Assembly (NCBI GenBank): GCA_914767715.1
Contig: OU612065.1
Location: 38,314,001 to 38,378,000 of the forward strand
Reading direction: 5' to 3'
DNA length: 64,000 bases
From: Membranipora membranacea
Taxonomy: Eukaryota; Bryozoa; Gymnolaemata; Cheilostomatida; Membraniporidae
Position numbers and translations under genes: made by a program. The notes beneath the pieces were generated by a model. It ran no database searches and was not told the origin of the DNA. It was given only the letters and a program-made list of their open reading frames with translations. The first letter of the stretch is position 1. Each line of letters starts with the position of its first letter. Positions 1-64,000 of this stretch are shown in pieces.

Positions 1-2967
1 ACCAGAAGGTAAGTCACCCACAGCTTTTTTTGCTTGACCTTTTTTACCTGCACGATAGTGTGACAATGCTTCTAGTAGAAATATGGGGGTAGCTTACACT
101 GCAAAGCTTTGAGAAAAGATTTACTTTTGATTTCAATCTGTGAAGTGTTGAATGTTAAAATTGTCTTATGATGTATGGCTTATTAATGTGTATGGCTTGA
201 CTTAAACAATTTAAAAAAATATACATAGAATATAGAAACCTGTATTTGTAATCGTAATCAACAGAAAGATTGTAGCTCAACTCATGCATTGGTTCTCATA
301 CTACTTGAGCTCTAAGGCTTGGATGGCTTCAAGTGAGATGGTGTAGTGGTCAATTATCAAATACTCCTGAGAAATTAGTTCATCTAAATGAGCTTGTGAT
401 GATAGAATTTCGAGATGATTCTGCTGAAATTTGTACCTCTGACAGAGGCCGAGTCAATTTGATATTAGTACCACAAGTGTACGCACCAAAAAACACAGAG
501 TTGAAATTCTGGCGGTTTCACTGAGTGTTAACTCCTGGTCTTGCACAGATTTGATTTGATTCATGCTCTTTTTCACCGACAGTTGTTCCACCTGTTGTAA
601 AGATAAAAACACCAAACCCAGCTCTGTTACCGGAACATATCGATAGATTAGCCTATCCACCATACAGGCCTGTACCAAAACGGAGTCACGCTCAAAAGTG
701 TGATGCCAGGTATGTTTTATTCTGTATTTCATTAGTCTATTATATAGAGCATAACCTCAGTCACCCTCATCCAGGAACTTGGTACTCTTGCTACTTTCAA
801 CGTTATTATATTTCCGATAGTCATTCATCAGATAGACCAGTTTTATTCCTGTTTTGAGAGAGAAAAAGCATTCTGTATGTGTCAAATTTTTCATCTCATT
901 TAAGTACTTTGCTTGTGAGGCTCTATGCTTTGAAATCAACCTCACACCACAGAGATCATCATCACACACCATCCCTGGTCACATTTCAGATTCCGAGGAT
1001 GGCATAAGGTTAAGACAGCACGAGGCCAGCACTTTATTCTGACTAAATTAGCTTTTGGTGACAATCCAAACTCTAAACAGCTATCCAAGTTATATAATCA
1101 CACCTGCAGTCAGGTAAGTCAGATTTTAACTAGCTCGTGAGACTCATCACAGCAGCCACTGGACTAACTGCGGTACTCAAATCTCTGAGAGTTTAAATTT
1201 TGCAAGTTACCTTTGTGCGTTTCTGGTGGATTAAGGGTGGTTAAGTAGTTCTTCAATGAACATTAAAATGGTAACAAGATAGCTTCAAGGGCTACAAGAA
1301 TTAATTTAATTTGAGATACTGTGCACAATAATGGTGTAATCTCAGTCGGCTATGAGCCAAGGCAATCTATCATGAAGTTTACGTAGAGTTATCTCAGCAA
1401 GAGATGATCACATATATGAATGAGTTTACCCAAGTACTTCCATCTTGAATTTAACATTCGGCATGCGATTATGTTTACGTAAGTCATACTGAAGCTATTT
1501 TCCTCAACAAGCAGTCAACCTTGAGCGAGATATTTGATACTGACGACAGTTTGATTTCTGTAGCCTAAAGTTTCTTGGGGTATGGTAAACTTTTAATCCC
1601 AACATATGCCTGCGTCTACATGTTTGTATTTTTCCCTTTTACCTGCATTTTGGTTGTCACACCATTGATGTGTCTGTCTGCGCAGCTTTTTATTAGAATT
1701 TCATGCTGTTTACAATTTTATCCATAGCCTTAGGTATATTCAAAGCCAATGACCATAATTACTATCGTAGTCTCCCCACTGTCTGTACCTGAGAGACAAA
1801 AGACAGAGTTAGTCACCGAATACTACCTTAGTCATAAAAACTTCATATGTTGCAACTTCTTGTCGATTTAAAAATGATCATTAGTCCTAATATTGCACAG
1901 CAAAATGGTTATATATGACTGCTGGTAACTCATTCACTCAACACAAAACGCAAATGTATGCTTTTCTATCTCTATTTTGATAACATGCTTCTTCAACCAC
2001 CGAGGGTTAACTCTAACTCTGACAAAATCATTTATTGGAGGAAGGGATCAAAAAACAAAAGGGGGCAAGAGTCTGGGGCTCAGACTAGCATAATATAGGC
2101 TTAGAAGGGATTTTGTATGGATGAGGTTTGGCTCTCAATAATTAGCTATGACATTGATCTCAAGTGGTAGTGAGAGGGGGAGGAGTCACTCTTTTGGCTG
2201 CACAGAGAATAATATTGCTTACATATCTATTTGATTCTCGATGGAAAGAAAGTTTGCATGTTGGGACTAGGAAGACATGTCTATGATTATTATCAATTAG
2301 GCTTTGATCACCACAAACACTTGTTATTTTGAAGGTAAAATCAGTCAAAGGTGATTGTGTTGTGAGAGCTACCAATGATGAGACAGTAAGACCTGAGATC
2401 CTGAGGCCAGCTTCAGTACCTGCTGCTCTAATTAAGGATACGTCACATACTCTGCAACGCAGCCGATCTGTTCACCAGGCTGTGGAACCAAGGCAATCAT
2501 CAGCTCCTAATCCGCAGGGCAGATCATCAGCCCGCTCACACACTGAGAAACAATCCCGTAAAACAAGCGCAGGTCGCAGCACTACAGCATCATCAGGTAG
2601 GACCTACAGCTTCAAAGACTTTAACATCTATGCTGAAGAGTGGGAGAAAAATAAACCTGGCCAAAGAAAAGATGTAGCTGCATCAAAAGTTGAGTCAACT
2701 GAAACTTCTGCTCCAATTATTTTAGTCAATGGGGCTGGGGATGACGACTCTACTACAGATGTCGAGTTCCAGACTCAGTCTGCTGGAACAAATCATGACT
2801 CTCAGTCTAGTGTACCGACAGGCAATACACGCCGTGAGATTGAGTCCAAACTGCAAAGAGTTAAACAATTTGCTGATAGAAGGAGATTATCTGCCTACGC
2901 CAAGAAGAGGCTGATTGATTCAGCCGTGACTCGACAGTCCAGATCAGCTGCCATATCCGCGTGTTGA
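1..2967 (+). CDS. 3' part of unrecognised basic, Ser/Arg/Gln-rich protein (partial at 5' end)
   Basis: Four exon pieces join in phase: 1-8 (donor GTAAGT), 583-709, 990-1113 and 2335-2967 (TGA stop), about 296 residues in all. Exon 2 encodes a Pro-rich stretch (VVPPVVKIKTPKP, then LPEHIDRLAYPPYRPVPKR). Exon 3 gives FRGWHKVKTARGQHF and an Asn/Lys-rich segment. The long last exon is low-complexity, rich in Ser, Arg, Gln and Thr, with one more ordered block (YSFKDFNIYAEEWEKNKPG) and a basic, probably helical C-terminus (REIESKLQRVKQFADRRR). No signal peptide or membrane segment is visible in this part. I do not recognise the family, and the N-terminus lies outside the window. The junctions are supported by phase agreement and by in-frame stops in the introns. 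An additional small exon between 8 and 583 is possible. Confidence 0.7.
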
Positions 2968-3372
2968 TGATTAGTATGCTATCTATTACTTACCATGCCT
3001 TTACCTTTACCTGTGATATTGCTATAATGATATTGTGTTTGATATTAAAAAGTTGAAGCTTTTGAAGTGAATTTATGTTTTAATCCCAACCACAAGATAT
3101 GTTTATGTGGCTACTAAATATGAATGGTGATGTTGTGTTGCCAAGTATGCTAAGTTGTTGTGGGATGTTGTGAATGTGCACAGGCTACTTTTTACATTAT
3201 TTACTAATTTTGTTGTTGCAATGATTGTGCCTTAAAATCTGTGTCTTGTGTGCTTAGTCACTTTTTACATAGTCTAACAATGTTTTTTTTTTATTTAAGC
3301 CGTAGTATATCAGACCTCTCACTTCTATAAGATCTGATGTAAATCTAGTCTAGTTATTTACAACTTTTGATA

Positions 3373-3378
3373 AATAAA
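3373..3378 (+). promoter_or_regulatory. Candidate poly(A) signal of the leftmost gene
   Basis: AATAAA occurs about 405 bases after the TGA stop at 2967, in AT-rich sequence that fits a 3' UTR. It is the first canonical signal I find downstream of that stop. Confidence 0.5.
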
Positions 3379-3611
3379 TTTGAACATTGCATTTACATTA
3401 TGAAGTAACTAATTGACATCGTGAGTCCCCTCCCCTCCCCTCCCCCCACTTCTTGCCTCTTGACCAACAGCTCATCCAGCCAATTAATTAGTCAGCCACA
3501 CTAGGAGTGATGCGTTGTCTGAGTTTGTCACCAGGTGTGATCTCACGAGCTCAATAATAATTTTATTTATTGTAAAATTTCTTGTTAGTGTTGATAAATT
3601 TTATGATATGG

Positions 3612-3643
3612 TCAGAGAGTAAGGATATATCCTTACTCTCTGA
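3612..3643. repeat. Perfect 32-bp palindrome
   Basis: The left half TCAGAGAGTAAGGATA is followed immediately by its exact reverse complement. A relative with the same AAGGATATATCCTT core and similar arms lies at 52216-52259. Confidence 0.9.
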
Positions 3644-4197
3644 TGTGGTTTATATCAAACACTACCACATTTTAAACCAAATTCAAGCTGTCTCAGCAAT
3701 TTCCATGAACGAAGATACAATAGTTTAGTAGCCATTCTATTGAAAAAGTTAGACACTAGCACTTGAGCACCGATTACATTAAATTGTATTATTACAATCC
3801 AATTCATAATAATAATCAATTTTTTTATTGATGTGCCAGTTATAACGACTAACGAGTTAGTCTGCGCCCCCCAAACTTTTGCCCCTCGCCCGACGCCCCC
3901 CCCCCCCCCCGGCGGGGACGAGTATGTCATATTTGACAACACAGTAATCCATAAAGAGAAAAAACACTATAGACATATAAAACAGCAGTCTGCGATTATA
4001 TGATTGTGGGAAACTATACATAAATAGAGTAAAAATTTAACTGCTCTTCATTTTTCACATTGCAGTCAACTTCTTCTTTTACTTCTATGAAAGTTTTAAA
4101 CTGATGAAGTTATCTATTCTTGATGGCTAGAAGGCCGAAGCTGATCATGATTATCTTTGAGACAATTTTTGGCACAGTATTTGATGACGATAACTAA

Positions 4198-4344
4198 CTA
4201 ACATACCAGTTTTCAATGGAAACTAGCCTGTCTTGACTGTCTCAACCCCCTAAAACAGGTTCAACACCACCAAACTCCCCCTCCCCCCAAACAAAGCTTG
4301 TCAAGACAGGTTAATTTCCATTGTAAACTAGTATGCTATGTTAG
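4198..4344. mobile_element. MITE-like element with about 40-bp terminal inverted repeats
   Basis: CTAACATACCAGTTTTCAAT at the left matches, inverted and with a few mismatches and small gaps, the right end that finishes in GTATGCTATGTTAG. Both arms contain a GTCTTGAC/GTCAAGAC block and the Ca-rich centre has no coding capacity. The total is about 147 bp. This resembles a miniature inverted-repeat transposable element. I cannot define a clear target-site duplication; CTAA-like flanks are present. Confidence 0.6.
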
Positions 4345-4960
4345 TGCAAACAAACATTCAGATAGCCCGTAAAAGAGAATTTGGAGGCTGTCAGTGTCAG
4401 CTCAAGTTTTCTTTTACGATGAGCCATTCAGCATCCACAATAGGCATCTGTGATAGCTGGTAGAGACTATCTTATCTTATAGAGACATATTATCTGGTAG
4501 AGACATTATCTTATCTTATATATAAACATACTATTCTCTTTGATATAACTCTTATCTTGTCATAATGAAGAAGCAATTAGTATGACTAAGCTTCTCACAA
4601 TTTCCCCCAAACATTCATCTCATGTGAGAGACCAATGAACTCCCTCATTGGACAGACAATGTTACAGATGTGATGAACTTTGGCACACACTGTGATCTTA
4701 TGACAATAAGTTGAAGTTTCCTTTTAATCAGACCATAAAATTGAATATCTAACTATACTATTCAAAAGCAGTCAGGACGAGCTAGCAAACACACAGGATA
4801 GAGAGTGTAGACTCCAAATAAAACCAGGTATGTTTTTTATCCAACTACTTCTTTGAACTGAGCTATGCAAAAGAAAACCAAAAAAGCAAAGTTCAATTCA
4901 CCTCCCCCCCCCCCCCAATTATAGTGGTCCTCTTGTTTTGTTTTGAAAATTTCAAATCGA

Positions 4961-5005
4961 GCTCGGGCAGCTCGGGCAGCTCGGACAGCTCGGGCAGCTC
5001 GGGCA
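4961..5005 (+). repeat. 9-bp minisatellite, five units
   Basis: GCTCGGGCA is repeated five times in tandem, with one substitution in the third unit. It is strikingly GC-rich against its AT-rich surroundings. No function is evident. Confidence 0.95.
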
Positions 5006-6391
5006 TACTGAACTGACTTTTATTGTCAAATAAAGTGAATGGCTATGGCTCTCTTTTGCAGGGGACTGAATACCGAGCAATCAATTCGACAACTGCACAT
5101 TACCCTAATTCGATGGTAACGAAACACACAAGAGATAGAGCACCAAGGACAAGGTCATAATGCCTAGGAGGACAAGCTTTCACTAAAAATCTAAGCACAG
5201 GTATGCAATATTTGACTTGGCTGCTAAGTTTTGCGTTGCATTTTGTGAAAACTTCCATATATGTAGAATGTTTACGTCACATTGTATGGAGTGTGTGTGT
5301 AGCACCTGCTGTTGTCTGAGTGCTTAGGTGTGTGTATGTGTGGGTACAAAGGAATGGCCTAAATGTACGTGATAAAATTGATGTCAATAAGTAATAATTC
5401 CTGTAAGTATGTATGAGCTATGTTGCTCAGATATACCCAGGTAACACCTTATATGAAGGTAAGCTGTTTCGGCATCCTTATCTGATGGACAGTCATCATC
5501 AATTCAGGCCAATGACATTCTTGTTGTTTCAGTTCTGACAAGGCGACAACCAAAAAGTGTTGGATTACTCCTTTGTTGACAAACACTAAGTTAGTTGGTA
5601 CGTTTTCTGTTATATAGGCATGTATATAAATAGTCAATGAACCTATCCACCCCCCCCCCCCCAAACAAAATAGGTTATTAACATGAGAAGATATCGATTG
5701 TACCCATGAATATGGCGATGATGAGCGAGTTCATTAGTGCTTATATACATTAACCATGGCAGGCTTTTCTTAGATTGCATGGTAAGAGCACTCCAGAAAC
5801 AGCGACAAGCAGTATATCAGAGTATATCTGAGCATGACTTATAAAACTTTTACCAGGCTTGTCTGGCAATTGAAAGTTTCCACTGTGATGTTATCGGTGG
5901 TCAAAATAATTGGCTTTCATCTCAGCTCCTCATGAACTTGTAGGAGCAGAACAGCATCTTACTGTGCTGCTCTCCTACTGGTAACACAATGGCGATATCT
6001 ACGACGGGAACAAGTAAAACACAGTGCTTATATTTGATAAAGACCATTTTTATGCTGACTAATATGCTCATTATCTAATAATAATTATTAAGATATTTAT
6101 GACGATCAGGAGCATCTGACTTTCTAAATTTCCCTGTTGGGAAGAATCTAATAATTTTTTCAAAGCAAATCACAAGACTCCCACTTGTATTATATTGCAG
6201 CTTTGATTGACAATTTTGACAGATTTGGTTGACAAATTTCATCCTGATGAGTAGAATTAAATGGTTCGTAGATTCCCACAACATGACTTCCGTGTTGTTA
6301 GTTTAATAGTAGTTGGATTATGGTCCGTTATGGAATGTCACTAGCCCACTATGAGTGACCCTGGCAGAGTTTTGACATTTCAACATTAGGC

Positions 6392-7172
6392 ATTGATTGT
6401 TACCCAAGAGGAGTTCTTGCTGTATGAAGTAGGGTAGGACAAGTTTAATCCAATTGCCTGCATTCCTGTTGCTCCCTTCCACTGGTCATGCCGCAGGCAA
6501 AGGGACCAAGAATTAACTACCAATCCATTGGGATTGTCTTGATAAATGCCCATGCCAACTGATTGTACCTTGTATACACAAAAGTGTCGAGGGAGGCAAA
6601 TCATGAAAGGTAAGAGTATGACAGCATTTGACACTCAATGATGCTCCCAAGCTATATAAGACTTTAAACTCAATTGAAAGGGTGTGTAAACTATTATACG
6701 CCATATCACTCAAAGGAATCCGAAAAGAACATTACGTCAGACATATGTCCTGATTTTTAACGTTAGAAATGACTGTTTCTTGTTGTTAATAAATTTATCT
6801 CAGACGATTTGAAAGGTAAAGAAGGTTGCGTTATAGACGAATGGAGACAACTCCAAAAATTGTGTGTTGGCATCATGAGGAAGGTTTACACATTTTACCA
6901 GATATCTCAGCTCATAGTTCATGTTTGGGAAAAATAATTCCATATTTGAAACCCTCATACTTGATTACATATTATTTAATAGTCCGTCACACATCTCCTG
7001 ATGAAAAAATTAAATGTCCACCAATTTTCCACCTGGGAGCAGACAATTACCGCAAAGTGGTAGTTAATTCTTGGTCCCTTTGCCTGCGGCGTGACCAGTG
7101 GATCGGGAGTGACTCGGAATGCAGGCAAATGGACCAAACTTGGTCTAGAAGTAGGGTGACATATCAATCAAT
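6392..7172. repeat. Large inverted repeat, arms about 140 and 115 bp
   Basis: The left arm (6392-6534) and right arm (about 7060-7172) are inverted copies of one sequence. Both contain GGCAAAGGGACCAAGAATTA (or its complement), a CACTGGTCAYGCCGCAGG block and an outer ATTGATTG end. About 530 bp separate the arms. They could be the ends of one decayed DNA transposon or two insertions of a short repeat in opposite orientation. The open frame across the right arm is a by-product of the repeat. Confidence 0.65.
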
Positions 7173-7801
7173 CGATCGATCAATCAGTATATCCATTTAT
7201 TCTATTAACGACATTTACACCGTTGAAATCTGCTGCAGTATGGATTTAGTGGAATTCCGATCTTGTACCGAGATCAGTAAAAGAACGAATGATGGGATTT
7301 ATCCTTATGAATATAATTCTCATTGATATATCACACGACACCACACACAATATTGTGGTGCAGTGTGGTGGGTATGAACCCTGTTTATGCTTCCGTCTAC
7401 TTGGAGGAATGTCATGCAAAGTTTCTTAATCTGCCCATATCGCCATAATATGTTACAATGATTTTGTCCCGCAGCCTTTAGAACTGCTGAGAAACATGGC
7501 TCAAAAATGTGTAGCTTTACTTCCTCACCTCGCTGTTCGTTTAAGAAATCTGTAGTATGAATATCTCAGGAGCTCGTGCGAAAAGAAAGACAGCCATAAA
7601 TAAGCTAAATAACTTGTTTTACCACGTTTCCTAATATCTTGGTCTCAAAGTAAACTTCGTTATACAATACAGTGATTGTGGTGTGCCTTCAAGATAATTC
7701 AAGCTCTCTTTAAAAGCACTGCCAAGGTGGTCTGGTTTCCCTTACTATAGACAATTTTGACAGCTTTGATTATATTTTCAGGTAGCATTTGAATTTGAGC
7801 G

Positions 7802-10800
7802 ATGGAGGAATTCCTGCTCAATGCCATAAAAAGTGGCAACACAACAATTGTACAAAAGATTCTTGACCAGAAGGGTGAAACAGGAGTAGTCGAAGTACTC
7901 ACAAGTTTCACTTCCAATGGCAGAACACCATATGGCGAAGCGATCCTTTACCTTCAGCCGGCAGTAATGGAAATATTTGTTGGGCTTCTTAACAGAGATA
8001 TTCATTTCAACATCTTACAACAAACAGTTTTAAAATTTGGGCGCTCTCTGTCACATGTTATATTCTCAAACGACTTTGATGGAAAAATGAGCTCTATAGT
8101 TCTGGAATCATTGAACTCAGAACAGAAGGTTGCCTTACTCTCTGTACCTGACAATGATAGATGGACACCTCTACATCTTCATGTAACAGCTAGTGTGTTT
8201 AAGACCACTGATCTCCTACAGCTAATGTTCAAACACTTCACATGTGAACAGAGAATGTCTCTACTCATGCTACAAACTATGAATGGAGAGACACCCATTC
8301 ACTTAGCGGCCAGGCACAACTCCAATCACAGCGTTATGCAAATCCTGCTGAGTGGCCTGCATCAGGGGGACAAGTTGAGTCTTCTCTCAATGAAGGATAA
8401 GGAGGGCCGCACCCCAATTCACATTGCTGCTTTGTCCAATGAGAACCCTGCTGTTTTAGAGATATTGTTGTCTGGGCTTAGAAACAGTGAAGAGGTGTTC
8501 TCATTTGTTGGTATGTGTGACAAGCACTACTGGACACCAGTGCATATGGCGGCGAGATACAATGAAAACGCTGAGATTATGCGCTGTATGTTGGGTTTGA
8601 TAAACATGGACAGGCAGATAGCATTGATAGGAATGAGACTCCCTGATGGTAATTCTGCACTGCATAATGCTATCCAGTACAACCACAGCATCATGGTAAC
8701 CCAACACAGTATTAAGTTACTCCTTCGTTCTAGGAATAATGCCAAACGGACACCAATAGAGGTCGACACAAGCTCTCTCTCTTCAGTGGAGGCTGTTTTG
8801 ACCATGTTGAATACAACAGAGAAAATGCTGGTATTATCTGCAGCAAACTCTGATCTGGTAACTCCGGTCCATTGGGCCGCTGCAAACAACCACCATCTCA
8901 TGCAACTTTTGTTGGGCGCATTAAGTGTCGAACAAAGAGTTGAAGTTTTAAAAATGCAAGCGCATGATGGTAAAACCCCAATGGAGATGGCATTGTTAGG
9001 TAGCAAAAAAGGTGATGGCTTACAAACAATCGAAATGATGAATTCTCTTATTGGTGAGAAAATAGCAGACATTTTGTCAGTGAGAGCAAGTCAAACAGGC
9101 AACACCCTACTGCACACGGCTATGGACAGCAATACCTGCCCGCAAATAATCGCGAGCCTATTTGAGAAAATAGATAACTCTGCTAAGTTCTGTTTGCTTG
9201 GCTTAGCCAATAACGAAGGATGGACACCTATCCATGTAGCAGCAAATTGCAAAGTCAAGCGATTTTCAATGCAAGTTGTTTTCGGGATGTTGGCAAGCGA
9301 ACAAATCACAGCCTTACTGAAGACTAAAACAAAAGAAAAGATGACACCTCTACATTTGGCTGCTCAACTAAGGAGTGGAAATGTTTTAACTGAGATCATC
9401 CAAGCTGTTCCTGATCATAGTAAGCGTTCTTTGCTTTGTTTGTCTGATGGTGAAAGGCGCACCCCTCTTCATCTGGCTGCAAAATTCAGCAGTTCCCCAG
9501 AAACAATACAGAAACTGTTTCAAGGAGTGGATATTGGAGAGGTAGATGGCTTACTAAGACAAACAACAAAAGCAAAGCAGACACCGCTACACATCGCTGC
9601 TCAGTTCAATGAAAACCACGAAGTTGTCGCACAGCTGTTGGGCGAAATTCCGAATGACATGTTGATAGGTACACTCAGTCTTACTGATAGCAAAAATCTC
9701 ACAGTGATACACGTAGCAGCACGTTACACGAATCACGAAGTTTTACGAGTGATTTTAGACAGGATTCGCCCAGATCAGAAGCTAGATATTTTCCAGAATG
9801 CAGTGAATGAAGAAGGGTTCACTCCAATACATATGGCTGCACAGTTCAACAAGAATGAACTGGTTACTCGTATGCTAGTTAAAGCTGTTACAGATGATGA
9901 GACTAATATGCTGTTAGGCATTCAAACAAAAGGGGGAGAAACCCCATTGCATCTTTCCTTAAAGTACAACAAAAATGAAAAGGTTTCCGTAGAATTACTA
10001 AGTTCTATTCATGCAGAGAGCAAAGTCTTCAGTCTAAAAAACGACGAGGGTTTAACGGCAATGCATGTTGCAGCAGCTTACAGTGAGAAACCAGATGCTC
10101 TGAGGCTGTTCATGAGGTGTTTGGGAAAGCAAAGTCAAGCCCTGCAAATAGATGACAAAGGATGGCTACCATTGCATTTTGCTGCCAGACACAATGGAAA
10201 TGCATGTGTTATGGAAATCCTGTTCTCAGACCGATTGCTCCATCAAAAAGCAGATGACCAATGGACCCCGATTCAGCTTGCAGCCAGATACAATCCATCA
10301 CCAGAAGTCATATGCTGCTTGCTTTCACAAAGGCACAACGAAGATCTGCTGAAAACATTGGGTGAAGCATCAGAAGATGATTCCTTGCCATCATCCCACT
10401 ACGTTTTGCCCCCTGTGCACCTTGCCGCATCATTTAACAGTGGCATAGTGATGAGAGCACTGTTGGAAAGTTTAGATATGGACCAGAGACTAGATCTCCT
10501 ATATAAAAGGGACAAGGACAATCGTTCCCCTTTGCATTTAACAGCAGAGTTTAACGAAGATGCAAACGTTGTAGCAGCTATGCTGAAAGGGTTCACAAAT
10601 GGTAAGGCACAAGCGTTATTACGCATGGAAAACCTGGAAGGATTGGCTCCTCTGCAATTGGCAGCAAAACGCAACAGGAACCCTGAAGTGGTCCAAGTCA
10701 TGCTAGCACGCTTTGATGTGGATGAGAGACAGTGTCTTCTAAGTAGGGGAGGACAGGGCTTGGGCACACCGATTCATTTAGCTGTGATGTACAACACAAA

Positions 10801-11621
10801 CACAGCAGTATTGGAAGCACTGATGGCATCAATGGGTGAAACTGCTAAACTTGAGTTCTTAGGGTTAAAGAATGCTGATGGCAGGACTCCTTTAGACCTA
10901 GCAATCCTTCACAATAACAACGAAGATCACATTAATGCAATTATGGCTACCATTGCAAGCAAGACATCCATGGTCGAAATTATTAACAATACCAACAGCG
11001 ATAGCATGTCATCCGTTCATCTAGCTGCATCAAGGAGCAATGCTAGAGTCCTCAATGGGATCTTTTCTTATTTGAGCATCGATGAGAGATTAGGCCTTCT
11101 TATCACGCAAACAGAGAGAGGCTGGACACCGCAGCATTTTGCTGCTCAATGTGAGAATGCAAATGTTATGGCGGCAATTCTAGCGGGACTGAACAGTGAT
11201 CAACAGATGACTGCTCTAAGTAAAACAACCACAAACGGCTGGACGCCATTTCATTTTGCAGCACAGAACAATAGCAATGATGTATGGAATTTACTGTTGA
11301 AAACTCTACCATTAGAAGACATCATAAGAATGCTCTGTGTGAAAACAACTGAAAACCTGACACCCGTGATCCTTGCATTCTCAAACGGCCATTGTGCTGC
11401 CATGAAAGTTCTGAAGCCTGGGATACTTCTGCCATTGATCATCACTGCCAAAGACAGTGTCAACATTGACCAGAACAACCAAATAATTCATTTGTTGGAA
11501 TCTCTTTTATCCACCGATTGTCATTTTGCCAGCCTGAAGGATTACCTAGCTGATAATGAGGTTTTAGGAAGCTGTACAAGATTTCTAACCCCTGTGCTGG
11601 ACAGCCTCTCTTCTATCATAG
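7802..11621 (+). other. Single-exon array of about 30 extended (40-residue) ankyrin repeats
   Basis: A single 3.8-kb exon carries nearly all the ankyrin units. Each starts with a TP(L/I)HLAA-like motif about every 40 residues instead of the canonical 33. The extra length lies between helix 2 and the next hairpin, typically a segment such as LLSGLxxxxKLSLLSMKDKEGR. Several units have decayed motifs (RTPIEVDT, RTPLDLAI, NSALHNAI), which suggests old, diverged repeats. One or two more units (NNLLHIAA, CTPYHSC) lie in exon 2 before the protease domain. Confidence 0.9.
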
Positions 11622-13845
11622 GTATGTAGCATCATTTCATCAATACAGTACTGCTGTAATCTAAGCAAGGAGTTGCTCCTTGATCTAACTCCACTACAGC
11701 CGTCTTATCTTGTAGTTCTGTTGTTTTCGAGTGGTGTCAAATGCAATGATAAATCAGCTATGTTCATGCTTATCATTTGTTACTTACGGTTAAGCAAAAC
11801 CGCCAATTTTTCCCGCATAATATAACCGCCACACAAAAGAAAACAAGTATGATGTGCAGCTACGGTGGCAGTTATGGTCAGACCAAACATGCCATTTGAT
11901 TCAGAAATTGACACAGAAAACATAGAGGTCGCGGTTTTGGTCAGACCAAAACAGCCATAATTACAGGGACTGGGGATATTATGTGGAGAAATTGGCAGGT
12001 TGGGTCGACCGTAGTTACCTTGCTCACTGTTTTCTGCGTTTTTAAGGAAAAAACCTTAAAAACAGTGACTGGCATTACAAAGGTTATCAGTCGAAGCATC
12101 TGAAACAACTTAATGTTAGGAATTAGGATATGTTATTATTAAGTATTTGTATAATTTCTATTCAGAGAGAAAGCATCATGTGACACTCTGGAAGGACACA
12201 TCTGGAAATAATCTACTGCACATTGCTGCTGCAGCCGACCACAAAGGATTTATAACACGAGTTATACAGACCCAGGATATGACTGAAATAAGTGATGCTT
12301 TGAGGAGTAGAAACTCCTATGGTTGTACGCCCTACCATAGCTGTAAAAGTGGACAACTACCGAATATCCTAGCTTGGACTGAGCAACAAAGGAAATCTTA
12401 CCCTCTACTGCAACCACCTCGTGTTCTCATCTTCTATTCAGACACAGATCGCCCTGGATGTGATGCAGAGTTGAGAAGTTTTGAGGACGCTCTCCCATAT
12501 ATTGGAGTGACGGAGCCAAGTGTCATACTCAATCCGACCAAGCAAGAAATCTTCCGCATGATCCGTGAGAACCAGGAGGGTGAGGTCTCAGCCTTAGTTG
12601 TGGTCGTCATGAGCCACGGAGATAGCGGACGAGTGAATGTAGCAGATGGACAGCTAGCATTGAAAGAAATTATGATGCAGATGAATTCTTCCAAGCTAAA
12701 AGGAATTCCAAAGGTAACTTGCAACTTCTTTGGCTTGTATGACGTGTTATAGAAACTCATGAACTTTGAGCGTCAACAACATTTGCATAAAGTTTGAAAA
12801 TTAAGAATGCTATTGCACACAGTAAATTTCAATATTTACTTCGAGAAGCCAACCATATATTTGCACCTGAGCCATACAATCTCCTGTATGTTGTAAAAGT
12901 TGAATGCAAAAAAAATACACGACAGTGAAAGTAAAAAAGATAAGATTTTCCAATATTGAAACCTTTTATGGCATGCGTGAGCCATTCAATTTAACCGTCC
13001 GTATTTCAGATTCTAATACTGCAAGCGTGCCAAACAACACAGATGATGCCCAACAGAAGGCATGATCAGATGGAAGGACACGGTACAGTGCCTACCATGT
13101 CTGCAGGTAAGTCTTCAGATGATGTGTAGCATGAGCATGAGATAGGAGCATAAAGCAAATTTAATGACTGGTCATAAATGGCCACCAAAAGATACTTTCC
13201 TCAAACTTTTTTGTTAATTAATCAATCATCGTTTGTTGCAGGGATAGAGTTAGTATTTACGGATATATAAATACCTATATATAATAACTCTATGGCTCTA
13301 CCGACAAGGTATACATCATGGACGTATGCACTTCATCTCTAATTCACACATTTTATATATCAAAGCATACTGAAAAATTGTGAAATAAACTAACATAACT
13401 GGTTTTGTTAACAGATGCTTGGGACCAGGAAGAACAGGAGATCGATAGCAACTTTGGTCTCGATGCCATGCCAGGATCCAATACGGGGTCCTGCAAAGGG
13501 CAAACAAGAGTTCAACCAAACAGATCCTCTCCTGGTAGTTTTGATGTATCGGGCCCAGATATGTTGTTGCTCGCAGCCACAATTAACAATCAACTAGCTA
13601 GTAGGAATGTTATGATTCCGAAATTGGCTCACAACATCAGGGAGTCATCAACAGATGCTGATCTGCATGACATCTTTCTACAGACAACAGACGAAGTGAG
13701 GAGAGAGGTACCAGCCCAGGTACCAGAATACCGCAGCACAGCAAGACTCAAGATCTGCTTGAAACAAGTTTATAGCCCCAAAACCAAATACAAGTCTGAT
13801 GCCAAGCTGGGTCTATGGGACCGTATTCTGAAAAAAATGAAGTGA
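7802..13845 (+). CDS. Ankyrin-repeat/caspase-domain fusion protein
   Basis: Four exons, 7802-11621, 12166-12713, 13010-13106 and 13415-13845, give 4896 nt and about 1631 aa. All junctions are GT-AG and in phase. Residues 1 to about 1345 are an ankyrin array of about 30 units (TPLHLAA-type) with a 40-43 residue period. Residues about 1359-1631 are a caspase (peptidase C14) domain. It has a first strand RVLIFYSD, a catalytic His in SHG (H1424), a catalytic Cys in LQACQT (C1463), and a p10-like part with SRN in the place of the usual SWRN. Caspases cleave after Asp and form p20/p10 subunits. Ankyrin repeats bind proteins, so the array may be a sensing or recruitment platform. No signal peptide is seen, so a cytosolic location is likely. 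The ATG at 7802 follows a probable acceptor at 7780-7781. Activity is inferred, not shown, because the pentapeptide is QACQT rather than QACRG. Confidence 0.88.
11779..12020. mobile_element. MITE-like inverted-repeat element in intron 1 of the ankyrin-caspase gene
   Basis: The left end GTTACTTACGGTTAAGC and a nearby CCGCCAATTTTTCCCGCATAA reappear inverted at the right end (ATTATGTGGAGAAATTGGC, then ACCGTAGTTACC). A GGTCAGACCAAA motif occurs twice inside. There is no coding capacity. The element is about 240 bp, and both the internal symmetry and the ends suggest a non-autonomous DNA transposon. Confidence 0.55.
12025..12067. repeat. AT-rich hairpin in intron 1 of the ankyrin-caspase gene
   Basis: TTTTTAAGG, six A residues, then CCTTAAAAA form a stem-loop. 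A CACTGTTTT/AACAGTG extension is interrupted on one side. It lies directly beside the MITE-like element and may belong to it. Confidence 0.5.
12417..13845 (+). other. Caspase (C14) catalytic domain, spread over three exons
   Basis: The domain order is the strand PRVLIFYSD, then DRPGCDAEL (equivalent to the usual RxGTxxDxxxL, possible S1 arginine R1369), then VVVVMSHGDSG (His codon 12615-12617), GIPKILILQACQT (Cys codon 13028-13030), a linker of about 70 residues with several Asp, and GPDMLLLAATINNQLASRN followed by a p10-like helical region. Compared with typical effector caspases, the QACRG glycine and arginine are replaced by Thr and Gln, the Trp of SWRN is missing, and the loop after it is shortened. 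These changes leave the catalytic dyad but may alter specificity. Confidence 0.85.
13244..13294. repeat. Short hairpin element, CATAGAGTTA type
   Basis: ATAGAGTTAGTAT at the left is the near-perfect inverse (12 of 13) of ATAATAACTCTAT at the right, with an AT-rich loop. It lies in the intron before the last exon of the ankyrin-caspase gene. Relatives are at 21732-21766 and probably at 62798-62860 and 62922-62948. Confidence 0.65.
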
Positions 13846-14619
13846 AATATTGGTAGGCTATAATATCCACTTACAAAGTGGGTCACTAAAATATCACCTT
13901 CATTTGACCTGCTCCCAGCTAAATCAATTATAGCCTGTGTTTTATGCTATTACATATTTGATTTTTGTTATGACAGAAACCTACCCTATCTGACCGCAAT
14001 GCAGATTACGGGGGGGGGGGGGGGGGATAGGTCATCATTTTTTAATTGACCATTGCATGCAGGAGCACATTGGAGGCCCCAACCAATCACGTACATTGCT
14101 AAGTGACATCATTATCTGGGTCTTGGAATTAACTTCCCTGGTTGTGACATCCTAACACCACCATTAATTCTGGCCCAGAAGAGCTTTGGTGTTTTTCCTA
14201 TGTAAATATTACATAACATGTCATTAGTAACTGCCGCACTATAACATTTTGTGTTAATGTGTGCGACTCTTCGATTCGATATTCCCGGAGCTTCTCAATT
14301 ATGTTACTGACTCATTTTTAATCAGAAATCCCACTATTATAGTGTGTTGGCTCTGATTTGTTTTTTGGTAGGACAGTCTATAAGACTCAGCACGTTGGCT
14401 AGTCCACTATTTAATGTAAGTGTTACTTTTTAATCATCATCTTTGATCATTTTTACAACAGATAAGCATTTATGATTATAAATCCCTATACTGCACAAAC
14501 CTAAACAATATAGATTGATTAACAACTGTTACCTATACTCTTGTGATAGCGGATGGAACTTGCTCATACAGTTAGAACTGTCAAGTTATGCCTTTGCATT
14601 ACCGGTCAATAATTTTTGT
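13846..14619. other. Intergenic region between the convergent ankyrin-caspase and macroglobulin genes
   Basis: No gene is seen. The region should contain the 3' UTR of the ankyrin-caspase gene, but I find no canonical AATAAA. It includes a run of 17 G (14010-14026). The remainder, up to the macroglobulin stop at 15191, holds the SINE-like element below and simple AT-rich sequence. Confidence 0.6.
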
Positions 14620-14805
14620 AAAAATTTGTTGGATTCATCAGTGTTGTTGAAATTGCAACGGCAGATAGAGAAAGAAGAAAGTGTGCCAAGCTGCATGTAT
14701 GTTGGGACCTAAGTGGGCTCCAGAGACTGCAGCTGGACTCAAACTCAAGACCTCCAACACTGCTGTGTTTGTAGTGAGGCGCTCTAACCAACTAAGCTAC
14801 CTCTT
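14620..14805 (-). mobile_element. tRNA-derived SINE
   Basis: Read on the minus strand, it begins with a clear A box (GTAGCTTAGTTGGTTAGAGC) followed by a degenerate B box (GGTCTTGAGTTTGAGTCC) at tRNA-like spacing. A non-tRNA body of about 100 bp follows, containing a CTTTCTTCTTTCTCT tract. The tRNA part has no pairing acceptor stem, so it is a retroposon and not a tRNA gene. The 3' boundary is approximate. Confidence 0.7.
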
Positions 14806-15190
14806 TCTACTTAGGAACGGCATAAGTCCTACACTTATGAGCGTAAGATACAGGTAGTTGTTAGTGATGGGTAGTGATCATTGATCATGTCAATGTAGTG
14901 GATATGTATGTATGTGTGTAAGTATGATATGTATGTGGTGATTTCTCTCCATAGGGTATGCCGAATGAAAAGTAAAATACAAGAATAAGTTTGTATTGCA
15001 TGTAAAATAAGTTTTTCTCTAACAAAGATTGTCATAGAAAGCGAGAACTCGTAAAAAAGAGGCACACAATTTTTGTATTTACATTATTAAATCTTTGAAG
15101 ATAACAAATTAAAGTAAAAAAACAAAATATTTACAAAGAATACGCATTATATCACTCTCCATTTTCAACCATGAAATAGTGCTGTTAGAT

Positions 15191-18100
15191 TCAGATAATT
15201 CTTTGTAAAACATACAAAAATATCAAACCATACACATTTGGCAGCATCACTGAAGCCGAGTTGTAGTTGGGGCAGTAAGGACATTGATAAGATCCACATA
15301 CCAGGCAGACTGTTAACTTCATAAGCTCAAACTTCTCATAGTAGCCGGAAAAGTAGTTACCTGTAATGAGGCGATAATGGTTGTAGGCTTTTTTTAATAA
15401 AAATTTCAGCTCAGTTGGTTCCAGCTAGCCAATGTGTCGTCTCTGATTGGTTGGGTTAGAAATAGAGACAACTTGCTCCGCCCAATCAATCAGATTCAAA
15501 GCAAACACACCAGCTAGTTCCAGCATAAACCACTACCTTGCAAGAATTTTTTCACAAATTATTTGGAATAACCTCTAGAACATGATACTGATAGCCTTGC
15601 AAAATGGTGGACAGATCAGATGTAATTTAGCATGGAGATTTCAAATTTGACATCCATCATGCTTTAAACACATTCCTTGTCTATCAATAAGATAAGTTCT
15701 GTTGATTACTCCTGATGTTCATAACTGATCAGTAAGCTAGGAACAATGATATGATGAGTTTAATATTCCTTTAAAACACAGAAGTTGTTATATAAATTAC
15801 AAGATTTTTTCTTTACCCTGTCACCCAGTTCTTTTGAGAAGAGCTGGAGAGTATCTGTGTTTTCTCATATTTTATTGAAACTAAAATTAAAACAACCTGA
15901 TAGCATCCCATACACTTACCTGGCTCATAGTATTCATAAACCTTGATTGGGGTCAATTCAGCCATGTTTGCAACTGGAAACCATCTATATGCTGTGTATT
16001 TAACGCAGTTATCGTACGTGTGGTCCAACTGTAACAAAGAGCAAAATAATAACTTAATGTTCTGGTAAATTGCTGGATCTGTAGGGCTTCTATTTTATGG
16101 GCACCAGTTTTATGAGATCTCTCCCTCCTCATGTGACGTCCCTTTGTTATTGCTAGGATTGCACACCAAAGGATGGCTTGACAGGTGTGAAACGATTGTG
16201 GTATTTAAGAGTTGTGTTCTTGTTCCATTGGAGGGAACAACTCAGAGAGTTAAGTTGCATGCTATATCAGGCTATATCATTACACACATCATACGGACTC
16301 TGGGGTATGTTTTAGCACACCACTGAATGCTCTTAATTTTGCTAAACGCATTCCGCATTCCGCATAGATGGTTGGGGGAAATAACTCACATAGTCAAAGT
16401 AGAAAATTGCAATTCCGTTTGCGACATCTTGCTCGCCTGCTCGTAGTGAGGTAGTAGCTTTGACAGCCTTGACATATGCTTGTATTGCCCACACAGCTAG
16501 TCTATATCCTGTAGGTATACCGATCTCAAGAACAGCCATCCCACTTCTCTCTGTCGGACCATTCCACCTGTAAACGGAACAAAACAGTAGAGAGCTGCTA
16601 CTGTGTGTTCATCACTCAATACGTTTTCGATAGATTAGCTTTAAAATCTCAGCATACCTTTGATGTATTTTGCTGCAGAAAACAAAACAGGATATGGAAA
16701 TCCGCCTACAAAAATATCCATCAAGGGCCTTTTTTCAGATTGATTAATGATTATTGCCAGAAAACAATTTGTTTCTTGCATCCGGTGATCTTCCTAGTTT
16801 GCTTGGCTGACTGATCACCATATACAGCAGCACACCTCAGCACACCTCAATACACCGCATCACATCTCACCATACCATACAACACAAATACCATTATGGC
16901 ATGGTCACTGCAGAAACATGATCAGGGTGAATTTACCGGTAAACATTCATCCAATATGACATTACCTTGGACATATATGGTAATGTATTAAAGAATGGTT
17001 GAATCCTCCCGTTGTAATGTTCACGTTGTAAACGCCTAAATCAAAGATGTCAGGTATGGGCGGAGGAGACAACATTTCCTGTGCGTCAAAGTTCTGAGTT
17101 GTCTCCATCTGGACTAGAGCTATACCATGTCCTTTGGCTGAAGCCCCCAATGTACCCCAATGTGATGGAGTCTGAAATCATACAGTTACAGATGAGACTA
17201 GTAAGAAATGGTGGCGTGCAGTGAGATTATCTACTGCTGCGTGACCTGCTCAGCGATAGTTGCTTGTTCCTGCGGTATGGTGATTTCACATAGTTGTCAT
17301 AGCTAAGAAAAAAACTGCCCAGTCACAAAAGTTGCTTTGGTTTAACTTTTTTTACGGCACACAGCTAGTTACAAAGAATCTCATTATCTAGGCAATATCT
17401 ATGATGCGTTTTCTGACCAAAAAAAATTGACGTTCTCTAATTACCTTGAATCTCTGAAGTTCAAACCAGTTTGACTGATCGATGTGTATAGTGTGTACCC
17501 AATCCTCCACCTGATCTGAGGTGAAGGTGAAGGTCATGTCGTAGCTCACTCTGTCCTGATTCTTATTGGCTAACGCTTTTAGAGCTTGCACAGCTACTAA
17601 AGTGTCCTACGACAATCAGAGAGAATTTCTAACTCAGATACGGATAATCTCTTCTCACTTCATATCTCAGGGATCAAATAATTGCTAGAGTTTAGTTTAG
17701 CTTGTTTGTAAGCTGGGGCTTACTTGAAAGTACATCATTTTGTTAGCTAAGGTGAGAGTTTAATGAGACTGAGAAAATGTCAGTATTGATGTTTAAATCT
17801 TTTGACAGCAAGGACATTAGATTGAAACAAGTCAAATAAATGATTGATTTTAAAATTTACCTGCGATGAAGAGAATCCGCCCACCCACATGTGCTGCTCC
17901 TGTAGGAATCTCTGTATCGGATCGACTTGTTTGTTGAGACTCGCTGCAGAGCCTCCGTTCTCCATGATAGACAGCATTGCGTAGGATGTCGCTGACACAG
18001 TATACGCACAGGCAGCGTATGTACTCTTCGGCAGCAGATTTATGATTGTGTCTAGTGTAGAGGTAGACTGAACTATTGCGTCCACCTTCTCATCAGACCA

Positions 18101-21100
18101 GTAATACATGCCATTCACTGCCAAACAGAGTAAAAGGGTGTTTCCCAGTTGAGAATAAAGAAAAGAACCAGCAGTTTTATAGCGTTCAGATTAAACCTGA
18201 GAAGGATTCATGGATCTATGGGTACCTGAAACATGGAAATATAGACTTAGCTAGACTAGCTCACTCTACACTTGCAGAAACACTCATCAAACAAAAAGAT
18301 GCTATAGATGGAACTCAGGTATGTGATACATTGATTGATTGATCATAATGAGCAGGTGATACCTATTATCTATCCATACCTTGCCTTCTTATAGATAGTA
18401 ACTTAATAAACGCTCTCTGGTTGATTCCTGTATTACTGGTCAGCATCAATGCGTAGGTTACTATGGACAGCTCAAATGGGTCACTAGTCTGATTATAGTG
18501 CCTCTCCAGGTAAGATGTTGCTTTTTGCCTTGCTAGTATAACGTTGTTACTCTGGAACATCATAATCATAGATATGACACTGTTGCAGCTTAGCCAAATA
18601 CACTGTTTCTCCTTTTTTCAATTTTTGATTTAGCAAAAGTGGTCAGCATTAAAAAAGTCTTGTTGCTCATCAAAAGGCGGCGATCAATTCTCGTTGAACA
18701 ATATTGGCTAAAGGTCATTGAGAACAAAGAAAAATCAAGATTCTGTACCTGTTCAGAGCACATAGCACAAGACAGTGAGAGGATTGAAGACCCAAAGTGT
18801 ATAAGCCGGTATTAATATAAATATATAGGAGATGAGTTGTTATAAAGAGTATATTACAGAGTGTATATTACAGAGTGTATATCTGACTCACCAATGCAGT
18901 AGCAGTAGAAGCTTTAGACAAGGAGATAACACACAGGGCGGTCAGAGCCAGATTAGCAGGTTCTGTTATGCCGTTCACCGTAATATCGACTTTACTCTAA
19001 TAAAGCAGGATAGAGTTTGAATAAGACTATTTTGTGGGTGATTAAATCTCAACAGGGCCAAAGTCGTCTGCCCTTATTTGTTCGATAATCGGCTACAACA
19101 GCCGATGTAGGTCAAAACCTTATGGAAATAAAACTGGACACATTTTAGTTAAAAAATATGCAAGTCTGATTGTGGTGGTAATAGAAAGCTTGATCTCAAT
19201 GGAATTCAAATGAAAGAAAGCAGCAGATAATTTATGTTGTCATTCATAAAAATGTATATTGAGCTAACCACTATAATATTCTTCAGAAAATAATTTAGTT
19301 AGCTTGTTTGTATTTACTCCTTATTGAACTGGAGTAGGAGGTGGCTCAGTGGTTAGAGCGGCGGTCCTTCTGCATGCAAATGTTGAAGGTCGTGGGTTCG
19401 AATCCCACTGCAGCCCACTGACTACTGGGAGTTGTTGGACCCACAAACTGAGAGCCAATAGGTGCAGACGTTGCAGCCTCGCCCTTAAGGCACACACAAT
19501 TTCGCCGCCACTATGTGGTGAGTGACTAACCCTTGCGATTTTAACCATTTTTAACCATTAAACACATGACGTGTTTATACCTCAAACAGGCGAGTGAGAC
19601 TTCCATGTGGCTCTATAAACTTCCCGGTCGTTTGATCTTGTTGAGTTATGAGCCAGTTTGCCGTAACATTGATAGTCTCTTGTGGCATAGTGAACACATT
19701 TCTCAGATCTTGTAAAATCAAACCATCTCCCATCACTCTCAAACCTATGGCTGTCACCCTAAGGAAAAAGATTGTGAGTTGTTAATTATCCACGAGGCAG
19801 TACAAGCACAAATACAAATAAAAGCTTTAAAAATAAGAATTTGCGATAAATATCATACCACGGAGTTCGGGATAAAAAAAAACAAGTTTCACTTGTGCAA
19901 AATTGATATTCGGAGTTATGGCTCTATAAGTTGAGAGAAGATAACAGCTGATATAAAATTTTCTGAGGTTAACATTAATTTTGACCTTAATGAAAAACAT
20001 TCACGCTGATGTAGGGAGGTGGTTGATATTGAAACATTACTTCCACCACAGTGTAAGCCGGTTAGATCAGACTTTATAATTCAGAACTCCTGTTAATTCA
20101 TACAAGGAAAATTGGTTCCTTCAGCCACATCTCAATGCATTCTAATGTCACTTAATTCAGACTCTGCTTAATATAATTTTTTGTGGTCCCCAGAGGTTTG
20201 AATTAAGTGAACTGCACTGTAATATGCACTGTATTAAAATGCAAGTATTATTATGAATATAATTTAATCACCATGTGCTGGGGCCATCACTCCATCTAAA
20301 CTCATGGAACGACCCATCCGGCCGTCTATGTGCATACATCTCCTGCATCGCTAAAAATATGAGAAAAAAAGTTAGATAATTTCTTAACAATTTGGTGCAG
20401 CAGCCCACTTTGGGCATGTGCACCAATCAATTCAGGTTGGTAATCTTTGCACAGTAGCGACTGAACTGATTAAAAAGTGTTTGCTGAGTTCTCTTTCTGA
20501 AGAGTCATTCCACCTGCACTTGAAAAAGTTAGATCTGATGTCCAAATGTAAATAGGTCAATTGGGCCAGTTTGTGGCATTGTGGCTACGGCGCAGAGTGA
20601 CTCCTATCACAGAATCGATCTGCAAGCAGTGTGGCAACAGCCTCAAAGAAGCATGTGCTTTATCCCTGGGCAGCTGCAGTTGAGTTGTTGCTGATCTTAG
20701 CGTGCACAGTTATATAACAGTTCAACTCCCTCACAATCTTCTCCTACACACTGAATTGCTAAATCATTTGAAGTGATATAAACTGGATTTATAGTAAACT
20801 TATTTTAATGTAAGTTATCAGGTAGAACATGATAATATAAATCTCACCTATATTAATTCTGCCCGCGACAGTCTTGATTTTTTCCTGCGAGATTTTTCCC
20901 AGACTTCTCAGCATGTCCAGTGTGTAAACATTTACACCAAAATTAAACACTGCCTCGGCCCCGCTGTAGTATGGCTGGCCAATCAGAGTCATTGTCTTCA
21001 GGTCATATTTAGCATATGGGAAAAAGGAGATACCCACTACATCGCCTACAAATGTTCATAATAGTCAAATATTATATGAGCGATCCTTCCTATCATAATA

Positions 21101-24100
21101 ACAACAAACTTATTTTCACTGGGAGGTTGTTGCTCTTGAAAGGCTGACATTGTGTTCAGAGAGATCCCGTTACATTTTCTTTATCAAAATGACCAGTAGT
21201 TCCGTATAAGTTTACGATAACACAGGCAATAGAGATCTTAGAAAATTGTCAAATTTTGTATAAATTTAATATGGATAAGATAAAGTTGCATGCTTGCCGA
21301 CCATATACAGACCTATAACGCTGACGTAACTGACTGGAGAATCAGGTATGTAGTGAATAAATCTGCTCTCAAATATCTGATAATTTTCCTCAACTGGCAG
21401 ATAAAGGTCCGGCAGCTTCTCGGCGTCAGCTATTCTCAGATCCACCTGATAGTTAGTTATATTTCTGTCTGATATACCATCAAACTGTAACGGTATATAA
21501 TATTAGAGATACATATGGATATATTATGCTGAAAATTGTCAGTAAGTAAATTATTATTCATTTATTGATGCTTGAGGCACAGAGGTGAATTTATTTAAGG
21601 GAATAATTTTTTTTAATTTCTTGCTGTGGTGGTTATCGTGTTTTCATAGGATGGTTTTTACCCTAGCCTTGATGGGTAATATCAAAATCTCATAGTCTTT
21701 ATCTACATTGTTATAGTAATCTTGCGTAGAGAGCATAGAGTTGTTAGTATATTATAACTCTATGCTAGAAACGCACGCCTTAGGCCAGGGAGTTTGGGAT
21801 GGTCCCAAACTCCCTGCTTAGACATATGAAAAGTTTTGACGTCATAGAGTTGCTCCCCCCTATTAATCATAGTCAGTGGCTTATCTGTAGAGGGGAAGCA
21901 GTTTCATGCCTTATTTGGCTATATTATGCTGTTAACATAACTACTTATCATGGAGGGATGTAAACCATAGAATTAATATACAAAGCCTAAGATAAAACTT
22001 ACTCCGACGCTGAGTTTGTGGGCAACAGTGTGACCAGCCATAAAGGACATCGCTCTAACTGGTATAGCCACATCTCCAGTAACTACGGGTTCTACTGGTA
22101 TATAGATCTGACGACAATCACCAGCAAACACCGGTACTATTACCTACAAAGTAAACCACAGAGCTGAGTATAGGCACTGTGTTGGCTCTGATGATTGGCT
22201 GCTAGGTGGCTGCTGGGTGGCCTGCTAGCCAATCACCAGACCCAACACATTGACTGAGCTGATTATATCATCTTCAGCTACCTTCAATATTTTTTAACAA
22301 CAGGCAGTTTCTGAAATGCTATCTTCAAATTGTTTCAATTATATTCTTATTTTCATTTGATTGCTGCACTGTGGTAGCTCAATCCTTTCACCACTTATTT
22401 TCGATTCATCTTGACAAACACATTAGTTCATTAACTCACTTGATGTTCCCCGTCCACTTTGCCAGCCTCTGATGCTTGTGATCTCTCTACTTGTACAAAT
22501 TTGTATTTCTCTGATGCAGGGATCGTAATAAGTATATCCATTTCATCCGACCAATTGTTAAAAATGGTGACTCTTAATGCAACAATCTCTCCAAGTCGTA
22601 GTCGCTTATCTGCTGCCACATTTATGTACATTGGTCTACCTGAATCAAACTGCCAAAAGAGTAGTCATATAGATAGGTATTAGTTTGAGCACCCTTCCCT
22701 CTCTGTCATATAGATAGGTGGTAGTTTGAGCGCCGCCCCCCTCCTGTTCGACAGCCCAAAGCCCAACCCCCAAAGTATCAGAAAATGAATGGGGCAGCTG
22801 GTGCACAGCCCAACAAAGGGTGAGATTGTAAATCGCCTACACATGATAACATGTTAATATCAATGTTTTAGTACGGAAGCTGCAAATACTGACCAGATTT
22901 AGGCCTGGTAGTATAGCCAGACCGTTCTCTCTGCTCATAGCGAATCCAGATATAACCCAGCTCACTCCGTATGGTGGGGGTTTGAACTTTATATCCACTC
23001 TACCGTCAGCCTTAGTAAACATATCCTTCCAGAGGAACGCCCCATCTCTGTAGAATGCTCCTATCTTTTTAGTTCTCTGCCAGGCGTCATCACTTATCAG
23101 ATCCAGGTCTCTAGTTTCATTCAAATGACCTAAAGGGTAGAGAAATGAAATCTTTAATAAAATTCAAAAACAAAAACACTTTCCGCTCTCCTTATTATCT
23201 TTGGTAGACAAATTTGATTTCATACATAGATATTTTATAGGCTTCACCATAGTTGTGATCATTGTATTTTACACACACAATTTATAATGTGTTTATCATA
23301 ATTTAAGATAAAATCTGATATCAAATAATGTGTTTATAGGCCTACTGTGTATGAATAAAAGATTGAATAAAGATATCATGATATTGGGATTTCTCATAAC
23401 AATACCTGAGAGAATTTGATTTTCTCATTTTTTCAGCACCACAAATGCAACATAACAAATTTATTAAAATCTGAGTCTGAAAATTTGGTGATGTTGAGAG
23501 CTAAAACTGAAAACTTCTATAAAAGAACTCCCTCTTCATTGCGAATGGCATGCCTAAGAAAGTGGAATCTGAGCACATGAAATGGTATATCTTGACAAAG
23601 GCGTCTTAGCTTATGACAATCGGTTATTGGCAAACAAAATATTGAACTTACATCCCATTTCATCTCTTTTATCCCTGGAGCATAAGGCTACATCGTCACA
23701 CATCTGGTTCCATGTATAACAGGATAGCCCGTCCATACAAGGATACTCTCCTTTACTCATATTACAGTTTGTGTATACAGCTGATACGTTAGCATCAGTG
23801 AATATATACAGTCCGGCGTACTACAGAGAAAAAAGTACATCTTTCCATTACATGCTCATGCAGAACTTAGGTTCATAAACACTGGTAGAGTAAATCCTAT
23901 TTACTACATAAGGCCCAGAGAGCTTAACTGTATATATTTGATTTTAAGAGATACTTGAAATGAAAAAAATAATCATAAATCAGATATAATGGATACTAAA
24001 ATCCCATTAATTGATATAGTATAGTGCTTTGAAAGTTCTCAACGTTCATGTACTTTTTCAAAACAGGGTGACAACCATTTAAGATTTGAAACAGGATTCC

Positions 24101-27100
24101 TGTCTGGACGGAAAAATCTTAATACTACAGTGCATCGCCTACATCCTGTTTTACAAATGACTCACATAAAATGTAGAGTTGGCATCATGAGCATAAGAGG
24201 GAGCAGGTGCTCTGTAGGTGCTGGAGACAGCTCCCCTATCCTTAAAGTAGTGTGTGATACTGGAGTTGGCGTGATCATCGAAAGAGTACAGCTCCTGGTT
24301 TACCTGGTAAAATCCGTAAAGATATGTGAGCAATAAAGGCGCAGATATTTATTTGCTCAGCTAATGGTCACAACAGACTTTTGAAATTACTACTCTTATT
24401 TCAAAGAACCGAAGTGCTTACATCATGCGAACGTCTTGCAGTAAATTAAGGGTTCAAGAGGAGACGGTTCATTGCAATCATATGATAAATGTGCTCAAGA
24501 GGGAATTAGAGCCTGTCGTTGTGGTGTTTCCTGCAGTCTTTACAAGCAGAGACTTGGTATTGATACACGGTTAGACTTTAGTTATACCTCTGGCCAGGAG
24601 AGTCCGTTTCTGATGCCGAGATCATACATGTGATACTCTAGAGCTGAGAACGCCACATACGACAGCGGATCAGCCTTTGCTGTTATCTCTACGGTATCTA
24701 ACGTGAAATCCTTTCCTCTGTTAAACTTCACACTCATCTAAAGATAGAAAAGTTTAACAACCACTGTTATATAACCAGGACTGACATGCAAAATTTCACA
24801 AAAGCAGTTTGTCAAATATGCTGAGATTGTCTTTCTGTTGTCAGGAAGAAATATTTCATGGGTTTAAGTTTGCATATTTCACTAATTTGAATTTTGCCGA
24901 ATATCAGAATCACCAATCTTCAAATTTCCCGATGGTAGTTTATAGATCAAATAAATTAGAAAATGAATGAAATATTGCTAATGTTTATATCTGTGAACTC
25001 TGTGAATACCTTAGGCTGGTTAGTTGCCAAATTTGAATCTCACAACATTTCCATTCTGTAAGGTGTAAAAGTTAAATACATGAATCTCAAACTTGTTAGG
25101 CCAAATTCGAATCAGTGAATATTTCCATCCTGCAGTGTGTTGCTCACAACTACAGACTAAGACCCAAGCGAGGTCGTTCAGATAGACAAGGAATGTACCT
25201 CATGGAGTTGAGTACCGTCCACATTGAACTGGATGCTGTCAGCAGACACCTGACCATTAGGTGAGATATAGAAAGCTACAATCTTAGCACTGGGTGACAT
25301 GTCCCTGGACAGAGCCACAGAGAACAGCTTGTTACGAGAATACATCTGCAGTGAATCGCTCACTATTATGTTACCTGCTGCCACAATCTTCAAGTATAAC
25401 AACATTGACATGACAACAAATGTCTATAAAATTTAGGTAAGGAATAGGTGTAGTACTGTTTTTGTCTTTCTATTGAATTTGAATTTTATTTTTGATTGGT
25501 AGGCCTGTACAGTGCACTCTGATTGATTCAGATCTCTGGAGACCATCAAATATCCTTGTCTGAATTGACAGGGTTACTAAATTAAGTGGTATGCAATATG
25601 TTTGTAAAGGCTGATGTGTTTTCTATTGAAGATTGGATCGTGCTGGTCTGATCGACTGTCCGAGATTAGTATTTACATTCTATGTAGAGGAGATAACTGT
25701 AATATCCGATATACAATCACTTAGCGTACTGAAGGCGACTGATGCCACAGGAGTTGTGGGTTAGAAGACTATTGGGGACCATATCGTGATTTATTGTTCC
25801 GGTCACCCAGCACCAGGGCAGATTGTTCCCAACGTCATGACTTCATTACAAGATATCAGCTACTCACGTAATAATATACGATATCAGCAAACGCATTTGT
25901 TTGTACATTGAAGATGATGTAGTGACCGACAGCGGGATTCTTTGTGGTGGTTGACAGCTTAAGGTAATGGTTGTCTGGAGACCAATATCTGTTGGCTGTT
26001 AGAGTTCTTTGTGTGTCCAGTTTTCCTTTAAATCTGGCCTAAAGAGAGATAAGAACAGGATATGATATTTATTCTAGACTGGGATGTGATGTTCAGGTTG
26101 TGAGGTTGTGATGTGAGGTTAGGAACTAGGGTCAAATTACAAAGTATTCTTATAACATGAGTTAGAGAGGACTTTGTTTTCATTTATCTACATGTTTTTT
26201 TTAATTGGGTTGGGTAGAAATTCATTTTTCATCTTGCTGAAACCTACTGTGACGGTGAACTGTTCTGTGTCAGCGGTAGGATAAAGCCAATAATCGATCA
26301 CGCTGCTACTGGGGACCGTAACAAGCTCTGAGAAGCTTGTGCCACTTTCTGCATCCATCTCACGAGAGGATACCATGAGCTCGATCTCACGATATTCTAG
26401 GTAGGGATCCATAGGAGAACCATCTCTCATCTGAGCCGCAATCTGTAAAACAAAAACACAGACCTGCCTCAAATTATGTGTATTATGTGTATATAAATAT
26501 TAAATATGTTCTATAGCAGCAGCTTTTGATATAAAAATTCTTCATTCAGCCATTTTAATTTAACTTTGTTTTTTTACTGCCAATGTAAAATATCTTACTA
26601 GAGATGATATCGCTTGCATAATACCTAAAATAAATATTATCTATAACTATATAATACGTTGTTGTGGTTACTAAGTTTTTAAAGGCCATTGCTAACAAGT
26701 ACTCACAAAAATTTGAAATGGTATGTTTGGTTTGAAGGACCAAACCTCCCCTCCGAGAAATTTAACGACGACATCATCGTTGAATACTTTAGTACTCGCT
26801 TCTCCTCCGGCGGTCGTGTTGAAGAACCAGTCGGTGACTTTAGCTGTAGCCTTCAGCTGTTTACCTATAAGTCCGCTCTCACCACCTCCTACAGCTTCTA
26901 ACAGCTCCTCTCGTGTAAAGTCAAACGTCGCCCGATGATCAAACTATCCAAATACAAAATACTATGATGAGCAGTGAGCTCAAATCTTTTCAATGTGTTT
27001 TATAATTGACTGATTTTATGGCATCAAAAACATCCACAATGTGCCAAAATTTATAAAACAACAAAAACAACCACATCTGTATTGTATTAGGTAGATTACG

Positions 27101-30100
27101 GTTGGACAGTGATCATCTGCTCAATAATATTCAATCAGTAAGTGTAAACAGGGTGTAAAACAGATAGAACTCAGACAGAGTCAAGGAGTTATCTTACTTT
27201 TACTCACCCAAGGAATTTCTCTTGTGAGAGGCCTTTTGTCTGGTACTGGAGTTCCGTCCCACTGTAGAAAGTGTAGTTGGACTGTGGCGTTCCCTTTCAC
27301 AGGCTTCAGAGTTCCTTGGCTTAACAAAGAGATAGTATAGTTAATAATATAACAGTGACAGTGACAGTATGTAAGCAAAGATAGTATAAAAATGTAAATG
27401 TAATTAAATATACACTTAAAAAGATCAGTATCTGTGTTATGATGTCGGATCGAGAAAGATCACGACAGTTCACTGCTGGCAGAGTTCTTTATAATACTGA
27501 ATGCAGTTTTTCGGCAGTTTGATGATTTTATTATTGAACTACACCCTGGGGCAAATGCCCCAGGCAACTGATAAATTGCAACGCCAAGTTGTAACTGAAT
27601 CTTCAGAGCAAAAACCACTGTTCTTTATACCGACCTGTATAAATAGGTCGTAAAAATAGAAACAGGTGGGATGATACGTCATCATTTTGATGGCCAACCT
27701 CCGCATTTAGATGGTAATTAAATGTGCAAAAAATGGGAGTAAATGCGGAAGAGTATAACAATTAATCAGATTAGGACCATGGCAACCATGACAGTGCAAT
27801 ATACAATGCCTAACTTCATGTAGAGTCATGCACCTAGGCGTGTCACATACAGTGTATGTGACACATGCACCCCCCTGGTTGCGATCGTCCTCGATCGCTT
27901 TAACTGGTTCAAAAAACATTATAGCTTATGTCACACAAGGATAATCATTGCAATATAAAATTTAAAACCTCAAAATCTCCTGAAATACAAACAAATAAAA
28001 AATGTCATGTATAAAAAACGGTCATAACAAAATCATGACATTCCCTTCCAAGGCTGAAGAACCTTAACAACTGCTTCAGGTCCATTAACAAAAAAAATAT
28101 ATCCCACTTTCCTCTCAACTCTAGATCTAAGAACCTAAGCTTTGCTTAGATTACAGGACAGACGAAGGTATAAAATTCATGAAATATTATAATGCTGCTT
28201 TCCTGCACAACTATCATTAAAAAATCGGCATCGCAGGAAATTCAAACGATAAATATATAAATTGCATGATCAAGGTTGTGTCGATGGTAATAATATCAAA
28301 TAATTCATTACATCCTAACTAATACAGTGACCATATTATTTTGTGCTGATCCTTGCACTAATACTGCTGCTATATTAAGATCAGTTGCCAGTTGGTTGTA
28401 GTCAGCTGCATTCCATAATCTTTTACTCTTAGCGGATCTTAGGTTACGGCTGCCTAATGTTTTTATTGAAGTTTTTCTATTTTTTTGAGTTACAGTGTTC
28501 ACACCACCAGAGTAGTTTGTCTGCTGTTGTAGACTGAGACTGAATAGAACTGGTTGAATAAAATCAGGAAATTGCAGAGGTACCTTGTCAGTTGGTGAAT
28601 CATGAGCAGAAGATCAAATGTCATCACTAGTATATCAGCTTCCATATGTTTTGTCTCTACATCATCTAAAAAGTCCGTCTCCATTTCTCCTTATAGTAAT
28701 GTAGACGATGTAGACACATATGGTTCCATTATACTGCTTGCATTAGATCATCTACTCCAAAGACATTTTCCTCCAAGTCCACAATCTCCATCCTCTTTCT
28801 TGTATATTCAACGCTATCAGTCTCATCATCTGAAGGTGTGAAGTTCTCTCCTCACTCGGTTGGGCACCAATTGTCGGATCGAGAAAGATCACGACAGTTC
28901 ACTGCTGGCAGAGTTCATATGATATTACTTTATAATACTGAATGCAGTTTTTCGGCAGTTTGATGATTTTATTACTGAACTACACCCTGGGGCAAATGCC
29001 CCAGGCAACTGATAAATTGCAACGCCAAGTTGTAACTGAATCTTCAGAGCAAAAACCACTGTTCTTTATACCGACCTGTATAAATAGGTCGTAAAAATAG
29101 AAACAGGTGGGATGATACGTCATCATTTTGATGGCCAACCTCCGCATTTAGATGGTAATTAAATGTGCAAAAAATGGGAGTAAATGCGGAAGAGTATAAC
29201 AATTAATCAGATTAGGACCATGGCAACCATGACAGTGCAATATACAATGCCTAACTTCATGTAGAGTCATGCACCTAGGCGTGTCACATACAGTGTATGT
29301 GACAATGAACTTTTTTTGCAATGATAGTGTTATATCCCCTTTGAAACCTGATAGTATTTAAGGCTGACCTCAGGCTGACTCGATATTTTTGACAATGCTT
29401 CTGAATTTATTGACAAATAGGCTAGGGAGTCAATAATTTAACAAACAGTTTTCTCACATTTGAGAAAAGATGAAAGCTGGTATGGCATCACATATATAAA
29501 AGTACCACCTTTTTTTTTAATGTCAAAGCTTTAGAGTAAGACATTAGGATTTTAAAGCAGAAATGAAAAGTGCAGGGTCACCATATATCATTTTGAAGAG
29601 CTCAAAAAGTTATACAAGCTTGTAAGCTCTCATGCTGCTGACAAGTTCTCTGAATTTTTAAGAATTTTTTGAAAAATTGATTTTTGATTTTGAAGTTGTC
29701 CCTCAACCATAGGCTCTAAGTCTGCAGTGGAGGTAGTAAGCTTGGAAATGATACCCAATCTCCAGTGATCTAGTAGTATAGGGCCTTTAGGGTTGAAATA
29801 TCTCTTTTTTTAGTACGTATGCTGCATTCCCTTCTCTCCTCGGCTCGTTTGCTTCCTCATTCTGCAGGGGAGATAAACCCTGGGAATGCCCCGTAATTTT
29901 GTTTAAATCAAAATTTAAATCATTTTTGGCAGGTATGGTGCACACTAGGTCCCTATGTTGCTACTCACAGTATTAAGAGCATTCCAATGATACAAAAAAA
30001 GTATATCTGTCATTTCTGTTATTTAAACATGTGGCCATTTACTAACTTACACTGTCAAAAAGTCAGATCAATCAATCAAGATTTTGCGATGAGAACAGGG

Positions 30101-33100
30101 CTTTCAAGTTTTGTCAGTCAGCATTTCGCTCATTTTATTGAGGGTGAAAGTTTTGGCTGCTTCATAGCCATTCTCTATATGTCAACCGAGAAGTCTACAT
30201 AAATCTCAGTCCCAGCAGATAAGCTTAAGTTCTAAGAGGGCATCACTTACGTTGACGTGAGGATTCCAGATACACCCCAACTATTTGAGAACATGTAAGA
30301 AGGCATGCTGACGTTCACAAAGAATAATGGTCCATCTGCAAAACACAGATATCACATAGTGTACTATTGACTTGAATACTCTAACAGACTTGAGTCACAG
30401 GTGAGGTGCACAGTGTGTAATCTAGACACATAAATATAATATATGATATATATTACTTGTTTTATGTTTAAGAATCAGACAAAATAAATCAGTCAGTAGG
30501 AAAGATAAATCATTTTTTAAATCAGGATTTAGCGTTGGTATGTGGCCTGCGTCCTAATGGGTAAAAATTATGTATTTCTCTGGAATTTATTTGTTACTTC
30601 AAATACTCAGTTTGTTCGAAAATCTTCTTGTAAACAGATTACGTAATCCAACAGACTTGATGTTTTGTTAAGAGAATTCCAAAACTTCTCTTCAGTGCAA
30701 CCATGTGTATCAATTATAAGTATGCCGTATATACCCACGCGTTAGGCAATGGCACAATTACTATTGGCAATAACAGAAATATGGAGCAATAGGAGTTCCC
30801 TTTGAGTCAGGATGTAAACAAAGTGCTATAAAGCCAACAACTTGTTTGTAATCCACTGGCATTGGATTATTCTATCGTCTTTTATTTGTAGAAATGCGCA
30901 TATGTATGAGACATGTAAGTGTACATCAAAAACTGAAAGTATTAATTAATGCATATATTTATGATTGTATGTATTTAAATATGTAATTAATAACATGTAA
31001 TTGTCTTAGTATATATATTTGTATATAATGTAAATATAATATATAATCATAAACAGTTATACTCACAGAACTCTCTAACGACAAAGTCCTGATAATAGTA
31101 ATGCTCCATACAGAACACTTTTATAGTCCACGTCCCGTAAGCCATAAAATGGTTATTGAGTAAGAATTCTAAAGTGATCACTCCTCCAGCATTTGTGTGC
31201 TGAGACCACCATTGTCTTATTGTCACATTATTTGGATCCTTGGAAAAAAAAGGAAGGAACGATAACAACAATCATTACTTTCACCGAGTTAATTAACTGG
31301 ATTTTATCACCACATTTTATCAGCAAAGCAGGTGTGTGAAAAATCAAGGCCTATAAAATCCCGTATTGATCATAATTTATTATTTAACATATAACAAATT
31401 GATTTGGATAAACTAAGTTGGCGACAAATTATAATGCTGTCGAATAAAAAGTTGAGCCCCTTGCATTATAATGTGTGCTTACTATTCTAGGGTGCTCCGA
31501 CAGAAGCCCACTTTTTTCTGCTGTACCCTTAATCATAGTGGTCAATGTTAAAATAAGATTAGCCTCATAAAATTGGTAACAACACCAGGTGAGATAAAGC
31601 ATACCATAACGCTGATGTCCATAGCTGCTGTTACTGGTTTAGAATTAGTATGCAGTGGAATAATTCTCATCAGCACTGCAAATAAGGAATTAAACAATGG
31701 AACCACTGATATACAATGAATGAAACCAGGGAGGGTAGGTGTCCCACCCTCCCTAATGAAAAATGTGAACAAGATGAGTCAAACACGCAGGAGTTAATCT
31801 CCCACTCAAGGCGTTAGATGTAAACCAATCTATAAAATGTGATAAAAATAAATCTGAGATATGACAGCGTCAGCGATGATGAACTTGTCAAAGCTCGTGA
31901 AGGGTGTTGTTATTCAAACAAGAAACACCAACACAAAGCAAAACCCTAGCAAACACATTCATAAAAGTCCCACATGCATTAAAACAGAATGATTTGGTCA
32001 AGATATTGTCAATAAACATGATTGATTTAGTATTTATAATCTGGCATATGCACATGACAATGCACTTTAATTGTTAGAAAATGTCACATTTACGTCTATT
32101 TCAAAGTTAGAGGTGACCAAGGCTGTTCGAGGAAATTGGCATTTCCTCTCAGTTTCTTGTGACCTATACTATACTAAACTATACATTACATCATATACCA
32201 AAATGCATCATTAATTCTTTGATATACCAACATTTAGGCTGGGTTGCCAATTTTTCCTAAAATTTAAGTTGTTTTCACCCTGAGGCAGATGATATTTGCT
32301 GTTTAGTAGGAAACAGAAGATTGGGCTGCCCCTAAAGAGGGATGCAAGGTGCGGTAAATTCTCATACTGAGAATGTGATACATCCTAGAAAACTAGAATG
32401 CATCCTAGAGGTGAGGCCATAGAAGACCTCCTGAATGTGAGTGTGCAGCGAGCTGCCAAAACTGAACTGGCACTAATCGGCCATTGGCAGTGACACTTTG
32501 AAGCGATATTTTGACAAAACAAGACCTTCTGCTCTAAACCATGATATCTCTGGCTTGACACATCTATGATTGTACGATGTGACATTGACTGTGTGCCAAG
32601 CTAATTACATCATCACAGAGCCTTGAACCAGCCATTAAATTACGCTTCTATCTTCATGGATAAACCCTACTATGCGTTTTCAATATAATAAATTTAAATA
32701 TAAATATTAAACAGGGATACAGATTTTCAAAAAACTTTTTTTTTCGTAATCCTATACTGATTTGAGTCTGTGACAGTCATCAGTTACACTTTTTATTCTG
32801 GTAATTTCATTAGTAAGTCTTTATAGGCATCTTATGTGTAAAATTTCAGGTAGCATATGACCTTGATTCCTCTGTTATTACTTGCTAAAAAAACATGAAC
32901 AGACTGAGCCTCAAATGGTGCAATAATACCTATTACATGACACTAGATTTGGAGAAGTTTTTAACTAGGGGCGTTCTGTGATAGTTTCTCAACCCTTAAC
33001 TTCCTCCCAAATGCCAGTAATACAATGATCAAGTTAAAAATTCGTTGTCTGCCATATTCTCTTATCTAGCCTAGCTAAAGAGGAAGTCTTCTCTAATGAA

Positions 33101-35135
33101 ATGGGGCTGAGTTAAAGTAAACTAGAGAGGAATTTCACTATTTCATTCAAGTGCAAGAAGACAAATCTTTCCTCTTGCGCATATTTCTCATCTAGAGTAG
33201 TTAACTCCACCTTACCGCATGATTCTATCTTCAAACCCATATAATCCAGGATAAATAAAACACCTCTTGTATAGTACACCACTACACATTGTAAATTCTG
33301 CATAACTAACCTTTCTGATTCTGGTTATAATAAGGTTTGTTTGTCTGTATGAAGACTGATATCTGTTTGGTGTTGATGAACAATTTTGTTTCGTTTGTAA
33401 AAATGAGACCCTCCAGCTGCGGATCTGAGAAGCCGGATACTCTGATCGTGTAGTTCCCAGGAGCCATCGTCTTTGGAGTCTAAATGAAAAACGACATAAG
33501 AGTAGTGCTCTTTTTTTTGTAGCATGATTTTTTATCATAAGAATAAAACCATTGATTATTGAGTATTGAGATAGACAATCAATACCTCTTGCATTTTTAG
33601 CCGCATTTTAGCCGGAAATTTTAAAAAATAAAAAATTTCTGAATCCCATCAGAAAAGCAGAGATTTCCACTGCTTGTACATTCATCACATGCAATATTGC
33701 CCGGCCAGCTAGTAAATTCTTTCATCCAGGTCTGCTCGTGAATTACTAAACTTCAAATTGCTGATAATAAACTTGTTGTTGGTGCCAGATATTACCTTCA
33801 TACGGATATTGTATGTGGCTGGCCTGTAGAATGTGTACTCAGCACTGCAAATCTCCTCAGCCTGCTTCCCTTCAATGAGATGCCTGACTACAGCTTTCAC
33901 TGTGAAAGTATCAGATAGCTCCAAACGCATAACCGTCGCCGCCACAACTACATCCTGGTTAGGCCGAACTCTATTTGGCACGACAACATGATACGTCCTA
34001 CAATGCGTTATGAATATTGTTTTCAGACAAAGAAGTTGACTATTTTCTTTTTACAAAAGAGGTGAAGAAAAAAATGTTATTTTTTTATGTTATAACTGTA
34101 ATATAATATCGCTTTCTTTTTACTTGCTGATAATTCCATCACATGTGCTCTTCCTACTTTTGGAAAAAATTATACAAAGTTACGACCAATATAAAGATGA
34201 CAGTTAGCCCAATGTTTTGAGCGGATTGAGAGCTATAGAAAAGTTACAAATATCACAATCTGCATCTATCACTGATAATCTTTTTAAACATTTGAAATCG
34301 GATTAATTCACTATGCATGGGGTGAGGAATTAAAGGACGTTAAACCTGATGGCAAATATGTGAAGGATGATAAACACGGCGCTACCGTTGGGAGCTAATC
34401 GGCACTTGGCATGTTTACTTAGAGCGTTAATCTGTCAGGGATCAAGATAAGAGGGACACTGAAACCAGCCATATATATATATATACACAAATATATGTGT
34501 CTACCGATGACCTACCTAGTTTATGGCTCCCGCCGACTGCTTATTTCACATGAATCGGTGCAAATTGTCATCAGCATGGCCACTTAGGAATTCGAATAAT
34601 TTTGATGATGTGATTTTGAACGGTTGTGACAGATATTATTTGTATAATTGGTGTAGCGATAAGAAACTATACAAATGATGAAAACAAAAAGGAATATGTC
34701 ATTAATTGTTGGTAAATGTAGACAGATTAAATAACTTAATATTTTTTTCTACGAATGAAGATATAATTTTTTCCTAGCCCTGTTGTTTGGATGTGATAGT
34801 AAAGTCAATGTATATTCAGATACTGTATGTGAAAGAGTTGTTGATGGCAAGACCGGCAATATCTACTGTTAGAACTAGGATTGCCAAACTTGGCTAAACA
34901 TTTTTTATATTGGACCAAGATCACACATTCATCGCACCACATAGCAGGCAGGAAAAATAAGACACTAGCCAAACATAGTCGGTCTATCTTCAATTTTTAA
35001 ATAATGTTAAATCTGCGAAATAACATATTTATATTTTACGTACGATGGAGGTTTTATTGACCCTTGTCCGCTGAGTTCAGAGCAGCAGCAGCACAATAAG
35101 ATTATCACTGTTATAACATGTCTGTTTTCCTCCAT
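15191..35135 (-). CDS. Mcr-like thioester-less TEP/alpha-2-macroglobulin with LDLa module, copy 1
   Basis: 29 coding exons, 5' to 3': 35135-35044, 33997-33796, 33479-33311, 31675-31605, 31238-31067, 30335-30251, 27319-27208, 26943-26707, 26442-26248, 26038-25868, 25387-25199, 24737-24588, 24303-24166, 23820-23652, 23129-22894, 22649-22440, 22143-22003, 21484-21313, 21045-20848, 20350-20272, 19758-19581, 18996-18892, 18551-18380, 18117-17861, 17606-17445, 17171-16966, 16567-16390, 16028-15920, 15360-15191. The total is 4725 nt, 1574 aa. In order the protein has a signal peptide (MEENRHVITVIILLCCCC), MG1-MG6, an LDLa (about 662-718), MG7, a thioester domain with PYYSGAEA at the thioester site (Ser998 for Cys), a receptor-binding domain (WNGPTERSGMAVLEIGIPTG), and a CLVCGSYQCPYCP tail ending in a hydrophobic stretch. 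It is probably secreted or GPI-anchored. Without the thioester it cannot attach covalently. Insect Mcr has the same losses and the LDLa; orthology is inferred. Confidence 0.87.
19332..19556 (+). mobile_element. tRNA-derived SINE with intact A and B boxes
   Basis: The A box GTGGCTCAGTGGTTAGAGC and B box GGTTCGAATCCC are close to consensus. A body of about 140 bp follows and the tail TTTTAACCA is repeated twice. The bases where the tRNA acceptor arms should be do not pair, so this is a SINE. It lies antisense within the intron between exons 21 and 22 of macroglobulin copy 1. Confidence 0.8.
20951..20974 (-). other. Degenerate thioester site, copy 1
   Basis: The exon at 20848-21045 aligns without gaps to the alpha-2-macroglobulin region that normally reads PYGCGEQNM and then a hydrophobic helix. 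Here it reads PYYSGAEAV followed by FNFGVNVYTLDML. In that alignment the thioester Cys is Ser998 and the bonding Gln is Glu, while the second Gly is kept. The flanking helix residues are conserved, so the domain fold seems retained. Confidence 0.88.
21732..21766. repeat. Short hairpin element, CATAGAGTT type
   Basis: AGCATAGAGTTGT is nearly the exact inverse (12 of 13) of ATAACTCTATGCT at the other end, with a loop under 10 bp. It lies in intron 17 of macroglobulin copy 1 and shares its arms with the hairpin at 13244-13294. Isolated half copies (CATAGAGTTGC at 21843, ACCATAGAATTAATATAC at 21964) lie nearby. Confidence 0.65.
23652..23820 (-). other. LDL-receptor class A module exon, copy 1
   Basis: The exon encodes six cysteines in LDLa spacing, the last completed across the splice (GGA T|GT). 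Key parts are CNMSKGEYPCMDGLSC, then QMCDDVALCSRDKRDEMGC. The acidic residues CDD, D and DE correspond to the calcium-binding set of LDLa repeats. The module lies between the MG6 half encoded by the previous exon and MG7, where other family members carry a bait region or an anaphylatoxin domain. Confidence 0.85.
27443..27863 (-). repeat. LTR, left copy (3' LTR of the minus-strand element)
   Basis: TG...CA ends with short inverted termini (TGTC/GACA). It carries an internal CACATACAGTGTATGTG palindrome at its right end. It lacks the 12-bp insertion present in the right copy. Confidence 0.9.
28872..29304 (-). repeat. LTR, right copy (5' LTR of the minus-strand element)
   Basis: This direct repeat of the left LTR has an extra CATATGATATTA-like insert near 28917. 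The adjoining internal bases carry the tRNA-primer-like sequence. Confidence 0.9.
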
Positions 35136-35965
35136 TCTACAAGAAAAGGCATCAAGCCTCTTAACAAATCCAAACAGCTAGCCTTTAGCATGACAGTTCA
35201 AGCAATTTATATTTGCATACATAAGATTATACCCTCTAACTATTTTTCGCTTTTCGTTGGTACGTAGCAAAATTTTATCGATTTGAGTCACACAGCAGCC
35301 ATAAATCTATTTGTATGTATGTTTGAAATATAAGAGATATACATAATACGCTTACCTCGGTTGGAGCTCCTCAATTCTCAGTGTCACAGCTGAAAGATCA
35401 TTTATAAGTATAATATAATATTCTGGTGATCAGATACTATCTCTTATTAAGTTCCTGACTGTTTTGTATTTAGCAGAATCTTAAAGTACACTAAGCTCTG
35501 TAGTTATATTTTATAGGTATATCTATACGGCTGATTAGGTTATGACTGTGCATCATTTGGCAAGAGAATTAATATCAGGGGACACTTCCTTATCTGATAC
35601 ATGAAGAGGAGGCAACTTCATATTTAAAAACAATTATTTATTGCTTATTAAACCTGTATTAGACTTAATATATCAGTTGCACGCAGGCTAACTTTGAGGG
35701 TCATAGATTTGTTTATTATTCCTGACCAAAAGTGGTCTGTAATAAAATATCACAACTAAAGGGGCAACAACACGGAGCAAAACTGAGCAAAAGTGTGTTG
35801 GCAAAACAATACAATGATATCATAGAAAACAATACAGTAATAATGTGCAGGCAAATGGTAGGTAAAGGCTTTCGAAGCAGATTTACAGCAGGCAGTGGAC
35901 AATTTGCAATAACAGAGGCAAGCATGTGCGATGATAAAAATAAGAAAATAAAACTGGAAAATATG
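35136..35965. other. Short intergenic spacer between the two macroglobulin paralogues
   Basis: About 830 bp separate the stop of the upstream copy (35966) from the ATG of the downstream copy (35135). On the minus strand, AATAAA signals at 35712-35717 and 35637-35642 can serve the 3' end of the upstream gene. The promoter of copy 1 must lie in the remainder, unless an upstream non-coding exon exists. I see no clear TATA box and no other gene. Confidence 0.6.
35712..35717 (-). promoter_or_regulatory. Candidate poly(A) signal of macroglobulin copy 2
   Basis: AATAAA on the minus strand lies about 250 bases after the TAG stop. A second one is at 35637-35642. Confidence 0.5.
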
Positions 35966-38900
35966 CTAGGAAGTTCTAAACATTCGAAGCATAACAAAAT
36001 TAAGAATGATAGCTAATGTTAGGACACCGATGTTTGGTGCTATCGTTGGACTTGTGTTGTAATATGGACAGTAAGGACATTGATAAGATCCACATACTAA
36101 ACAAACTGTTAACTTCATTAGTTCAAATTTTGCATACCAGCTGAATTGAGCGAGAGCTACAAAACAAAAAAACAAGGAATGTCATAGCATACAGTTGTAA
36201 TATTAAAGACCTCACATATTTTTATTACATATTTGTACATCTTGTAAAAATTGTTATTTGATGTTCTCAATGACAAGGAGTTCGAATTCAAAGAGCGGTC
36301 ATGACTCAGTACCAGTAGTGCTAAATACGCTTTATATTAGGAATGGCAGCACAACTTCCACTTGCTATTTCCGTTGTCGTTATCTTTAACATTACCAAAG
36401 CCATGATAGCAAATTGAGAGGGTGTTCATCGACCAAAGTGAGAGCAAGAGAATCTTGGTCAAAGATTAAGTCAGAAAAAGTTGTATCCAACTATCCAGGT
36501 TTTATATAATTGCAAGAGAGCGAAATTCAACCCGGCCCTTTTACTCACCTGGTTCATAGTATTCATATATTTTAATTCTCGTAAATTCATCTACATTAGC
36601 TACTGGATAATATCGAAATGAGGTTATCTCCGCACAATTCAATCTTGTTTTATTTATCTGTAACAAAAAAAATTTAATATAGCAAGTGCTGTGATATTTA
36701 TAGTTCAAGTGTAGTTAAATTCAGTGATAATTCTCTATTATAATCCTCAGGCTCATTCTTGGCAATGTACAGAACTAGAACCCAAATTAACACTTCAGGT
36801 GCCCCTAATCACAGAGAGCCGAGCAACCTCACCAACCCCAAGTAACAACCATAACTACTAAACCACAAAATCCCTTAACTCCTGACTGCATAACTTTGAA
36901 GGTTGCTACCAGGAGAGGCTATTTAATACGAACAGCATGTATGTAAATGTATGTGTGGTTATTTCGTAAATTCTGGAAAGAAAAAACTCACAAAGTCAAA
37001 GTAGAAGATCTCCAATCCGTTGGAATGCTGAGCAGCCCTTAAGGACGTTGTATGCATTTTTCTCTTCACTTCTTTAATAGATCCGCCATTAGAAGCTTTA
37101 TAACCGCTGGGTAGATTTATTTCTAATACAGCCATTCCACTTCGCTCTGTTGTACCATTCCACCTATGGAAGAAGAGGGCAAACATGATGGGAGTAGATA
37201 ACTTCAAATCTCTACCAATTTCAAACTTCTTTTTGTGAGTAGAAGTTGTTGTTGATGTCATATAATTTTTGAAGTGAGCCGACATTTGATAACAGAATGG
37301 AACCCTATGGCCACCATTTAGTACTTATAATATTCTGTTTACTGCGTATGTTTCGGTATTAGGGGAGAAGATCGCGAGATCCTGGGTCCGAACCTGACCG
37401 GGATCACTGAGTAAACTACCCGGTTCGGCTCTTGCATGCCATTCAACCACGCTGTCTAAGAAAGGTAAACCAACTATGGCAAGCCACTTTGCAATAACCT
37501 TCAAATCAATGAAGTTGAGATTATCTCTCAAAAAAATTGTAATCCAATTAACGCTCTTACCTGGGGCAGATTTTGATATGAATAAGTGAGTGATTGAAGC
37601 CACTAGTTGTGATGGATGTTTGGATATTTCCTAAATCAAATATTCCTTTGATTGGGGACTGTTTGAGTTGGGAGGCCTCCTCGTCTCTGTTAGCAGTAGT
37701 TTTCATCTGAACTAAGGCTATTCCTGTTCCTTTTGCTTTTGTCTGTATAGTACCCCAATGAGAAGGACACTGGAAGTAAAATATGAGAAACAAATAAGAT
37801 AATGTGGGCGAAAGGTGGAGTATTTAGAGATACAGCATATATACAACTGATTAATTTTCTCAGATTGATTTATCAAATGATGTATCAGCTATTTATAATA
37901 CTCAGATGTTAGACAAAGTGAAGCTGTTTATGATAAACTGCGATTTGCCTCGTTAACACAGGCAGCAGTTCTTTGACATGTATATTTTGGTGGTTGTATT
38001 TGTCATAGTGTGACTCTATCTCTACCTTGACAGACTGCAGGTCGAACCAGTTATTCTGATTAAGATGGATGACATGATTCCAGTTTTCATCCTGATCAGA
38101 TTTAAAGGTGAAGGTCATATCATACGATCCTCTGTCCTGGTTTTTCGATGCTAACATTCCTAACGCTCGTACTGCCACCAGGGTATCCTTTGATTAAAAA
38201 AACATCAATATAATTCATTACACTTCTCATTGCTCTGTGAAAGAGTGATTTTCTATAATGGCTAGTAATTCCAAGGGAAAAATATGCACCAGTTGTGTTG
38301 AAGTGTCAAAAAGGTAAAAATAATGTATTTCTATGGTCACACAGAAATGCAAGTGATAACTTTGTCATATTCAATTAGAGGGTAGATGCATTTGCAGAGC
38401 CTTTATTCGAGGGCTCAATAATAGGATATAATCAAATGGTGCATAACAGATGGGGAAACACAGTAACTTATCTACCAGGTTCAACTTGAAATAAACATGA
38501 GCTTCTAGGTTCTTACCTGAGTGGAGTAAAATACACCTATACCAATTCTTTGCTCCTGTAGAAATCTCTGTATAGATTCCAGATCAGCCACTGGTTCACT
38601 GTTAGCCATATACGCCATCAGAGCGTAGGATGAGGCTGTCACTGCGTAGGCTCCGACACTAGATCCTCCTCTGTGTCTGATTATCAGATTGGTATCCTGT
38701 GATGGTGTTACAATTTCTATTGGTTTTATCGCCTTACTAGACCAATAAGTCATGTCATTCGATGCAACTAAAAAAATATGATGACAACATTGTTGCAAAA
38801 GAAATACTGCTGCATTCATTAATTCAGAAATCAAAAGAGTGTTATTGTTGTTTGTTTGACAGGCGATGTACGTCACATAATTCAGATTTGAGTGGTTCAA

Positions 38901-41900
38901 AATACTCTGTAATGTAGATGAGGAATATTGGTTCCTTCAACCAAATTTCAATGCATTCACCAGTCACTCAGTTCTGTCTTGGTATAATTAGAACAAAATT
39001 CGATGGATCATATTAAGTGGAATAGACTTGGCTTCAAAATATTACAATTAAAGGGAGGCATTGTGTTGTTGACAGGTCAGAATTACAACCGGAAAATACT
39101 ACACCTCTCAGATCAAAGGGTTTCATAAGTTTCATTGACTATTGGTGTTCGATTGGTGATTTTCACTGGTAATGCCACTGTACACTTTTCATATAAGGTA
39201 AGTTGTTTTATATTGATAACCATACTTGTTCTGCGCATGTCCCTAAGTTGACGTATAGCTTTCTGTGTGACGAAGGATTTTCCAGTAACAAACAGAGCAT
39301 AGGTTACAATAGCTTTTGCAAATGGATCGTCCACAATCTCATGCTGGTGATAAGCTAGAAAATCTGCTCCCAGCTTTACGCCATTTAGCACTGCAATGCT
39401 CTGCAAGAAAAGAGGAACAATATATACCTAAACCATACATACTAAACATACCAAAATTTTAGGCTATATCAAGAGTTGTCTCTTCATGTAAACAAAAGAG
39501 ACGATTCCTGATCATGGCGAATCTTTTGGTTTAATACTACTTTATTGGAATGCAATGGGTAAATTTTCACTTTTCTTCACAAATTAGCTTGAGATTGACT
39601 GGCATTATAATGTTATTATTACAGGATCAAACCTTACCATGTTATAATTAGAGGATCAATCCTTACCATGCTAGCGACAGATGAAGCTTTATGAAGTGAC
39701 ATCACACATAGAGCTGTCAGAGCAAAGTTAGCTTGTTTAATCTTCCCATCGACTTCAGTCTCTTGGTCACTCTAAAAAAGAAAAATCGCTGAGAATTGAG
39801 GAAAGTTTGACAGATTGTGATGATAGTAGGGTGTGCAATTGAAGCGTGATACTTGCCTTATCTAAACAAGGATCATGGATACTTTGAAGAAAGACTAAAT
39901 GTTGTTCGTTCATTGTATATTTATTTTTACCAAACAAGACAGTGAATTGCTCACCCTAAGATTTAACTTAAGCAGATAAATTTTGACTGCATCACTGGTG
40001 ACTTCCAATATGCAATGCCTGCCCCCAAACATTTGTTGTCATGATATACATTTATACTGTGACTCACATGAAAATGCCTGAATTGTACGTTGCCAGCTTC
40101 TCTGAAAATGCCTGTAGAATCATCCTGTTGTGTTATGAGCCATTCTGCTGTCCGATTGATAACCCCACTTGGGAATACAAACTTATCTCTCAAATCAGTC
40201 GTCTGTAAACCATCTACCATCACTTCCACAGCGTTCGCTGATAACCTGCACAATAAGACATGACAAACAGGATGAGATATTGTGTGTAAGTAAAAATGTC
40301 CACATGTTTTTACTGTAGAAGAGGCTAGAACTTGAAAAGATCCAAAGAAGTCAATGTAAGTAAATTGCCGACTGCCCTTACTATGTCTTTGCTGCAAAAC
40401 TGAGAGGAATTATATACTAAAGGACCGGGCAAAAAAATAATAATGGACTATTGAAAATCAAAATTTTAAAACATTGTTGAGTAACACTAACCAAGTACTC
40501 GACCTCGTATTCCATCTGAATTGTTTAAATGAACCATCTTCCTGAAGAAAGGCCAAGAATTCCTGAATATCTAAAGATGCAATGGAATAGAAAAATTATT
40601 AATTGTAATAACATGTAGCAGAATGCAACAATAGTCTGAACCCTTTTCTCTTAGAACAGGGATAAAACTTACTGCATCTGATGAAGTTGACATTGGTAAG
40701 AAAGCAATAGATAAAAAAGAGGAACAACTCACAAGTGTCATTAGGCACATCGATAGTTTAAATTTGAATTGAATTTAATTAAATTGGCATTGATTTTTTT
40801 CCCTTTATCTTATTTTGGTTTCTATTTTATGCACATCAGGAAAAACATTTCGGATGATGGTGGATGTATATGTATAGAGCATGTCTTACCAGAGTTCAGT
40901 GTGTTGCAGACAGCAGCCGTTTTGGAAGGAGGAAAATACTGCCCTCCGAGACGTCTGTATATATTAAGCAGATTTAAGTTGATGGCAAAATTGAACATAG
41001 CTTCTCCTCCGCTGTATGCTGGTTTTCCAAACATGCTCTTAGTGTTCATATCTGTGGACGTGAATGGTACTCCGATTATACCACCTGCAAAGTATACATG
41101 AAATAAGACATCATCTAGCATCGTATTATATTTAAATAGCTTTGAATAAGATTTTCCAACACAGTCAGTTCATACTTCTCAAATCGGCATTTATTTATTT
41201 GTTTCAAGTTTCATGGAAAGGTTACAGATAATATAGTAGTTCAAAGCAACTCGTTACCTCTGTTATGTATTGCACGCTGACTTTTTAAGCATATCCAAAT
41301 AAATTTCCCACTAGTTTTTTTCAGACTTTATTCATGTTAAAGTTAGAAACAATAAATTATGAAGAGCAGAAATTGTCTTACCAGTGACATAAATGGTAGA
41401 ACTGGCGGAGCCTTTCACATATGTTCTGTAATCCGACTCATATTTAGTATTCACTTCATTAATGGGGATATACAGATCGGGTAGGACTTCGGCGTTACGT
41501 GTTCTCAGATCTACCTGATAACTATGAGTCCATCCATCCTTTACTCCACTGGACTGTAAATAAGAGCAAATGAAACTCTAACAAGAAGGTAAATCACAGG
41601 AAACCAAGGAGCATCATGTATACAGATAAATCTAATGTTTGCCAACAAGTGTAGGGGTGATTTTTGGCAGTTTTAATGGTAATACATAAGCCAAGTAATT
41701 TTAATGTACAGAAATTACTAAATAAAACACTGGACTCCTGGCCGCAGAGTCTCTTATATGCCTCCAATTAATCCTAGCTATACTGTTCATAAGCCAACAA
41801 ACAATTCAAGGATGATCCTTTAGAAAGCATGCTGAGCCTAACCTGCAAGGATAAATATCTATCAGGATGAAAACTATTTAAAACCTTAATTAGCCTTATT

Positions 41901-44900
41901 AGCCCCTCGGGCTATATACTCTGCAGTTATTGACAGGAGTCCCAATAAAACTAGCATCTGATGACCCTAAATTATTGTCTTACTTATGGAAGCTATGGAT
42001 AACTCACCTCCACACTGACTTTGTATGTAGCCTTATCACCTCCAATAACACTCATGGCTGACACAGGTATGGATATACTTCCTGTTTTCTTTACTTGAAT
42101 AGGAACAAATAGTAATTTTTGGCTTGCTTCCAACATCGGCACCAGAATCTGTAACAGTATGCATATTTTTCTATATAAAGTACGATGAAGTAAATATCCG
42201 TTGAATTCCGAGTGTAGCATAAAATTACTCATTGCAGTAGCATCAATATTAATCATATATGTGCTCAATGAGGGATCCAGTGTTAGTCTAAGCCCCAAGT
42301 CTGCAAATCATGTGGAGCGGCCCGACCTGGAGTCTGAGAACATAGACTACTCAGACTGATAATATAAACAGTTATAAAGTGTGTTGATTATGGTGCTGAC
42401 CTGCTGTTCTCCAGGGACTGAGTAAGCATTAGCTCCATCCAGTCGATCAATCTGCATAAACTCATATTTATCAGAGGCAGGAATGGAGAGAAGAACATCT
42501 ATCGGCTCCGACCACATATTCGCTACCATTATTTTAATAGTACATATCTCTCCGAATCTGATGGCGTTCTGACCTTGTACTATTATATACATCCACATCT
42601 TCAGCTGAAAAAGATCAGAGGTATTCTCATGACGTTACACAGAAGGTTGGACCGTGGTCACAATCAATAGAAAAGATAGAGAGTTACCACCTCAGTTGAA
42701 TTTTGAGTTGATTGGCTTTGGAGCCAAAGGGTTTGGTTTTTATCATGGAGACCTTGGTAAACTTGTCAAGGAGGAGTCCTGACAGAAATTCTCCAAAATT
42801 GGTGGATGGTAATTTATTGCAGGGCTTGGGATACATAGCTTCTCTGCAAACGCTTTTGGGACAGATTGACCTAATTGGGCAATACTCGAGTCGTGTGGTA
42901 GCAAGGACACTGAGTAAGTTTCGCTGCTCTGTAATTTTTCCCAAAAGATATTCAAGATTTTAAAAATAAGAGTATAATTACCGCTTCTTTGACAGGAGAT
43001 GCAATAGCCAGACCATCTTTATGATTCAGAGCAAATCCGTTCAGCACCCAAGGGATGCCATGAGGAGGGCCTTTGATATTGATAGCGTTGCCTCCGCTCT
43101 GTTTAGTGTATTTATTCTGCCAGCCGAATGAGCCATCGTCCTGGTATAGTATGATATGCTTAACTCTCCATAAGTTCCTGTCATCATTGATTGGTCCATC
43201 ATAGTATGCATAGTTCTCTGTCTCTACTTGTCCTGAAGCGTTTAATAATAAAATATCATCACACTAGTTTGAGATACTGACTGTATTCATTCAATAATGG
43301 TTTTCTTTCATTTGGAGTTGCTCTCCTCGACTCAGGTATGACTAGTCAAATGACAGTCAACATATAGACTTTCCCATAGACAAAACACAAAACATTTTGT
43401 GTCTTGTATATTGGCGTGTCCTAGGCTGGCTCCAGCAACTTTATTACACCGATGCAATACATTGCTGGTATCTATCATCTTGCTGATGGATAATGACTCA
43501 ATACCGTAATTTGTGGGTTTAATGCTGGAAGGTTAAGTGGATTTGTGTGAGTATTTTAAGTAAAGCAACCTGTTTATGAGTATTATAATGTCAAAAACCA
43601 AGACCATTGGCATGTGTTATAGCCCTAATCTTACTCAATGAAGGTCAAAAAGGTAAGAAGAAGATGATCCCTAGTGAGTTATGTGGCCAGAATCAAATAC
43701 TGGACTTACCTTGGAATCCACTCCATGGACAGCCCATCTCATCTCTGTGATCGGAGGCGCAGAAAGCGTGTCCATCACAAAGTTGATTGGGTGTGTAACA
43801 AGTCAGACCATCCATACATGGGTACTCTCCTTTAGTACGATTACATGTGGTGTATACTGCTGAGGCATTAGCGTCAGTGAATATATACAATCCTGAGTAC
43901 TGTGTGTAGAATAAAAAGTGAAGAGTGAAAGCAGGTGTAGAAAGTTAGCCTCAACAACTTGTTTGCAAAAGAATAATGGTCGTGCTTTTGGGGGTCTCTC
44001 CCCAGTAGTAAAATGAATATAGAATGATGGTTTGACTATGATTGATAACGGAATGCCACAATCAGCAGCCGGGCCAGAGTTTAGCCTCAGTCTGGAAAGG
44101 ATCTAAAATGGGGGCTGTTGGGAGTCCTCACCACAATTGCCAATCTGCTCCACCTTTTCATCTGATCAAATTAAAATCCTAGTCTTCGTAGAACAAAGGA
44201 AATAATACCCCTGAGTTCTTAGCAACTGAAAGCAATTGAGTATGAGTTATTACATCTCAAGCCTAGACTTACATAGAATGTACTGTTTGTATCAGGAGCG
44301 AATGATGGTGTGGGGGCATGGAATGTGTCCACTACTTGTCCCTGCTCTTTCCAGTAATGTGTAATAGTGTGGTTAGTGTGATCGTCATAAGTGTACAACT
44401 CTTCATTTACCTACAAATTAGATCATACATGTAATGAGACAGAGGCAAGTTTTACGGTAAAATGCCGGTTATAATTGATTGAAGTGGCATTAATACGATC
44501 TAGGGTCCTTATATTGAAAATTTCTGAACTCATATTGACTTTATAAGATCAATTTTGATAATCAGTGGTGCGAATTACAAAACAAATCCAAATTATGTCG
44601 CAATCAAATGTATTCTTCTAACATGCATGGTACGTTGTTTTACCTCATCCCAAGTGAATGAGTTTCTTGCTCCCATGTCGTAGAGTTCTTTATGGTGGAT
44701 AGAAACCCCTACAAAGGACAGCGGTGCCGATTTGAGCCCGAGCTTCACATCTGCTGAGCTTAAGTCCTTACCTCTACCGATCCCCATAGTAAGCTACAAT
44801 ATAGCAGGTTATATTCATACAGATATCGCATCAGGATATTGGGACTGTATAATGTAATTTGTCATCTTTTGATACTGGTTATTGCTAGTGCTTTTTACGA

Positions 44901-47900
44901 TCACAAGATGATAGATTGCAGATCGCAAGGTTTAACAGGGATTTATAGCTACCGTACAGAATACGCAAAAGTATCGCTGAAACAATCTGGGAATTCATAA
45001 ATCTAAGCTTTGTTCTGCGGTTGCTTGAGTACCAAAATGCCCATTTATGTCAAAACTCAAATGATTAAAGTGACCCTTCTATGGCTATCATCACAAGTTC
45101 CGAAATGATGGAGATGCAGTTGATTATGGTTATATATCCACCTTATGTAGGTGACTGCCATCCACATGAAACTGAAGACTGTCCGAGGCGACCTGACCGT
45201 CAGGTGCCACATAGAAGGCCACTATCTTAGCACTGGGGACCATCTTTCTTGAGATAGCCAAGGACAACAGTCTATTTCTGGAATTCATCTCTACCTTGTC
45301 TGTATGGACTATGTTACCCGACGAAACAATCTGTAAATAAATTGAGCATATGATTCAAAATACTTTGCTTTTTTAGGAGCAAATAATCCAGGGACGTGAC
45401 CTTTAAATAACCAGTTGAATACTCGTGATAAAAATGTAGCGCAAGTTTGGGGGCATTAGAGGCATGTACTTCCCACATGGGGGTCAAAATCAAGTGAGTT
45501 CAACATACTGAGAGCGGGACATTTTATTACTTATCAAAGTATTAGGCAATACAACAGATACGATTTTTGCATCACTAGAAAAACACTTTAAAAATTAATT
45601 TACAGAAAACAGAATGTTTACCACTTACTAATTAAGAAGTCTGATAACTGAATCAAATTTTAGGCTACAACAAGCAACTACTCAAAAAAGAGAGCATCGC
45701 TCGTAAGTCCAACTCACGTAATAGTAGACGAAGTCAATAAACGTGTTGGTCTGAATATTAAAGATCATGTAGGTGTTGACTTTTGGCTTCTTGGTGGTGG
45801 ATGAGATCTGGAGAAAATGATTGGAAGGTGTCCAGTGTCTTGTGGCAATCAACTTCTGTTCTGAGTCTAAACTTCCTCCATAGCGAGCCTAGATAAAGCA
45901 ATGGACATAATTAAACATTTGTGTAAGTTATCGAGGCATGTGCCATTATTACAATGATAACTGCAAAAAGCTTTCAACAACCATAAATATACAACATTAC
46001 CAGCGTGAAACCTTTAACAGCTGAAAAAAAGATTTGGTGGAATTCTATTATCAATCATCGATAATGGAATATAGTAAAACATTTCTTGTGGTTTTTGACT
46101 CCTCAAAAATCTTCTCTGATGGCCTTTTTTCCACTGACATCAAGGCATGCCTTCAGAGTGATAGATTTCACCAAATATTAATATGTCTCTCGGTACCTCC
46201 AATAAAAATAATCCCAAACATCAAAAGAATTGCTGACTTCGGTCGACTGAGAACGTCAGCTGAAGAGCTAAGCCAAAAAATTAGCTAATTGTACTGAATT
46301 ATTGCCTAGTTTTCACGGCAGAAAGCAATGCACATCATGCAACAGTGAAATGCAATACAATTTGCATGGTCATGGCTTTTTACTGTTAAATCATCATCGT
46401 GAAGTTGTTGTTCAAATGTTGGGTCATTTTATTGGGGTTACCAAACTATTGTATTGGAGAGCCACTGTTGGTAGCTGTAAAAGAAGATGTTTCCAGTGGT
46501 AGTCAATTGACGGTTTCACATTTTAGACAGGCGCGAAAGAATATTTGTCTGAAAATCTTTTATTTTTCAATTCATTAATTAAATTCTTAAAAATACTTTT
46601 TTAAAGTGTATGATTCATTCTTATGCAAGAATCAGAAAGCAACCATTAACCATGCCTAGGCCATAACCTGGCCACAAACCTCGTCACAGAGGGTCATAAT
46701 GACAGTAAATCGATCTGCGGCATTGATCACAGGGTATAAACTAAATTGTTTTCTGACTTAATAGGGTCTACAGATCAAGATTATAAAAAATGGAAGAGGT
46801 CGCTATCTGTATCTGTATCTGATTTAGTGTTTATTTTTACAAGTTGCTCAATCCTCATTTGACTTCTAATCTTAATCTGATTAAATAAAGTTGTACAATG
46901 CTGCATGTGCCACCTTCACTTAACAGCTTACTACATTCCAGCTACGTTCACAACATTTTTTCATTCATAGTTTGGCGGTTCTTGTTAATTCACTCAATAT
47001 GGTGAGCACATGAAATTACCAAATAAAAAATGAATATGTGCAGACCAAGCTTAGCCCAACCATCATCATGAAGCAGTTTCCCACCTCTCCCTATAGTTGA
47101 GACTGTGACATACTTACACTGACAATAATCTTTTCGGTGTTGATGCCAGGTTTGAGCAGATACTCCACAATGCTCGACTTGGGTATCTGTACGAAGTCAG
47201 TAATCGTCTTCTCGCCTGTGTCGCTCTCAGTAGTAGTAATCACAAGCTCTAGGGTTCTTTCCTCCTTCGGTAGGCCTTTCGGCAGAGGAGACTGATCAGA
47301 CCTTTGGGCTGCAATCTATCAAAATAAGCAAGTAACTTTATGTGGATTGGTTAAAAATGCGATATTTTGGTAGACATAGGATAGGTCCCAAATGAATAAT
47401 AAATAAACATGTATATCTGGAACGGTGTATAAAAACAGATAAATATTTTGTGTTTCACTTTAAGCTCACATCTGGCATCATTACGTTTCTGTATATTGTT
47501 TCTTTTTAAGGAATATCTGATATGCATATATTTTACATATATAGCAATTTTTTAATTAAAAATATAGTATAGCATAGACAGAAAATAAAAATTAACACAA
47601 ACTCACGAGTATTTTAAATGGAGCATTTGGTTTGAATGTCCAAACTCTTCCACCGAGAAACTTGAGCAGCACCTCATCCGAGAATACTCTGGTCGTGTCG
47701 TAGGCACTGTTTGTCTTATTCCACCACCAGTCTAGTACTGACACAGTGGCTTTAAGTTGCTTCCCTATCAGTGCTCTCTCACTGCCCAAATGCTGCCTGA
47801 AGCTCTCCCTCGATACCATAAAATCCATCATCCCCCCTAGGTACTGGAAAGGAAAGTGTATAACCACAATGAACAAAGGAGCTGCTAAAGGATGTGTAAT

Positions 47901-50900
47901 GTCAGCCCACAAGACTAGCTATGTGGAGGGTAGTCTGAGCCCCCTAGACTCTGCCCTCCCCGCCCGACGGCCCCCCGACGACGTGGTGGGTGAGCAGGTT
48001 GGGTGAGACGTTCATTGACTGTGAGGCAGGGAGGATGAGAGATGACATTGGTGCATGGGTGAGACTGTAAAATTTATCTCATGATCATAAATACTTGAAA
48101 ATTGTCATTCTTTTTCAAATCCCTTCTCATAGAATCATCATTATATTATTATATTATTATTATAATATTATCATTATCACTGGTTCCTTGCATTGACAAG
48201 AAATAGAAAATCTTAATCATACATTTACTTAAATAATTTAAAAATCAATTGTGCATTATATAAGTGTCAATATAATGTACGCCTACTTGTACTGTATCCA
48301 GAATTAGCGGTTTGACATCTGTTACTGGAGAATCATCGCTGTGAAGAAAGTCAATCCTCACTGTCGCATTTCCTTTAGCTGAGTAAGCGTTTGTGCTCCT
48401 GTAAAACAAAATCAGACAGCTTAGGGAACCGACTTAGTCACAGACTCATGGGGGGGGGGGGCTTCTGTTGGGTGGTGTTGTCTTGTAACACTGGTAAATG
48501 ACCTTATTGTAAGACGATAGTCATGATGATAAAACTGGAAGTTGACACCGGATTAGTAGAGAAATGTCTGGGTATTTATCCATTGTATACAACATCAGCT
48601 CAACACATATTCAGTAGTATAATGTCAGAGAGGATCAGCTTAAGGTCTTAAAGATATTGGAGTAAAAACCACAACACCTTGAGCTGTAACTACAGTTACA
48701 AAGAGAGTAACTGACACTTGCAGGGCACTATACTGATCTGTACTAGTCGGATGATATCATGTAAGGCTACACCATATTAGCAAAGCACCTGGATCTGGCC
48801 TATTAAACGTTTACTGACACGACCCTGATCATGTATCATTGTGAAACATGAGAGTAACGCCAAGTATTTTTTTATTTAAAGTCTAATGTTGCCATAAAGC
48901 CATGGGTGAAGTACCACAAATATCCGTGGTGTTAGAATTTTAATTTTCATAAAGCAGCTCAAGTGGTTCACAGATGGGTGTTATTCTTGTGGTCGGGAAT
49001 TTAAAAAGTGTGTAAGCTAACCCGTGGTAATTAACACATATTACAAGATTTCTGCAATGTTGCAAAGATATACTGCAATGCAAGACAACATGGCGTTTGA
49101 TTTAACTTTTTAAAGTGTTTTGTTTTTTTCAAACTTGGTATATCAAACTTACCTGATAACAACAGCATATTTTCTTATTTAAATTTTCAGCAAATAGGTG
49201 CTAACATGGCCTTATTCATAAGTCATAATAAAGGAAACATTGTGACTACTTGTCTGTTTGACCGAGTTTAGGTTAAGGTGGTCACATGGCCAAAAATTAT
49301 GGTGGCATTGGCCGGTGGCCATACTGGATTCAGGATTCCAAGGCTAAGCTTTTTCCATATACAGATCATTCCGTATTTTCTAATTTATCTAGTAAATCAA
49401 ACTAAAGGCACAGCATAATAATGCTTTTGTTTACTGGTTGCATGGTTCATTCTGTTGAGAACATAAACCCAAGAATATTTGCACCTTGCTGATTCAGAAA
49501 TAACATATAAAATTACTCTAGAAGAGCAAATTATTGCAGAAGTTCGCCAATGCACACAGGCATGACACCGTTCCATATCCTCATTGAAACAAACTGTCCC
49601 CAGATCATTTCAAAACGAATATTAATTATACTCAAAATTTATAAAGCAATGATTTCCTCACTTACAGTGAATCAAATGTGCCTCTCAGCCCTGTATCTGT
49701 GTGGAACATATAGTTAGGGGTGTTAACCCTCACAATAAGTGGTGGCGGGTCTAAAAATAGAACATGGGATATCAGCTGACAATTGGCAAATTAGGATAAT
49801 TTCAACTAAGACAGGTATGGTACAGCCTCGCCACGCGGCCACAGAGCAAGTGTCCGTGTCACAAGGCTAGGTATGGTATGTTTAAAGTCACTTGCTTATA
49901 TTTGCGGTTACCAATTTTGTCATCCATATGCTATGATTCTACCATTAGTCACCTTTACAGATGGTCTTACATTGAGCCATGACAATTAAACGTTCGTTCG
50001 TGGAAAGTGAACTTTTCAACTCAACCCTTGTAAAATTAATCTCGATTTTATTGCAAATTCCATGTGGTTTTGCAGAGTTTTTGACTTACAAAATTCCTCC
50101 ACCATGAAGTCACGAGTATATATGTGACCTTTACATTTGACTCTGATGGTCCATTTGCCATAATCTAAGAATTGTTTGTTGAGGGGGTAGCTTAAGCTGA
50201 GCACACCTCCGGTGTTACTGTGCAGAGTGTACCACTCCTTCATCACTATACCCTGAGAATTCTACAGAAAAAAAAACACAAAGGGTGACCAACTTCAGAG
50301 GAAATACGTCATTGTGCCGCCATGAAAAATGAATTTTTTTTCCAATATTTAGGTCAAGATATAACATTATTCCGTCATTGCTCATTTTGTGTCAACTCAA
50401 TACTCAAAGGAGCAACCACCAACGCCAGCCAGCGTTTATTAACAGAGATTATTTATTGCGTACCACCATGCTGACGTCCATCGATGTAGAGACTGGCTTC
50501 AACTCTGTAGTCAGCGGAATAATCCTCATCAACACTGAAAAATATCAACACCAAAATATATTAGACATTCAAAAAACTCAGTACAAAAACTGACATCCTA
50601 CAAGAATGACGAATCAGAATCCAGGCAAACGTAGTAAACAGGATCCAGATCTCCATTAACTTGTATGATAACCATAAAAATGATACAGTTTTTTGTGTAG
50701 AAAAAAGAAAGAATTCAAGGTTGGTAACATTGGTAACATTGGAATGCCGTATATATATTTTCAAATCAATGATGTTATTGAGCAGTAAACACTTGTGTCG
50801 TGTCAAAAGCGTTTTTGTAAAAGTGAAGCAACATGCGCAACAGGGTATACAAATGTACGAATACAAAACAGTAACAATAAATGTTTTGCACAATCTAACC

Positions 50901-53900
50901 TGTTTGTCCTTGTGTATACCACGGCTTGGCCGTAAAGATGAAAACGGATATTTGCTTTGAGTCGAAGAACAGCTTAGTTTCATTGGTAAATATCATGCCC
51001 TCCAAACTGGGTTCTGAATAGCCTGTCACTCTGAGTGTATAATTACCATGAGCCATCAATTCGGGAGTCTGGAAAATAAGCAGTATCGGAATGTGAGATA
51101 TACAAAACAAGTTACGAACCCATTTCGATTAAAACACTACCAAGTTTTATGACGTCATATCAAAGTGACACTGTTGTTGGACACTCGTGACGCTAAATTT
51201 GAGATAAAATCTTCAAACATTGAAATATTAAAAACAAATTAAAAAACATCCAGCATAGTTTAAGCATGGATCATCGTTGCTGAGCGATTGACAATAAGTG
51301 TTATTGTGATGCTGCAATAATTCTTATTAGTATTATATTGTCGAGGGAACAGGATCTGGGGAGGAATTCAGAAACCATAAATCTCAATAAATGTGATATA
51401 TAGCACAGGAAAATATAGATCAAAGGTGAGCTTTCTGTGACGAATTCTTTAATGCTATCAAACCTTATCTTATGTTGCAGATCAATTTAGAACCAATAAA
51501 TCATGGAAACCACTTATTACCCTTCAATCACCTTCAATCGACCTCTAAAGCAGTTATTTCTCTAACCTTGTCAACATATCATGAATGTTTTCAAATATTT
51601 CAAATTTTCTACTGCTAAATTGACTTGGAAGGACATAGCAGCGTTTTGTTAAATAACTGTTTGAGTTACCTTATACTCTTCAGTCAATCATAGCTCAAGT
51701 GTCAAAGTATTTGTAATGTTTTAACTTCCACCTGTAAGTGGCATTCCGTTATCGACCTCCCAACCCCGAAAGAATATTGGAATGTCTCTATTAGCAATCC
51801 AGGTAATAATGGCACAGTAACAAAGAAATTGCTCGCCAACAGGACCTAATAACATTTCAATAGAACGATACAGAGGTTTGGTAGTGTTTGCCAGATCCGG
51901 GATAGGATATCCCCCTACTGCCCAACTTCTGTTCATTACATCACTGTTAGATCTAGCTGCATAACTTATCCTAGAGCCAGGTCTGTGTCGGGTTTAGATT
52001 ACTTTCGCAACGTCATATCCCTCTGCAGCTGGATGTTGACCCCATAAATTCCCATCTTAAAATAGCCATGTTTAAATATCGTACCTATCTATACCATGGT
52101 GATTGGTCCATTGCCAAACCAGGATTCCCAAGTCAAACATTAAACTTTTGTCTAGCTTCATATCATTGTACAGTGACGATAAAGTAATGATGTGGGTGGT
52201 ACACACATGATAATGTCACAGAGTAAGGATATATATATATATATATCCTTGCTCTGTGATATTATTGTACAGCTTGATGATCAGCAGTGAACTTATGATA
52301 TATTATAGAAAATAATTCTCTAATTGGCAACCATTTATCGAGAGATTACTGTGGGGCTTCTGATCGATTGATTGATATTAACTTTATTAAACCGTTCAAA
52401 AATGTTTGTTTGAAAAAACATTTGTATCAGAACATGTTTTACATTAGTGTGGTTCCAGTCATTTCAATTTACACTCCATATTTATAAAACACAGTGTTAT
52501 AGAGGGATTCTCCTTCTAACAGAGAGCGTGTTCTCTCACAGGCTTTTTGAGCCTTAATTATCTGGGCTCTATGTTTGATCTGTGCATCACGAAGTTGTTG
52601 ACTCGACTATTAACCTATAATAGCTTTTCTCCTTTCATTATTTTTCATTTCATTTAAGCTCAAACAATTCGCAATGAAAACTATTGCCTTATTGACGACC
52701 TCAACAAAATTCCATGAACCATGTAGTTTTGTCAAATTTGGCTCTGATCTTCAGGCGATTTTAACCACAAATATACCATTACCAACAGTCACACATTATT
52801 CATCACCAGCTCTGGGTGATAGAGGTATAGGTGCTGGTGGTATATGATTAATCTTTGGCTGATGGAGAAAAACAATTATGCAAATTTCCATGTCGTGCTC
52901 TCGTGCAAACTGTCCACAAATAGGCCACTATCTGTCAACAAACGTAATTTGGTAAGACAAATAATTGCATTTTTTTGACAAAAACAAGCTTTTGCAATCA
53001 GGCTATCATCACAACCAAAGTTGTAGTTCAAAGAATCCGTTACACAGAAGGTTCAGTTGGAGCTTTGTTAACATTTTCTTATTTGTATCGTATCAGATCT
53101 CCGGCTGGTTTTGCAGCTTAGCTGTTTTTTTTATTGTCACCTGACATTGTTTAGATGGTGGAGGATACATTACAGTGGTGGCTTTCATGTTCAAATCTTT
53201 CATCAAACAATGAAGTTGAAAGACTACATCGGGCCTAGAACTTTTTTGCACCTAACATACCCCGTGGTTCTTTCACTGGCCTGAGAGAGAATATTTAGTG
53301 GCATGGCATTACACATACTATTATAGTGAACTGACAATAGTCTGCTATACCTGCTTCAGATCAGTCTGCAGTTGCAGATTATTAACGTAATGTGCTCGAA
53401 ATTCCATAACACCCGCTCTGATGCTTGTGTAAGTGACCAAAACTATGGCCAACTAGTCTCCTCATTGTCACATGGATTTGTTATTGTTTTGCCCTGAAAA
53501 TACAATGTTTAGGTAGAAAAGATCAAAATTTGACCAATTGTCTACAGTGTTGTGTTGCCCACAATCTAGAACACGCACCTTTAGTACGAGATTCTTAGTG
53601 CCCGTTCTTGTGAAGGTATACTGAGTGCTGGATATTTCCTCAGCATACTTGTCGGTGGTGAGGTAGCGAATAACGGCTCTGATTGTAAATGAGTTGGACA
53701 GAGATAGACGGAGGATTGTCGCTGCTACTACTACATTTTGGTTCGGTCGGATCTTTGTAGGGGCCACAACAGCATAGGTTCTGAAAAAAAACCACACAAT
53801 GTCAAATAAAAAAAGATACATTAAATATAATAGGAACTTGAAATAATAAGTGGTATGGTGTCTTCCCACATGACTTTGATGACCTGATTCAAGAAGAAGA

Positions 53901-55428
53901 TAAAACGGGCATAAATCAGCCGATATAACTTAGCAAAGTCATGATGTTAAGTTTCCTTGGATCTCACACCACTGCTAGAGGCATGTCGAGCCATGGTATA
54001 TGTTGTTTGTATTCCCGGATTTTTAGTTCCAGAAGTTCATAATTGCCAGATATAAGAGGTAAAGAAAAAAGTGCTGATATGACTGATAACATTCTATGCT
54101 GCCAATGTCGAACCCGTTCTTTCTACGCCTGCCCAGTATGGTTTCAGTTTATCTCCGAAGCCGATAAAGAGAAACTAGAGAAAGTGCAGAGATACGCTAC
54201 ACGCATGATGATGCCACACATAGAGCACTATGACGATAGACTGACCTATATATCCGACTTCTTAATGTCTCTATGCAGCGAACACTTTTTAAAAAATTCA
54301 ACCGATAATACCCATCCGCTGAACAATAGAATCAGACCTAACACTCAAAGAAAATCCGCCCGTAAAGCAGTAATCGACAAATACTGACCCAGCAAATGCC
54401 GCACTGTAAAACGGCAGAACAGCTTTTTTGAATTCTATATGAGTTTTTTCAACTAGTGCAATATTTTTTCATCAATTTTTTTGTAAACATTTCAATTTTG
54501 TCAACCTTTTAGGAGTGATACCGGAAATGTCTAAATAAACAAACATCACTTATGAAACATCACTAAGTATCAATCAAGGACATCCAAGAAAGAATAGTGA
54601 TAGTTAGACAGTTAGTTAGAATCTAGGTATATGTGTGACAGTGTTAGTCAGCTGTCCATAATTAGCTAGATATCAGAGCTAATATATCAATAACTGCTTT
54701 ATTGCGTAAGCTTTGCTAGATATGAGAGATATAACAATCTAGATAAAATAGGTGCTGATAAAAAAGTTACCAGTACAAGTTACTGCATGCGTGCATGTGC
54801 CGGTCTAAATCAGCTGATACATCAGCTGTTATGTAATAGTGAAGGAGAATTGAGATATTTCCTCATTTTTGGCATATTAACAATATTTCTCAAGTATTTA
54901 GCCACCAGATCATGTCAAGTTATCATAAAAATCGATTATATAAGACAACCATCCATCAGGTTCATATAGCGCAGATCATCAACCAAAATAACTGGTTCAA
55001 TGATTTCAGGCCAGCCAACTTTCTTGGAGAAGGTCATTGACAGTGAAGTGGATTGATTACATAATTTGACGCTGTGAGAAGGTAATGTGATGTAGAGGAG
55101 AAGCCACATGACGTAACGGTAAACAGCTGGCTGACGACCCAACGAGGCATGTGAACATTCACATTGTCAAAGACATGTCTATGGGTATTGTAATCAAAAA
55201 TATGTTTACATACAAAACTGATTCAATTACCTCTGAAAATCAAAGAAAACTCTATTTCGTCATAAAATCCTTGAACTGGATTCAAGTTTTCTTGGAGTGG
55301 TTTTTGAGATTTATTCGGAATAAATAAACAACTTACGGCTGTTGTGTTATTCTTCCTTGTCCTCTCGATTCACCAGTAAAGGTGGACAGATACAAGACAA
55401 TAATAATCAGTGATTGGCCCCACCACAT
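35966..55428 (-). CDS. Mcr-like thioester-less TEP/alpha-2-macroglobulin with LDLa module, copy 2
   Basis: 29 coding exons, 5' to 3': 55428-55337, 53780-53579, 51068-50900, 50534-50464, 50261-50090, 49750-49666, 48398-48287, 47843-47607, 47315-47118, 45888-45718, 45330-45142, 44793-44644, 44410-44273, 43899-43710, 43232-42982, 42604-42401, 42148-42008, 41553-41382, 41084-40890, 40570-40492, 40245-40068, 39771-39667, 39400-39226, 38767-38517, 38187-38026, 37769-37561, 37163-36992, 36657-36549, 36156-35966. The total is 4770 nt, 1589 aa. The architecture is that of copy 1: signal peptide (MWWGQSLIIIVLYLSTF), MG domains, LDLa (about 663-725), a thioester domain with PAYSGGEA (Ser1006 for Cys), a receptor-binding domain and a Cys4 tail followed by a hydrophobic segment (GVLTLAIILNFVML). 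Exons 1-8 match copy 1 in length exactly, which shows tandem duplication. TTTTAG ending at 55437 may be an acceptor for a 5'-UTR exon. Mcr-like identity is inferred from domain content. Confidence 0.87.
37340..37480 (-). mobile_element. Possible tRNA-derived SINE fragment
   Basis: On the minus strand TGGTTGAATGGCATGCAAG resembles an A box and GGTTCGGACCC a B box, about 55 bases apart. No tail or target duplication is clear. It lies in intron 26 of macroglobulin copy 2. Confidence 0.4.
40999..41022 (-). other. Degenerate thioester site, copy 2
   Basis: PAYSGGEAM followed by FNFAINLNLLNIY occupies the place of PYGCGEQNM. Cys is replaced by Ser and, in ungapped alignment, Gln by Glu. The same Cys-to-Ser change in both paralogues indicates that the thioester was lost before the duplication. 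Confidence 0.88.
43710..43899 (-). other. LDL-receptor class A module exon, copy 2
   Basis: Six cysteines in LDLa spacing: CNRTKGEYPCMDGLTC, then QLCDGHAFCASDHRDEMGC. CDG, D and DE give the expected calcium cage. The exon is 190 bp against 169 bp in copy 1, because it also encodes PWSGFQG after the last Cys. Confidence 0.88.
52216..52259. repeat. 44-bp palindrome related to the one at 3612
   Basis: TCACAGAGTAAGGATATATA is mirrored by TATATCCTTGCTCTGTGA with one mismatch. It lies in intron 2 of macroglobulin copy 2. Core and arms match the 3612-3643 palindrome except for extra TA units and a changed arm base. Confidence 0.8.
54043..54387 (+). pseudogene. 3' fragment of a LINE reverse-transcriptase ORF
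   Basis: The frame encodes the C-terminal region typical of jockey/CR1-type ORF2. It has SFYACPVWFQFI, then EKLEKVQRYATRMM (usually EKVQRRATRMI), and later HPLNNRIRPNTQRKSARKA. The endonuclease and catalytic motifs are missing, so it is a 5'-truncated remnant. It lies antisense in intron 1 of macroglobulin copy 2. It carries the domain missing from the LINE remnant at 57313-59161, though I cannot tell whether the two are one family. Confidence 0.75.
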
Positions 55429-55436
55429 CTTCAGTA

Positions 55437-57312
55437 CTAAAACCAGCAGGAGAAGTATTAACAAAAATAACTCATAATTACATAAACATGATCAGTACCC
55501 GAAGGCTGTACTGTCGGAAAAAAAAACTGATATTCCACATTTTTTCAATAACACAAGGTCATGCCTCGCCTAGGATACTAACTTGAGAACTACTGTACCA
55601 GCTGGCAGAACAGGCTCGCAGATAATCCTCATTACAACTTGAATGCAGAATATTCATGTATAAAAAAGCAATATTATGCAAATAAGTTCAACAAAAGTCT
55701 GTCTGGTACGGAAATGCAAGCTACAGTGATACCATCAATGAGTTACAATACTCATTCAAAGGGTGATATAACTCATTGATGTATACTATCACAAACCCCA
55801 AAAATTCATGCCAGCAACAGAAAAGTATAGTATTATACACTCACCTTGCAAGTGGGGTAGATGCTCTCTGATAGAACTTTTGCTCTAATAAAATATATTT
55901 ATAGATATTTTTATTACAAACACCAGCCCTTTTAAATATTAATTATATTACTTTGATCTCATTGGTCCAAATCATTTTTAGGATTTTCTCGAGTCCCTCA
56001 ATACAGGTATAGTTCGGGTGTCATGCTCCACAACATATCTTTGATACAGCTTCTATATTCAGTATACAGGACGTGTGAGCCTCCCCTTCTCCGGTAATCC
56101 AGCTGATCTCTAAGGCTATCTTTCATTAATCTGTGCCATTATTGACAAGTCTATGGCCCTCACAAATGGATATATCTAAGATTGTTGCCTATATTGGATA
56201 CTGATGTATATCTTAGGCAAAATAAATGGTTTAATCTATGACATCTCAGAGCAGAGCAGAGCAGTGATAAATCATGCTCACAGAGCGTGCAGTCACAAGT
56301 TAATGTTGTCACTGATGACGACACACATATTCGCATCCTGGTTGTGGCTTCCTGTATCAATTGTGTTTATTTCAGCTTGAAATTATATTCTCGTTAATGT
56401 CCATGTTATGTATGATGTTCTTGAATAATAAACCTTAATTCTATCAAAACTTCCAAAGCAAAGGTTTGAGCATGGTCAAAAGTCTTATTTTGAAGATAGA
56501 AGTCTGCTATACCAAAGTAAGGCTTGTCTTGATAATCTTTGTCGTTCCAAGGAGTCAACTCCTGGCTATACATACTCTGTCTTGTTTCCCTTTATATGCA
56601 ATATTCACGTTTGTAGTTTTCATGTCCTGTTTGTTAGTGTTGTTTGTGTTGTTGTGTTTTTTGTTGGTAAAGACTATTGCAACTTCATTTTAGCAGAACA
56701 TTTTGCTGAGAATAGATTACATACATTGAACTTTCAAATTCAAAAGCAGAAAAGAAATAAATCAAGGTAACAGAGCGTGCTCACATTAAAAAGCCAAGTA
56801 ATTTATTGTTTCTGCTGATGTCACCGCATAGTATCACGTACTCACTTTTTTTATGTAGTGGGATATTCTTCTTGAATTTGAAATATTGAGATGTGCATGA
56901 TTATTGTCTTGTTCTGTAAATACTATTGCAATATTAAAATAAAAACAAGCAGAAAATGGCGACTTATGGTCTTTAAGTTGTTGAGATCTAACTTCAGTTC
57001 CTATTATCAAGGCCAGATACGCAGATATACCTTCCTGCTTTGGAATGTGTATTACAAGTTTTTTTCAGAAAAATACCATCCTTAGCGCTGCGAATGTGCC
57101 AGCTGTAGCAGTAGCCTGTCTTGCCATGCCTCTTTCGTAGAAAGCAGTGGGGGCAAAGCTTTTGTGAAAAATCTGGGCTTTTCCCTACCCACATACCTCA
57201 GGAAAACTCAGACAAACCAGAAAAATCACACATCTCATAAAATCCAATAATCACAACAATACTTCGCGGAACATACCCATTCTACTGATATCAAACATGT
57301 ATTCGGCCAGAA
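55437..57312. other. Intergenic region upstream of macroglobulin copy 2
   Basis: It is AT-rich with no convincing gene. It should contain the minus-strand promoter of copy 2 near its left end and perhaps a non-coding exon. A short GAGCA/GCAGA tandem lies near 56248. The part next to 57312 may be the eroded 5' end of the LINE that follows. Confidence 0.5.
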
Positions 57313-59161
57313 ATGATCAAATCTGCCAAGATGTTTTTGAGTGCTATTTTGACATCGAGCAAATTAACATCTAAAACACTGTCAACACATACAACTAAAA
57401 CTCTCTCGGCCATTTGGACCAAAATATCCTTTGGTAACTATAAGCCTGTCATTATTGGGTGCATATATCATCCTCCAAGTGCCGACGAAGCCACGACAGT
57501 AGAATATATCACAGCCACCTTGCTCAAGCTGTCAAAGTCCCATCCCAATGCAAAGTTCTTCATGGCCGCCGATTTCAACCGGCTACACACTGATGACATC
57601 GTGCAACAGTTTGGATTTAGAAACCTGTTAATTTCAATACACGCAAAGAGGCATGCTTGATTTATTACTAACGGATATAGCAGAATATAAGATGTCTACC
57701 AAGCTAGCACCAATCTCCAATAACGACCACTGCTGTATACTGCTAGATGGCCAGCCAACAAAATCTACCCATTATACTAAATTGATGAAACGTAAGATCA
57801 CACCTGCTCGTAAAAATCATGTACTCGCTGACCTTGCTGCTGCAAACTGGGATGCCGTATTTCAATGCCAGGATGTGGATAGTAAGACAGAGGTACTTCA
57901 CAGCACTATCAACTCAATACTTGATAGACACTGCCCACTGATGCCTATTAAAGTCCGGGAAGACAAGCCACCATGGATGACGCAGACCATTATCAAGCTA
58001 GTCCAAGCACGAGAAAAAGCGCACAAAAAAGGATGCAAATCTTGGAAAGTCCTTCGTGCTTTGGTCCAACGTAAAATAAGATCAAGTAAACGGAAATTTG
58101 TTAATGAGTCTTTTAACCAAATTACCGATACAAAAACATGGTGGAACACTGTCAAACGGCTAACGAACCAGACTAAAAAAAACTCCGCACCTGAGCATGT
58201 GGTGATAGGCGATTCTAAATTAAGCAATCATGATTTCTGCAACAACATTAATGACTATCATATCAATCTAGGTGGGACAGCCCTACCACCGAAAGTTGAT
58301 ATTACGCCTCATCCTGAACAGAAGCTGAAACCAATTAGCATCGGAGAAGTGAAAAATCTGCTGAAACAGCTAAATGTTTCCAAATCAACTAGCAGAGAAG
58401 ATTTTCCCACATGGATATCGAAGATGGGAGCTGAAGATATGTGCATTCCACTGCATGATGTGCTAAATTGTATGCTTTCCACATGTGCCTACCCAGACAA
58501 GTGGAAACGAGCACAAGTCACACCTGTGCCAAAACACAAATCTCCAGCTGAGTATAAGGATTATAGACCTATATCACTCCTGTTCCACCTTGGCAAGATA
58601 GCTGAGCAGGTGATCATCAACAAGATGCAGACTAAAGTAGACGAGATAGTGAACCCTAGCCAGTATGCATACCAGCCTGCTGTTAGCACCACAGATGCTC
58701 TTCTCCAGATGGTAGATGACTGGACGCAGACCTTAGATAAGACCACTTCGGTAAAATATGTGCAAAATGCTTGTTTAGATTTTTCAAAGGCCTTTGATAG
58801 GCTCCAGCATTCCATCCTGATAGAAAAAATGGAAAATCATGGTTTCAATAGAAATATTATTTTGTTAGTAGAAGATTTTTTTTATGAATCAGTTGCTGTT
58901 GGCACCCTTCAAGGCACTAAATTAGGACCGATTCTTTGGCTAATTTACTGTAATGATTTAAACGCTGATGGCTTTTCTAAAGTTCAGTACCCTGATGATA
59001 CTACTATTTATACACAAGTTAAACACCCAAATCATAGTGTAGCTAATGGCATTCAGCAAGCTTCAGATTGGTCTGTAGCTAACAACATGCAACTAAATCA
59101 TGACAAAACTGTTATTTTAAATGTGGCTTTTTCTGAGCGTAATATCAAAATACCATCCTGA
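57313..59161 (+). pseudogene. Degraded jockey/CR1-like non-LTR retrotransposon (endonuclease + reverse transcriptase)
   Basis: The first frame (57313-57660) holds endonuclease motifs, VIIGCIYHPPSA and FFMAADFNRL. It stops where a +1 shift enters the second frame (57653-59161), which resumes with LDLLLTD and SNNDHCCILL. Reverse-transcriptase motifs follow: YRPISLL, DFSKAFDRLQ (about residue 376 of this frame), QGTKLGPILWLIYCNDL and YPDDTTIY (about residue 444). The usual YADD is YPDD. The segment before QGTKLGP is shorter than in intact elements, and the C-terminal domain is missing after residue 502. The frameshift, internal deletion and truncation make it a dead copy. A (CATA)n tract follows at 59305-59325. 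Confidence 0.88.
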
Positions 59162-59304
59162 GAAGTGTCGAACTGAGAAGCGCAAGAAGAGTTTTTTTCA
59201 GTTTTTCATGTGGCATTATAATGCATGAAATACTTTTTTTTCTATAACCCACCTAGTTTTATCATTTCTTTCACTGGAAAATGATATTTTGGTTGTGAAA
59301 TACA

Positions 59305-59325
59305 CACATACATACATACATACAT
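59305..59325 (+). repeat. (CATA)n microsatellite
   Basis: About five CATA units follow ACACA, 145 bp after the LINE remnant. It may be the element's simple-repeat tail. Confidence 0.8.
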
Positions 59326-59344
59326 TATAGAGAATTGTTAGTAC

Positions 59345-60610
59345 ATCTACAGGGGTTTACTTATGTGGGGAGTAATATTATGAACCAAAAAAATGATATG
59401 TGACTTTCTTTTACCAATATGCTATGCTCAAATTTACATCCAAAAACATATGACATCTTGGTAATTACCCACTGGGAAATTCCACTGAGCCGTACTTAGG
59501 AGCATATAGCATGATGATTGATTACCAGCTGATTTACAATTCACTACAAAATCAATAATGAGCCATGCGTTGCATAACTGTGTCATTGTACTGCCGATGA
59601 TTTTGATGTGCTATTTTGGTGTCATTTTCATAATTGTCAGCGAGCTGAAAGAACTTCAATTTGTGAATTCATTTTTCTGATGGCTTCCAACCTAACTTGC
59701 CAAGTAATGTAAATTCAAAAGTGGGAGAATTCAATTTACAGCGATACTGCACCTCATTGCCTGGGGGTTCGGGAGCGATGAGTCCCTAATGGGGTCCGGG
59801 ATGGAGCCCCAGCTGCTGATGCTCTGAGAGCGTCTCTAGCCACTAGGAAGGGCCTAAAACGCATATTTGATTCCAAATAATTTCATGTTTGTTATTTGTA
59901 CTGGTACTAAATATCAAACTGAGGTGAAAAACTAACCATCAGCACATGGGCCCCTGGAACATACGTGCCCTTCCTCTGACAATGTCCAGTATCAACCACA
60001 CAATTGACAATAACAGTCTGAATTTTGATAGAACAGGTAAATTTTTTAACATTATTGAATAGCACAATTCCTTTTAATTTTGTGTGCAAAGACGTTACCA
60101 GTAACTCATCAACAAGTGATTTGATAGTTACTAAAACATTGCGATAGGGCTGCTTTCTCTCAAATCTGGAGGAAATAGTGAGAACTACAAAAAGTGGGAA
60201 GTGGGCAGAAGCGGGTGTGGAAATCTGGAGGGTCCCACCTAAATAGGGAGACTTGGCAGGTATACTTCGAACATTGAGCAACAACCAGGAACTGCTGTGC
60301 AGTATGACGATAATGAATCAGTGCACGACAGGAACTGAAATTCAGCATTAAATATAGAAACTCGGTAGTCCATATACATTGGTCAACATGTGCGGGGGGG
60401 GGGGGGGGGAGTAATAATATGGGAAAATGAATTGTTATGCGACTTGCTTTCACCAATTTGCTATGCTAAAATTTACATCCTAATATCTCTTGATCTCTTG
60501 TCAAGACAGGCTAAATTGAGCCATATTTAATTGTGTAAAGCATGATGATTAATGATATATTGATTTATAATTCATTAGAAAATCAATATCATGCAGTGCA
60601 CCTGCTTTGA
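59345..60610. repeat. Diverged direct repeat, about 230 bp, two copies
   Basis: Copy A (about 59345-59590) and copy B (about 60385-60610) share a series of blocks in the same order. These include GGGGAGTAATA, ACCAATaTGCTATGCT, AATTTACATCC, GCATGATGATT and TTCAnTAnAAAATCAATA. They lie about 1.04 kb apart. This is a dispersed or segmentally duplicated repeat with no coding capacity. Confidence 0.6.
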
Positions 60611-61241
60611 CACACATCGGACACTGTAATTTAACTATAAACTGAACTGAAAATTATTGTATTCCTACATTTTTTTACATCTAATTTTCTTCTAAAAAAA
60701 AGAAAATTAGGTTTCAAAACTACATCAGCAGAATCAAATATAGTTGAGGAATGTGCAGCTATAATGATTTTCAAAAATACTAAATATTTACTGAGAAAAA
60801 TCGCTAAACGTAAATTATCGTCATTATTGATTGATAGGGCATTGTTCATGAGAGTCCTACATATGACATCATATTCTTGCTTATAAATGTAAACAAATTG
60901 TTATGATGTATTTGGCGCCAAATTGGAGCACATGTGCATAATCGGAATTGGGTGATCTATCAACCTGGATAGGGACGGGAGAAAGTGAATCTGACCCGTA
61001 CCGTACCCCCTCTTTAACCTTATTTACTGATGAGAAAATAATTGTTGTTATAATATTATCAATCATCATTTCACATATTATCAATCATCATTTCACAATC
61101 ATCATCATCAATCATATTTCACATTTTCAGCTGGTATCTGGTATCTAGCAGAAAACACCAGCTGAGAAAGGATTGCTCATGAAATTTTTGTGCATAATAC
61201 CATGAGTGGCAATAGTGTGTTTCAGAGCTGGAAATTTTGAA

Positions 61242-61329
61242 ATGTCCGAAAAAAAACCACAAGATATTGAGGCAGCGAAGTTTCATCACCGAGCTCAGAT
61301 TGATTGGCTTCGATATCAGCATCATGGCA
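61242..61329 (+). CDS. Possible isolated first exon
   Basis: ATG opens MSEKKPQDIEAAKFHHRAQ, then IDWLRYQHHG, with a good donor (GCA|GTAAGA) at 61330. The composition is protein-like, but no partner exon was found downstream on the plus strand. It could be a TE fragment or chance. Confidence 0.22.
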
Positions 61330-62639
61330 GTAAGACTGAAACATCATTAATATTACAGTTAATACCAAAATCTGGACATATGACACCATATTAAAAGGTC
61401 TTCATAGGCACTTATATACCATCCATGTCCACTCAAACAAGGCTATATCATGTGAATGTGTGTACCACTCAGTCAATTGTATGTCAAATGGACGATGGAA
61501 ATAGAGCATTAATGGTGCAATTAATCACCAGATAGAAACTCGCAGAACCTTCATACACCAAACCCTAGAAATATTTATTTGGCTTCATTGTAGCAATATT
61601 GAAAGAACGGTATTTAGCATCTTCTCCCCCCCCCCCTTCCTGTGTCTTGTTATGGGGTGACCATTTCTGTTGAGCATTAGTTTCTGTGTATTAGGGGATA
61701 AGTCTGTCATATTTTGAAGGAGAGTAGCAATCATAATATGAGAAGAAACTTTTTGAGTACAAATGATGGAAATCCCCATGTGAAATTTTTGCAGACCCTC
61801 TTTCATAATTCACAGCTCGATAATGCTTCAATTCGTATTTTGTTCGAAATCATGAACCAAGGAGTTGACTACATCCAACTCCTTGCATAGACTAATTTGC
61901 TGACCATCAGTCATCATTGATCAGAAAAGCTGAAGTGAGAAAATGTATACAGATTGATGTAATGAAAATATTTCTGTTGATCATGGCTCAAAAATTTGTG
62001 AAACAAAAATTCAACCGTTGTCACAGTAAAATCCTGAAAGCTGTAGGCTGATGAGAATTACAAATAAAGTGAAGTGTACATACATCTTATTTATTTGGCG
62101 CATTTCTTTTATATGCCCATTTTTCATCAATCAAGTTCAAATCTCTTTTTATTTCATCAAGAGTTATCAAATTTTGATTAGTAATGACAGCAGGAATAGA
62201 CAGCTTATTAGTGCTCTGTGTGATAATATTGGAATATAGTGAATTTGGGACACACAAAGTACCCAAAAATGTGCTCATGAATCATAGACATTAGATTGAT
62301 CATTGACTATTTGCAGTAGTTGTATTATCTAGAGCTGATACCATCAGAGAAATTAAACACGTATGTCTATGGCAAGTCGGGACTAGGTTGATAAACTGCA
62401 TATTTCTTCTAGGAATGACACTTTATAAATATGTTACAAAATGGATAAACCGAGATGCAGTAGGAAACCAAGATAAATGATGTTTACACAAACTCCGCAA
62501 GTTTACATTGCATGTGTAGGCCGAAAAAATCCCCAAGGAATGTCTGCTGTGTTATCTGTGTAAGAGGATTTATAAATACCTGATGATTGGTGTGGTGATA
62601 AACAGGGACTACTAAGATTGGTGAATCTTGTTACTGTTA

Positions 62640-62745
62640 TGTGAAAGTTGTGAAAGGTGAAAAGTTACTGTTGAAAGTTACTGTTATGTGAAAATTACTG
62701 TTACGTGAAAGGTAAAAGTTACTGTTATGTGAAAGGTAGCATAAA
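62640..62745 (+). repeat. Irregular tandem repeat of GTGAAAGKTACTGTTAT-like units
   Basis: Blocks of TTACTGTTATGTGAAAG, or variants of it, recur four to five times with length variation. It looks like an AT-rich minisatellite. Confidence 0.6.
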
Positions 62746-62797
62746 ATGGAGGGAAATGACATCGGTGTGTATCAAAACTGGTTCTGATTGGTTGATA

Positions 62798-62860
62798 CCA
62801 TAGACTTAATATACACTATATAGTATATATATATCATATATAGTATATTATGTCTATGGT
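62798..62860. repeat. 63-bp hairpin element, ACCATAGAC ends
   Basis: ACCATAGACTTAATATAC at the left is nearly the inverse of GTATATTATGTCTATGGT at the right. The centre is TA-rich and itself partly palindromic. Confidence 0.75.
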
Positions 62861-62921
62861 AGATACTAAACTCAGGCAATGACAAGCTGCAAGCCTCCCC
62901 TGGCCATGCTTGACTGTCCTT

Positions 62922-62948
62922 ACCATAGACTTACTAAAAGTCTATGGT
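62922..62948. repeat. 27-bp hairpin element, ACCATAGACTT ends
   Basis: ACCATAGACTT, a 5-bp loop, then AAGTCTATGGT. CCTT flanks both sides and could be a target-site duplication. The terminal sequence is the same as in the hairpin 60 bp to the left. Confidence 0.75.
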
Positions 62949-63832
62949 CCTTACTCATTATTATTGCTGATTTTACTGTGTTTCTTTCAATGTTTTGTAG
63001 TATTCAATTAGTGCAAGAGCAGGTGAAACCTGTTTGAGCGGCTAGATATGAATCAAAGGACAATACTACTGCCACACCAGCAGGATCAGTAAATTATGGC
63101 CTGGTTGTGCAGTAGAGAAGCTGCTTTGATAAAAATCACAGCAGGACTATTCTACTACAAGGGTCTCTAACAATATTAGACTGGACAGAATGTAACCATA
63201 AAAATATTTATGCCTTCATATAGTCAGGGTCAAAGTTAACTGGTTTATCTTGGTATGGCATTAAGAAGAAGTTTAGAGTTTAGGAGTTTTAGATCAACCC
63301 ATATGTTTATCTATTAATTTCATTTGAAACAAATAAAGGTTTTTATATTTACTTCTCTGTATTTTACATTTTATAGAGAGATACAGTGGTGTAAGCAATA
63401 ACTTAGGTAAATGTTTGTGTAAATTATATGATGAAAAGGTAGAATACAATTTCTTCTTTTTCTATTAAAACATATTCTCAGAAACAAATGTGTAAGTTAT
63501 GCCCTATGAGAACACTTCAAAATTCCCATCTGTAGCCAACAGAAGAATTTGGAAAAATCAAAGCACCAGTCCGGATATTCCTGCATACCTATGCATTAAA
63601 AGTCTTGATTATAAAGAGCATTTCATTTGGCGAAAGGAGAAAAATTCTCATCAAAGTCTGCACCACACAGCTGTAAATGTATGATTGCTATTCCATACCA
63701 CTTAGCGAAAAAAAAACCTTACACAAAACATGGTATCCTATCACCCGGATCACTTCTTAAAATAAGGATGGCACAATTGGAAGAAGTTGCGTCTAAAATT
63801 TCTCATAATCTTTCTCACCTGTTATAAATCAC

Positions 63833-64000
63833 TACTCATCCATTGCACATTTACTGAAACTTCCGTCCCATTTCTTCTTCACTGGTCTCTCAGTGCGAGT
63901 GGATGTCGTGTTATTGATAGGAGAACTATCAGGTGATTCCTCAACAATGGAACCATCCCAGGCGCTCACTTTTGATTTTGTCGCTTCTCGCTTTTTATCT
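63833..64000 (-). CDS. C-terminal coding piece of an unrecognised gene (partial)
   Basis: A minus-strand frame runs in from the window edge and ends in TAG at 63833-63835. It encodes about 55 residues: a basic start (DKKREATKSK), then VSAWDGSIVEESPDSSP, a Ser/Thr-rich linker, and ERPVKKKWDGSFSKCAMDE at the C-terminus. The composition and the two WDGS motifs suggest a real nuclear or RNA-associated protein, but I cannot name the family. The 5' side is cut off by the window end. Confidence 0.6.

Follow-up and report, generated by a model that had tools for sequence, protein, structure and literature searches.

An ankyrin-repeat array joined in frame to a caspase domain in the bryozoan Membranipora membranacea: a candidate sensor-protease

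Animal initiator caspases are normally recruited via CARD or DED adaptors. RNase L joins nine ankyrin repeats, versus about 30 in the array described here, to a ribonuclease effector that acts as a dimer. According to the part of the source considered here, fungal gasdermin-controlling proteases with S8 or CHAT caspase-like domains are fused to WD40, TPR or ANK repeats, and these combinations of protease and superstructure-forming repeats in one polypeptide have been proposed to be sensor-proteases (PMC12881547). Fungal ankyrin-repeat NLRs, as far as the excerpt of their description goes, also unite an ankyrin sensor with an effector in one protein (PMC4986451). Among invertebrates, the sections used of reports on bivalves (PMC10967218) and amphioxus (PMC3196919) describe caspase expansions with novel domain combinations. 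The domains listed in a mussel figure legend are CASc, CARD, DED, DD, DSRM, FN3 and PB1 (PMC10967218); the string "ank" does not occur in the main text of that paper, nor "ankyrin" in the main text of the amphioxus one (PMC3196919).

The locus analyzed here lies in a window of 64,000 nucleotides on chromosome 1 of Membranipora membranacea and is likewise a case of a novel domain combination in an invertebrate caspase. The predicted protein has in common with metazoan initiator caspases (caspase-8, -9 and -2; MEROPS C14A) the p20-p10 order, the His/Cys dyad and the Arg-Gln-Arg pocket, whereas an ankyrin array sits in the place of the CARD or DED and QACQT replaces QACxG. As in RNase L, an ankyrin array is joined to an effector, and as in the fungal repeat-proteases this effector is a protease. 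However, the fungal domains are of the CHAT or subtilisin type, often encoded beside a gasdermin gene in the part of the source considered (PMC12881547), while the nearest solved relatives of the caspase domain in the window are animal caspases, its p10 being closest to caspase-8. A search for gasdermin in the bryozoan genome gave one weak match (C2:5647683, 28.2 bits at a cut-off of 25), on a chromosome other than the window's. Fungal ankyrin NLRs share the ankyrin-plus-effector layout, but the window exons scanned gave no Pfam match to NACHT or NB-ARC up to E = 1, which sets the protein apart from NLR/STAND receptors.

The sequence-only reading had proposed that the gene runs in phase from the ankyrin units into the caspase domain, and this was borne out: all three proposed junctions (11621/12166, 12713/13010 and 13106/13415) are GT-AG, with phases 1, 0 and 1, and the four exons join in frame into 1631 aa (Table 1). 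The acceptor-like sequence and the in-frame stop ahead of the ATG suggest an intron in the 5'UTR and no coding sequence further upstream. Since the four exons are open, the splice sites intact and the catalytic residues retained, the window copy was not considered a pseudogene. Scans of the window with Rfam (gathering threshold) and for tRNAs gave no matches.

Table 1. Exons and catalytic or pocket residues of the ankyrin-caspase gene, in window positions.
Feature	Position	Strand	Description
5' end of first coding exon	7782..7801	+	acceptor-like TTATATTTTCAG ending at 7781, in-frame TGA at 7796-7798, then ATG
Exon 1	7802..11621	+	open from ATG 7802; 1273 codons plus one base; 28 registered ankyrin units
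Exon 1, 3' end	11621	+	phase 1, final G followed by donor GTATGT
Exon 2	12166..12713	+	ankyrin-like segment, conserved linker, p20 to G-I-P-K; donor GTAACT, phase 0
Pocket Arg1369 (TDRPG)	12450..12452	+	R in 23/25 aligned family members
Catalytic His1424 in S-H-G	12615..12617	+	H in 23/25 aligned family members
Exon 3	13010..13106	+	ILILQACQTT..., Gln1461, Cys1463; donor GTAAGT, phase 1
Catalytic Cys1463	13028..13030	+	in exon 3; Gln1461 two residues earlier in QAC
Exon 4	13415..13845	+	interdomain linker, then p10; stop codon 13843-13845
Second pocket Arg1552 in S-R-N-V-M-I-P	13603..13605	+	aligned with SYRN of caspase-8

Exon 1 encodes an ankyrin-repeat protein by Pfam, with tandem units above the cut-off (Ank_2, E = 1.5e-80, 17 stretches). 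The earlier estimate of about 30 units proved right, the registered units having a median spacing of 40 aa, with 19 of the 27 spacings at 39-42 aa; a profile made of 22 of the array's own units scored 26 stretches, two of them weakly. Residues 1-121 look like degenerate ankyrin, with Ank_2 at 18.7 bits, under the cut-off. By motif only, exon 2 seems to open with one or two further units, since its Ank_2 similarity there is under the cut-off (E = 0.023, and 0.16 in the spliced tail; E = 0.055 against the own-array profile) and exon 2 of three paralogues (L014, L016 and L017) has no Pfam ankyrin at E ≤ 0.1. No death-fold match (CARD or DED) was found in the 1273-aa N-terminal part, which thus differs from a canonical initiator caspase prodomain. 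An NCBIfam effector-family match of the array (127.3 bits at a cut-off of 1400) was set aside as reflecting ankyrin repeats only.

The spliced tail matched Peptidase_C14 with 63.9 bits (cut-off 21.4, E = 2.3e-17), so the caspase fold predicted from the letters was recovered by a profile search, and the SHG histidine and QAC cysteine noticed there are both in place. The His/Cys dyad is complete, as are the Arg, Gln and Arg of the substrate-Asp pocket, whose two Arg residues align with solved caspases; we take Arg1369 to be the equivalent of caspase-3 Arg64 (caspase-3 numbering), and Arg1552 is invariant in 13 of 13 aligned p10 rows. Beyond SRN, the p10 segment is shorter than that of caspase-8 and reads VMIP (SRNVMIP versus SYRNPAEGTWYI). 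The pentapeptide is QACQT and not the canonical animal QACxG; QACQ is common to 22 of 25 aligned family members, with QACQG in L043 and L044 only. In the part used of the mussel study, 40 of 51 caspase domains also depart from the QACxG motif (PMC10967218). Asp1499 (QEID/S) and Asp1505 (FGLD/A) in the exon 4 linker are possible cleavage sites. The model of exon 2 alone (pLDDT 44.3) was unusable and was left out of the evidence. The QACQT pentapeptide, the shortened p10 segment and the sub-threshold ankyrin similarity of exon 2 were counted against a sensor-protease.

A genome search with the p20 exon of one paralogue, its matches grouped by hand, gave 35 related loci. Upstream ankyrin frames on the same strand were found at 27 of them (22 above the Pfam cut-off) and at two there were none, the six further loci lying outside the scan. 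Where read, family members share the linker (LAWTEQQ..Y.L..PP), and their intron phases are mostly alike. His and pocket Arg are both lost in the two aligned members that do not retain them, so the family includes dead members. In the youngest pairs, dN/dS was 0.52 and 0.91, on few changes, pointing to weaker constraint; this, like the two loci lacking upstream ankyrin, weighs against the sensor-protease reading. In a tree of 32 p20 rows, 26 ankyrin-labelled members and three ankyrin-less relatives split from three canonical caspases with support of 100/99. Since the internal order is mostly unresolved, four changes are needed for the ankyrin label and the relatives lacking ankyrin sit on long branches, a single fusion event may lie behind the family. 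An origin in viruses or prokaryotes is weakly disfavoured: neither viral contigs, scanned with a single-sequence pattern of the window tail, nor genome_contigs, scanned likewise with the L017 exon, yielded a relative, and such scans reach close relatives only. With about 30 related genes in the same genome, mostly carrying the same fusion, the gene appears to be one of a set of proteases with the sensor built in and not an oddity.

The gene product is probably a cytosolic all-in-one sensor-protease whose array unites caspase domains without CARD or DED, a reading to which we give a probability of about 0.6. A solenoid of some 30 ankyrin units, each roughly 40 residues long, precedes a short conserved linker and the caspase domain. 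This solenoid would bind a ligand, be it a protein or something else; through the binding itself, through clustering or through release from inhibition, two caspase domains would meet and self-cleave in the p20-p10 linker at QEID/S or FGLD/A, and the activated protease would cut Asp-containing targets, leading to cell death or an immune response. By binding the ligand and pairing the caspase domains, the array would stand in for the CARD/DED adaptor step. The sequence shows the fusion, the dyad, the pocket and the family membership, whereas this receptor-protease idea, already raised in the sequence-only reading, is an inferred mechanism, though the best-supported one.

Long ankyrin arrays are frequently scaffolds rather than sensors, which counts against a sensor. 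The array might be an exosite or scaffold that keeps the caspase docked to one partner, which could be the cytoskeleton, a membrane protein or a substrate, with activation by another caspase or a local signal instead of ligand sensing. The best structural matches of an 8-unit array model include the scaffold ankyrins ankyrin-1 and AnkB, with RNase L also matched, and caspase domains are abundant in the genome (145 Peptidase_C14 exon matches), so that others could act upstream. Nevertheless, the window array and its best match elsewhere share only 27% identity across 319 aa, whereas exon 2 shares 29-45% identity with 14 paralogues, and ankyrin frames vary in length between family members. Since the array is variable while the caspase module is steadier, diversifying recognition would fit better than one fixed dock, and the scaffold is considered rather unlikely.

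A catalytically weak or dead pseudo-caspase, regulating other caspases as c-FLIP does, is still less probable. The departure from QACxG, the altered p10 segment and the two members clearly lacking His and pocket Arg would agree with it, but in the window copy His1424 and Cys1463 are intact, as are Gln1461 and the two pocket Arg, and the prevalence of QACQ among the aligned members makes it a family feature and not decay.

Finally, two genes, one for ankyrin that stops within exon 1 and one for a caspase that begins at exon 2, or else a mis-spliced prediction, might be read from the sub-threshold ankyrin of exon 2 and from a TAG just past the exon 1 donor (11627-11629), because of which an unspliced transcript would give an ankyrin-only protein, but this is very improbable since L042 and L057 hold ankyrin and p20 caspase, each above the cut-off, in a single unbroken frame, by which an artefact of splicing is discounted as the source of the fusion, and a donor-like GT of the same phase closes the array frame, by eye, in five of six paralogues (L039, L041, L048, L049 and L050, not L051).

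If the sensor-protease reading is true, a recognition array built into the protease would make receptor and executioner one chain. Such one-chain sensor-proteases are described in fungi; no animal ankyrin-caspase was found in the open-access literature, to which the search was confined, in agreement with the initial remark that the architecture is not known from model animals. The members that lost His and pocket Arg, beside those that retain them, offer a natural test set for activity. More tentatively, the roughly 30 ankyrin-caspases may be a bryozoan-evolved class of immune or self-recognition receptors, in which the variable array would recognize and the steadier linker-caspase would execute with no need of death-fold adaptors or NLRs. 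The animal is colonial and its phylum little studied, and both cell death and self-recognition are of importance there.

The window (C1:38314001-38378000) comes from a cheilostome bryozoan, the sea mat, and is part of its chromosome 1; the genome searched comprised 339,339,785 bases in 18 contigs. The available part of PMC10290214 gives the tzMemMemb1.1 assembly of Membranipora membranacea as 339,374,674 bp in 21 scaffolds (longest 41,072,641, N50 29,963,023, N90 24,422,204) and lists polyA RNA-seq (ERR6464929). The start codon of the gene is preceded by an in-frame TGA at 7796-7798, with a likely splice acceptor ending at 7781, and the four exons predict a protein of 1631 aa. Their GT-AG joins are identical to the junctions named in the sequence-only reading, with the frame kept. 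The first AATAAA after the stop lies at 15396.

Exons of the ankyrin-caspase gene, other frames in the window (window positions) and genomic regions of caspase expansion
Feature	Position	Strand	Remark
Exon 1	7802-11621	+	ATG at 7802; GT-AG join to exon 2, phase 1
Exon 2	12166-12713	+	GT-AG join to exon 3, phase 0
Exon 3	13010-13106	+	GT-AG join to exon 4, phase 1
Exon 4	13415-13845	+	
TED_complement frame	17783-18190	-	exon-like
TED_complement frame	38508-38936	-	exon-like; just under cut-off
Reverse transcriptase frame	57632-59158	+	RVT_1 E=5.4e-22
Caspase expansion	C1:33.6-37.1 Mb		
Caspase expansion	C3:22.8-23.6 Mb		
Caspase expansion	C5:4.1-7.6 Mb		
Caspase expansion	C9:0.2-2.5 Mb		
Caspase expansion	C10:22-24 Mb		

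As read from its sequence, the gene encodes one predicted chain, in which the array is followed by a conserved linker and a caspase domain with its residues. Peptidase_C14 scored 63.9 bits on the spliced tail, which matched caspase-3 chains in a sequence search at E=4.9e-05, and the family profiles led to ancestral caspase-3/6/7 for p20 (15 rows, E=7.5e-13) and to caspase-8 for p10 (13 rows, E=1.1e-04). The defining features of caspases, in the available part of PMC10967218, are a three-residue pocket and the QACxG motif. In caspase alignments, Arg1369 and Arg1552 fall on the two pocket arginines, and Gln1461 and a His1424/Cys1463 dyad are also present, bearing out the earlier assignment as a caspase domain with a SHG histidine and a QAC cysteine. 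Because its pentapeptide is QACQT, the protein belongs with the family but departs from the canonical motif.

Searching the genome with the 358-aa tail (114 of 299 candidates scored) returned at least 77 exon matches, and the exon of paralogue L017, containing the ankyrin-like segment, linker and p20 (104 of 104 scored), gave 40 matches, grouped by hand into 35 loci spread over C1, C2, C3, C4, C5, C7, C8, C9, C10 and C11. The segment ahead of the linker, covered by the match at 29 of the 35, reads as ankyrin-like by motif; when exon 2 of L014, L016 and L017 was scanned, Pfam gave no ankyrin match at E≤0.1. Since this likeness is by motif alone, upstream same-strand frames were searched, and ankyrin frames were found at 27 of the 35 loci. 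At 22 of those 27 (the window gene, the ten stretches L039-L043 and L047-L051, L057 and ten more), at least one ankyrin family exceeded the Pfam cut-off; the frames of the ten stretches (10 of 12) and those of the later ten had been preselected by the own-array profile. Four further loci (L044, L015, L031 and L034) were scored with the own-array profile only, and for L019 the evidence is a match of the window array to C3:8548603-8549571, which precedes the p20 exon by 1.5 kb. The link is less sure at L040, because its ankyrin frame is about 7 kb away from p20. No ankyrin was seen near L027 (C4:1.23 Mb, 1.5 kb flank) or L046 (C2:6.80 Mb), nor at L045 (C5:0.64 Mb), which matched by p10 and is not one of the 35. 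The scan left out C8:14.03 and C4:17.65 Mb, as well as four loci where the match was limited to the caspase part (C10:2.61, C10:2.63, C5:3.44 and C7:26.94 Mb). As a control, the own-array profile was run over seven canonical-type caspase loci (L001-L006 and L008) with 1.5 kb flanks, and none had a match better than E=0.3. The longest ankyrin frame among 13 fetched stretches was 664 aa, versus 1273 aa in the window.

The closest paralogues of the window gene, L048 and L049 (C1:16.07 and 16.12 Mb; 44% and 42%), form a young inverted pair, with one member on each strand and about 42 kb between them. The family copy at C8:14028968-14029481 is perhaps decayed, with stops reported within two pieces matching L017 well (64% and 59%).

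A splicing artefact as the source of the fusion is ruled out by two paralogous frames holding both domains: L042:6608-7858 (417 aa; Ank_2 E=3e-13, Peptidase_C14 E=9.7e-06) and L057:1-1401 (467 aa; E=1.9e-38 and 1.3e-05, respectively). Read by eye, the array frame has a phase-1 donor-like GT close to its end in five of six paralogues, L051 being the exception. In members where the script found both, the p20 frame stops at a GT donor and the QxC strand opens a new exon. By a crude motif search, the next donor is phase 1 in the window gene, L032, L048 and L051, and no such donor was found in L030, L033 and L037.

In a tree of 32 p20 rows, the ankyrin-caspases and three ankyrin-less relatives split from three canonical caspases of the same genome at 100/99. 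A single fusion event is possible at most, since the tree leaves most of the inner order open and four changes are needed for the ankyrin label.

Among 25 p20 rows from fetched loci, the pocket Arg and the catalytic His were each conserved in 23, and the two rows without both were L031 and L038. These adjoin L035, which reads as they do; the three ankyrin-caspases (C2:5.066-5.087 Mb) are candidate pseudo-caspases. QACQ was present in 22 of the 25 rows and not found in L031, L034 and L038; outside these rows, L040 has QACP, and L029 and L047 have QCCQ. The p10 Arg-Asn was invariant (13/13 rows, part of those matched by the 358-aa tail). dN/dS was 0.27 for L016/L026, 0.18 for L031/L038, 0.52 for L014/L015 and 0.91 for L011/L012. 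With synonymous sites saturated, the window gene gave pN 0.353 and pS 0.784 against L011, and 0.428 and 0.832 against L013.

The genome also presents a very large caspase expansion, with at least 145 Peptidase_C14 matches, each exon being counted separately and 140 of 515 candidates having been scored; many lie in tandem-like blocks. Canonical-type loci carry QAC followed by SG, AG or RG in four of seven (L003-L006). A cluster of ankyrin-array frames of 372-2345 aa, weakly similar to the window array, occupies C7:0-2.8 Mb; family caspase searches on C7 matched at 26.94 Mb only. Downstream of the caspase, the frames with thioester-domain similarity likely belong to complement/macroglobulin-type genes, and the reverse transcriptase frame represents a non-LTR-type element.

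Searches of open-access papers showed no animal ankyrin-caspase, and the architecture may occur among predicted proteins elsewhere. The nearest parallel described, in the available part of PMC12881547, comes from fungi, in which proteases that control gasdermins carry WD40, TPR or ANK repeats as a direct fusion. A profile search of the genome gave one gasdermin-like exon (28.2 bits), with no tie to the window gene. In the mechanism we propose, the array would bind a ligand and the caspase domains would be activated by proximity. Self-cleavage could occur at Asp1499 or Asp1505, candidate sites in view of caspase preferences, and the protease would then cleave cell-death or immune targets.
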